Source of the DNA: Mariprofundaceae bacterium
GTDB lineage: Bacteria; Pseudomonadota; Zetaproteobacteria; Mariprofundales; Mariprofundaceae
Assembly: GCA_027018935.1 (NCBI GenBank)
Contig: JALUXZ010000156.1
Span: forward strand, 1 to 51,706
Length of the DNA: 51,706 bases
Direction: 5' to 3'
The translations under genes and the position numbers were made by a program. The notes under the pieces were generated by a model that had not been told where the DNA came from, made no database searches, and saw nothing but the letters and a program-made list of their open reading frames with translations. Position 1 is the first letter of the stretch; every line of letters starts with the position of its first letter. This document shows, one piece after another, positions 1 to 51,706 of this stretch.

Positions 1-102
1 GAAAACAAAGGCGGCTGTGTTAAATATCAATTCTCAGCACGAAAAACTGTTGCAGTTAATGGGAAAACGGTATCTCAGACTTTATTCCTGAAACCAAAAT
101 AA
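1..102 (+). CDS. 3' end of an unidentified protein (partial, ...ENKGGCVKYQFSARKTVAVNGKTVSQTLFLKPK*)
   Basis: Open frame 1 from the window edge to TAA at 100-102. Confidence 0.5.
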   Translation, partial: ENKGGCVKYQFSARKTVAVNGKTVSQTLFLKPK

Positions 103-347
103 AAGGTGCGGAATGTCGGAATCACGCATGGAAGGCAGGGTAATCGCATCAGTTTTTATCATTTAGAAGAAATTTAAAAGCTCCAAAGGTATAATACGTA
201 ATTGTTTGATTTTAATCTGAAGAATTGACATTCTATGGGTAGAAATAGGTTAAGTTATGTGTTGTATTTCTAGAGTTATAGATGATGTGCATATCATTCA
301 GGGAATGATTCGTAGTAATAAAAAGCTTATTCGGGCGTTGGCATTGC

Positions 348-1109
348 TTACAATGGATGAAAGCGAATGCGGTTGTTGCGAAAGCTTTCAAATTGTTTGC
401 TAGGCACACGAAAGGGTGCAGCAGCACGGATTGCGGCAATGAGTGTTTGATCTAATGCGCTATTGCCTGATGATTCAAGAATTTTAACGCTAAGCAGTTG
501 TCCGTTGCGCTGTAAAATCATTTCAACCAATGGGTCAGGTGTATTTTCATTGATGCCGCCGGGTACTTTCCAATGGGATTGCACGGCAGCCTGCATCATG
601 GCGATATAACGATCAATTTCTTGTGTTGAAAGTTGTTTTCCCATGATGTCTGCCATATCTGGTTTGGGTTTAGAGCGTGTTTTGGTGGTTTTGTTGCTGC
701 TTGATTCGACAGGTGAAAAAGGATCAAAATCTGGGTCTTCTTTAACTTTCTTTGTGCTTTTCACTGCCTTTTTAGTTTTAGGCTTTAGTTTTAAGACTGG
801 TTTTTTCTTGGGCTTGATTTTCTGTTTAACAACAGCTTTTACTTTAGGTTTGTGTGTTTTTTTGACGGTTTTAACTTTCTTCTGAGTCTTACGAGCTTGA
901 TGCTGCATTTTCTTTAAATCTTGGGCAGAGATCATGCTCACTTCAATGCGTTTGAGTGGTGGGGTGGGGGCATGATTGCTTTGCCACCATGCGATGGTGG
1001 CAATTATGCCGACAATGAGAACATGCGCCAATACAGCGAACAGGAAATCCAGTCCGCTAAATGTATGATAACGCGTGTGTTTAGCGGGTTGGCTCTGTGA
1101 CAAGTCCAA
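348..1109 (-). CDS. tolA: TolA/TonB-like energy transducer protein
   Basis: N-terminal TM segment, Lys/Pro-rich linker, TonB/TolA-like C-terminal domain; directly downstream of tolQ-tolR. Confidence 0.85.
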   Translation of the reverse strand: MDLSQSQPAKHTRYHTFSGLDFLFAVLAHVLIVGIIATIAWWQSNHAPTPPLKRIEVSMISAQDLKKMQHQARKTQKKVKTVKKTHKPKVKAVVKQKIKPKKKPVLKLKPKTKKAVKSTKKVKEDPDFDPFSPVESSSNKTTKTRSKPKPDMADIMGKQLSTQEIDRYIAMMQAAVQSHWKVPGGINENTPDPLVEMILQRNGQLLSVKILESSGNSALDQTLIAAIRAAAPFRVPSKQFESFRNNRIRFHPL

Positions 1110-1518
1110 CCTTCTTAATTCCAGCTCTTTCTAGACTGCTCATGACTTGAGCCACATACTGATATTGTGTTTTGGCATCACCACGGATGAAAACAGGCAG
1201 TTTGGGATTATTTTCACGCATGGCTTGGATGCGTGCTGCCAGTTGTTTGAGTTTTACTTTGTGTTTTTGCATATAAATATCGCCATTTTTGCGAATGCTA
1301 ATGACCAATGGTTCGATATTTTGTTGCATGGCTGGTGCATCGGCATCAGGTAAATCAACATTGATGCCTTGTGTTAATAATGGTGCTGCAACCATAAAAA
1401 TAATGAGCAATACCAACATCACATCCACCAGCGGTGTCACATTGATTTCACCCATAGGCTCACTGCCCTTATCCCATTTGTTGCTGGATCCACCCCAGCC
1501 GCTTTGACCTGCCCACAT
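1081..1518 (-). CDS. tolR: TolR (ExbD family)
   Basis: EINVTPLVDVMLVLLIIFMVAAPLL motif typical of ExbD/TolR. Confidence 0.95.
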   Translation of the reverse strand: MWAGQSGWGGSSNKWDKGSEPMGEINVTPLVDVMLVLLIIFMVAAPLLTQGINVDLPDADAPAMQQNIEPLVISIRKNGDIYMQKHKVKLKQLAARIQAMRENNPKLPVFIRGDAKTQYQYVAQVMSSLERAGIKKVGLVTEPTR

Positions 1519-1523
1519 AGTGA

Positions 1524-2219
1524 TTAACCTCGGCGAATATGACGTGACATAATATTTAAAAATTCAGACGCGAACTGCTCCATGCCTGATGCCTGACGTT
1601 TTAAATCAGCTGTGAATTTATTGTATGCGACAACAGCAGGAATCGCAGCAACCAATCCGAATGCTGTAGCAACCAAAGCTTCAGCAATGCCCGGTGCGAC
1701 AGCAGTTAAGGATGTGTTTTGAGATATGGCAATGCCTTGAAAGGCAGTTAAAATACCCCATACGGTACCAAACAGACCAATAAATGGTGATGTTGAACCA
1801 ACCGTGGCTAGAAATGCTAGGTGACGGGATAAAGCTTCCATTTCACGTGATAATGCAGCATCTAAGGAGCGGCGAATACCATCCAGACCGTGACCAGCAG
1901 TGATTTTATTACCAACATCCTGTTGCTTGGAATCACCACGTTGGCGAATGTACTCACGATAACCAGATTGAAAAATATTCGCCAGTGGGGTGTGGGCATA
2001 ACGGTTTGGAATACTGGCAAGAACGGTATCCATATCTGATCCGCCCCAGAAAGCATCTGAAAAAGCAGCATTTTCTTTACGCGTTTTGCGATAAATACGG
2101 GCTTTGTTAAAAATAACACCCCATGAGGCGATGGATAGTAATAAAAGTAATATTAATACGCCTTTTACGACTATGCCTGCACCAAGAATGAGTGCCCATA
2201 CACTTAGTTGTTCTGCCAT
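1524..2219 (-). CDS. tolQ: TolQ (MotA/TolQ/ExbB proton channel family)
   Basis: GLFGTVWGILTAF and PGIAEALVATAFGLVAAIPAVVAYN motifs. Confidence 0.95.
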   Translation of the reverse strand: MAEQLSVWALILGAGIVVKGVLILLLLLSIASWGVIFNKARIYRKTRKENAAFSDAFWGGSDMDTVLASIPNRYAHTPLANIFQSGYREYIRQRGDSKQQDVGNKITAGHGLDGIRRSLDAALSREMEALSRHLAFLATVGSTSPFIGLFGTVWGILTAFQGIAISQNTSLTAVAPGIAEALVATAFGLVAAIPAVVAYNKFTADLKRQASGMEQFASEFLNIMSRHIRRG

Positions 2220-2228
2220 ATTCTCTCC

Positions 2229-2648
2229 TTATGTATCTTGATAAATTTGTTGTTGTAATGTGGATAGCAATGCCTTGGGAATCAGGCTGGGTCGTCCTGC
2301 AGTATTCACACAGGCAAGTTGAACAGTTGCATCGGTGAGTAGTATTTTTTTCCCCATAGCTGATTTGCTATAAATGCGCTGAATAAATGCAATACGCGCG
2401 CCAGAGGCTTTCGTAAGCAGTGTCTCAACATGTATCATATCGTTAAAATGTGCTGCGCCTTTATAGTGAATGTTCACGTTGGTCACCACAAACATGATGC
2501 CGAAATCCTTAAGAACTTGATCAAGTTCGATATTGTGGGCACGTAAAAATTCAGTGCGTCCGCGTTCCATAAATTTTAAATAATTGGCGTAATATACCAC
2601 GCCGCCATGATCGGTATCTTCATAATAAATGCGTATAGGAAAGTTCAT
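2229..2648 (-). CDS. ybgC: Acyl-CoA thioesterase YbgC (hot-dog fold)
   Basis: [31 protein letters not shown] motif; adjacent to tolQ. Confidence 0.93.
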
Positions 2649-3682
2649 AACAACGAACCTTGTGGAGTGTCATCATGTGGTAATGTCCTTCCCAAATGGC
2701 TATATGCCAAAGGAGTTGCTACACGGCCGCGTGGGGTGCGTGCAATCAAGCCTTCTTGCATCAAATAAGGCTCCAATACATCTTCAATGGTATCGCGCTC
2801 TTCGGCAATGGATGCGGCAAGCGTATCCAGTCCAGCAGGTCCACCATTATAACGATCAATGAGGGCAATCAATAAACGGCGATCCATTTGATCTAAGCCC
2901 AAATGATCAACCTCCATGCGGGTTAATGAGTGATCGGCGATTTGTTGATTGATTTCACCTTGATGTTCAACTTGTGCAAAATCACGGACACGTCGTAATA
3001 AACGATTAGCAATACGGGGTGTACCACGTGAGCGTTTGGCCATTTCTAATGAACCTTCGCTTGTGCTTGGAATATCCAATAACTGTGCAGATCGGGTTAC
3101 AATTTGGGCAAGTTCATTGTGTGAATAAAATTCCAAACGTTGAAGAATGCCAAAACGATCTCTTAAAGGGTTGGTAAGCAAGCCAGCGCGTGTGGTTGCT
3201 CCGACCAAGGTGAAACGTGGTAAATCCATTTTGATGGAACGTGCCGCAGGCCCTTGTCCAATCATAATGTCCAATTGAAAATCTTCCAAGGCTGGATAAA
3301 GAATTTCTTCGACTTGCGGACTTAAACGATGAATCTCATCGATAAACAATACATCGCCCTCTTCCAAATTGGTGAGCATAGCCGCCAAATCACCAGGGCG
3401 TTCAATGACTGGCCCAGAGGTGCTGCGAATGGTTGTCCCCATTTCATTGGCGATGATATTCGCTAATGTGGTTTTACCCAAACCCGGTGGACCATATAAC
3501 AGAACATGATCCAAAGATTCCTGACGCGCGGTTGCTGCTTTGATGAAGATGCTAAGATTTTCACGAATCTTTTCTTGCCCGACATAGTCAGCCAGCTTTT
3601 TGGGGCGCAATGCGACATCCCAATCTTCTGGTTGATTTGAGGCAGTAATAATACGTTCTTCTGGCGTGAAATCATCGCTCAT
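2645..3682 (-). CDS. ruvB: Holliday junction branch migration ATPase RuvB
   Basis: [29 protein letters not shown] motifs. Confidence 0.98.
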
Positions 3683-4242
3683 GTGAGTACTTTTAGAGCT
3701 GCTTTAAAGCATGTTTCAAAATTTTGTGATGCATCAATAGATTTTAATGCTTTATCAATTTGCGGTGCTTTATAACCTAAGTTAAGCAAAGCAGACTTCA
3801 CATCATGAAGCCCGTGGTCGCCAGATGTGCTGTCGTGTCCAACTTCGAGTTTGCCTTGTAATTCTAAAATAAGTCGTTGCGCAGTTTTTTTGCCAATACC
3901 AGGTGTGCGAGCGATGGCTAAATCATCGGCTTGCTCAATAGCTGTTGCCAACTCACTTGCTGACATACCAGACATTAAATTAAGAGCCATTTTTGCACCA
4001 ATACCCGTAACTTTATTTAACTTACGGAAAGTTTCACGTTCATGGCTATCAGCAAAACCAAATAAAACCAGTTGGTCTTCACGTACATAGGTGTGAATGG
4101 ATAGTGAAGCTGTATCACCAGTTTTTAGATTGCATAAGGTTTGTAGGCTGACCGATACGTCATAACCCACACCTTGCACATCAATAAGTACTGTGCCTAT
4201 CGGGTCAAGCTCTCGAATCTTACCGGATAACCAGCCAATCAT
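3679..4242 (-). CDS. ruvA: Holliday junction protein RuvA
   Basis: [13 protein letters not shown] start, HhH motifs ([21 protein letters not shown]); start trimmed from the ORF track value 4299. Confidence 0.96.
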
Positions 4243-4739
4243 GATGACTCCTGCCTTTTGATGCGTGATGTTTGTACAGGCGCATGATGCGCGTGACAAA
4301 TGCAGACGGCAAGCGCATCAGCAGCATCTTCTTGAAGTGGTGGCGGTGGTTTGAGTAACATATTCACCATGTGCTGCATTTGCGCTTTATCGGCGCGCCC
4401 GAAACCTGTGAGTGATTGTTTGACCTTGGTCGGAGAATAGGGTGTTACATGCAACTTGTGATGGCCACATGCGGCAATAAGTGCGCCACGTGCTTGCCCT
4501 AATTTTAGTGCAGAAGCGACGTTTTTTGATACAAATACATCTTCCATGGCAGCGGTATCAGGTTGAAATTCAGCAATAATATCATTCAAGCCCAAAAACA
4601 AATTGGTTAAACGCTCACTGAAATCACCTTTGCCAGCTTGGATAACAGTATGGTAGACATAGCATAAACGGTTGCCTTGAGCATCTAAGATGCCAACACC
4701 CGTTTTGATAGAGCCTGGATCAACGCCAAGAATACGCAT
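4239..4739 (-). CDS. ruvC: Crossover junction endodeoxyribonuclease RuvC
   Basis: MRILGVDPGSIKTGVGI, AMEDVFVSKN, DAADALAVCICH motifs. Confidence 0.97.
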   Translation of the reverse strand: MRILGVDPGSIKTGVGILDAQGNRLCYVYHTVIQAGKGDFSERLTNLFLGLNDIIAEFQPDTAAMEDVFVSKNVASALKLGQARGALIAACGHHKLHVTPYSPTKVKQSLTGFGRADKAQMQHMVNMLLKPPPPLQEDAADALAVCICHAHHAPVQTSRIKRQESS

Positions 4740-4776
4740 AATTTGCCATAGCCGAATAAGAGGATATTTTGGACAT

Positions 4777-4806
4777 AAAAAAAGCAGGGGATAACCCTGC
4801 TTTTTT
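4777..4806 (-). terminator. Rho-independent terminator downstream of trxA (looks bidirectional)
   Basis: aaaaaaAGCAGGGgataaCCCTGCTtttttt: perfect stem with A/T tracts on both sides. Confidence 0.85.
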
Positions 4807-4828
4807 AGTAAAACATGTGAACAATGAA

Positions 4829-5158
4829 TTAATCGAGGTGTTCGTTAATAAAATCAACCAACTTACCTTTGGTAACAGCGCCAACTTTGGTGCCTTGTAC
4901 ATTACCATCAGAGAAAACCATCAAGGTTGGGATGCCACGCACACCATATTTGCCTGGGGTGTTTGGATTATCATCAATATCAATTTTAGCAATAGTGATT
5001 TTATCACCCATATCGGCAGCAATTTCAGTTAAAATAGGTGCGATTTGTTTGCAAGGACCACACCAAGGTGCCCAGAAATCAACCAGTACAGCACCAGAAG
5101 CCTTTAAAACATCGTTCTCAAAACTATCATCAGTCACATTTATAATGTTGTCAGACAT
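4829..5158 (-). CDS. trxA: Thioredoxin
   Basis: [16 protein letters not shown] active site; start set at [13 protein letters not shown]. Confidence 0.96.
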
Positions 5159-5270
5159 GTATTTTTCCTCGTTGTATGCCCCGCAGGGCTTAATCAATAA
5201 ACTAGGCTATCTCATGCTGGTAAAAGTGCAAGAGCGTTCATAGTATGCCGCTACGTTAGTCGGGGGGAAG

Positions 5271-6419
5271 ATGAGCGTCAACTGTACTGCATTACAATCG
5301 ATGATTGCTGACAATATCCGTGCATCGAATGGTTTTTTACCATTTGAGGATTTTATGCGCGCCGCTTTGTATGAGAAAAAGTTGGGATATTATGAGTCAA
5401 AACATGTGTTTGGAGAGGCGGGTGATTTTGTTACAGGGGCGGATTTAGGCCCTTGGTTGGCGATGGGTTTTGCTGATTTAATGTTTTGGGGTTGGCAGCA
5501 ATTGGGCAGACCAGAGCATTGGGTGTTGTTGGAGCAAGGTGGTGGTACAGGGCGCTTGTTAACACAGGTGTTACGTTTCTTGCAACATCAAGATATGGCA
5601 TTTCCAACGGTGATTGCGGTGGAGCGTAGTGCGCAAATGCGTGAGAGGCAGCAGGCACACTATGCTGAGAAGGGCTTTGATGTTCAGCAATATATTGAGC
5701 TTGCAGATGTAAAGACGGATTTGCCCGTACTGATGATGTGCAATGAGTTGCCAGATGCTTTTCCTGTGCGAAGTTTTGTTTGGCGTAATCAATGTTTTTA
5801 TGAGCGTGGGGTTCAATTATCAGATGATAGGTTTGTGTGGTCTGAGTCACAAGAATCTATGGCAGATGCGCCCAGTATTGATACCACATTGATAGAAGCA
5901 TGGTCGAATGGTTATATTAGTGAATACAACCCTGCATTGCCTGCATGGCAAAAGAATGTGTCGGATGTGATAGGGGATGGTTTTGTTTTTTGTGTGGATT
6001 ATGGTTATAGCCAACAGGAATATTATCGTTCTAATCGAATTGAAGGCACATTGATGGGGCATAAGGCGCACCAAGTGGTTGAAAATGTGTTGGCAGATGT
6101 TGGCTTGTGTGATTTGACTGCGCATGTGGATTTCACGGCTTTAGCAAAATCAGGTATGAAGTATGATTTATTGCCTTGCTCTTTTATTACGCAAGGAGGG
6201 TGGTTGGCACAAAGCCCTATGGTGCAGCAGGCAATCAGTGAATTGGCGCAAGATGGGTCGATTGAATCGGTGCAGGCATTGGCACATGCCAAGCGTATGC
6301 TTCTACCCTTTGGTATGGGCGAAACCTTTAAGTTGTTTGTGCAAGGTAAGGGCAAACAGCTATGCCCAGACTACTTAAAAAGCTTGGATCGTATGCGTGA
6401 CCTGAGGTTAAGTCTGTGA
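5271..6419 (+). CDS. MidA/NDUFAF7-family SAM-dependent methyltransferase
   Basis: FEDFMRAALYEKKLGYYES, GDFVTGADLGPWLA, EQGGGTGRL, CNELPDAFPV, CVDYGYSQQEYY motifs. Confidence 0.88.
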   Translation: MSVNCTALQSMIADNIRASNGFLPFEDFMRAALYEKKLGYYESKHVFGEAGDFVTGADLGPWLAMGFADLMFWGWQQLGRPEHWVLLEQGGGTGRLLTQVLRFLQHQDMAFPTVIAVERSAQMRERQQAHYAEKGFDVQQYIELADVKTDLPVLMMCNELPDAFPVRSFVWRNQCFYERGVQLSDDRFVWSESQESMADAPSIDTTLIEAWSNGYISEYNPALPAWQKNVSDVIGDGFVFCVDYGYSQQEYYRSNRIEGTLMGHKAHQVVENVLADVGLCDLTAHVDFTALAKSGMKYDLLPCSFITQGGWLAQSPMVQQAISELAQDGSIESVQALAHAKRMLLPFGMGETFKLFVQGKGKQLCPDYLKSLDRMRDLRLSL

Positions 6420-6504
6420 AAACAGCTTGCAAGGGATATGTTTTAATGAGGAATATTTTTTATAGTGATTGTATGAATGTGCAGATACCTGCTAAGGTTG
6501 TGGC

Positions 6505-8301
6505 ATGATTAAAAAGGGTGTGACGCATTTGGGTCAATATAGCCTAGACTCCGAATTGGGGTCGGGTGGCATGGGTATTGTGTATCGTGCAACCGATGAA
6601 AAGCTGCATCGTGAAGTTGCTATTAAGGTTTTACACCCACATTTACTACAGAATGAAGATTTAAAAGAACGTTTTCGCCGTGAAGCGCGTATGCATGCGC
6701 AGTTGATGCACCCCAATGTTGTAACACTACTGTCCCTTTATGAAGATGCTGAACATATGGCTCTTATTATGGAGATGGTACATGGCAAGAATTTAAGAGA
6801 ATATTTACGGACTGCAAAAAAACATGCAATTATAGATTTGGTGCGCATTGCTCAAGCGATTTTATTGGGTTTGGAAGCAGCGCATCATATTGGGCTTGTG
6901 CATCGTGATTTAAAACCAGCCAATGTGTTGCTAGCTGATAATGGTGATATAAAGTTGATGGATTTTGGTTTGGCAAAACCAGCCAAAGGTGATGATGATT
7001 TAACTCAAAGTGGTGCAACAGTAGGCTCGTTTCGTTATATGGCACCAGAGCAAATTCTGAATCAACCCATTGATGCACGTACCGATTTATATGCTTTTGG
7101 TATTCTGCTTTATCAAATGATGACAGGAAAACTCCCTTTTGATGCATCTGCGCAGGGTGGTGGCGAGTTTGAAATTATGGAGAAACAGGTGCGTGAACAT
7201 CCTGTTTCACCGCATGAGTTAAACCGTTCTTTGCCGTTGGAAATTTCTGATCTTATTTTAAGATTGTTGGCAAAAAGTCCCAATGACCGCCCAGCTAGCT
7301 GTGCCTTGGTGCATCAAGAATTAGATATTATTGCTAGGCATTTGTCTGATAATGTTATGGCTCCAGGCTTATCCAAAACCTCAGTAAGCATTCCTACGCA
7401 TTCTAATGCTGCGATTGCGAAGGGTTTGTTAAAAGCATCGGCTCGAAGTATTGGCTCGAAATTTTCTAAGTTTTTTGGGCTGATAACCACGCTCTTGCCT
7501 AGGCGTGACTTGCCTGCATCGGGTAAAGATTCGGGTATGCCACATAAGTGGAAAGCGGTGATAACATGGGGCGGGGCATCTTTGATGTTGGCATTGCTTG
7601 GCTGGGTGCTTGTTTCGGTGATGGATGTTGCAGAAAGGCCTGCCATGGTAGCTGAGCCTGCTGTTCAAAAGATTGTTTCTACGAATGATAAAAAACAGCC
7701 AGAAGCAATAGCGTCAAAAGTGGATGCTAGCATTGTAGAACAAAACAAGAAGGCGATACAAGAACCTTCCCTAAAAGAAGTAAAACCAGTTGTTGTCGTT
7801 GAAAAAAAGGTACCGTCGAAGAAGATTATTAAACCTAAAAAAATTAGGAAAGCTAGGCCTGCTGCACGCTCAATTACGTATTCTGTCGGCTATAAAGTAA
7901 CACGTTCGAATGGTGGTGCTGTGGATGTGTCTAAGCCACATGAATTTAAGGGCGGCAAGCGTTTGTATTTTGAATCTTTAAGGTCTTATAGCGGTAAAGA
8001 GATATTTACATCGTATAAAAAGGCTCAAATTCGTTTGTACTTGGATAAACCTGCAACGTTACGAAAAATTATATTGCATAAAGCCAGCGTTGGCAGGCTT
8101 AACTTTAAAGGTGGTTACGTAAAGTTGGCGGTGCAAGATAGTAAGTATAAGTGGCATGAGGTTTTTTCTCGCAACGATGATGATGTTGATATTGCTGTAA
8201 CAATTTCCAAGAGCAAACTCCCTAAGAAGATTAGGGGTGTTCGTTTGCGTTTCCGTACCCCAGAACCCATCACTATTGGGCCCATTGATTTGATTCGCTG
8301 A
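6505..8301 (+). CDS. Membrane Ser/Thr protein kinase (PknB-like) with a C-terminal extracytoplasmic domain
   Basis: Kinase motifs GSGGMGIVYRA, VHRDLKPANVLL, DFGLAKP; one TM (AVITWGGASLMLALLGWVLVSVMD); C-terminal beta-rich region. Confidence 0.92.
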   Translation: MIKKGVTHLGQYSLDSELGSGGMGIVYRATDEKLHREVAIKVLHPHLLQNEDLKERFRREARMHAQLMHPNVVTLLSLYEDAEHMALIMEMVHGKNLREYLRTAKKHAIIDLVRIAQAILLGLEAAHHIGLVHRDLKPANVLLADNGDIKLMDFGLAKPAKGDDDLTQSGATVGSFRYMAPEQILNQPIDARTDLYAFGILLYQMMTGKLPFDASAQGGGEFEIMEKQVREHPVSPHELNRSLPLEISDLILRLLAKSPNDRPASCALVHQELDIIARHLSDNVMAPGLSKTSVSIPTHSNAAIAKGLLKASARSIGSKFSKFFGLITTLLPRRDLPASGKDSGMPHKWKAVITWGGASLMLALLGWVLVSVMDVAERPAMVAEPAVQKIVSTNDKKQPEAIASKVDASIVEQNKKAIQEPSLKEVKPVVVVEKKVPSKKIIKPKKIRKARPAARSITYSVGYKVTRSNGGAVDVSKPHEFKGGKRLYFESLRSYSGKEIFTSYKKAQIRLYLDKPATLRKIILHKASVGRLNFKGGYVKLAVQDSKYKWHEVFSRNDDDVDIAVTISKSKLPKKIRGVRLRFRTPEPITIGPIDLIR

Positions 8302-8311
8302 TTCTTTAGCG

Positions 8312-9607
8312 ATGTCAGATGTGTTATTAGGAAAGGTAAAGTATTTATTACCAGGTGGGGATGCTTTGGTGCATATATCTTCGCAAGGTAGCCATTATAA
8401 AACTTGCTTTGTTCGTCAAGCTATTCCAGGTGACTTATTGTCTTTGTCTGATGCCCATAAACGCCGGGGTGTAGTAAGAGCTTCACTTGCAAAAGTTGAA
8501 GAAGCATCGAATAAACGTGTGGCTGCAAGCTGTTCGATCGCAGCACGTTGTGGTGGCTGTGCATTGCAATACCTACATAAAGATGCGCATGCAGCCGTAA
8601 AGTCGCAATGGGTTCGGGATGCTTTTGCTAGGGTGATAACAAAAAATACACAGTGGCTGCCTGTTCAAACATCGGGTGAGTCGCATGATGAAGATTGGCA
8701 TAGGCGGCGTTTGCGTTGGCATGTTGGGAGCAATCAGCAAAAGCAGGCTATTTTGGGTTTTCGTGCATATCAGAGTCATGAAGTGGTTGAGATTGATGAC
8801 TGCATGGTGCTGACGGCTGAATTAGAGGCTTTGAGAAAGGCTTTGCAACTTACTTTGAGAAATCGTGTGATAAAGAAGCCTGAATCGGTGTATGCTGTAC
8901 AGTTATCTGATGCTATACATGTGGTTTTGGAATATACAGGTAAGTGTGCGTTGGATGCGATGCCTCCTGATATTGCTTGGCAGGGATTAAAATTGCAATA
9001 CTGGTGCCGGGATAAAGAGGGACTAAGAGCATTAAGCAAACCTGTGTATCAGTTGTATGATTATTTACCTACAGCTACTGGTGATATAGCGATTCATATT
9101 GGACCTGATGATTTTGTGCAGGGGCAAAAAAGTGGTAACCGCATGATGATTGAACAAATTCTAGCATGGAGTGCTGGAGCGAAGTATGTGGTCGATTTGT
9201 TTTCGGGAGCAGGTAACCTTTCTCTGCCTTTGGCGGCCTCAGGGATGCAGGTGATGGGTGCGGAGGTGAATGTTGCTAGCGTACGTGCTGCCAATGCCAA
9301 TGCCAAGCGTTTAAAACTCCCTGCCACATACCAACAGTCAGATTTATTTGGTCGTTTTGATAGCTCTCCATTTGTGGGGGCAGATATATTGATTGTTGAT
9401 CCACCACGTAAGGGCGCAAAGAAAATTTGTGGTTTGATGAACCGCTTATTGCCTCAAAAAGTTATCTTGGTGCATTGTGATGTGCTTTCTGGTGAGCGTG
9501 ATGCCCTAGAAATGAAGGCGCAGGGTTATCATTTGCAGGCATTGCGAGCCTTGGATTTATTTCCCTATTCGGGGCATGTGGAAAGTATGAGTTTATGGAC
9601 GCGATAA
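8312..9607 (+). CDS. RNA (uracil-5-)-methyltransferase, TrmA/RumA family
   Basis: CGGCALQ Fe-S-type motif, VVDLFSGAGNLSLPLA SAM motif, VDPPRKGA, terminal FPYSGHVESMSLW. Confidence 0.88.
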   Translation: MSDVLLGKVKYLLPGGDALVHISSQGSHYKTCFVRQAIPGDLLSLSDAHKRRGVVRASLAKVEEASNKRVAASCSIAARCGGCALQYLHKDAHAAVKSQWVRDAFARVITKNTQWLPVQTSGESHDEDWHRRRLRWHVGSNQQKQAILGFRAYQSHEVVEIDDCMVLTAELEALRKALQLTLRNRVIKKPESVYAVQLSDAIHVVLEYTGKCALDAMPPDIAWQGLKLQYWCRDKEGLRALSKPVYQLYDYLPTATGDIAIHIGPDDFVQGQKSGNRMMIEQILAWSAGAKYVVDLFSGAGNLSLPLAASGMQVMGAEVNVASVRAANANAKRLKLPATYQQSDLFGRFDSSPFVGADILIVDPPRKGAKKICGLMNRLLPQKVILVHCDVLSGERDALEMKAQGYHLQALRALDLFPYSGHVESMSLWTR

Positions 9608-11124
9608 AACCTTTGCGGTGGCTTTTATTATGTTTATTGGTGACTCTGCCTGCGTGCCAGCAACAAGCCGTAGAACAAGGTGAGTTACGAATTGGTATAG
9701 CGCAACTTCCTATGTCGCTTGACCCACGTTTTGCCACGGATGCCGCCTCGCATAAAATTCAAGCTCTGATGCATCGCGGTTTGATTCGATTGAGTGATGA
9801 TTTTAGAGCGCAAGCTGATGTTGCAGCATCATGGCAACACCCTGATGCTTTAACATGGGTGTTTGATTTAAAAAAAGATGTCTATTTCCATGATGGTTCC
9901 CCCTTGCGGGCAAAAGATGTTGTAGCAACGTTGCTCGGTGTGCTCAATAAGGATTTGGCGAGCCCTTTGCGTGCAGGTTTTGCGGCTATTGAGTCTGTAG
10001 AGGAGTTATCGCCATATCGCCTGCGCTTGCATTTGAACAAAGCTGATAGCTCATTATTGACGCGTTTATCCTTGGGAATCGTGCCAGAGTCCATGGCAGG
10101 TAAACCGCATCAAGCTCGAAATATGATGGGGGCAGGAGCTTTTCAATTACAATCATGGCATGGCAATGATTTGTATTTACGACGCGTGCAGCCTTCATCC
10201 ATATCCAATATTGAAGTATTGCATTTTATTCGTGTAAAAGATGCTGTGACACGTTGCTTGAAATTGGTGCGGGGTGAAATTGATTTTACGCAAAATGATT
10301 TGCCACCAGGTTTATTGCCATATTTAAAAAGGCAGAAGAATTTAACGATTCAAAGCCATACCTCAACGACTTTTTCATATGTTGGCATGAATATTCAAGA
10401 TGCCATATTAAAAGATGTGCGTGTTCGGCATGCCTTGGCATTGGCTGTAGATAGGGTAAGGTTAAAAAAAGCACTCTTTTCTAACTTGCCTGAATTAGCA
10501 GAAACGGTTTTAAGCCCTGATCATTGGGCTACAATGCATTTGCCCGAAACAACATTTGATCGTCAAAGAGCAGAACAACTCCTAGATCAGGCTGGCTTTT
10601 TGCGCGGTAAAGATGGCATGCGATTTGCCCTTAACTATCGCACCAGTACAGACCCAGCACGCTTGCGTTTGGCGACTGCCATTGCTGACATGTGGCAAAA
10701 AATTGGTGTGCAGGTGAGCATTGAGTCGTTGGAGTGGGGTGGTTTTTATGCACGCATCAAACGTGGTGATTTTCAGGTTTTCTCATTATCTTGGGTAGGT
10801 ATTGTGGATCCTGATATTTACCGTTGGATTTTAGACTCGGATATGTGGCCGCCCAAAGGTGCAAATCGTGGGCGTTATAGTAATGCTAGTGTTGATCGTT
10901 GGTTAGAGGCTGCCGCTGAAAGTGAAAGTATAACAAAACGCCAGCAGCTTTATGCGCTAGTGCAGAAAAGGATGCAGCAAGATCAAGTCTATATACCATT
11001 GTGGTATGAGCCAGTGCTGGCAGTGTCATCGCAACGATTGCAAGGGTTTAAACTTAGTAGTGATGGTGGTTTTTTAGGTTTATTGAATGCCAATATAAAG
11101 ACTGGGAGTGTAAAAACCTTGTAA
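9595..11124 (+). CDS. ABC transporter substrate-binding lipoprotein, family 5
   Basis: Lipobox-like LPAC, LRIGIAQLPMSLDPRFATDAASHKI, VRHALALAVDR; SBP_bac_5 organisation. Confidence 0.9.
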   Translation: MDAIKPLRWLLLCLLVTLPACQQQAVEQGELRIGIAQLPMSLDPRFATDAASHKIQALMHRGLIRLSDDFRAQADVAASWQHPDALTWVFDLKKDVYFHDGSPLRAKDVVATLLGVLNKDLASPLRAGFAAIESVEELSPYRLRLHLNKADSSLLTRLSLGIVPESMAGKPHQARNMMGAGAFQLQSWHGNDLYLRRVQPSSISNIEVLHFIRVKDAVTRCLKLVRGEIDFTQNDLPPGLLPYLKRQKNLTIQSHTSTTFSYVGMNIQDAILKDVRVRHALALAVDRVRLKKALFSNLPELAETVLSPDHWATMHLPETTFDRQRAEQLLDQAGFLRGKDGMRFALNYRTSTDPARLRLATAIADMWQKIGVQVSIESLEWGGFYARIKRGDFQVFSLSWVGIVDPDIYRWILDSDMWPPKGANRGRYSNASVDRWLEAAAESESITKRQQLYALVQKRMQQDQVYIPLWYEPVLAVSSQRLQGFKLSSDGGFLGLLNANIKTGSVKTL

Positions 11125-11194
11125 AGTAAATGGTTGACTTCAATGCTTGCTTTTTCTTATGAAGTAGTATTGTGTTTGCTTATTATTTGGAGGT

Positions 11195-11728
11195 TTGCTT
11201 ATGTTTAGAGGTATTTGGAAATTATGTTTGGTGGCTATTTTTTCGATAGTGATTGTTATACCTGCTCAAGCAGCAGGCACAAAACATGTGAATATTGCAG
11301 CGTTCCATAAAACAGTGGCTGATTATGAATTTGAAGCCATTGTACTGGGTCGTTTTAGTGATTTTATTGCTGAGATGGAAAAAGGCTCACAAGTGATTTT
11401 TCTAAACCATACGGCTGGGATTAAAGATAATGATGTTATTACCTTTAATGCTGATGTGTTGAGTGAAGGCTCTGGTGACGGTTTTAATGATAATGGTGTA
11501 AGTTGTAGCTTTAGTTTTACGGATGAAAGTACAGCGGATAATACCTCTTATGCAGTGGGTGGTTTGTGCACTATTTTAATGAGGAATAATGGTGTTCACG
11601 AGAAAGTGCAAGCGATTATTCCATCGGCAGATTTGCCAGATACGTCACAAGGCATTGATGTGTGGGTAATGATTTATGAAGATGAAAAAACTGGCACTGC
11701 TTTTTATGCCAATGTAACAACTGATTAG
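11195..11728 (+). CDS. Secreted hypothetical protein
   Basis: ORF with signal peptide (...VIVIPAQAAG). Confidence 0.6.
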   Translation: MLMFRGIWKLCLVAIFSIVIVIPAQAAGTKHVNIAAFHKTVADYEFEAIVLGRFSDFIAEMEKGSQVIFLNHTAGIKDNDVITFNADVLSEGSGDGFNDNGVSCSFSFTDESTADNTSYAVGGLCTILMRNNGVHEKVQAIIPSADLPDTSQGIDVWVMIYEDEKTGTAFYANVTTD

Positions 11729-11740
11729 TCTGCTAATTTC

Positions 11741-11823
11741 AAGTTTCCAGTGTAATACGCACAAAATATTCATAAAAGTTGAAAAACTCAGCTATAAATA
11801 TTTCGTGCAGACACTGGAAACTT
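11741..11823. repeat. 83-bp imperfect palindromic element (long hairpin)
   Basis: Left arm AAGTTTCCAGTGTAATACGCACAAAATATT; reverse complement of right arm AAGTTTCCAGTGTCTGCACGAAATATT. Confidence 0.75.
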
Positions 11824-12132
11824 AAACTTTTGCTCGGCAGGATACTTAACTTTCAAATACCTTACCCTAAATTCTAGATTGATGAGGCTGCAAGCCAAAG
11901 GGTGTGAATTTATCAGCAGTAGATGACCTTAGGCGAGGCAAAGATTGCAAGTGATAGGGTTTTGCTAAAATTCTGAATACAGGATATAAATTTGGATGCG
12001 GAACGGTGGAAGCATCAGCGATTAGCATTTCTCTAAACCTCCTGGATAAAGCTCGATATGTTAGCAACTTATGAGCAATTGCCTTGCATAAAAACTTTTA
12101 TTGTGATTTGAAATGTTAGGGCAGGAGAAGAA

Positions 12133-12732
12133 TTGAATATTAAGATGATTGATTTTTACTTTGATTTTATCAGCCCCTATAGCTATTTGGCAGCGGTACA
12201 GTTGACGCAATTTTCTGTGAAAAATAATGTGAAATTTATATGGCTGCCAGTCAATTTGCCGAAACTCATCCATCAATCAGGTAATATAGGGCCTGCCACG
12301 ATTAAAAATAAGGCAATGTATTCGCTGCGTGATTTAAAACGATGGGCGGCTTATTTGGATGTGCCATTTAAGATGATTCGTCCGGGAGCTTTCGATAGCC
12401 GTCCTGCTTTACGGATTGCAGGAGCACTGCATGGTGAAGAACGGGCACGTTTTTGCTTGGCTGTATTTGAGGCTTTATGGTCGGGTGATGTTGATCCACG
12501 CAAAGAAGGCTGGTTACAGGAAGTGTTTGGCTTAAAAGGGCTCCCGAATGTGTGGCTAGGGCTAACATCTGATGCGTTTGAATTGCAGGTGGAAACAGCG
12601 ATTAAAGCGGGTTTGTTTGGTGTGCCGACATTTATTGTGCAGGGTAAAAGTAAATCGGAAATATTCTTTGGCGTTGATCATATGGATTTTCTAGCGCGAG
12701 CTTGCTTAGCCTCAGATAGTGTGCGCTCATGA
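12133..12732 (+). CDS. 2-hydroxychromene-2-carboxylate isomerase / DsbA-like thioredoxin-fold protein
   Basis: IDFYFDFISPYSYLAAVQL, GVFGVPTF-like motif (GLFGVPTFIVQGK). Confidence 0.88.
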   Translation: MNIKMIDFYFDFISPYSYLAAVQLTQFSVKNNVKFIWLPVNLPKLIHQSGNIGPATIKNKAMYSLRDLKRWAAYLDVPFKMIRPGAFDSRPALRIAGALHGEERARFCLAVFEALWSGDVDPRKEGWLQEVFGLKGLPNVWLGLTSDAFELQVETAIKAGLFGVPTFIVQGKSKSEIFFGVDHMDFLARACLASDSVRS

Positions 12733-14600
12733 CTGCTGAAAATTACATTCATGTTTTACCACCCCAAGTTGCCAACCAAATCGCAGCGGGTGAAGTGGTG
12801 GAACGCCCTGCATCGGCTGTGAAAGAATTGATTGAAAATAGTATGGATGCGGGTGCGAGCAAGATTATTGTACGTATTGCTGGGGCTGGCAAAAAACGCA
12901 TTGAAATTGATGATAATGGTTGTGGCATGTCGGCTGCTGATGCGGAATTAGCACTGCAACGCCATGCCACCAGTAAAATTGAAACATCGGAAGATTTGCA
13001 TTGCATTGCATCGCATGGTTTTCGTGGTGAAGCATTGCCTTCGATTGCTTCGGTATCGCGCTTTCGCATGCAAACATGTTTTAAAGGTAGTGATGAAGGC
13101 ATTGAAGTGCGTGTGGATGGTGGTGGAGCAACGACAGTGCGTCCTGCAGCACCTCGTGCAGGTACAAAAATTGAAATTCTTGATTTATTTTTGAATACCC
13201 CTGCCCGTTTAAATTTTATGCGTACCGATAAAACAGAAGAAGCTGCCATTGTTGATGCTGTTCGAGCCTTGGCATTGGCGCACCCAAAAGTTGCCATGCG
13301 TTTGGAATTTGATGGGCGCAAACGCTTTGATTTCCCATCACAGGATGAACCAGCGCGGGTATTGGAAATTATGGGGCGCGATTTTTCTGAAAATAGTGTG
13401 CAACAAGTGATTGAGCATGAAGGTATGAACATCTCTGCCCACTTGGGTTTGCCAACATTTCATCATAGAGATTCCACACGCATGATGTTTTTGGTCAATG
13501 GTCGGGTGATTCGTGATAAAGCATTGATTGCGGCACTTAGAGCGGGTTATCGTGATGTGATGTTTCATGATCGCTACCCAGTGGCGGTGATTCGATTGGA
13601 GATGGATCCTGCGGATGTGGATGTGAATGTGCATCCAGCCAAACGTGAAGTGCGTTTCAAATCACCACAAGCCGTTCGGGCAGGTATTGTGGCTTGTGTG
13701 CGAATTGCTATTGAGAGCATGGGGCAATCTGTTGCCAATACCACCACAGATAAGGCATTGGAGGCGATGAACCCAACCATGCCTGTCGCGTCAAATGATG
13801 TGTCGCATAGCAGTATGCCGCAGTTCCGTTCAGAATTACAAGGGCACTCGGCATCCATGTATGAAAAAGAAGCATCACAAGGGCGCTCTTTTTCAGCTTC
13901 CAACACAGCTAAAAATAATCCTGAATTGCAACATCTATTGTTTCGTGCGCCACATGAAGTACATGAAGGTGATACGCCCTATGGTGCGCCGATAGAAGGA
14001 GTGTTGGATTTAGGGCATGCGGTGGCACAGTTACATAGCTGTTATATTGTAAGTGAGACCAATCAAGGTATTGTGTTGGTGGATCAACATGCAGCACATG
14101 AGCGTATTAACTATGAAAAGTTAAAGGCACAATTGAGTAAGGGGAGTGTAAGTACACAGATGTTACTAACACCTGTGAAGTTTCCCTTGCAAGGTGAGCA
14201 GGCAGCGTGGCTGCATGATCATACTTTACAACTGGCAAGCTTTGGCGTGTATATGGAAGCGGTTGATGATGAATTGTTTTTTATTCGTAGTGTGCCTGCG
14301 ATGCTCGCCAGTGAGTCGCCGTTAGAATTGGTGGCTGAGTTGATTGATGCGTGTATGCTGATAGGTGTGGAAGCCGAAGCTGGAGATAGTGGTTTGGGTA
14401 GGGTGTTGGAGCGTTGGCTTGGTAACCGTGCTTGTAAGGGTTCAATCAAGGCGGGGCGCGTTTTATTGCCAGAAGAGCAGAATAATTTATTGCGGGAAAT
14501 GCAACAAACGCCGAACATTGCGCAATGCAACCATGGGCGACCAACATATGTGCGTTTATCGCTCAATGAATTGGATCGCTTATTTGGGCGAAAGGAATAA
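12729..14600 (+). CDS. mutL: DNA mismatch repair protein MutL
   Basis: VANQIAAGEVVERPASAVKELIENSMDAGA, DNGCGM, TSKIETSEDL, GFRGEALPSIASV, VDQHAAHERI. Confidence 0.98.
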   Translation: MTAENYIHVLPPQVANQIAAGEVVERPASAVKELIENSMDAGASKIIVRIAGAGKKRIEIDDNGCGMSAADAELALQRHATSKIETSEDLHCIASHGFRGEALPSIASVSRFRMQTCFKGSDEGIEVRVDGGGATTVRPAAPRAGTKIEILDLFLNTPARLNFMRTDKTEEAAIVDAVRALALAHPKVAMRLEFDGRKRFDFPSQDEPARVLEIMGRDFSENSVQQVIEHEGMNISAHLGLPTFHHRDSTRMMFLVNGRVIRDKALIAALRAGYRDVMFHDRYPVAVIRLEMDPADVDVNVHPAKREVRFKSPQAVRAGIVACVRIAIESMGQSVANTTTDKALEAMNPTMPVASNDVSHSSMPQFRSELQGHSASMYEKEASQGRSFSASNTAKNNPELQHLLFRAPHEVHEGDTPYGAPIEGVLDLGHAVAQLHSCYIVSETNQGIVLVDQHAAHERINYEKLKAQLSKGSVSTQMLLTPVKFPLQGEQAAWLHDHTLQLASFGVYMEAVDDELFFIRSVPAMLASESPLELVAELIDACMLIGVEAEAGDSGLGRVLERWLGNRACKGSIKAGRVLLPEEQNNLLREMQQTPNIAQCNHGRPTYVRLSLNELDRLFGRKE

Positions 14601-14601
14601 G

Positions 14602-14922
14602 GTGAGTAAAGTTATGGTGGAAGATCAACAAGATATTGTGGAAAAAATTAAAAATACACATGAAAACATTGCCCTAACGGTAGGCACAGTATTGGCAATG
14701 ACGCTGGTACTGTATTTTTTAACTTATTCGGCTTTGGCAAATTCAACATATACATGGTTGTTTTGGTTTGAAATGCTTTCATCGCCAGTCATTGTGATGG
14801 GTTTGTTTTATGTTCGAAATATTGCTTTCTCACTGCTTAAAATACGTTTTATGGGCTCAGAAGCGTGCAAGCAAGTGCTTGCTCAGTTGCAACTTTCTGA
14901 CTTAAGCGAGGAAAAAAGTTAA
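14602..14922 (+). CDS. Small integral membrane hypothetical protein
   Basis: GTG start with upstream aaagga; two hydrophobic segments; between mutL and the antiporter. ORF track start 14365 lies inside mutL. Confidence 0.6.
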   Translation: MSKVMVEDQQDIVEKIKNTHENIALTVGTVLAMTLVLYFLTYSALANSTYTWLFWFEMLSSPVIVMGLFYVRNIAFSLLKIRFMGSEACKQVLAQLQLSDLSEEKS

Positions 14923-14928
14923 AGCCTT

Positions 14929-16158
14929 ATGGAAATGAATGCTGTTTTATTTGCTATCGTGGGCGTGATTGGGTTTGCATTTTTATTCGCTTATATTTTG
15001 CGTATGTACAACATCCCAGCTGCGGTTGCATATATTATTACGGGCATTGTTGTAGGGCCTTCAGCATTAGAATTTGTACATGATAGGGAATTACTTAATC
15101 ACTTGGGTGAGTTGGGTGTGATTATGTTGATGTTTTTTATTGGTATGGAGGTTTCTCTACCACGCTTGATTGCCAAATGGCGTGTAGCGGTGCTTGGCAC
15201 AGCCGCACAAATGGCTTTATCGGTGGCTATTTGTTGTTTGGTGGCATGGTTGTTGGGTTGGTCTTGGCAGTCAGGACTTTTGTTTGGTTTTATTATTAGT
15301 ATGAGCTCCACGGCGGTTGTACTAACATTGCTTAAAGATGCCGATGAGTTGGAAACTCCGTTTGGACAAAATGCTTTAGGTGTATTGTTGATGCAGGATT
15401 TAGCCATTGTACCGATTATGATTATTCTCGGCACGATGGGTGAGCATGAAATGTCAGGCAACGAAATTGCCATCCAGTTGATTGGTGGTATTGCATTAAT
15501 GGCTTTGGTTGTTTGGTTGTTACGCCGCCCAGGTTGGCATATTCCAGAGACGTTTCTCAAAAGTGTTGATAAACAAATTATGATGGGCCTTTTGCTATGT
15601 TTTGCAGCTGCAGCACTCACTGCGTGGATTGGGCTTTCAGCACCTTTTGGTGCATTTTTAGCTGGCATGATTTTAAAATCCTCCGATCAATCAGAGTGGG
15701 TGGAAGAGCATTTGCATTCGCTTTATGTGGTGTTTGTGGCGATATTTTTCCTTTCGATTGGCATGTTGGTTGATTTGAATTTTGTCATGGACAACATTGG
15801 TTTTGTAATATTGATGACGCTGGGGGTGTTTATTCTCAACTCTGGCATCAATACGCTGGTATTGCGTGTACTGGGTGAAACATGGACGATGGCACTATTA
15901 ACGGGTGGTTTGTTGTCACAAATTGGTGAGTTATCTTTTTTATTAGCATCTTTGGGTTTAACAATGGGTATGTTGACCACGGATGGGCATCAAATGGCGA
16001 TTGTGGTGATTGCGTTCTCTTTGATGTTAAGCCCTCTATGGATGGTCGCGGTACGTTTATTGATTCGTGAAGATACCCAAATGATGGCAGATAAAAGTTT
16101 GGATGAAGAAATTAAAGTGATGGCGAAGCAATTGGAACAAACGCGGAGTCATGATTGA
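14929..16158 (+). CDS. CPA2-family (Kef-type) monovalent cation:proton antiporter, no RCK domain
   Basis: Multiple TMs, YIITGIVVGPSAL, GVIMLMFFIGMEVSLP, LLMQDLAIVPIMII. Confidence 0.9.
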   Translation: MEMNAVLFAIVGVIGFAFLFAYILRMYNIPAAVAYIITGIVVGPSALEFVHDRELLNHLGELGVIMLMFFIGMEVSLPRLIAKWRVAVLGTAAQMALSVAICCLVAWLLGWSWQSGLLFGFIISMSSTAVVLTLLKDADELETPFGQNALGVLLMQDLAIVPIMIILGTMGEHEMSGNEIAIQLIGGIALMALVVWLLRRPGWHIPETFLKSVDKQIMMGLLLCFAAAALTAWIGLSAPFGAFLAGMILKSSDQSEWVEEHLHSLYVVFVAIFFLSIGMLVDLNFVMDNIGFVILMTLGVFILNSGINTLVLRVLGETWTMALLTGGLLSQIGELSFLLASLGLTMGMLTTDGHQMAIVVIAFSLMLSPLWMVAVRLLIREDTQMMADKSLDEEIKVMAKQLEQTRSHD

Positions 16159-17102
16159 CGGAAGTAAGTTTGAAACATACACCGCAGCCATGGTGTGCTG
16201 TAGCATTGATGGGAGCAACTGGTACGGGTAAAACATCTCTGGCATTGGATGTAGCAGAGGTCTCTGGTTCGGTCATTATTTCATGTGATTCGATGCAGCT
16301 TTATCGGGGGCTGGATGTTGGTACTGCCAAGGCAAGTCGCGAGGAGCGTCAACGTATTCCTCATTATTTAATTGATTGTGCCGATGTATCCGATATTTGG
16401 TCAGCACAACGCTGGGCAGATGTGGCATTGGATATTATTAAAGAAGAAAATATGCAAGGGCGAGTGCCGCTCATTGTAGGTGGTACGGGTATGTATTTGC
16501 GTGCTTTGGTGGAAGGTTTTGCCAAAATACCTGAAGAAAAAGAAGGCGTTCGAGATGAGCTTGTTGCCTTGCAAGCCGAGCATGGTACGCTGTATTTACA
16601 TGATTTATTAAAACAATGTGATCCGATTTTAGCAGAAAGACTGCATAATACGGATACTCAGCGTATTATGCGTGGTTTGTGCATTTATAAGAGTACCCAT
16701 GTACCACTTTCAACATGGCAGGCAGAGCAAGAAGCACAAAAAGAGAAGATTGATTGCCCTGTGTTTGTGCTGGATGTGCCGCGCCCTGAATTGCGCGAGC
16801 GTTTGGCAACGCGTATTGATATGATGATGGATGCAGGCTGGTTGGATGAGGTACGTTGGTTGAAGCAGCAGGAAATAGCGGAGCTGCATCCAGCCTTGCG
16901 TGCGGTGGGATATAGGCAGCTATTGATGTATTTAGACGATGAGTGTTCCTTAGAAGAAGCTGTTCGGGATGCCATTACAGCAACACGAAAATATGCCAAA
17001 CGGCAGGCGACATGGTTTCGCAATCAGACCCCAAATGCAGTGAGGGGTGATGCAGAAACATTGAAACAGGCGATGATGGAGCAACTTAAAGCATGGAAAT
17101 GA
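16155..17102 (+). CDS. miaA: tRNA dimethylallyltransferase MiaA (TTG start)
   Basis: MGATGTGKTSLALD, SCDSMQLYRGLDVGTAKAS, GGTGMYLRAL. Confidence 0.96.
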   Translation: MTEVSLKHTPQPWCAVALMGATGTGKTSLALDVAEVSGSVIISCDSMQLYRGLDVGTAKASREERQRIPHYLIDCADVSDIWSAQRWADVALDIIKEENMQGRVPLIVGGTGMYLRALVEGFAKIPEEKEGVRDELVALQAEHGTLYLHDLLKQCDPILAERLHNTDTQRIMRGLCIYKSTHVPLSTWQAEQEAQKEKIDCPVFVLDVPRPELRERLATRIDMMMDAGWLDEVRWLKQQEIAELHPALRAVGYRQLLMYLDDECSLEEAVRDAITATRKYAKRQATWFRNQTPNAVRGDAETLKQAMMEQLKAWK

Positions 17103-18370
17103 TGGAAACAGATGAAGGACCAAGCCGGGCAATAGCAGTGCATCCGCGCTTGGCAGATAAACGTTGGGGTGAGCATGCAAGTGCCTCGCGTCTACATGAG
17201 TTTGAGCAGTTGGTATTATCTTGTGATTGTGAATTGGTGGGCTCTGAAGAAATTTCGATTCGTAAGGCTGTTCCCTCAACCTTGCTTGGTTCTGGACAAG
17301 CAGAGACCATAACAGATTTGGTGGAGGAGCATGAGGCGGATGTGGTATTTGTCGATCATGCTTTAACACCTGTACAACAACAGAATTTAGAAACCACTTG
17401 GGATGTAAAGGTGGTGGATCGTACGGGTTTGATTCTTGAGATTTTTGGCTCACGGGCACGCACCCGTGAGGGTGTATTGCAGGTTGATTTAGCAAGCCTG
17501 AATTACCAGTTGGGGCGTTTGGTGCGTTCGTGGACGCATTTGGAGCGTCAACGTGGTGGTCATGGCTTCCTTGGTGGACCTGGTGAGCGTCAAATTGAAT
17601 TAGATAGACGTATGATTCGAGACAGCATCAAACGTCTGGAAGGCGAGTTGGCACAAGTGCAACGTATGCGCCAAACCCAGCGCATTGGTCGCAAGCGTCA
17701 TGAAATTCCAACGGTTGCTTTGGTGGGTTATACCAATGCAGGGAAATCGACATTATTTAACAGGCTGACGGAAGGTGATGTGTATGCCGCCGATCAGTTG
17801 TTTGCTACGCTTGATCCAACCTTGCGCAAGTTAGTCCTGCCTGGTGGTGAGGCGTTGATGCTCTCCGACACGGTTGGTTTTGTGCAGGATTTACCGCATG
17901 AGTTGGTCAATGCTTTTCGTGCAACCTTGGAAGAAGTGATTGAAGCAGATTTAATTCTGCATGTGCGAGATGCCTCTGATCCTGAATCACCGATGCATAA
18001 GCAGGTTGTGCTAGAAACTTTGGAAGAGCTTGGTTTAGATGGCGATGATGCGCCGCCAATTGTGGAAGTGCTTAACAAAGTCGATCAAGCACCTGAAGTG
18101 AAGTCTCGATTGTTGGATAAGGTTGATGGTAGCCGTGTGGCTGTGTCGGCTTTGACTGGTTTGGGCATGGATGAATTATTGTTATTAATCCGTCGTTGGC
18201 AGGAGACGGACAGCGTGGAATGTTCGGTAAAATTACATGTATCTGATGGCAAAATGATTTCATGGTGTCATGAGAATGGGCGAGTGATTGATCAATGTGT
18301 GGAAGGTGAGTATATCCGTTTTACGGTTGTGTTTTCTGAGAAGTATGCGGGCATGTTAAATCAACAGTAA
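17093..18370 (+). CDS. hflX: GTPase HflX
   Basis: HLERQRGGHGFLGGPGERQIELDRR, GYTNAGKSTLFN, DTVGFVQDLPHELVNAFRATLEEV. Confidence 0.97.
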   Translation: MEMMETDEGPSRAIAVHPRLADKRWGEHASASRLHEFEQLVLSCDCELVGSEEISIRKAVPSTLLGSGQAETITDLVEEHEADVVFVDHALTPVQQQNLETTWDVKVVDRTGLILEIFGSRARTREGVLQVDLASLNYQLGRLVRSWTHLERQRGGHGFLGGPGERQIELDRRMIRDSIKRLEGELAQVQRMRQTQRIGRKRHEIPTVALVGYTNAGKSTLFNRLTEGDVYAADQLFATLDPTLRKLVLPGGEALMLSDTVGFVQDLPHELVNAFRATLEEVIEADLILHVRDASDPESPMHKQVVLETLEELGLDGDDAPPIVEVLNKVDQAPEVKSRLLDKVDGSRVAVSALTGLGMDELLLLIRRWQETDSVECSVKLHVSDGKMISWCHENGRVIDQCVEGEYIRFTVVFSEKYAGMLNQQ

Positions 18371-18397
18371 GTGACTATTACGGCAAAGGCATAGGAA

Positions 18398-19057
18398 ATG
18401 AAAAAGAAGCTTGTTTTTATTCTTGAGGATGAAGTCAATACACGAAAATTATTGTGTAAAGTGGTAGAAAATCATCCTGCACTGGAGTTATGTGCGGCAG
18501 TAGGAAGTTTATCGGATGCAAGAGAAGCTCTTGGCAAAGGTGTGAATCCAGATGTTTTTTTGGTGGATTTGGGATTGCCAGATGGTAGTGGCATTACATT
18601 TATTCGTGAGATAAGAAGATCTGACTCAGAGGTTCCAGTGATGGTTCTTTCGGTTTTTGGCGATGAGCGTCATGTCGTAGATGCGATAGCTTGTGGCGCT
18701 GGTGGCTATATTCATAAGGATGAAGCTCTGGATGAGGTTGGGCGACATATTGATGAGGTATTGGCAGGTGAATCACCTATCACACCGTCGATTGCCAAAC
18801 ATATCCTTAAACGCATGCAGAACGCGCCTGAACAACGTGATAAAAAGCAATCTGATTTATTAAGTCAGCGAGAATTGGATGTATTGAATGTACTGGTACG
18901 AGGGTTTACGCGGCAAGAGGTAGCATCACATTTGAGCATTAGTCAACACACGGTAACCTCACATATAAAAAGCATTTATTGGAAATTGAAAGTGAATTCG
19001 TGTGCCGAAGCTATATTTGAGGCTAATCAATTGGGGCTTATTGGGGAGCGTAATTAA
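18398..19057 (+). CDS. LuxR/NarL-family response regulator
   Basis: REC domain (VFLVDLGLPDGSG) and HTH (LSQRELDVLNVLVRGFTRQEVASHLSISQHTVTSHIKSIYWKL). Confidence 0.95.
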   Translation: MKKKLVFILEDEVNTRKLLCKVVENHPALELCAAVGSLSDAREALGKGVNPDVFLVDLGLPDGSGITFIREIRRSDSEVPVMVLSVFGDERHVVDAIACGAGGYIHKDEALDEVGRHIDEVLAGESPITPSIAKHILKRMQNAPEQRDKKQSDLLSQRELDVLNVLVRGFTRQEVASHLSISQHTVTSHIKSIYWKLKVNSCAEAIFEANQLGLIGERN

Positions 19058-20888
19058 TACGCTGAAAATATTACTGGTTCCTTTGCTTCTATGCTTTGTA
19101 TTATTTCAAGGTATTGTATCGGTTTATCAAGGGCTGGATGCGCCAAACTTTTTACATGTTAATGATTCACAATTCATTATCTCCGATAGCCTGACACCAC
19201 CTACTTTTGAGGCAGATAAGGCGGAGCATCGCATATTACCTGATAATTGGTTACGCTCTATGTCAGGATTTGGTGGTAGTGGCTGGTATCGCATGCAAAT
19301 TCCAGCGCAGAATCAAGGTGGACATGTATGGGGTTTGTTTATTCCTCGCGCCAATATGAATGTAGCAGTTTTTCTGAATGGACATGAGTTGGGACATTCA
19401 GGGCACTTTTCAGAGCCAGTGTCTAGAAACTGGGCTCGGCCTTTATATTATACGATTCCAGCAGGGTTGTTATCTGGTAAAATCAATATTTTGCATATAC
19501 ATCTGAAGTCTTACGATGATGAAGCTGGCGGTTTAAGTGAGCTGTTGATTGGTGAACATGATAAGCTGTGGCCGTTGTATCAAATGCGTAACTTTATTCA
19601 GATAGACATCGCGAAGATTACCTTTTTTATGAATATATTTGCGGGTTTTCTGGCTTTGTTTTTATGGCATTTACGACGGCAAGATACGGTCTATGTATGG
19701 TTTTCTGTTATTTGTTTTAGTTCATCGCTTTTTATATTGAATAATTTTTTATTGGAAATTCCAGTATCACGCAATATTTGGCATTTTTCTGTGTATATTG
19801 CTATTGGCTGGTTTGCCTGTTCACTGCTTTTATTTACGCTACATTTTTTACAGAAAAACAATCGCCGCAGGGAACATTTTCTCTTGATATATATGCTTAT
19901 TAGCTCAATCGTTATTTTGCTATGGCAGAATATTTTTGTAGCTTTGGCTTGGCATATTGGCTCGTTGGTGATGGCAAGCTATGCATGTTTATTATTATTT
20001 CGCAGCTGGTTTCAGAGCCAGGAAAGCACTGAATTGGTATTGGCAGTTGCGATGCTTTCTACATTGGCACTAGGTTTTCATGATTGGTATACGCGCTTAA
20101 CTTTGCAACAGTTTTCCTCACCCGTTTTGATGCATTTAGGGCCACCAGTGATGCTTATGGCAATTGCATGGATTTTGATGGTGCGCTTTGTGCGTACGCT
20201 GCAAGAAAATGAGCGTTTTAATGTTGAATTGGAGCATCGTGTTGCAACTGTAAAACAGGCATTAAATGAAGAGCATCAGCGTGTACAAGTGTTGTTGGAA
20301 CAAGAAGCAAAATCAGATGAACGACAGCGTATTATGAAAGATTTGCATGATGGACTGGGGGGCTATTTGATGTCAGCGCATTCCATCGCACGAATACAAG
20401 CTTTGGATGGGGGCATTCAACAATCGTTGAATGATGCCTTGTTTTGGTTGCGTACTTCAATTGATACGCTGGACTCTGAAGATGATCATTTGGAAAGCCT
20501 ATTGGGTACATTTCGCTACCGTATTGAGCCGCAGCTAAAATCCTGCGGTATTCATCTGTTCTGGCATATGGATGATATATCGGGTTATAAAGTATCTTCT
20601 GATTATAAATTACATGTGATTCGTATTGTGCAAGAAGCCATTACGAATGTTATTAAGCATGCGAATGCATCGGAATTATCTATTCATATCCAGCTTCAAG
20701 AAGAAGATGGCATGATGTTTTCTATTAAGGATAATGGTTGCGGTGTATCAGGTGATAAGGTTGGGCATGGGTTGAATAATATGCGTGAACGTATTAAAGA
20801 TCTTGGCGGAACAATGAATATTTTATCATCATTGAGTGGCACATGTTTGTCATTTGTAATCCCTGTTTTAACAGAGCAATCGCATTAA
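19002..20888 (+). CDS. 7TMR-DISM-like sensor histidine kinase (NarX/DesK-type HisKA_3)
   Basis: N-terminal jelly-roll-like region, multiple TMs, ERQRIMKDLHDGLGGYLMSA H-box, HATPase (NVIKHANA, DNGCGV); start uncertain. Confidence 0.9.
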   Translation: MPKLYLRLINWGLLGSVINTLKILLVPLLLCFVLFQGIVSVYQGLDAPNFLHVNDSQFIISDSLTPPTFEADKAEHRILPDNWLRSMSGFGGSGWYRMQIPAQNQGGHVWGLFIPRANMNVAVFLNGHELGHSGHFSEPVSRNWARPLYYTIPAGLLSGKINILHIHLKSYDDEAGGLSELLIGEHDKLWPLYQMRNFIQIDIAKITFFMNIFAGFLALFLWHLRRQDTVYVWFSVICFSSSLFILNNFLLEIPVSRNIWHFSVYIAIGWFACSLLLFTLHFLQKNNRRREHFLLIYMLISSIVILLWQNIFVALAWHIGSLVMASYACLLLFRSWFQSQESTELVLAVAMLSTLALGFHDWYTRLTLQQFSSPVLMHLGPPVMLMAIAWILMVRFVRTLQENERFNVELEHRVATVKQALNEEHQRVQVLLEQEAKSDERQRIMKDLHDGLGGYLMSAHSIARIQALDGGIQQSLNDALFWLRTSIDTLDSEDDHLESLLGTFRYRIEPQLKSCGIHLFWHMDDISGYKVSSDYKLHVIRIVQEAITNVIKHANASELSIHIQLQEEDGMMFSIKDNGCGVSGDKVGHGLNNMRERIKDLGGTMNILSSLSGTCLSFVIPVLTEQSH

Positions 20889-21026
20889 ATGGTGTCTATG
20901 CATCCAAACTCACCAACCCTTGCGTTAGCAAACTTAGCAATAGCGTGCTATTACTTGCGCTTGCCGCCTTGGGGTTGGCAACTTTGAATTGCGTATTCAC
21001 TCATTCAGAGTTAATAAGCGCTTCCT
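20884..21026 (-). repeat. Truncated, inverted copy of the ~167-bp TA-flanked repeat (family A; see 39797 and 40277)
   Basis: ggtgtctatgcatccaaactcaccaac...gcgtattcactcattcagagttaataagcgcttcc aligns with the reverse complement of 40277-40442. Confidence 0.8.
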
Positions 21027-21110
21027 GTAGTGGTGAAACAATAAAATCTCGGTGGGTTCTCGGTTATGGTTGCATATTGTTTGCCTTATAAATTTATAAG
21101 GAGAATGTAT

Positions 21111-21605
21111 ATGATCATTAAAAAATGTATTTTAGCGGCTTCTGTGTTGCTGATGGCAGCATTGCCTATGCAAGCACAAGCGGCGGTAGCTACGGGGCAA
21201 ATCAATGTCACAGCAACAACGGTGGCAACAACAGCATTGGTGACAGTGGCAGGTCCTGTAGCCTTTGGTGCATCGTTTGATACGGCAACTGCGGCTGCCA
21301 CTAGCAGCTTTAGTGTAACAGTCTCTAACACATTGCCTTATTCGATTGCGATGGATGGCGGGGCGAATTTTAATGTGGGCACGAATAAAAGTTTCTTGAA
21401 AGATGTGGGTGGATTGAATGCGCGTGAATATATTTTGTATCAGGATGTTGCGAATACGCTTATTTGGGGACCTGCTGGCACAGCTGTAACAGGTTTGACG
21501 GGTACAGGTATTGCGCAAGCATACAATGTGTTCGGTTCATTATTGGCAGCTCCAGGTACTACAGGTGCTGTGAGTGATGTGGTGACGATTACAGTAACAT
21601 ACTGA
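21111..21605 (+). CDS. SCPU-domain (Csu-type) pilin subunit 1
   Basis: Signal peptide ...LPMQAQAA, FGxxFD/SNTLPYSIAMDGG, terminal VSDVVTITVTY; RBS aaggag; ORF track start is 21066. Confidence 0.85.
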   Translation: MIIKKCILAASVLLMAALPMQAQAAVATGQINVTATTVATTALVTVAGPVAFGASFDTATAAATSSFSVTVSNTLPYSIAMDGGANFNVGTNKSFLKDVGGLNAREYILYQDVANTLIWGPAGTAVTGLTGTGIAQAYNVFGSLLAAPGTTGAVSDVVTITVTY

Positions 21606-21628
21606 TGGGATAAATTCTGACGGATTGA

Positions 21629-21659
21629 AAAAGCGGCAGTTTACCCTGTCGCTTTTTTC
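21629..21659 (+). terminator. Rho-independent terminator after SCPU subunit 1
   Basis: aaaaagcgGCAGtttaccCTGtcgctttttt stem with T tract. Confidence 0.65.
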
Positions 21660-21667
21660 TTGGCGTT

Positions 21668-22054
21668 TTACCATTTTCTGTCAATCGCATAGGCATCCAT
21701 GATGCTATCGCATCCTAGAATTGGCATGTGCTCCAGTTTGCTTTGGCTAACCAGCAAACGATCAAAGGGATCGCGGTGATGCCATGGTAGCGATGCGACA
21801 GCCAAGGCATGCGCCGATTCAATATTCAGAATTTGCAGGCCATTGATTTGAATTTGTTCATTGATAATCTGCTCAATAGGCTGCTGGAGCAGTAATTTAC
21901 CAATACTTGTTTTGATAGCCATTTCCCAAATGCTTGCTGTACTCAAGTATAGCTCGTTGCTTGAATCCAGAAACAATGCTTGCGCCGTTTCACTGAGCCG
22001 ATCATCCCATGTAGCAGCCCAGATAAAGGTGTGTGTATCCAGTAATAGTCTCAT
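21668..22054 (-). CDS. PIN-domain toxin (VapC-like)
   Basis: MRLLLDTHTFIWA...RDPFDRLLVSQS PIN signature. Confidence 0.92.
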   Translation of the reverse strand: MRLLLDTHTFIWAATWDDRLSETAQALFLDSSNELYLSTASIWEMAIKTSIGKLLLQQPIEQIINEQIQINGLQILNIESAHALAVASLPWHHRDPFDRLLVSQSKLEHMPILGCDSIMDAYAIDRKW

Positions 22055-22278
22055 GGCATATAAGCCGAAAAATCATCCATCGGTTCATCAAAACTATCCA
22101 CCATGACTATTTTTCCTTTGGCTGTACCTAGTTGACGCTGATGTTGTTGATTCGATAGCGCAACCAGCTTCACCACGGGTTGATTGCCTTTGGCAATAAT
22201 AATCTCTTCTCCAGCAATAGCTTCTTGAATCAATTTGGATAAATGCGTTTTTGCCTCATGTATATTCACTTGATGCAT
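22051..22278 (-). CDS. Phd/YefM-family antitoxin
   Basis: VNIHEAKTHLSKLIQEAIAGEEIIIAKGNQPVVKL; overlaps toxin start. Confidence 0.9.
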   Translation of the reverse strand: MHQVNIHEAKTHLSKLIQEAIAGEEIIIAKGNQPVVKLVALSNQQHQRQLGTAKGKIVMVDSFDEPMDDFSAYMP

Positions 22279-22390
22279 ATAAGCCTCCTGTAAGGTTTTA
22301 GCTTAGTCATATAGCTTAGTCATGTCAACAAAGCCTTGTATTGGAACAATAACCGAATCAATCGAGTCTGCCCCATTGATTGTGAAAGCT

Positions 22391-22678
22391 TTACAGAGGT
22401 TGGGTTTCATCATGATGCCATATTCTTAAAATGGCGAGTGTCTGTGCATGGATTGCATAGCGAATGGTGCAGTTTTCAAATATCATATCCCGAATAATAT
22501 CAGGATTTGGTGCGGAAGGGACGGCTCGACCCATCATCGGCATGCTTTGAAGCATCTGAATACGGCTTATTAACTCTTTGGCTATCCGTTGCGCGGAAAC
22601 AGGGTTGTTTTTAGCAATAAAGTTACGCAGGCGTTGTAAATCTTCAATGGCTTCTTGCGTATAAATGATTTGAATCAT
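22391..22678 (-). CDS. ParE/RelE-family toxin
   Basis: YTQEAIEDLQRLRNFIA...IRDMIFENCTIRYAIHAQTLAILRIWHHDE. Confidence 0.9.
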   Translation of the reverse strand: MIQIIYTQEAIEDLQRLRNFIAKNNPVSAQRIAKELISRIQMLQSMPMMGRAVPSAPNPDIIRDMIFENCTIRYAIHAQTLAILRIWHHDETQPL

Positions 22679-22686
22679 GCGTCTGA

Positions 22687-22959
22687 TTACTTGGGTGTTT
22701 TGGGTGCAGCAAGCTCTTGTTCGCTTCCCCAGCTTTCTAACCAGTGATGGACATGCTCTCCTGATGTGATGTGTCCCGTACGAACGGATTCAAGCGCATC
22801 AAGTGTTTCATTCCAGCGTTGTTGTTCTTGTTTTTGATGCTCAAGAAATTCTTTGATCGCCTGATTGATGATGGAACTTTTTGTTCGGTGCTGGCTTGCG
22901 GCGAGAGTTTCGAGTTGTTTAGAAATTTCGTCTTGTATGCGAACGCTGGTAATCCCCAT
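22687..22959 (-). CDS. Ribbon-helix-helix antitoxin (ParD/CopG-like)
   Basis: SVRIQDEISKQLETLAASQHRTKSSIINQAIKEFLEHQ RHH pattern. Confidence 0.9.
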   Translation of the reverse strand: MGITSVRIQDEISKQLETLAASQHRTKSSIINQAIKEFLEHQKQEQQRWNETLDALESVRTGHITSGEHVHHWLESWGSEQELAAPKTPK

Positions 22960-22983
22960 GATGACCCCTGATTACAAATAAAT

Positions 22984-23010
22984 ACAGTGTATTGCATTGT
23001 AATACACTGT
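22984..23010 (-). promoter_or_regulatory. Candidate autoregulatory operator of the RHH antitoxin/ParE module
   Basis: Perfect 10-bp inverted repeat ACAGTGTATT-gcattgt-AATACACTGT just upstream of the antitoxin start. Confidence 0.7.
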
Positions 23011-23300
23011 CAATATTTTAAGCCACCTTGATAAGTACATAGGTCTCGTCTCCAAAGCAAATAAACCGAATTTCAAAGTGCGGTGGAAATCAAAGGGTCA
23101 GATTGATATTTAACAATGGTTGTTGCATCTATGTTTATAGCTATATCTTATGAATATAAAAGGTTTAATTAAGAATATGTAAAATCAATCGAGTCTGACC
23201 CCATTGATTTTCGTGATGGCGAATAAAATGAAAAGGTCTCGCTTAGTTCTCGGTTTGGCTGTTTTAGGGTTTGCCCATCTTTCCAGACAAGGAGCGAACC

Positions 23301-23837
23301 ATGAAATTAAAACAATCCATTTTATCAGCAGCCATGCTAATGGCAGCGGCATTGCCGATGCAGGCGCAGGCGGCGACAGCTACGGGGATAATGCAAGTTA
23401 CGGCAAATGTTACCGTGCCTTCGGCTTCAGTTAATGTTGCTGGACCTTTGAACTTTGGCACAGTTTTACAAGGTCAAGTTGGAATGACAACAACTTCATT
23501 TGATGTAACTGTAAGCAATGCTGTTCCCTATAGCATTGCTTTTGGTGCTGGATTATATGGTAACACTGTATTTGTAGTTAAAGACACTACCCAAACACTG
23601 CCAGCATACCCTGGGCAGACGGCTTCTGCGGGCTATTACCTTTACTCGGATAACACAAAAGCGACTGCATATTCACCAGATCCAGCAAATGCTCCTGTGA
23701 TTACGGGTTTAACAGGTAACGGGGCTGCACAGACATACCCATTGTATGCAGAAGTAAAGCCCCTATCGCCAGCCCAAGGTGGTATTTGGGGACCTGGTAC
23801 TTATACAGATACCATCACTATTACAGTGACTTATTAA
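23301..23837 (+). CDS. SCPU-domain (Csu-type) pilin subunit 2
   Basis: Signal peptide LPMQAQAA, VAGPLNFGTVLQG, SNAVPYSIAFGAG, terminal TDTITITVTY. Confidence 0.85.
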   Translation: MKLKQSILSAAMLMAAALPMQAQAATATGIMQVTANVTVPSASVNVAGPLNFGTVLQGQVGMTTTSFDVTVSNAVPYSIAFGAGLYGNTVFVVKDTTQTLPAYPGQTASAGYYLYSDNTKATAYSPDPANAPVITGLTGNGAAQTYPLYAEVKPLSPAQGGIWGPGTYTDTITITVTY

Positions 23838-23924
23838 CATTCAATAGGGTCAGACTTGATTGATTTAGACTTAGCTATTCCGCTAAGCCATATGCATAAG
23901 AATATTCATTAACAGGAGGCTAAT

Positions 23925-24389
23925 ATGCGCCATATTAAAGTAGAGTTATCGAAGATTAAGTCTGCAGATGAATTGGTTGGTTTTATAAAGGTTTTAGGTG
24001 AACAAATACCTAATAACCCAAGCCAATCGGGTCCAATTATGGATACCCATAACCATATAAAATCACACATTATAGATAATATGTCCAACAATTTTGTTGT
24101 GCCACTTTTAAATGGTCTTTTAGTCAAAATAGGCAAAAATATTATAGGTGTTGGGGCTCGCCCTACAGCTGCTGATGTTTTTGCTGCCTTAGATGCTGTC
24201 AATAACTCCTCTGATAGCTTACCACCTAATGAGCATCAGGGTATATCGCCTCCGAGTCGTATAGATAATATTCGATATATATCGGATTTGTGGGACTGGT
24301 ACGATCGTAAACCTTTGGGAGGATCGCTTGAAGAACTTGGCGACTGGCTAGGTGGTGCACCTCAAGCTCCAGAGGTGGAACTGCCCTAA
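23925..24389 (+). CDS. Hypothetical protein
   Basis: ORF with upstream aggagg. Confidence 0.55.
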   Translation: MRHIKVELSKIKSADELVGFIKVLGEQIPNNPSQSGPIMDTHNHIKSHIIDNMSNNFVVPLLNGLLVKIGKNIIGVGARPTAADVFAALDAVNNSSDSLPPNEHQGISPPSRIDNIRYISDLWDWYDRKPLGGSLEELGDWLGGAPQAPEVELP

Positions 24390-24404
24390 AAATGAATGGA
24401 ACTA

Positions 24405-24638
24405 GACTCGATTGATTTCATTAAACGTATTTGGATCAGGTCTTACAATGTATTTGGTAAGGCTTGATCCTAAATGCCCTTAGGTATGATGTTGGAGAGA
24501 TAAACTGAAATATACTTTATTGGCGTTGTTCTGTGTATGGGGTGTTTCCTTGCAGGTGAGTGCTGCTGAAGTGCGGACAACGATGCTTGTTTCAGCATTT
24601 ACGCTGCCTTCGGATCGTGTGATGGATATGGTCTTGAA
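24405..24638. repeat. Copy A of a tandem direct duplication (~246 bp offset)
   Basis: gactcgattgatttcatt...ggatatggtcttgaat recurs from 24651 with few substitutions. Confidence 0.9.
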
Positions 24639-24729
24639 TCAGTGGGGTCAGACTCGATTGATTTCATTGAACGTATTTGGATCAGGTCTTGCTATGTATT
24701 TTGTAAGACTTGATCCTAAATGCCCTTAG
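24520..24729 (+). pseudogene. 5' fragment of the secreted protein gene at 24760 (truncated duplicate)
   Basis: LALFCVWGVSLQVSAAEVRTTMLVSAFTLPSDRVMDMVLN nearly identical to the downstream copy, then diverges. Confidence 0.8.
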
Positions 24730-24892
24730 GTATGATGTTGGAGAGATAAACTGAAATATTTGAAATATACTTTATTGGCGTTGTTCTGTGTATGGGGTGT
24801 TTCCTTGCAGGTGAGTGCTGCTGAAGTGCGGACAAGCATGCTTGTTTCAGCATTTACGCTGCCTTCGGATCGTGTGATGGATATGGTCTTGA
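24651..24892. repeat. Copy B of the tandem direct duplication
   Basis: Matches 24405-24638. Confidence 0.9.
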
Positions 24893-25182
24893 TTTCTGAT
24901 CCTGAAGCGGATGTATATGGCGATGACCCTACGCGCTATTTACCCTCAAGTGCCGCAGGCTGGGGTGCAAGTGAAGAGGATGAAAGATTTAAGAAACGCT
25001 TACTCCAGCAAGTGATACAGTTGCCGCAAGGTATGCCTTATATGATATCCTTTGAGGGCAAGTATAGTCGTTATTTGCGTTTTGTTATATCGGATGAAAC
25101 GGCATTGATTGTTGATGGATATTCCGGTGGCTCTGAAGATTGGATGGCTGATGCGATGGTTATGATTTTGTTGGGTTATTGA
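24760..25182 (+). CDS. Secreted hypothetical protein (TTG start)
   Basis: Signal peptide VWGVSLQVSAAEV; intact copy of duplicated gene. Confidence 0.65.
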   Translation: MKYTLLALFCVWGVSLQVSAAEVRTSMLVSAFTLPSDRVMDMVLISDPEADVYGDDPTRYLPSSAAGWGASEEDERFKKRLLQQVIQLPQGMPYMISFEGKYSRYLRFVISDETALIVDGYSGGSEDWMADAMVMILLGY

Positions 25183-25347
25183 TTTGTTTAAGCTGTCATT
25201 CTGGGAGGAATCTTTCAATACTTCTCAAAGACTTACAAAAATTGCACTTGGAACTTGATCATGCAGGAACCACAAAGGAATAAAGGTAAACTGGATAAAA
25301 AGTCTGTATATTAGCATCAAAAAAACAGGGCTCAATTACATTGACTT

Positions 25348-25366
25348 TGTAACCGCATAGGTTACA
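25348..25366 (+). promoter_or_regulatory. Candidate operator of the HigBA-like module
   Basis: Perfect inverted repeat TGTAACC-gcata-GGTTACA immediately upstream of the toxin gene. Confidence 0.65.
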
Positions 25367-25375
25367 TTGCGATGT

Positions 25376-25654
25376 ATGATAATTAGCTTCACCCACAAAG
25401 GGCTGGAAAGATTTTACAACACTGGAAGCAAGGCTGGTATTCAGGCTAAACATGCTGATAAGTTGCGTCGCATTCTTTCTAATCTTGATGTTGCAAATTG
25501 TGCTAATAATTTGAATTTACCAGCATACCGTTTGCATGAACTTAAAGGCTCTCGTCAAGGGGTTTGGTCGATTACTGTTCAAGCTAATTGGCGTATTACT
25601 TTTTGCTTCTTGGGTGAAGATATTGAGCTTATCAATTATGAAGACTATCACTAA
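25376..25654 (+). CDS. higB: HigB-like toxin (RelE superfamily)
   Basis: ISFTHKGLERFYNTGSKAGIQAKHADKLRRIL...LKGSRQGVWSITVQANWRITFCF. Confidence 0.93.
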   Translation: MIISFTHKGLERFYNTGSKAGIQAKHADKLRRILSNLDVANCANNLNLPAYRLHELKGSRQGVWSITVQANWRITFCFLGEDIELINYEDYH

Positions 25655-25665
25655 GGAGGTCTGCC

Positions 25666-25962
25666 ATGACTATGCATAATCCCGCTCATGCTGGTGAAAT
25701 ATTACGCTATGATGTTCTTGAACCTTTGGGTATAAGTATGAGCGAAGCTGCAAGCAAGCTAGGTATTAGTCGTAAAACCTTATCCAAGATATGCAATGCT
25801 AAGGGTTCTATTACCCCTGATATGGCAGTGCGCCTTGAATTGGCACTTGGTAAACCATCTGCAAACCATTGGTTGAAACTACAGTCTGCTTATGACTTAG
25901 CGAAAGCCAATCAAAATCGCGATCTGCTGCGCAGCCAAGTTCACTTATTATTACCGCAGTAG
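25666..25962 (+). CDS. higA: HigA-like antitoxin (XRE family)
   Basis: NPAHAGEILRYDVLEPLGISMSEAASKLGISRKTLSKICNAKGSITPDMAVRLELALG. Confidence 0.95.
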   Translation: MTMHNPAHAGEILRYDVLEPLGISMSEAASKLGISRKTLSKICNAKGSITPDMAVRLELALGKPSANHWLKLQSAYDLAKANQNRDLLRSQVHLLLPQ

Positions 25963-26082
25963 GTCTGCTTATATTTTAAGTGCGATTTGATTGTTTTTTG
26001 AATGCCACTTAACTGTCATTCTGGATGCGATTTTGCAAACAGTCTATTTAAACAAGTTCTAGACCGCCCGCAGGCGCTCTAA

Positions 26083-26265
26083 CAAAAGCGTTCAAGTGAG
26101 AATGAAGAAGGTGAAGATCGTTTTTTACTACTTGGACTGAGTTCAACGCATAAAGTTCTTATGATTTACCATTGTGAAAGAAATTCTGGGGATATTGTTC
26201 GTATTATTTCTGCACGCAAAGCAACTAAAAACGAACGGATATTTTATGAAGGTGCTGAAAAATGA
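26083..26265 (+). pseudogene. 5'-truncated BrnT-like toxin gene
   Basis: Frame reads RSSENEEGEDRFLLLGLSSTHKVLMIYHCERNSGDIVRIISARKATKNERIFYEGAEK*, typical of the BrnT C-terminal part; N-terminal part missing, in-frame stop at 26080. Confidence 0.8.
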
Positions 26266-26480
26266 AAAGTGAATATGATTTATCTCAAATGCAATCAAGA
26301 AAAAATCCATATGCTTCCAAGTTGAAAAAGCCTGTTACGATGAGGCTTAGTGAAGATGTGATTGAATATTTTAAATCTATGGCAAAAGATTCTGATATTC
26401 CTTATTAAACACTTATTAATTTATACCTTCGTGATTGTTTAAGTCATCATCGTAAGCTTAATGTTTCATGGCATGAGTAG
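26262..26480 (+). pseudogene. BrnA-like antitoxin gene interrupted by a nonsense codon
   Basis: MKSEYDLSQMQSRKNPYASKLKKPVTMRLSEDVIEYFKSMAKDSDIPY-[TAA]-TLINLYLRDCLSHHRKLNVSWHE*; ATGA overlap with brnT. Confidence 0.8.
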
Positions 26481-26501
26481 TCTTTAGACTGGGTTGACTG
26501 T

Positions 26502-27332
26502 TTATTGATTTAAGATGCTTTGATAGGCTTCTTTTGCGATAGGTGATGGCTTTAGGCCGAATGTTTGCAGCAGTAATGATGCCCAATCTTGATAATAGCG
26601 AATGGCATCATTGCTATAGCCTTCTTGCTGCAAGATATACATGCGTTGGCATAATAGTCGTTCTGAATAGGGATCTATTTCTAAGCCTGCATCCAGTAAA
26701 CTGATAATTTTATGGTGATCCAGGTGTTGTTTTTGCCAAAGGCTGGCGGTTTCATTGATCCAGTTGCAAATGCGTGTATGCCAAGCATGGCGATAGCCAG
26801 AAACAATCGATTCTGATTCACCGCTGAGGAAGCCGCCATGAATCATATGGAGTGCCTGCTGTTCAATGCTATGGGCTTGTGCGTGGCTACCATCTAAATG
26901 CAATGATTTTGCTTGTTTGATGTGGTTATCAAGGTGCCAGGTGTCGATATGGCAATACATGGGGTTTAGGCTTATTTTGCCATGTTGCAGTAGGATAACT
27001 TGGTTTGCTTTTAGATTGTCGGACAGGTGCTTTTGCAGGGTTTGCCGTAGTCGGCGAAGGATAAACTCAAGATTTTGCATGGCTTGATCGGCATCTTGAT
27101 TTGCCCACATGGTATCGCAAATGTAGTGGGTAGGGATATTTCTTCCGCCTGCGGCAACGATCAGCAAAAGTAGCTGGTAAACCCTTGGGCTTTTCCATGT
27201 TTGTACGTCAACAAATTCTCCATGGATGCGGACAGAAAGTTCGCCAAAGCTTGTGATTTGTACAGGGTATTCATCATGGGTTGCATGCAGTTCTGTTAAT
27301 TTTATAACCATGGTTATCTCGCCCTCCAACAT
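26502..27332 (-). CDS. SARP/BTAD-like transcriptional regulator
   Basis: N-terminal wHTH-like TSFGELSVRIHGEFVDVQTWKSPRVYQLLLLIVAAGG, then BTAD-like helical region (LDAGLEIDPYSERLLCQRMYILQQEGYSNDAIRYYQDWASLL). Confidence 0.75.
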   Translation of the reverse strand: MLEGEITMVIKLTELHATHDEYPVQITSFGELSVRIHGEFVDVQTWKSPRVYQLLLLIVAAGGRNIPTHYICDTMWANQDADQAMQNLEFILRRLRQTLQKHLSDNLKANQVILLQHGKISLNPMYCHIDTWHLDNHIKQAKSLHLDGSHAQAHSIEQQALHMIHGGFLSGESESIVSGYRHAWHTRICNWINETASLWQKQHLDHHKIISLLDAGLEIDPYSERLLCQRMYILQQEGYSNDAIRYYQDWASLLLQTFGLKPSPIAKEAYQSILNQ

Positions 27333-27409
27333 TTCTGCGGGCGAATGCTAGAGGGGTAATACTTTCGGGGTATCCCTTGATTAAGGTAGCATAAATATGC
27401 TATACGGTT

Positions 27410-27530
27410 GTAACTATTCAGCTCACCACTGATATTCCCGATAGCGGCGTTGAAAAATGCTCACTTACAGTAGTAAGCTGCGCTTTTCCGCCTTGCTCTC
27501 GAAAATATCAGCGGCAACCTGAATAGTTAC
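27410..27530. repeat. ~121-bp terminal-inverted-repeat element, copy 1 (family C)
   Basis: GTAACTATTCAGctcacc...ggcaacCTGAATAGTTAC. Confidence 0.85.
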
Positions 27531-27731
27531 ATGGCATGTGTAATTAATAATAACTCATCGTCATGCTCGAGTTCTTTTATCGGGCATCCGTGTACGATTC
27601 AAGTTAGAAAGCCAGTGGATTTCCGTCTTCCTCCAGGGGATACTCTCTCGCTTCGTGATTCACCTGATCACGGGAATGACAAGCGGTCAGTCAATTCATG
27701 ATTCCCTATATATTGAATAGTTGTATTGCAT

Positions 27732-28247
27732 TTAATAATGCACGGTAACTGTGATGGTATCGCTAAAGTTTCCTGCTTGTGTCGGCAAGGCTTGGAGTTG
27801 ACCATACACTGTGAATACCTGATTTTGACCTGTACCAGTGGATGCTAACGCATTGCCTGCTGTGAATGTATTGCCATAGCCAGAATCGCCCCAAGCGGTT
27901 GTGTATGCAGTGTTTTGATATAAATCATAGGCAATGGTATTGCCAACGGCATTGCGCATGCGGCGTGAACCCAATTTATGCTGCCCTGCATCAAGGGTGA
28001 TATGATACACCTGCGTGGCGACCATATTGATGGTGATGCTGGCGGTGGCCCTTGCTAAGGTATTTTTTGTCGTGGGGACTGTGCCGAAGTTCATGGGGCT
28101 TGTGGATAGTTGTACTTTGGCTGGCACAACAGCGGATACGGCTAGGTTATTCTTGGTTGTGAATGCATGAACTGTGAGGCTATTGAAAGATAAGCAACAG
28201 ATGATGATAAAGCCGTATCGGTATAGAGCAGGTGTAGAAAAAGGCAT
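27732..28247 (-). CDS. SCPU-domain (Csu-type) pilin subunit 3
   Basis: STSPMNFGTVPTTKNT, YHITLDAGQHKLGSRRMRNA, DLYQNTAYTTAWGDSG, NFSDTITVTVHY. Confidence 0.92.
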   Translation of the reverse strand: MPFSTPALYRYGFIIICCLSFNSLTVHAFTTKNNLAVSAVVPAKVQLSTSPMNFGTVPTTKNTLARATASITINMVATQVYHITLDAGQHKLGSRRMRNAVGNTIAYDLYQNTAYTTAWGDSGYGNTFTAGNALASTGTGQNQVFTVYGQLQALPTQAGNFSDTITVTVHY

Positions 28248-28281
28248 GCTTTACTCCTCGTATAAAATAATAATTCGTAAC

Positions 28282-28402
28282 GTAACTATTCAGCTCACCA
28301 CCGATTCGCCCGATACCTGCGTTAGAAAATGCTCACTTACAGCAGTAAGTTGCGCTTTTCCGCCTTGGTCTCGAACAAATCAGCGGCAATCTGAACATAT
28401 AC
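28282..28402. repeat. Family C element, copy 2
   Basis: gtaactattcagctcaccaccgattcgcccgatacctgcg...gcggcaatctgaacatatac; body matches copy 1 in the same orientation. Confidence 0.85.
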
Positions 28403-28412
28403 GAACCAATTT

Positions 28413-28533
28413 ATAACTATGCAGTTCACCCATCTTTTGCCCTCATGCTGCGTCAAAAGTGCTCGCATACAGGGAGTATGTTGTGCGCTTTTTCCTTGCC
28501 TGTGAATAAAATGCAGGCAACCTGAATAGTTAT
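28413..28533. repeat. Family C element, divergent copy
   Basis: ataactatgcagttcacc...ggcaacctgaatagttat; same termini and length, diverged core. Confidence 0.7.
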
Positions 28534-28640
28534 AATAATTCAAAAGATAACCTGATACAACCGAGTTTCTACCGAGATACACAACTCGGTAGAAACTCGG
28601 TTACCTTATTATACCTTTGCCACATTCAAGGAGTAAAGCG

Positions 28641-29420
28641 ATGATAAATAAGTTTGTATATATTGTATTGTGTATATTTTGGAGTGGTATGGCAGCAGCT
28701 TCGCCTTTTCAGGTTACGCCCATGCGCTTGGAGTTAGAATCTGGTAGCAATATCGGCAGTGTAACGGTATTCAATTCGGGTGATGAGGCATTGGATGTGC
28801 AGGTGAAAGCTGCGGCATGGTCTCAAGATAGCCAAACAGGTGCAGATGTTCTTGAACCGACAAAAGAGCTTATTTTCTTTCCTAAAATTTTTAAAGTGCC
28901 AGCGCATGGAAGTCAGGATGTTCGCGTAGGTTATCAGGGTGAAGTGAAGGGTCATGAGCGTAGTTATCGCTTATTTATTCGTGAATTGCCCGTGAAAAAG
29001 CCTGGTTTGTCGGGAGCGCAATTTGTGTTGCAAATCAGTATGCCTGTATTTATTTATCCAAAAGGTAGTGAGAAGCCGCGCACACCTGATATGCGGGGTG
29101 TTCAGGTGCATGATGGGCAGCTAATGCTTGAAGCTGTGAATGAATCATCACGTTATTATTCATTGAATAAAATTGAAGTGATCGGGAAACATGATGGCAA
29201 GGAAGTTTTAAGCGATGAGAAGTCAGGTTGGTATGTACTGTCTGGGTCTAAACGTTTGTTTCCACTGGGAATTGATCAAGCACAATGCTTGAAAATGGAT
29301 GCGTTGCAATTAACAGGTCATGTGTTGTTAGCGCAGAGCGAGGAGGGTGATACAAGCCAAGTGTTATTCCCATTAACATCGGCGTTATGCAAGCAAATTC
29401 ACCCCCAGCAATCCAAGTAA
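28641..29420 (+). CDS. Periplasmic pilus chaperone (PapD/CsuC-like)
   Basis: FQVTPMRLELESGSNIGSVTVFNSGDEALDVQVKAAAWSQ...FFPKIFKVPAHGSQDVRVGY; ORF track start 28617. Confidence 0.94.
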   Translation: MINKFVYIVLCIFWSGMAAASPFQVTPMRLELESGSNIGSVTVFNSGDEALDVQVKAAAWSQDSQTGADVLEPTKELIFFPKIFKVPAHGSQDVRVGYQGEVKGHERSYRLFIRELPVKKPGLSGAQFVLQISMPVFIYPKGSEKPRTPDMRGVQVHDGQLMLEAVNESSRYYSLNKIEVIGKHDGKEVLSDEKSGWYVLSGSKRLFPLGIDQAQCLKMDALQLTGHVLLAQSEEGDTSQVLFPLTSALCKQIHPQQSK

Positions 29421-29441
29421 ACGTATTCAACGATCGTACGA

Positions 29442-32039
29442 ATGAAAAAAACATGTATTTTGTTCTGCCTGTTCTTTTGGGTGGTAAATGCTTATGCGCA
29501 AGCTGATAAGCAATGGGCTATAGAGATTTTGCATTTTTATCATGATGATTTCGCCCAGAGTTTGGTGGATGATTTGCATGAAAAGGGCTTGCAAGCACAA
29601 TCCTATTTGAAGGATCATAATCAATATATAGTGGTATTATCAGGCTTTGATAGTTATGAGCTAGCCTTGCAAGCTCGGAATACCCTGCTGCATAAAACAT
29701 CCATGAAAGAAGCTGATATAAAGCTGACAACCCAACAGTATCATAAAGAAAAATCGGTGAAGCATCTTGATGTTAAAAAAATAGAGCAGCATGAAACAGT
29801 AATTGTGCATATTTTTCTTAATGGTAGCGATGCAGGCACGCATTTTGTTGATAAAACAACCGATGATTTTTTCTTGACGGGCACGTTTCTGAAAAAAATA
29901 GGGGTGTATGTCTTACCAAAAGAGCTTGGTGAATCAAAGCTTGTAGCGCTTCATTCTTTGCATGATTGGTTAAGTTATACACTGGATGCGCAAACAGGCG
30001 ATTTATTGTTAACAGTGAATCCAGAATTATTGCCAAAGCAAGAGAAAAGCCTTTTGGTGAAACGTAATTCCAGTGCAACTTGGATACAAAGTGATGCCTT
30101 ATTTCTTAATTATACCTTGGATTATACGGCAAACCCTAGGGGGGTGGATGTATTCACTGCGCCGCTTGAACTTGGTTTGAGTTTAGCTGGATCATCATTG
30201 GTCAGTCAGTTTGTTTATAATAAGCAGTTATATCGAAGTAAAACCCAATGGGTGTATGATGAAAAAGATCGTTTGCAGCGCTGGGTTGCTGGGGATATAC
30301 AGGCATCTGCTGGGGCAGGTATTGGTGGAGCATCATTGGCTGGGTTGCGCGTATTTAAGAATTTTTCATTGGATCAAAACTTGGTGACATCTCCAGGTTT
30401 GGAAACCCATATTTTGCTGGATACAGCCTCTACAGTTGAGGTGTTTATGGATGGGATGTCTGTTTATAAAGGTGATTTTCCTGCGGGTGAATTGAATTTA
30501 AAAGATATACCTTTTTATCGCAGTGGAAGCATTCAGGCAGAGTTGATTGTGCGTGATTCTTTTGGTCGGGAGAAACATTACAATCAATTGCTTTATGGCT
30601 CGGTAGGTATGCTGGCAGAGGGTTTGAGTGAATATGATTATGCCTTGGGTGTGGAGCGTATAAATACAGGCATAGCATCACCAACGTATGGTAAGAATGT
30701 GCTACTTTATGGGCATTACCGCTATGGTTTTAGTAACTGGTTTTCTCCTTCAATGGGTGTGGAAAGTAATGGGAAATATGGTCGTTTAAGTTTTGGAGGT
30801 AGTGTTCTTTTGAGGGCGTATGGGCAATTGGATGCACTTGTTGCTGCGAGTAGTTTGAAGCAAGGAAAAGGGAACTTTTTCCAATTTAATTATAACTATG
30901 CGGGATCAGAAATATTTTCGCCGAGTATCTTCTTTCATACACAATCACTTGCTTATGGTGGCATTTTAGATGTACCTGCAAGCACAGAGAGTAAGCATCA
31001 AGCGTTTGGTGGAAGTATATCGACATATTATCAAGAGCTTGGAGGTTTGACTGCCCGCTGGACTCAATCAGAAGATTATGTGAAAAATAAGACGCAAACA
31101 GGCGAATTAGTGTTTAATACCAATTTTCCTGGAAATATTTCGCTGACAACACAATTTTTGCGTACGTGGGATCCCCAGAAAGCACCCGCGAACCAAGTTT
31201 CAGCTTCATTGGGGCATAGCTTTAGCAATGGTTTGTATTTCTCTGCGAATTATAGCTCTAGTGCGACTGTGGATACGATTGGGTTGCAATTACAATGGAG
31301 CCCTCCTTTGGGTGAAGGCTTTGGCTTTACGGAAAATATCAACCAACAAAGTGCATCTGATCCTTCAACTTATTCACGCGTAGAATATCGAAATCAATAT
31401 GCCGATGTATCGGCAAGTGCTAGAACAGGTAAGCAAACAGAATCGTATCAGGCGCAGCTTAATAGTGCTTTTGTATGGACAGAAGGCGGCTTACATGTGA
31501 GTCGTCCTGTGCGTGATGGTTTCGCGTTGGTGCGTGTGAATGGTGTGAAAGGTGGTATGAAAGTGAATATTAGAAATCAGTATATTGGTAAGACGGATAG
31601 TAATGGCGAGTTAATTGTACCCTATCTGAATGCCTATACGGATAATGTGATTGATATTAAGCCTGAACATGTTTCGCTGGGTTATCGTATACCGAAAACA
31701 TCGCAAACGGTGACAACTGCTTATCGTAGTGGCGGCTTGGTGGAATTTGATGTGGTGAAATTGCAGATGGTGGAAGCCACTGTTTTTTATCAAGTAGGAG
31801 ATAAATTAAAAGCTGCTCAGTATTCCACTGTGGCGTTTATGCAGGATGGTAAGAAGAAAAGTACAGTGCTTGGTGATGATGGGGCACTGTATTTGGAGAA
31901 CTTGAAGGCTGGAATCTATACGCTAACAGTCTTTGATGATGTGCACCAATGCCATGTTGATATACAAGTTCCAGATTCAGATGATATGGTGAATAATCTT
32001 GGGCGTATTGTCTGTGTTGTGGATGAAGTTAGAAAATAG
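29442..32039 (+). CDS. Archaic outer-membrane usher (CsuD-like) with N-terminal SPOR-like domain
   Basis: Usher NTD (VHIFLNGSDAGTHFV), plug/barrel motifs (FMDGMSVYKGDFPAGELNLKDIPFYRSGSIQAELIVRDSFGREKHYNQLLYGS), C-terminal beta domains. Confidence 0.93.
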   Translation: MKKTCILFCLFFWVVNAYAQADKQWAIEILHFYHDDFAQSLVDDLHEKGLQAQSYLKDHNQYIVVLSGFDSYELALQARNTLLHKTSMKEADIKLTTQQYHKEKSVKHLDVKKIEQHETVIVHIFLNGSDAGTHFVDKTTDDFFLTGTFLKKIGVYVLPKELGESKLVALHSLHDWLSYTLDAQTGDLLLTVNPELLPKQEKSLLVKRNSSATWIQSDALFLNYTLDYTANPRGVDVFTAPLELGLSLAGSSLVSQFVYNKQLYRSKTQWVYDEKDRLQRWVAGDIQASAGAGIGGASLAGLRVFKNFSLDQNLVTSPGLETHILLDTASTVEVFMDGMSVYKGDFPAGELNLKDIPFYRSGSIQAELIVRDSFGREKHYNQLLYGSVGMLAEGLSEYDYALGVERINTGIASPTYGKNVLLYGHYRYGFSNWFSPSMGVESNGKYGRLSFGGSVLLRAYGQLDALVAASSLKQGKGNFFQFNYNYAGSEIFSPSIFFHTQSLAYGGILDVPASTESKHQAFGGSISTYYQELGGLTARWTQSEDYVKNKTQTGELVFNTNFPGNISLTTQFLRTWDPQKAPANQVSASLGHSFSNGLYFSANYSSSATVDTIGLQLQWSPPLGEGFGFTENINQQSASDPSTYSRVEYRNQYADVSASARTGKQTESYQAQLNSAFVWTEGGLHVSRPVRDGFALVRVNGVKGGMKVNIRNQYIGKTDSNGELIVPYLNAYTDNVIDIKPEHVSLGYRIPKTSQTVTTAYRSGGLVEFDVVKLQMVEATVFYQVGDKLKAAQYSTVAFMQDGKKKSTVLGDDGALYLENLKAGIYTLTVFDDVHQCHVDIQVPDSDDMVNNLGRIVCVVDEVRK

Positions 32040-32045
32040 GAGGGT

Positions 32046-32486
32046 ATGATGTTGAATACATTGAAATTACTTTTATGGGTTGGGGCTATTTTTGTGCCTT
32101 CGATACTGCATGCTGCTGGTTTTATTACGCCTCGATGTAGTGTCAGTACAACGCCACTTAATTTTGGCATTTATTGGGGAACATCAACATTGGTTTCTAC
32201 AGCAAAGATTGTTGTTTCTTGTAATCTTCCAGCAACAACACGAGTTCAAATGGATGCTGGGCTTCATAGCTTTAATTTTGCAACCAGAAAGATGATATTC
32301 AACCAGAAAACACTCAATTATAACCTGTATACCAATGCTTCTCGCAGTAATGTATGGGGTGATGGCACTGGGGGAACTTGGACGGTGACGGGAAGTCAGT
32401 TGACTGTGCATGCAAGTATACCTGGTGGTCAGGTAGTTACGCCTGGAACATATAATGATACTGTGGTTGTGACTGTTATTTGGTAA
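32046..32486 (+). CDS. SCPU-domain subunit 4 (possible tip/minor subunit)
   Basis: CSVSTTPLNFGIYWG, KIVVSCNLPATTRVQMDAG, NLYTNASRSNVWGDGTGG, GTYNDTVVVTVIW. Confidence 0.92.
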   Translation: MMLNTLKLLLWVGAIFVPSILHAAGFITPRCSVSTTPLNFGIYWGTSTLVSTAKIVVSCNLPATTRVQMDAGLHSFNFATRKMIFNQKTLNYNLYTNASRSNVWGDGTGGTWTVTGSQLTVHASIPGGQVVTPGTYNDTVVVTVIW

Positions 32487-32548
32487 TGTGTTCTCAGTTT
32501 CTGAAAAGTAACTGGCGAATTGAATAGTTACCACCGTATAAGTGCGCT

Positions 32549-32579
32549 GTTTACCTATTTTGGGTAAAAATAGATAAAC
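32549..32579. promoter_or_regulatory. 31-bp A/T-rich inverted repeat (operator or attenuating hairpin)
   Basis: GTTTACCTATTTT-gggta-AAAATAGATAAAC (one arm mismatch). Confidence 0.5.
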
Positions 32580-32592
32580 GATTACTTTAGAA

Positions 32593-33048
32593 ATGGGCTA
32601 CACTGTGGGTATGAATCGATGGGTAGTATGTGCAACCGCTGTTTTAACCATACTTGTTATGAGTGATGGCTTTGTATTGGCGGGGGAAGTGGATCGCTCA
32701 ATAGCGGTTGAAAAACAAGTCCAGAAAAAAGCTTCCGTACAGAATGAATTATCTGAAGATTGCATATCTATTTCTATGGATGAGTTGGTTGAGCGTTTGA
32801 AAGCAAGCAAGGCAATTGGCTTTTTTACCAAGTTGGCGATTCGCTCCGATGTATTGGATTTTCAAGCTGAAGTAATAAAAATGCGTAAAAAGAAGCTATT
32901 GAAAGTTCAAATGCCGAACATTAAGGCTAGTTTCAATGGTTTATTGTTAAAAATCATGGCGTTATTGGAAAATGACCCAGATTTATCCAAAAAGATTTAT
33001 TCGGCACGTCATTCAATTTTAAAAAGTTTATTGGAGGTTCAGGCATGA
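32593..33048 (+). CDS. Secreted hypothetical protein
   Basis: Signal-peptide-like N-terminus; overlaps next ORF by 4 nt. Confidence 0.6.
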   Translation: MGYTVGMNRWVVCATAVLTILVMSDGFVLAGEVDRSIAVEKQVQKKASVQNELSEDCISISMDELVERLKASKAIGFFTKLAIRSDVLDFQAEVIKMRKKKLLKVQMPNIKASFNGLLLKIMALLENDPDLSKKIYSARHSILKSLLEVQA

Positions 33049-33302
33049 AAATATGGATGAAAAGTGTGTTATGGGTGTTAAGTTTTTTGTGGGTGACATC
33101 CGCATGGGCTGTCTCGCAAGCTGAAGATATTGCTACAACGATTATGCTGCGTGGTCATGCCTGTGGTGGTAAACAGGTGACGCAGATTCAACAAAAAGAA
33201 GATGGTAAGGGCAATCAAACCATTCGAGCGACATGCCCAAATGGTGTGCGCTATCAGATTGATGTCAGTGCGGCAGGGCAAGTAAAAGTTCATCCTTTAT
33301 AA
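33045..33302 (+). CDS. Small secreted hypothetical protein
   Basis: ATGA overlap, signal peptide ...WVTSAWA. Confidence 0.6.
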   Translation: MKIWMKSVLWVLSFLWVTSAWAVSQAEDIATTIMLRGHACGGKQVTQIQQKEDGKGNQTIRATCPNGVRYQIDVSAAGQVKVHPL

Positions 33303-33393
33303 GTTTTAAGGTTTATTTTTAACGCTTTTTATTGACTGATGCTAGTCAATATAGAAGCCTTCTATATTTCGATAAGTATACTTTAGAGAAATA

Positions 33394-34227
33394 ATGAGGG
33401 TGAGAATAATGAGCCAAGGGAAACCGCAAATTAGAAATTTTTCTGCTGGTACAATCATCCTGCAAGAGGGCGAAGTGAGTGATGGTGTTTATGTTTTGCT
33501 GTCTGGTCGTGTTGTAGTTTCGCGGCGTGATGATTTTGGACGCAACTTAGTTTTAGCAGAACTCTCAGAAGGTGAGGTGTTTGGTGAGATGGGTTTGATT
33601 AGCCATGATCCTTGTTCAGCTACGGTAAGCACGGTAGGTGATGTACAGGTTCGGTTTTTTAACAAACAAGAATTTATTCAAGCAATGAGCGAGAATTTCT
33701 CATCTGTGGAGAGTGTTTTAAGTACGTTGTTTCAACGTATGCGATTAATGAACCTTCGGGTGATGGAGTTGGAAAATCAACTTGGAGCGCAAGCAAACCA
33801 ACAAGGTGAAACGAAGATAAAAGTGATCACCTTCAAATCTGGAAATGTCACGTTATCAGGTCAAACAGAGCAGGCAAAACATGCGCTGGGTGGTGTGGAT
33901 CGTTTGGTTATTGAGAAGTTTCCCTTCCGTATTGGGCGCTGGGCAGCTAAAAAGCTGAAAAGCTCATGGTTTTTGGGTAGTGATGAAAATGATTTGGATA
34001 TTCATGATATTCCCCCTTATGGCATTTCTCGGCACCATTGCCAATTTGAACGTAGCAAGGCAGGTGTTTTTCTTGTTGATGAGTCGCGTTTAGGTGTATG
34101 GGTGAATGGTGAACGCTTGAGAAAAAAAGATGGTGGGGTCATTAAAGTGGCATTGGACCCTGGAACTTATACGATTTCTTTGGGTTCTGTTGAAGGTGTA
34201 TTTATGTTTGAAGTGATTGTTTGGTAG
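33394..34227 (+). CDS. Cyclic-nucleotide-binding-like domain fused to a C-terminal FHA domain
   Basis: cNMP-type FSAGTIILQEGEVSDGVYVLLSGRVVV...GEVFGEMGLI; FHA-type FRIGR...ISRHHCQFE...GVWVNGERL; no HTH seen. Confidence 0.82.
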   Translation: MRVRIMSQGKPQIRNFSAGTIILQEGEVSDGVYVLLSGRVVVSRRDDFGRNLVLAELSEGEVFGEMGLISHDPCSATVSTVGDVQVRFFNKQEFIQAMSENFSSVESVLSTLFQRMRLMNLRVMELENQLGAQANQQGETKIKVITFKSGNVTLSGQTEQAKHALGGVDRLVIEKFPFRIGRWAAKKLKSSWFLGSDENDLDIHDIPPYGISRHHCQFERSKAGVFLVDESRLGVWVNGERLRKKDGGVIKVALDPGTYTISLGSVEGVFMFEVIVW

Positions 34228-34256
34228 GTTTTTGAAAGAGTTATAAAAAAATAAGT

Positions 34257-34268
34257 GTAACTATTCAG
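34257..34268. repeat. Orphan end of a family C element
   Basis: gtaactattcag identical to family C terminus, followed by unrelated sequence. Confidence 0.5.
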
Positions 34269-34338
34269 CATGCTTCCAAGCCCTTCTCCCATTGAGGGGA
34301 GAAGGTTGGGATGAGGGGTGGTTTTCTTAAACATCAAT

Positions 34339-34484
34339 GTAAAACCATTCACCTCACCACCGATTTTCCCGATACCAGCGTTAGAAAATGCTCACTTACA
34401 GCAGTAAGTTGTGCTTTTCCTCCTCGCCTAAAAGTGCCTACTGTTGGTGGTCTCGAATAAATCAGCGGCAACCTGAACAGATAC
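34339..34484. repeat. Family C element, copy 3 with small internal insertion
   Basis: aaccattcacctcaccaccgattttcccgataccagcgttagaaaatgctcacttacagcagtaagttgtgctttt...ggcaacctgaacagatac. Confidence 0.8.
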
Positions 34485-34559
34485 ATTTTTTATCAACAAC
34501 ACACCCTTTATAAGTCGCGCTATATGCAACTTATCAATTATGCGGATTAGGAAGTAACA

Positions 34560-36053
34560 ATGAATAAGTATTTTTGGATGATTATTGCTTTGGTATTCCT
34601 ATGTATAGGTAGCCTTGTGTTTTTTGAGCAACATCGTGATCTCTCGCCTGATAAAACCCCGCTGCCAGCGGCTTCGGATGTAGAACAGTTGATGCGAGTC
34701 GCGAGTACAGAAGACTTGCCAGTGATGAAACAGCGCAAACAGTTACGAGCCTTGGTGCCATATAGTCGAAGTGATTTTACTATTTTGGCAAATGGTCAGG
34801 TGCAAGGCATGCAGGTCGAGCTACTTAAACAGTATGCAGATTTGTTAAATAAAAACATGAAGCGAGAAGTTGATAAAATCCATATTGTATGGATTCCAAC
34901 GTCATTTGATCGTTTGTTGCCTGATTTATTGGCTGGTAAGGGTGATATAGCTGCTGCACTATTGACTGTGACCCCTAAACGTCTTGAGAAAGTCAATTTT
35001 GCAACTGCTGCACAATTCATTGCCGATGAGGTGGTGGTTGTATCTAAGGATGTAAGAGGCATTACTAGCCTTAAAGACTTATCTGGGCGTGATGTTTATG
35101 TGCTAAAAGGCAGTAGTTATGAAGAGCATTTACGCGACATCAATGAACGTTGGTTAAGCCAAGGTGTAAAGCCAATTGTGATCAAAAGCATGGATAAGCG
35201 TTTGTTATCCGAAGATATTCTTAAGATGGTGCATGCGGGTATGTTGCCCATCACGGTGGTAGATGATTATAAAGCGCATGTGTGGGCAAAAGTTTTAGAT
35301 AATGTGCGTGTATTGGATGATGTGAAAATTAAAACGGGCAACCAACTTGGTTGGGCTGTTCGCAAAAACAATCCTGTATTACTCAAAAGTCTGAATCATT
35401 TTGCAGCTACTGTGAAAATGGGAAGCTTGATGGGTAATATGCTATTTAAGCGATATTTCAATGCGAATTGGATTAAGCGACCGCTTGCAGAAGATGAGCA
35501 AAGTAAGGTGAAAAAAGTGATTGGCGTATTTGAAAAATATGCCAAAGTGTATGATTATGATGTGTTAGCAGCGGTTGCGCAGGCATACCAAGAGTCACAC
35601 TTGGATCAGAATCGGCGCAGCCACCGTGGAGCCGTAGGGATCATGCAATTATTGCCATCCACGGCAGCAAGTCCGAATGTAGGTATTGCAGATATTTCTA
35701 GTTTGGACAGCAATATTCATGCGGGTGTAAAATACTTGGCATTTTTAAGGAACCGTTATTTTTCGAGCCCTGATATCAGTGATATGGATCGCCTAGCTTT
35801 TGGTTGGGCTGCATACAATGCAGGGCCCGCAAAAGTCATAAAAATGCGTAAGTTATCAAAAGATATGGGTTTAAACCCTAATATATGGTTTGATAATGTT
35901 GAGTTGGCAGCAGCAAAACTGGTTGGGCGTGAAACGGTGCATTATGTGCGTAGTATTTTTACGCACTATATTGCTTACCGTTTGATTCAAGAGCGTTTTT
36001 CAAAAGATCTTGATATGAATACGCCATCACTTACCGAAGGAAGGGGCAAGTGA
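34560..36053 (+). CDS. mltF: Membrane-bound lytic murein transglycosylase F-like protein (SBP_bac_3 + SLT)
   Basis: SBP-like N-terminus; AAVAQAYQESHLDQNRRSHRGAVGIMQLLPSTA SLT motif; AYNAGPAKV. Confidence 0.88.
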   Translation: MNKYFWMIIALVFLCIGSLVFFEQHRDLSPDKTPLPAASDVEQLMRVASTEDLPVMKQRKQLRALVPYSRSDFTILANGQVQGMQVELLKQYADLLNKNMKREVDKIHIVWIPTSFDRLLPDLLAGKGDIAAALLTVTPKRLEKVNFATAAQFIADEVVVVSKDVRGITSLKDLSGRDVYVLKGSSYEEHLRDINERWLSQGVKPIVIKSMDKRLLSEDILKMVHAGMLPITVVDDYKAHVWAKVLDNVRVLDDVKIKTGNQLGWAVRKNNPVLLKSLNHFAATVKMGSLMGNMLFKRYFNANWIKRPLAEDEQSKVKKVIGVFEKYAKVYDYDVLAAVAQAYQESHLDQNRRSHRGAVGIMQLLPSTAASPNVGIADISSLDSNIHAGVKYLAFLRNRYFSSPDISDMDRLAFGWAAYNAGPAKVIKMRKLSKDMGLNPNIWFDNVELAAAKLVGRETVHYVRSIFTHYIAYRLIQERFSKDLDMNTPSLTEGRGK

Positions 36054-36060
36054 TGGCGTA
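36020..36060. terminator. Hairpin spanning the mltF stop codon between convergent mltF and htpG
   Basis: TACGCCATCACTT-accgaaggaaggggc-AAGTGATGGCGTA, perfect 13-bp stem, no clear T tract. Confidence 0.5.
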
Positions 36061-36073
36061 ATTCATGCTTGTG

Positions 36074-37981
36074 TTACTGCGTTAACAGACTATTAATTTT
36101 ACGAACAAATCCGGCTGGATCTTCTGGTAATGCGCCTTCTGCCAAAATAGCTTGATCGAAAAGAATATCAGAGAAATCAGCAATTTTATCTTTGGAGCGC
36201 ATTTTCGCCAAACGTTTAACCAATTCATGCTCTGGGTTGATTTCTAAGATTGGTTTGACCGATGGTACATCTTGCCCTGCTTGTTTTAGGATGCGTTCCA
36301 TATTGCCAGTGATGTCAAAGTCATCAGATACCAAGCAAGCTGGTGATTCAGTCAAACGATCTGTGGTACGCACATCTTTTACTTTATCACCCAAGGATTC
36401 TTTGAGTTTTTTCACTGCAGGTTCAGCTGATTTAGCGGCTTCTTCATGCTCTTTTTTATCTTCTTCGGCACTTTCTCCAATATTGGATAAGTCCAACTCA
36501 CCTTTGGCAATGGATTTTAGTTTTTTACCATCAAATTCTTCCAAGTGAGAGGTTAACCATTCATCAATACGATCGGATAGAAGCAAGACTTCAATGCCTT
36601 TTTTGCGGAAAACTTCCAAGTGTGGGCTATGTTTTGCCGCTGCCAATGTTTCAGCTGTGATATAATAGATGGTATCCTGATTTTCTAGCATACGTTCAAC
36701 ATAATCAGTTAGGGAGAGAGTTTGTTCATCATCTTGGGTGCTGGAGAAACGCAATAATTTAGCAATGCGCTCACGGTTAGCCGAATCTTCAATAATGCCT
36801 TCTTTTAAGCAGTTTCCGAATTGCTCCCATGCTGTGGCGTAATCAGTGTTTTCATCACTGGCATTTTTTGCCATATCTTCAAGCATGCTTAAAACACGTT
36901 TGGTTGCACCTTTTTTCATGGCACTCATAGCTGGGCTTTGTTGTAAAATTTCACGGGATACATTCAGTGGTAAGTCATTGCTATCCATCACACCGCGCAC
37001 AAAACGCAAATAACGCGGCAGTAAATCTTCGGTAGCCTCAGTGATAAATACACGGCGAACATAGAGTTTTACGCCATGTTTGCTTTCAGCTTGCCATAAA
37101 TCAAATGGCGCACGTTTTGGAAGATATAATAGTAAAGTATATTCGTATTTGCCTTCTAGCTTTTGGTGCAAACGTGCTAAAGGATCTTCAAAGTCATGTC
37201 CGATATGTTTATAGAAGTTATTATATTCTTCATCTGATAATTCAGATTTTGGACGTGTCCATAATGCTGAAGCTTGGTTAATCGTTTCAATTTCTGCAGG
37301 CTTTTCTTCCTCGCCTTCAGCAGCAGGCATCGGTGTACCCAACATGCGAATCGGGAAGGGGATATGATCAGCATATTTGTGGATAATAGAGGTTAAACGA
37401 AATGACTCGAGAAATTCATCCGCATCTTCACGAAGGTGTAAGATAATTTCAGTGCCGCGTGTTTCTTTTGTGACGGTTTCAATATCATATTGCCCATCAC
37501 CTGTTGATTCCCAACGTACACCATGCTCTTTTTCAAGACCTGCACGGCGGGTGGTTACAGTTACTTTATCAGCAACCAAAAAGGATGAATAAAAACCAAC
37601 ACCAAATTGACCAATTAAATGGGCATCTTTTTCTTGATCGCCTGATAATTGACCAAAGAATTCTTTGGTTCCAGAGCGTGCAATGGTACCAATATTAGCA
37701 ATCACTTCATCACGGTTCATGCCAATACCGTTATCACGAATGGTAATCGTGCGAGCATCTTGATCCGCTTCAATATATACATGAAGATCCGAATCACCTT
37801 CATACAATGCATCATCTGTGGTTGCTTCAAAACGAAGTTTATCGGCAGCATCAGATGCATTGGAAATTAATTCGCGTAAAAAGATTTCTTTATTGGAATA
37901 CAATGAATGAATCATTAAATCGAGAAGCTGTTTGACCTCGGTTTGAAAGGTATGTGTTTCTTTAACAGGCGTGTTGGACAT
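36074..37981 (-). CDS. htpG: Chaperone HtpG (Hsp90)
   Basis: [42 protein letters not shown]; start trimmed to MSNTPVKE from track 38080. Confidence 0.98.
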
Positions 37982-38171
37982 GGATAGGTTCCCTTTATGT
38001 ATGAAGTTCGTATGAATATCGCACGTTGAAAAACACGAGCATATCATCTGTAGGCTTTTATAAGGTGTGCCTTGTCGCATTTCAAGCCCTTACTAATAGT
38101 CAGTTTATGCAATTGATGTTTTAGGCTATACTCGGTGTAGTGCGGGTTAAGTTGTATGGGAAATATATATA

Positions 38172-39722
38172 TTGGGGGCTGACCATATTATGACTGATGA
38201 ATTGCACATTTTATTTGTAGAAGACAATGCTGAAGATATTGCATCTGTGCGCCATGCTTTGAAGAACTCGAAGCAGGCATTGGATATAAAATGTGTGGTT
38301 AATATGGATGACTTCTCTAGAGCATTAAGCACATCACATTGGGACATTATTCTTAGTGATGTCAATCTCCCAGAGCTTATGGTGAAAGATATTTTGCTTA
38401 AATTGCAAGAGCTTAGCCTATTGATTCCACTTGTCGTGGTGGCAAAACCCATTGGTGAGGAGGTGGTTGCGCAATTTTTGCGTGCTGGCGTGAGCAATTA
38501 CGTAAACAAGTTAAATTCTGAGAATTTATTAGCGGTTATACATCAAACACTGTTGGATACTGAGGCAAAAAAACTTGCCGCCCAGAAAGAGAAGATATTT
38601 ATTTCTACTGGGCGCATGGAAGTCGCAAAAACACTGGCTGGTGGTTTGGCTCATGATTTAAACAACTTAATGGTCGGCGTGGTAACTGGGGTTGAATTAT
38701 TACGTCAATACCTACCCCAAAATAGTGAAGCCAAAGATTTGTTGGATTTAATTTATCAATCGGGCATGAAGGCAACTGATGTCTCATCTCAAATGTTGGC
38801 TTATGTTCAGGGTGGAAAATACCGAGTTGAGGATATAGATGTGAATGCTTTGGTGATGGAGTTTATAGATTCAGATGTATTTCCTATTTCAGATTCTGTA
38901 GATGTAAAATTAAATTTATCACAAAACACCTCTTTTGTGAGTGGTGACCCAGCACAAATTCGCAAACTTTTAAGTGGCATTGTTCTTAATGCATATGAGG
39001 CAATGATGGAGGGAGGGGTGTTGAAAATATCGACGCGAGATAGATATATTGAGCGTGATGAAATATTATCTGAGATAAACCTTGAAAGTGGTGATTATGT
39101 TGAAATACGCATTGAAGATAATGGCATAGGTATGGATGATGTGCTGCGTACGCGCCTATTTGAACCTTTCTATACTACAAAATTTCAAGGGCGTGGGCTA
39201 GGTATGGCGGCAGCACACGGTATTGTTCGCAGTCATCAAGGTGAGATACTTGTAGAGAGTGAAATTGGTAAAGGTTCTGTTTTTAGGGTTCTTTTGCCTG
39301 TCATGAGCGAGCAAGATATTCCAAGTATAATACAGCAGCGGTGTGTGCTTGAGCCATATGCTGGCACAGAACATGTTTTGTTAATTGATGATGACCCGAC
39401 TGTTTTGGAAGTTATGCAGGCACTGATAAAGCAATGGGGATATAAAGTAAGCGTGGCAACCAATGGTGCTTTGGCTCTGCAGTTAATAGAGAAGAATCAC
39501 TATGATTTAGCTCTATTGGACTTGAATCTTCCTGACTGTAGTGGTCATAAATTGTTTTTAGAATTGCGTAAATTTATAGATGAATTGCCTATTTTGATGA
39601 TTAGTGCCTCACCAGCAGGCGTGGAGGCTGAGGCTTTACTTGATATGGGCGCATGTGATTTCTTACGCAAGCCTTTTATTCCCAATGAGTTGGGAAGTAT
39701 GTTGCGACAACTGTTGGACTAA
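38172..39722 (+). CDS. Hybrid sensor kinase (REC - HisKA/HATPase - REC)
   Basis: N-terminal REC (LFVEDNAED, IILSDVNLPE), GGLAHDLNNLMVGV H-box, DNGIGMDD, GRGLGMAAAHGIV, C-terminal REC (LLIDDD, LALLDLNLPD). Confidence 0.93.
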   Translation: MGADHIMTDELHILFVEDNAEDIASVRHALKNSKQALDIKCVVNMDDFSRALSTSHWDIILSDVNLPELMVKDILLKLQELSLLIPLVVVAKPIGEEVVAQFLRAGVSNYVNKLNSENLLAVIHQTLLDTEAKKLAAQKEKIFISTGRMEVAKTLAGGLAHDLNNLMVGVVTGVELLRQYLPQNSEAKDLLDLIYQSGMKATDVSSQMLAYVQGGKYRVEDIDVNALVMEFIDSDVFPISDSVDVKLNLSQNTSFVSGDPAQIRKLLSGIVLNAYEAMMEGGVLKISTRDRYIERDEILSEINLESGDYVEIRIEDNGIGMDDVLRTRLFEPFYTTKFQGRGLGMAAAHGIVRSHQGEILVESEIGKGSVFRVLLPVMSEQDIPSIIQQRCVLEPYAGTEHVLLIDDDPTVLEVMQALIKQWGYKVSVATNGALALQLIEKNHYDLALLDLNLPDCSGHKLFLELRKFIDELPILMISASPAGVEAEALLDMGACDFLRKPFIPNELGSMLRQLLD

Positions 39723-39744
39723 GCTTTTAACAACCTGTTCTATA

Positions 39745-40074
39745 TAGGGCACCTCGAAAAACCTCGGCACTTCGCCAAACTTGTGTTTTTTACCCTTAGG
39801 GAGGTACTGATTAACTCTGGATGAGTGGATATGCGATTCAAAATCACCAACACCAAGGCAGCAAGCGCAAGCAATAGCCCCGCTATTGCTAAGTTGGCTA
39901 ACGCAGTTGCTGGCGATTTTGGGCGTATAGGCATCATTTATTGAGTTGATTAGCACCTCCCTAGCTGCATTGAATAAAATGGACAATAGCGATGCTATTA
40001 TTCATTTCAGTGCGCTTTGCTATGAGCGAAAATCAACGTCGTTTAACTTGTGCGAGGTTTTTCGAGGTGCCCTA
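39745..40074. repeat. Family B TA-flanked inverted-repeat element, interrupted by a family A element
   Basis: TAGGGCACCTCGAAAAACCT...AGGTTTTTCGAGGTGCCCTA termini; matches 48002-48168 once 39797-39963 is removed. Confidence 0.9.
39797..39963. repeat. Family A ~167-bp TA-flanked inverted-repeat element nested in the family B element
   Basis: TAGGGAGGTACTGATTAACTC...GAGTTGATTAGCACCTCCCTA. Confidence 0.9.
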
Positions 40075-40116
40075 TAATAGCATAAATATGCGATACAGCT
40101 TTTTTTAAGCTGTGCC

Positions 40117-40266
40117 ATGATTGGCAGTATGAGTGCATATTCAATAAGGAAAAATGCAAAAAAAATCATAAAGCGCGAGAAAATATTCTGGTGGGGTCTA
40201 TTGTTTTGTTTCAGTCTGTTGCTGGCTTCACAGGTTTCTAGTTTGAGTTTGTGGTTAAATAGTTAA
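40117..40266 (+). CDS. Possible 49-aa single-TM peptide
   Basis: MIGSMSAYSIRKNAKKIIKREKIFWWGLLFCFSLLLASQVSSLSLWLNS*; basic N-terminus then hydrophobic stretch; no clear RBS. Confidence 0.3.
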   Translation: MIGSMSAYSIRKNAKKIIKREKIFWWGLLFCFSLLLASQVSSLSLWLNS

Positions 40267-40276
40267 ATTTTTAACT

Positions 40277-40442
40277 TAGGGAGGTGCTGATTAATTCTGG
40301 ATGAGTGGATATGCGATTTAAAATTTTCAATCCCAAGGCGGCAAGCGCAAGTAATAGCAGCGCTATTGTTAAGTTTGCCAACGCCGGCGTTAGTGATTTT
40401 GGGCGCATAGACACCATGCATTGAGTTAATCAGCACTCCTTA
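40277..40442. repeat. Family A TA-flanked element, second complete copy
   Basis: TAGGGAGGTGCTGATTAATTCTGGATGAGTGGATATGCGATTT...TTGAGTTAATCAGCACTCCTTA. Confidence 0.9.
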
Positions 40443-40817
40443 GGCAGCTGCCAAACGACCATGGCTAGTATGGCTAATAGCATTGTTTTCATTGAGATAT
40501 ACCAGAGCAGGATTGAAGTGTGTTGCTTCTGCCGCATCTAGCTCTGCATAGGTGCAAATAATCAATAAATCATCAGCCCTAGCCTTGTGTGCTGCTGCGC
40601 CATTCACACCAATTGTGCCTGAGCCGCGTGCTGCGACAATGGCGTAAGTGGTAAAGCGTTCTCCATTACTTACATTATAAATATGCAGTTGTTCAAAGGG
40701 TAAGATATTGGCTGCATCGAGCAAATCTTGGTCAATAGCACAGGAACCTTCATAATCTAATTCGGCATGGGTGACTGTGGCACGGTGTAGTTTGGATTTT
40801 AGCATGGTTAATTTCAT
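40440..40817 (-). CDS. panD: Aspartate 1-decarboxylase PanD
   Basis: [25 protein letters not shown] with the G-S self-cleavage site. Confidence 0.97.
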
Positions 40818-41671
40818 GGGGTTGCCTCATTTGTCATGGTTTGTGGAAATAATGCTGCATTATCAATCAAACGGGTATTGCCGATTTTTGCAGCGATAAA
40901 TATACGACTTTGCGACGTAATCGTATTTTCAGGCTTAAGTGTTAATGCATGGCGTATTTCAAGATATTCTGGGGAAACTTGATGTTTTTTCAAATTATCC
41001 ATGCCAACATCTATGATATTTATTGCTTTTCCACCGATGTTTATATCATTTTGCATCAAATACAGGGCTTGTGATAAGCGTAAAGCTTTTTGACGTTCAG
41101 CAGGGCTTAAATAGCGATTACGACTGCTCATTGCCAATCCATCAGGCTCACGCACAATTTCACTGCGAATGATTTCAACAGGCATATGCAAATCACTTAC
41201 CATACGGCGAATAATTGCCAGTTGTTGCCAGTCTTTTTCACCAAACACTGCGATATTGGGCTGCACCAAGTTAAATAAAATGCTTACGACAGTGACTACG
41301 CCATCAAAATGCCCACTTCTCGATGCACCACAAAGCATGTTATCCAAGGCGTGGACTTTAAGGGTTATTTTAGCACCACCTTCTGGGTATAAATCATGCG
41401 GATGAAACACACAGTCCACACCTTCAGCTTTGCAAATAGCCGCATCATCTTCAAATACACGCGGATAATTATCTAAATCTTCATTCGCACCAAACTGCAA
41501 TGGGTTTACATAAATACTTACCACTACAATATCAGCCAAGCATTTGGCTTTATGAATCAGGCTAATATGTCCTGCATGCAAGCAGCCCATGGTGGGCACC
41601 AAGGCAATGCGTTTTTGCTTTACCCCTGCTAAATATTGCCGTAATGCAGTTGGATGATCTGCAATAATCAT
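40814..41671 (-). CDS. panC: Pantothenate synthetase PanC
   Basis: [41 protein letters not shown]. Confidence 0.97.
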
Positions 41672-42462
41672 GGTTGTTTGCCTGCGCGCACGTCATCACA
41701 CCATTGCCCAATGGCTGTTGTAATGCTCTCGCGTAGGTTGGTATAGGCTGGGGCAAAGGGAGGATTCTTTTCAGATAGACCGAGCAAATCATGCCATACT
41801 AATACCTGTCCATCACAATCCTTACCTGCACCAATACCAATACTGGGAATTTCAATGGCTGCGCTGATGCGTGCTGCCAAGTCATCAGGGATACACTCCA
41901 AAACTACAGCTACAGCACCAGCATTACTGACGGCTTGCGCATCTTGAAAGATAATATCGGCAGCTTCATCGCTTTGACCTTGCCTTTTAAAACCGCCAAA
42001 CTTTTTTACAGATTGTGGGGTAAGTCCCAAGTGCGCGACCACAGCAATGCCGCGCTCACTTAAAAACGCAATCGTGGCAGCCATATGTTGCCCGCCTTCA
42101 ATTTTAACCGCATCACAGCCAGTTTGCTGTAATACTTGTGCTGCAGATGCAAAAGCTTGTTCAGGTGATGCTTGATAACTGCCAAAAGGAAGGTCACAGA
42201 CCACCCAAGCTTTATCGCGCCCACGTACCACAGCGGCAGTATGATGAATCATATGTTCAAGGGTAACGGGAATGGTGGAATCAAAGCCTAAAGAAACCAT
42301 GCCCAAAGAATCACCAACTAAAATCACATCCACACCAGCCATTTCAGCCAATGCGGCAGTAGGGGTGTCGTAGGCAGTTAGCCATACTTGTTTGCGCTGG
42401 GCTTGTTTGTCCGCCAGCAATGTACTTGCTGTGGTTCGTTTTTTAATCTGCGTCATATTCAC
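41668..42462 (-). CDS. panB: Ketopantoate hydroxymethyltransferase PanB
   Basis: MLTAYDTPTA-like start, VDVILVGDSLGMVSLGFDSTIPVTLEHM, HLGLTPQSV, IGIGAGKDCDGQVLVWHDLLG. Confidence 0.97.
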   Translation of the reverse strand: MNMTQIKKRTTASTLLADKQAQRKQVWLTAYDTPTAALAEMAGVDVILVGDSLGMVSLGFDSTIPVTLEHMIHHTAAVVRGRDKAWVVCDLPFGSYQASPEQAFASAAQVLQQTGCDAVKIEGGQHMAATIAFLSERGIAVVAHLGLTPQSVKKFGGFKRQGQSDEAADIIFQDAQAVSNAGAVAVVLECIPDDLAARISAAIEIPSIGIGAGKDCDGQVLVWHDLLGLSEKNPPFAPAYTNLRESITTAIGQWCDDVRAGKQP

Positions 42463-42631
42463 CTTTCCGCTTCAGTCTGTTGCCAGTACCGTCTTTTAAG
42501 GATAGCGAAAGGCTAGCGTGTACTGCGATGGTGGTAAATATGTAAGCGTGTTTGCTCTTAATTGATAATCAAACTTACTTGACCATTACATATTAACACG
42601 GCACAGATAAAAACTGTATTCGTCAATATTG

Positions 42632-42895
42632 CTAGCTGCTTTTGTAAACAGTGCCACGATGCGCAACTTTCACGACAGTAATGACCAATTCAGTATCTTG
42701 GATTTCATAGATGATTCTATATATGCCTTGCCTTACACGGTATTTTTCTTGATTGGAAAGTTTGATGCAGCCATCGGCTCTTGGGTTTTTCAGTAACAAG
42801 TTCATACGTTCAAGTATGCGCTTTACATCATTGTTGGGGATTTTTCTAAGGTCTTTGGCAACTGACTTTTTAAAAACAAGGCTATATTTTGCCAT
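42632..42895 (-). CDS. RelE-family toxin
   Basis: YSLVFKKSVAKDLRKIPNNDVKRIL...KLSNQEKYRVRQGIYRIIYEI. Confidence 0.92.
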   Translation of the reverse strand: MAKYSLVFKKSVAKDLRKIPNNDVKRILERMNLLLKNPRADGCIKLSNQEKYRVRQGIYRIIYEIQDTELVITVVKVAHRGTVYKSS

Positions 42896-43124
42896 GTGTT
42901 TTTAGCTCATTTAATAACTCTTCATAGTTTAAAGTTGGCTCACTTTCTCTTATTTCAAAGGCTTTTAAATCCTCTTGGTCTTCTTGAAGTGACAAACGCA
43001 CAGCTTCATTTACCAGGTCAGAAACAGATATATGCGCTGTTGCAGCTTTTATGCGCAAGGCTTGGTGTATTTCAGGCTCAAAATAAACAGTAGAGCGTTT
43101 TGATAATGTACTCATAACCTGCAT
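42882..43124 (-). CDS. RHH-type antitoxin partner
   Basis: RSTVYFEPEIHQALRIKAATAHISVSDLVNEAVRLSL; overlaps toxin start. Confidence 0.88.
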   Translation of the reverse strand: MQVMSTLSKRSTVYFEPEIHQALRIKAATAHISVSDLVNEAVRLSLQEDQEDLKAFEIRESEPTLNYEELLNELKTHGKI

Positions 43125-43134
43125 GTTAGCGTTA

Positions 43135-43150
43135 TGACGTTATAGCGTCA
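43135..43150 (-). promoter_or_regulatory. Candidate operator of the RelE/RHH module, overlapping the prmC stop codon
   Basis: TGACGTTATAGCGTCA near-palindrome 10 nt upstream of the antitoxin start. Confidence 0.5.
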
Positions 43151-43981
43151 ATATTGATACACGCCACCACGCAGGTTGCCTGCAAGGTCATGATAAGAGT
43201 AAAGCATAGTGATGGCATCAGGTGTTTTAGGTAGTCCGCATAAGCCAGTTTCAACAAGTATATAAGCGCCTTGCTTAAGGTGGTTCGGAGCTTCGTTTAA
43301 AAGAATGCGAAGTAAGCTTAAACCATCTTTTGTATCGGTAAGTGCGTGGGAAGGTTCATGGTGCAACTCTTGTTCCAGACCATGCATTTCATCGACGGAC
43401 ACATAAGGCGGGTTGGAGAGAATAGCATCAAAGGCTTGGGTATTTGCATCAAAGGCTTGGTACAAGTCACCTTGCTTGAATTGTACACGTTCGCTTACAA
43501 CGTGTTTTTCCGCATTGCTGCGTGCAATGATTAATGATTTCTCTGAAATATCGGTAGCAAGCACGATAGCATTGGGGTATTCACAAGCGATAGTGATGGC
43601 AATACAGCCAGAGCCTGTGCCAATATCAGCAAAGTAGTAGGGGGCTTGCGTGTCGGGATAGAGCTTTAATAATTCTTCAATCAAATGCTCGGTTTCAGGG
43701 CGTGGAATCAATACATCAGGGCTAACGTTGAAGCTGCGAGACCAAAATTCTTTCTCGCCAATAATATATGCGACTGGTTCACGCTTGCAGCGGCGAACAA
43801 TATATTCAGAGAAGATATGTGCGACATCACTGGGTAAGTCGTCATGGGCTTTGATAATTAACTGGGTGCGGTTGATGCCCCATGCATGCATTAGTAAACA
43901 TTCAGCATCAAGCCGTGCTGACTCGCAGTCAGCGGCTTGCAGCTTTGCTATGGCTTGTTGTAGATGTTCTTTGGCACTCAT
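43148..43981 (-). CDS. prmC: Release factor glutamine methyltransferase PrmC
   Basis: [26 protein letters not shown]. Confidence 0.97.
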
Positions 43982-45051
43982 GCGCCTTGTGATGCGAGCA
44001 GTTCCGCCTGATGATGGGTAATCAACGCTTCAATCAACTCATCCATTTCACCACCCATAATTTGTTCTAATTTATACAAGGTTAAATTGATGCGATGATC
44101 GGTTACGCGCCCTTGTGGGTAGTTATAAGTGCGAATCCGCTCGGAGCGATCGCCAGAGCCAACCATATCTTTGCGTACCTCGGCGCGCTCATTGTGTGCG
44201 GTTTCTTGCTCTTTGGCGAGAATGCGGGCTTGTAATACCTTCATGGCTTGGGCTTTGTTTTTATGTTGGCTGGCTTGATCTTGACATTGTACCACCGTAC
44301 CCGAAGGAATATGGGTGATACGTACCGCAGATTCGGTTTTATTCACATGCTGACCACCAGCACCTGAGGCGCGATACACATCAATGCGCAAATCATCGGG
44401 GCGAATATCGATATCCACTTCTTTGGCTTCGGGTAATACGGCGACAGTGCATGCGGATGTGTGAATGCGTCCACCTGATTCTGTGGTGGGGATACGCTGA
44501 ACACGATGGGTGCCTGATTCAAACTTGAATGTAGAGAATACACCTGTACCTGTGATTTGTGCAACGACTTCTTTATAACCACCAATACCAATACTGTTGC
44601 TGGATAATACTTCGACTTTAAAACCTTTGATTTCAGCATACCGACTATACATACGAAATAAGTCGGCAGCAAAAAGAGCGGCTTCATCACCGCCTGTGCC
44701 AGCACGTACTTCAAGAATAACATTGCGATTATCATTCGGGTCTTTAGGCAATAAAAGCAGGGTAAGCTCATCATTGCATGCTTCAATGGCTTTTTTAAGC
44801 TCTTGAATCTCTTCTTGCGCGATACCCTTAAGCTCTGCATCGCAATCAGGATCTGCCATCAACTCCTGATTGTCTTTGAGTTGTTGCTCTAAATCTTGAT
44901 AGTGCTTGGCTTTTTCTGCGACAGGTTCAATGTCTGAAAATTCACGGGAAAGTTCAGTGTAGCGTTTTTGATTCGATGTAACTTCAGGGTCAGCAAGCAT
45001 GACGGTAATATCTTCATACTTGTGCAGGATATCATCCAGACGTGTGTTCAT
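43978..45051 (-). CDS. prfA: Peptide chain release factor 1
   Basis: [22 protein letters not shown] (GGQ motif). Confidence 0.98.
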
Positions 45052-46357
45052 CGGACTCCTTATGTTGTGTCACAGAGCTTGCTTCCACAGGCTTAATTTC
45101 CACATCGAACAATTTGCGTGCTGCACCCATCAATAAATCACCTTCCATATCTTCGGGAAGACTTTTTAAGCTACGTAAGCTTGGATGTAAAAAACGTTTC
45201 ATCAACGAGCGACTAAAGCGTTCGACGGCTTCCTGCTGTTCGGGTGATAGACCTTTCAAGTAACGCCCAGCTTTAAGCAATTCATCTTGGCGAATGGCAT
45301 CACTTTGCTGCTGAATACTGCGAATAAGGGGTACAGATTCGAGAGATTTTAGCCATAAAAGAAATGTTTTTTCTTCTTCGGCAAGTAAAGTACGTGCTTG
45401 CTCTGATTCTTTTTCGCGATTTTCACGGTTGCCCTGCACAACCTGTTGCAAATCATCAATGTCATAGACATAAGCCCCAGGAATATCGGCAATACGTGGG
45501 TCAATATCGCGTGGTACAGCAATATCGACAAGAAACATCGGTTTGCCACGCCGTTTTTCCATTGCCGCCTGCATCACTTCAGGCAACAATACATAAGTAT
45601 TTGCACCTGTACTGGAAATAATAATATCCGCTGAATCTAGATAATCAGGTAACTGCTCTAGTGTGAGCGCATGACCTTCAAACTCAATAGCAAGGTTTTG
45701 AGCGCGTGCCAAGGTGCGGTTGGCGACTAAAATATTATTGCAACCATTGCCGCGTAAGTGGCGGGCTGCCAGTTCAGCCATTTCACCAGCCCCAATAAGC
45801 AATACGGTTTTGCCTGTTAATTCATCAAAAATACGTTTGGCAAGTTCAACAGCACACGATGAAATATTGACCGATTGTTTGCCAATGGCTGTTTCACTAC
45901 GCGCACGTTTGGCAGCTGAGAAGGTAGATTGATATAAGCGGTGTAAGATATGTCCAGCAGTGCCAGCAGCCAAAGCTTGTTCGTAAGATGCTTTGACTTG
46001 CCCAAAAATTTGAGGTTCACCCAATACCAAAGAATCCAAACCAGAGGCAACAGCATACAGGTGTTTTACGGCATCATCGGTGGTGTAGGCATAAAGATGT
46101 GGACAAACTTGCTCGAAATCCATGCCAGATGTTTCTGCAAACCATTCGTGAACCAATGCAATTGCAGCATCAGGATCGTGGGTAACCACGGTCATTTCAA
46201 CACGGTTACAGGTTGAGAGAAGTGCCGCTTCACGAATAGCAGGAAGTGCAACTTGGGCTTGTAAGATAGATGCAATATCTTTCTCTTGCACGGCAAGTCG
46301 CTCGCGAAGTTCAACCGGTGCAGTTTTATGATTTAAACCAATATGACAAATACGCAT
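45032..46357 (-). CDS. hemA: Glutamyl-tRNA reductase
   Basis: [36 protein letters not shown]. Confidence 0.98.
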
Positions 46358-46366
46358 ATCGCGAAC

Positions 46367-46969
46367 CTAACTTTTTGCTGCTGTCTGTCCATCTTCAGTC
46401 AGCAACATAGGGATTTGAATGGCTTGTCCATTTTTCAGTATCCATGCTTCAGATTCCAATACTCCCTTAGTATCAAAGGAAATATTGAGGTGAATAAATG
46501 GCATATTATCGTGTTGTTTGAAATGTGGGCTTAACAGCTTCTCTGTGTTTTTCATCGCACTGATTGTTGGGCGTGCACATTGATAAACACCCGATAAGAC
46601 GATTTGATTGTCTTGCCAAGTTTGTGAGACTTGCTTGAGCTTTGTTAAAGCCGCTTCTGTATGTGTGAGCTGCATTACATCTTCATACGCTTCTGGTGGT
46701 GAAACTCGCCACAGTTGTGTGTGTGTTGCGTTGTCAATTTCTCCTTTTATTTGACTACCCAATAAGCCAATGATGCTATTGTCTTGGGCGGATAATGATG
46801 TTTGCCAAATAAACTGCATGGCATGACGCGCGATAGATAAGGAAGCTTGGTCTGATACTTGCATAGTGGCAAAGCATAAGCTGTGTGTGGGGCGGGTCAA
46901 ATATAATGGCTTAAAAAGTGAAATATGCTTTTTATAAAGATAGGTTACGGGCGTTTCTTTGACTAACAC
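46367..46969 (-). CDS. Hypothetical protein, possibly a degenerate MPN/JAB-like fold
   Basis: ORF; IIGLLGSQIKGE...LSGVYQCARPTISAM...FIHLNISF. Confidence 0.6.
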   Translation of the reverse strand: MLVKETPVTYLYKKHISLFKPLYLTRPTHSLCFATMQVSDQASLSIARHAMQFIWQTSLSAQDNSIIGLLGSQIKGEIDNATHTQLWRVSPPEAYEDVMQLTHTEAALTKLKQVSQTWQDNQIVLSGVYQCARPTISAMKNTEKLLSPHFKQHDNMPFIHLNISFDTKGVLESEAWILKNGQAIQIPMLLTEDGQTAAKS

Positions 46970-47020
46970 CTCTTAAAGTGTTATAAAGTCGCGTTCAGGC
47001 GGGTAAGGAGTAGGGATACT

Positions 47021-47947
47021 TTGAAATATTTTTCGTTGATGTTGGTGCCAGATGCTGGGCAAGTGCGTACTTACCGTGTAAGTCAGCGTAGCTTGTTTTA
47101 TGTTGTAGGTACGGTTTTGGCACTATTGGCTTTTGGTGCATGGGGCACATACAGTGTTTATCAGGCGAAACAAATACAGTTAAGTTTGCAAAATTCGCAA
47201 ACTATGTTGCAAGTAGTACGTCAACGTCAGAATGAAGCCTATGCTGATATGCAAGCAAAGCTGGACATAGAAAAGAAGAAATTAGCTGTGTATGCACGCA
47301 ACCTTGGGCAAATTCAGGCCAGTGTGCTGCGTTTGGATTCACTTGGTGAACGTTTGGTTGAAGTGTCTAAATTGAATAAAAATGAATTTGATTTTGGCGT
47401 GACCCCTGCATTGGGTGGGCCTCGCCTTGAACAAACCCCCGTATTGGCTTTGGATGAGCAGATGCAGCATGTGGGTTTACAATTGACCCACTTGGATGCG
47501 CAGCTATCTGCGATTGATATGGTTTTGCAGGGTGAGCGTGAAGAAGGTTTGGCTCGTCCTCATGCATGGCCTACGGAAGGTGGTTATTTAAGTTCGCATT
47601 ATGGTATGCGTATTGACCCATTCACAGGGCAACGTGCCATGCACCGTGGTGTGGATATTGCCAATCGCTTTGGTGCAGCAGTATTGGCAGCGAGCCATGG
47701 TGTGGTGGTATTTGCGGGTAAAATGCGTGGTTATGGTTATTTGATTGAGATTGATCATGGTTATGGTTACCGCACACGTTATGGACATATGTCTAGTGCA
47801 GCAGTGAAAGCTGGCGATGAAGTTGATGCAAATCAGTTGATTGGACGGGTTGGCTCGACAGGGCATTCCACTGGTCCGCATTTGCATTTTGAAGTGCGTA
47901 AGTTTGGTAAAGATTTAAACCCTTCAACATATTTGCCAAGAGGTTGA
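47021..47947 (+). CDS. M23-family peptidase (LytM domain, N-terminal TM and coiled coil; TTG start)
   Basis: SHYGMRIDPFTGQRAMHRGVDIAN, GYGYRTRYGHMS, TGHSTGPHLHFEVR. Confidence 0.95.
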   Translation: MKYFSLMLVPDAGQVRTYRVSQRSLFYVVGTVLALLAFGAWGTYSVYQAKQIQLSLQNSQTMLQVVRQRQNEAYADMQAKLDIEKKKLAVYARNLGQIQASVLRLDSLGERLVEVSKLNKNEFDFGVTPALGGPRLEQTPVLALDEQMQHVGLQLTHLDAQLSAIDMVLQGEREEGLARPHAWPTEGGYLSSHYGMRIDPFTGQRAMHRGVDIANRFGAAVLAASHGVVVFAGKMRGYGYLIEIDHGYGYRTRYGHMSSAAVKAGDEVDANQLIGRVGSTGHSTGPHLHFEVRKFGKDLNPSTYLPRG

Positions 47948-47972
47948 TTTTTCATCATTAAGAATATGAAAG

Positions 47973-47999
47973 ACTGCCCTCTAGCTTAAGGCGGTTTTA
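47973..47999 (+). terminator. Possible terminator after the M23 peptidase gene
   Basis: actgccctctagcttaaggcggtttta stem (with G-U pairs) and short T tract. Confidence 0.4.
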
Positions 48000-48001
48000 G
48001 C

Positions 48002-48168
48002 TAAGGGCACCTCGAAAAACCTTGTGCGAGTCAAGCGCCGTTGATTTTTGTTTATAGCAAGGCGCAATGAGGTGGGTAATAGCAACGCTATTGCCCATTT
48101 TATTCAACGCCGCTAGGGACGAAAAGCACAAGTTTGACGAAGTAGCGAGGTTTTTCGAGGTGCCCCTA
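48002..48168. repeat. Family B TA-flanked element, uninterrupted copy (opposite orientation to 39745)
   Basis: TAAGGGCACCTCGAAAAACC...GGTTTTTCGAGGTGCCCCTA. Confidence 0.9.
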
Positions 48169-48786
48169 AGTGTAAGATAACCACTCAATTTTAGATTCTG
48201 GTACTGTTTTCATGCAATGCTTAAGAATTTTGTCTTGCTTGCGATAATATTTAATTTGATGAAATTGCCCATCATTCATTTCAAAATAAATTTTCTTTGG
48301 GCGATTGAAGGCTGTGAATACTCTCCATTCTTTATCTTCATTAGATGGGCCAATCAAAGAGTCTGCTCGTAACCACATTCCCCAAGCTATAGCAGAAGCA
48401 ATGATAGATCCCCAAGCATCCTTAGTAATTGCAAAGGAAATTATTAGGGTGGTAAGTACGCTAAGCATTCCTCCAAAGTGATTGATTGCTAGAAAGTCAT
48501 CTGGAACTATTGCAATATAGTGTTCATCTTCCTGTATTTCCTTTTCACTAAATAGTGCTTGCTTGATTAGAAGTAGAATTAATAAAAAAATGATAATCCC
48601 AGTTATTCTATCAACATTGACTGATAAGTCGTTGGTAAATTGAAGGAAGGTAATAAAACACCCCCCTAAAAATATCATTAACAAAGTATTTAATTTAATA
48701 ATTGAATGATTTGGAATTTTTGTTAGCCAAAAATCCACCATATACCAAATTCGAAAAAGAGGCTTAAATAGTTTGACCAACTTCAA
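48166..48786 (-). CDS. Integral membrane hypothetical protein
   Basis: ORF with several TM segments; AT-rich relative to neighbours. Confidence 0.6.
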   Translation of the reverse strand: MKLVKLFKPLFRIWYMVDFWLTKIPNHSIIKLNTLLMIFLGGCFITFLQFTNDLSVNVDRITGIIIFLLILLLIKQALFSEKEIQEDEHYIAIVPDDFLAINHFGGMLSVLTTLIISFAITKDAWGSIIASAIAWGMWLRADSLIGPSNEDKEWRVFTAFNRPKKIYFEMNDGQFHQIKYYRKQDKILKHCMKTVPESKIEWLSYT

Positions 48787-48836
48787 ATATTTTCATCCAT
48801 TTGTTTGAATGTTCATTTTTTTACTATATTTGCCTC

Positions 48837-51128
48837 TTAACTTGCACGAGCTGATGCAATCGCTGCCATATTCACAATATCATCAACACTAGCACCTGTT
48901 TGAAGTACATGAACCTGTTGTGGTAACCCGATTAAGATAGGGCCAATGGCAGTGCCTTTGCCCAATTCTTTGAGTAATTTATAAGCAATATTACCTGCCT
49001 GCATGGTTGGGAAAATCAGTACATTCGCAGCACCTTTGATATGCGAGAAAGGGTATTGTGCTAAAATATCTGGATTCACAGCCGTATCTGCTTGCATTTC
49101 ACCTTCAACAGCAATATTTGGGTGATCGCGGTGTAGAATTTGTACAGCATCGGCTACTTTTTTGGCTTCTGGGTGTGTTGCGCTACCAAAGTTGGAGAAA
49201 GAAAGCATGGCAATACGTGCTTCACAACCCAATGAAGCAGTTGTTTCAGCAGTAAGCACTGCTAATTCTGCTAATTGCTCTGCATTCATATCTACATTCA
49301 CGGTACAGTCAGCCATGAAATATGCATGGTCTTCCATGACCATCATATACATGCCATAAACGTGGTGGCGTTTGCCTGTGGTGCTGTCATGTCCTAAAAC
49401 TTGTAAGACTGGACGCAGTACATCGGGATAATGCGCAGTGCGCCCTGATAACATGCCATCAGCAAAGCATTGGCGCACCATCATAGCAGCCAATGTATTG
49501 CGATCATGGCGTAAATTTTTGGCTGCATCTTGGCGCAATACGCCCTGACGTTTGCGATCAAAATACCATGCATCGGCAAGGCTTTCAAAACGTGAATCTT
49601 CCAAATGTGGATCCAAAATTTCAATGCCATCAGCATTCAAATGCATAGCAGTGAATTGGGCATGGATGGTGTCTGGATTACCCATTAAAATAGGTTTGGC
49701 AATGCCTTCGTCACGCATAATGGTTGCTGCGCGAATGACTGTTTCATCATCACCTTCAGGTAAGACCAATTTAAGTGGTTGATGTTTGGCTTTTTCGATA
49801 ATCATGCGCATGAACGTACGCGATTGATCAATGCGATCACCCAAGCTTTCAGCATAAGCGGCATAATCTTCAATAGGTTTACGGGCTACACCCGTTTCGG
49901 CGGCAGCTTTGGCAACAGCAGCTGGTACGACTTCAATCAAACGTGGATCAAAGGGTTTGGGTAGAATATATTTGGGTCCGAAGCGTAATTCTTTTTCACC
50001 ATAAGCCTTTAATACAGAAGCTGGGACTTCTTCACGGGCAAGTTCTGCCAGTGCATAGACGGCAGCCAGTTTCATTTCTTCATTGAATGTGGTGGCGCGA
50101 GCATCGAGTGCGCCACGAAATAAAAATGGGAAGCCTAATACATTGTTGACTTGGTTAGGATGATCGGAACGACCTGTTGCCATGATTAAATCAGAGCGTG
50201 TTTGCATAGCGAGTTCATAGTCGATTTCTGGATTTGGATTTGCCATGGCAAATACAATGGGTCTATCTGCCATGCTTTGCAGCATTTCTGGTTTGACGAC
50301 ATTGCCTTGTGAAAGTCCAACAAATACATCTGCATCAACGATGACATCTTCAAGACTTTGAGCTTTTTCGCCATTGGCAAAATAGGCTTTGTGTGGAGGT
50401 AGTTCTTCTTCGCGGTTGTTGTGAATTACACCCTTGCGATCAAGAAAGAAGATATGTTCATGCTTGGCACCAAGTTGCTCGATGAGTTTCATGCAAGCAA
50501 AACCCGCAGCACCCGCACCAAGACAGACAATTTTGACATCTTCGATATTTTTATCCTGCAATTTTAGGGCATTGATAAATGCCGCAGCCATAATCACTGC
50601 TGTACCATGTTGATCATCATGCAATACGGGAATGTTCATGCGCTTTTTTAATTCTTCTTCGATGATAAAACATTCAGGCGCTTTAATGTCTTCTAAATTG
50701 ATGCCGCCGAAGGTGGGCTCTAAGCGTGCGACAGTTTCCACAAATGCCATCGGATCAAGCTCATCTACTTCCAAGTCAAACACATCAATATCAGCAAAGC
50801 GTTTGAATAATACACCCTTACCTTCCATCACAGGTTTGCCTGCCAAAGCACCGATGTTTCCAAGTCCTAGAACAGCTGTACCATTACTAATCACACCAAC
50901 CAAATTGGCGCGTGATGTGTATTCATCTGCTAATTCAGGATTTTTCTCAATAGCGAGACAAGGCTCTGCGACACCAGGTGTGTACGCCAATGATAAATCG
51001 CGCTGGGTGATGCAAGGTTTGCTAGCGCGAACAGTGATTTTTCCAGGTGTGGGGAGACGGTGATAGTCCAGTGCATCTTGACGTAACAAGGCTTTTTTCT
51101 GATCTTCGTTTTGTTCGTTGCTTGGCAT
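48837..51128 (-). CDS. maeB: NADP-dependent malic enzyme with C-terminal phosphotransacetylase-like domain
   Basis: LSLAYTPGVAEPC, HDDQHGTAVIMAAA, GAGAAGFACMKL; PTA-like C-terminus. Confidence 0.95.
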   Translation of the reverse strand: MPSNEQNEDQKKALLRQDALDYHRLPTPGKITVRASKPCITQRDLSLAYTPGVAEPCLAIEKNPELADEYTSRANLVGVISNGTAVLGLGNIGALAGKPVMEGKGVLFKRFADIDVFDLEVDELDPMAFVETVARLEPTFGGINLEDIKAPECFIIEEELKKRMNIPVLHDDQHGTAVIMAAAFINALKLQDKNIEDVKIVCLGAGAAGFACMKLIEQLGAKHEHIFFLDRKGVIHNNREEELPPHKAYFANGEKAQSLEDVIVDADVFVGLSQGNVVKPEMLQSMADRPIVFAMANPNPEIDYELAMQTRSDLIMATGRSDHPNQVNNVLGFPFLFRGALDARATTFNEEMKLAAVYALAELAREEVPASVLKAYGEKELRFGPKYILPKPFDPRLIEVVPAAVAKAAAETGVARKPIEDYAAYAESLGDRIDQSRTFMRMIIEKAKHQPLKLVLPEGDDETVIRAATIMRDEGIAKPILMGNPDTIHAQFTAMHLNADGIEILDPHLEDSRFESLADAWYFDRKRQGVLRQDAAKNLRHDRNTLAAMMVRQCFADGMLSGRTAHYPDVLRPVLQVLGHDSTTGKRHHVYGMYMMVMEDHAYFMADCTVNVDMNAEQLAELAVLTAETTASLGCEARIAMLSFSNFGSATHPEAKKVADAVQILHRDHPNIAVEGEMQADTAVNPDILAQYPFSHIKGAANVLIFPTMQAGNIAYKLLKELGKGTAIGPILIGLPQQVHVLQTGASVDDIVNMAAIASARAS

Positions 51129-51249
51129 GGAGGCTCCTAACTATCACTACTAGATTATAAGTGACCGCACCATAACATGAAACAAACGTGCAAATGAAGT
51201 GTTTTTCGGTAAGTGTGATGGAATGTTCGTGGTTTGGAGGTGCGATAGA

Positions 51250-51706
51250 ATGGATGCAACAATGCGTGTTGGTATTGCAGGGGCTGGGGCAGTTGGCTGC
51301 TTTTATGGGCTTGCATTGCAACGGGCTGGATTAGATGTGGTGTTTTTGGCGCGCGGTGCTCACTTGCAGGCATTACAGAATACAGGTCTTTGTTATGAAA
51401 GTGCTGGCAAACAAGATGTTTTTAGCGTGAATGCCAGTGATGATGTGGAAATATTGGCAGATTGCGATGTGATTTTATTGTGTTGTAAGACAACGCAATT
51501 GGATGATATGTGTGAATCATTATTGCATGTTGTAAAACCAACAGTGACATGGTTAACACTACAAAATGGTGTGCAAGCAGCTAATCAGGTGTCAACATAT
51601 TTCCCCAAGCACTGTGTGCTCGCAGCATCGGCATTTATTGGTGTGCGTATCGAAAAAGCGGGGCATGTAATTCATTCAGCAGCGGGTCATATTCGTTTGG
51701 GTAACT
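51250..51706 (+). CDS. panE: 2-dehydropantoate 2-reductase-like protein (partial, runs off window)
   Basis: MDATMRVGIAGAGAVGCFYGLALQRAGLDVVFLARG...VILLCCKTTQLDD; not in the ORF track because it is open at the edge. Confidence 0.82.
   Translation, partial: MDATMRVGIAGAGAVGCFYGLALQRAGLDVVFLARGAHLQALQNTGLCYESAGKQDVFSVNASDDVEILADCDVILLCCKTTQLDDMCESLLHVVKPTVTWLTLQNGVQAANQVSTYFPKHCVLAASAFIGVRIEKAGHVIHSAAGHIRLGN

Follow-up and report, generated by a model that had tools for sequence, protein, structure and literature searches.

An 865-aa archaic usher (29442-32039, + strand) is encoded in the window, that is, in the whole stretch of 51,706 nucleotides of Mariprofundaceae DNA analysed here. The source is marine and belongs to a group of iron oxidisers. 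The N-terminal extension of this usher is homologous to SPOR domains and has the SPOR fold, as shown by computation. The protein is a composite: its signal peptide is followed by a domain of the SPOR family, then by a short flexible linker, and then by an otherwise ordinary archaic usher with its N-terminal chaperone-docking domain, barrel and C-terminal domains.

Domain organization of the usher

The signal peptide (residues 1-19, 29442-29498; MKKTCILFCLFFWVVNAYA followed by Q, by eye from the translation) is separated from the periplasmic N-terminal domain of the usher (residues 118-194, 29793-30023) by an extension of ~98 residues (20-117). About 75 of these form the SPOR-family domain (residues 22-98, 29505-29735), identified with PF05036, hhalign and AF2/Foldseek, and the linker occupies residues 99-117 (29736-29792). 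The initial annotation had described ~75 extra residues; the sequence that it quoted is exact, but the full extension is longer by the linker. The barrel and plug (residues 328-760, 30423-31721) were assigned with Pfam Usher (PF00577) at 82.4 bits against a cut-off of 27.1, which places the protein in the usher family. All of these features are on the + strand.

AlphaFold modelling of residues 20-235 gave a beta-alpha-beta-beta-alpha-beta domain, a low-confidence linker and the usher N-terminal domain. The linker, between two well-predicted domains, includes the lowest-confidence part of the AF2 model (pLDDT below 50 at model residues 84-93). When the two-domain model was searched with Foldseek, the N-terminal domains of Caf1A and FimD were the top matches, and the SPOR domains of CwlC, DedD and RlpA were also retrieved. 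The assignment of the usher N-terminal domain is based on the Caf1A and FimD matches and on the alignment of orthologs.

Two trivial explanations of the extension were considered. It is not merely an extended usher N-terminal domain, as a complete usher domain follows the linker, and the extension is predicted to fold independently. An assembly artefact or chimera is unlikely, since the frame is single and unbroken, the base composition shows no break (G+C 38.9% in the SPOR part and 38.7% in the usher N-terminal domain) and the architecture is also found in a separate MAG. The estimated contamination of the MAG that holds the window is 7.8%.

Sequence and structural evidence for the SPOR domain

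PF05036 was the top Pfam match of the usher N-terminus, close to the cut-off of 21. The score was 17.8 bits with the whole protein as query, 20.9 with residues 1-136, 22.2 with residues 20-105 and 21.7 in the whole-genome search. Membership of the family is thus reached at the curated cut-off, borderline when taken alone and below 21 (17.8-20.9) with longer queries. In profile-profile comparison (hhalign), the two usher copies of the domain aligned with a set of eight SPOR domains from the class with a score of 61.4 and a probability of 97.3%, and 200 column shuffles of the usher-copy profile reached maxima of 16.6 in score and 2.2% in probability. Five copies from outer-membrane exporters, described below, gave 98.0% against the same set and no more than 13.1% in 200 column shuffles, and their profile retrieved ordinary SPOR proteins of the class as well as CwlC in the PDB. 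A single-sequence search of solved structures gave chance-level matches only.

The SPOR domain modelled alone, by AF2 with two input sequences only, had a mean pLDDT of 84.6. Its top PDB match was the SPOR domain of CwlC (TM 0.75/0.80, 1.8 A), and the SPOR domain of RlpA was matched with TM 0.66/0.72; non-SPOR structures among the 50 matches listed did not exceed TM 0.54. The Foldseek E-values were weak (0.004), as is usual for so small a domain, and the SPOR claim is therefore carried by the TM-scores and the sequence evidence. The initial annotation had recognized a SPOR domain fused to an archaic usher by eye, and had called for a PF05036 profile search and an AlphaFold model of the N-terminus. 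Both the assignment and the fusion are borne out by the Pfam score of residues 20-105, the profile-profile alignment, the model with its SPOR fold (pLDDT ~85) and match to CwlC, and a second usher of like architecture.

Distribution of the SPOR domain among ushers

In a sample of 78 genomes of the class, a related usher was present in 7. The two closest orthologs (65% and 62% identity) are without the SPOR domain, which is thus accessory. The domain has not been overlooked in them, as the usher frame begins immediately after the end of the chaperone frame (L002, L003), with no space for it in between. In the ushers of two further genomes, G106 and G021, the place of the SPOR domain is taken by a Pro/Ala- or Ser-rich stretch. 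A SPOR domain is found at the same place in an usher of only ~30% identity from a Mariprofundus MAG (G109, JAUZQK010000076.1; L025 = L030), at 18.3 bits across nearly the whole Pfam model. The initial annotation had proposed a search for the same architecture elsewhere, which thus yielded one more case, and had regarded lack of conservation in orthologs as grounds for rejection. On that point the outcome is divided: the nearest relatives lack the domain and the distant Mariprofundus usher has it.

The six ushers from Zetaproteobacteria make up a single clade in the usher tree (100/99). SPOR is present in two of the six, and its distribution requires at least two changes: either two gains, or one gain and several losses. 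A scan of named genomes found nothing with a single sequence and 31 loci when repeated with an alignment; these loci make up the survey outside Pseudomonadota. A screen with the SPOR model, run over ~95 distinct usher frames drawn from several phyla, showed the domain in only two, so a widespread SPOR-usher architecture is not indicated. The fusion is rare and patchy.

Ushers with other extensions were also noticed. Two from Desulfuromonadales (L037 4153-7401, L039 1120-4161) have ~185 extra C-terminal residues. An usher of genome G235 (L095 276-3677, + strand) has two N-terminal AMIN domains (Pfam, 35.2 bits) and a proline-rich linker, and in a second species of that genus (G471) the same gene is split over two contigs (L144, L145).

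Related SPOR domains on other outer-membrane proteins

The SPOR part of the usher profile also matched other proteins of the family, two of them of unusual architecture. A TolC-like protein of genome G105 (L088 1785-3656, - strand) has an N-terminal SPOR domain (21.9 bits) and matches Pfam OEP at 132 bits; a membrane-fusion protein gene comes after it. Its counterpart in G106 (L131 2498-4069, - strand) is cut by the contig end and is followed by genes for a membrane-fusion protein and an ABC ATPase; the TolC-like protein with N-terminal SPOR, in a TolC-MFP(-MacB) operon, is thus seen in two genomes. A 957-aa protein of G106 (L090 2-2872, - strand) has two N-terminal SPOR domains (50 bits) and a long barrel-like remainder with no significant Pfam match.

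The SPOR-bearing exporters (ushers, TolC-like and barrel-like) are all from Mariprofundaceae. When 42 SPOR domains of the class were placed in a tree, the complete exporter copies, five in number, clustered together (82/80 support), a grouping recovered in 83% of 200 bootstrap trees and in none of 500 label shuffles. The evidence that they form one group is moderate, because the alignment has just 79 columns. No further member scoring like the exporter SPORs was found in a 399-genome sample of the phylum. In five long SPOR-bearing frames read outside the class, the SPOR domain is of the ordinary C-terminal kind, and two of these frames encode secretin-like proteins (GspD-type by eye; L168 2-2083, + strand, G082, and L169 2-2224, + strand, G297).

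Glycan-binding residues

The glycan site of RlpA comprises Q270, main-chain contacts around A273-N276, F274 and the patch R302/R309/R311; loss of all three arginines strongly lowers binding, and much of the glycan is bound via the main chain (PMC6895207). These positions were mapped onto the window SPOR through the RlpA-like protein of the same genome (L020), by sequence alignment and not by structural superposition. Q270 is replaced by Glu, A273 by His, R309 by Ile and R311 by Val; F274 is Phe, and no basic residue aligns with R302. The net charge of the domain is -5. Gln/Asn at 270 and Arg at 309 are absent from all five exporter SPORs, whereas each is kept in 32 of 37 ordinary SPORs of the class (Fisher p = 0.0003, which overstates the evidence because the exporter copies are related to one another). 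Arg at 311 is kept in three of the five. The exporter SPORs share an acidic residue at the Gln position (His in one), and most have an L..T-[TSN]-[IML] segment after helix 2.

With these recognition residues gone, peptidoglycan binding is not implied by the sequence. The initial annotation had linked the domain to glycan-denuded peptidoglycan at division septa; such canonical septal targeting is not supported, as Q270 and the arginine patch are replaced and the copy is net acidic.

Possible role of the SPOR domain

It appears moderately probable that the diverged SPOR domain acts as an N-terminal periplasmic anchoring or docking module without canonical glycan binding. After export, the domain would hang in the periplasm from the usher mouth, and would hold or position the platform for pilus assembly with respect to the cell wall, or to a partner associated with the wall, in the manner of the AMIN domains of PilQ. 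Since it retains the fold and the subfamily motif but not the residues that recognise denuded glycan, its ligand is probably not the canonical denuded septal glycan. The ligand could be another peptidoglycan feature, or a periplasmic protein common to the exporters with the same SPOR subfamily. A general role in anchoring or positioning the usher is possible.

A canonical SPOR domain, which would bind glycan-denuded peptidoglycan and recruit the usher to the division septum or young poles, would agree with the predicted fold and with the aromatic retained at the F274 position. The main-chain contacts that account for much of glycan binding in RlpA (PMC6895207), and the N or V that is common at the Gln position in SPORs of the class, also leave room for it. 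The replaced glutamine and arginines of the window copy, its acidic charge and the consistent loss of two of these residues from the exporter SPORs make it quite unlikely nonetheless. The loss of binding residues would suit a neutral relic or spacer, that is, a SPOR cassette gained by recombination at the usher N-terminus that has degenerated, is on its way to being lost and has no part in binding; its presence in a minority of the clade, and the two or more changes that the tree requires, point the same way. Against mere decay speak the intact fold, predicted with good confidence, and the motif after helix 2, which together with the shared acidic residue (His in one) suggests constraint. The domain is moreover at the same position in two distant ushers, and we consider a relic unlikely.

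The domain directly precedes the chaperone-docking domain, with ~19 linker residues between them, and it might act on the usher or the chaperone-subunit complex (e.g. in gating or extra docking) and not on the wall. The same subfamily is seen, however, on outer-membrane proteins that work without pilus chaperones, the TolC-like ones among them, and such an assembly-side role is very unlikely. The anchoring or docking module might be shared more widely: a SPOR-derived subfamily that has lost denuded-glycan binding may be a common N-terminal docking module of Mariprofundaceae outer-membrane exporters (archaic ushers, TolC-like and barrel-like proteins). This extension of the proposal is tentative and, judged from the data at hand, rather doubtful. 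If true, a shared docking module would link several kinds of export machine to a single common partner or site in the envelope.

Comparison with known systems

Ushers are generally regarded as stand-alone platforms of the outer membrane, for which no link to the cell wall is required. The window usher resembles the CsuD-type archaic ushers of Csu pili in its Usher barrel, its FimD/Caf1A-like N-terminal domain, its PapD-type chaperone and its SCPU cluster. To our knowledge, no SPOR domain is known on CsuD-type ushers, and the nearest relatives of the window usher are also without one. With RlpA, FtsN, DamX, DedD and CwlC, the window SPOR shares sequence homology and the beta-alpha-beta-beta-alpha-beta fold; in those proteins, however, the domain is usually C-terminal and has the denuded-glycan residues, whereas here it is N-terminal and they are replaced.

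Legionella LspD is a T2SS secretin with an N-terminal SPOR (PMC9239104, PMC6617341). Like the window usher, it is an outer-membrane secretion channel with a SPOR-type domain before the periplasmic docking domain; unlike it, LspD is a type II secretin ring and not a chaperone-usher platform, and the two are likened by description, not by sequence. In the window usher, Pfam detects Usher and no secretin domains, so it does not belong to an LspD-like class. PilQ, the outer-membrane pore of a pilus machine, likewise has an N-terminal module: its AMIN domains bind peptidoglycan, and the polar/midcell localisation of the machine depends on them (PMC5285504). Here, however, the module is AMIN and not SPOR, and the pili are type IV.

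What is new is the SPOR domain on an usher, as peptidoglycan-binding domains are already known on other outer-membrane channels (LspD, PilQ). No description of a SPOR-usher or an AMIN-usher fusion was found in the literature covered, from which most subscription journals are absent; to that extent, the remark of the initial annotation that no SPOR-usher fusion had been described holds. The AMIN ushers belong to an unrelated genus, of another bacterial family than the SPOR ushers, and the AMIN domains on ushers are an independent parallel to the SPOR fusion. The occurrence of SPOR in one lineage of ushers, and of AMIN in a second, suggests that anchoring or positioning in the envelope, as in secretins, extends to some ushers. 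This raises the question whether an anchored usher alters where, or how firmly, the pilus is held, and the loss of glycan-binding residues offers a natural case for what else the SPOR fold can bind.

The pilus gene cluster

The usher lies in a small archaic chaperone-usher cluster, with a PapD-type chaperone and SCPU subunits alongside. The periplasmic pilus chaperone is encoded directly upstream (28617-29420, + strand; PF00345 PapD_N, 49.2 bits). The SCPU subunit after the usher (32046-32486, + strand; PF05229, 84.1 bits) is possibly the tip subunit, as its N-terminal donor-strand extension is absent by eye. A divergently transcribed SCPU subunit (27732-28247, - strand; PF05229, 70.9 bits) has an N-terminal extension. 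A BTAD/SARP-type transcriptional regulator (26502-27332, - strand; PF03704, 55.6 bits) adjoins the pilus genes and, judged from this position alone, may be connected with the pilus.

Two further SCPU-like subunit genes lie upstream of the cluster, at 21066-21605 (by eye) and 23271-23837 (PF05229, 43.8 bits). Scattered between the subunit genes are a PIN-type protein and two toxin-antitoxin-like pairs, RelE/ParD-like and HigB/HigA-like (21668-22054, - strand; 22391-22959, - strand; 25367-25962, + strand; by eye). An inverted repeat, CCGAGTTTCTACCGAG...CTCGGTAGAAACTCGG, is present at ~28561-28602, just 5' of the chaperone gene.
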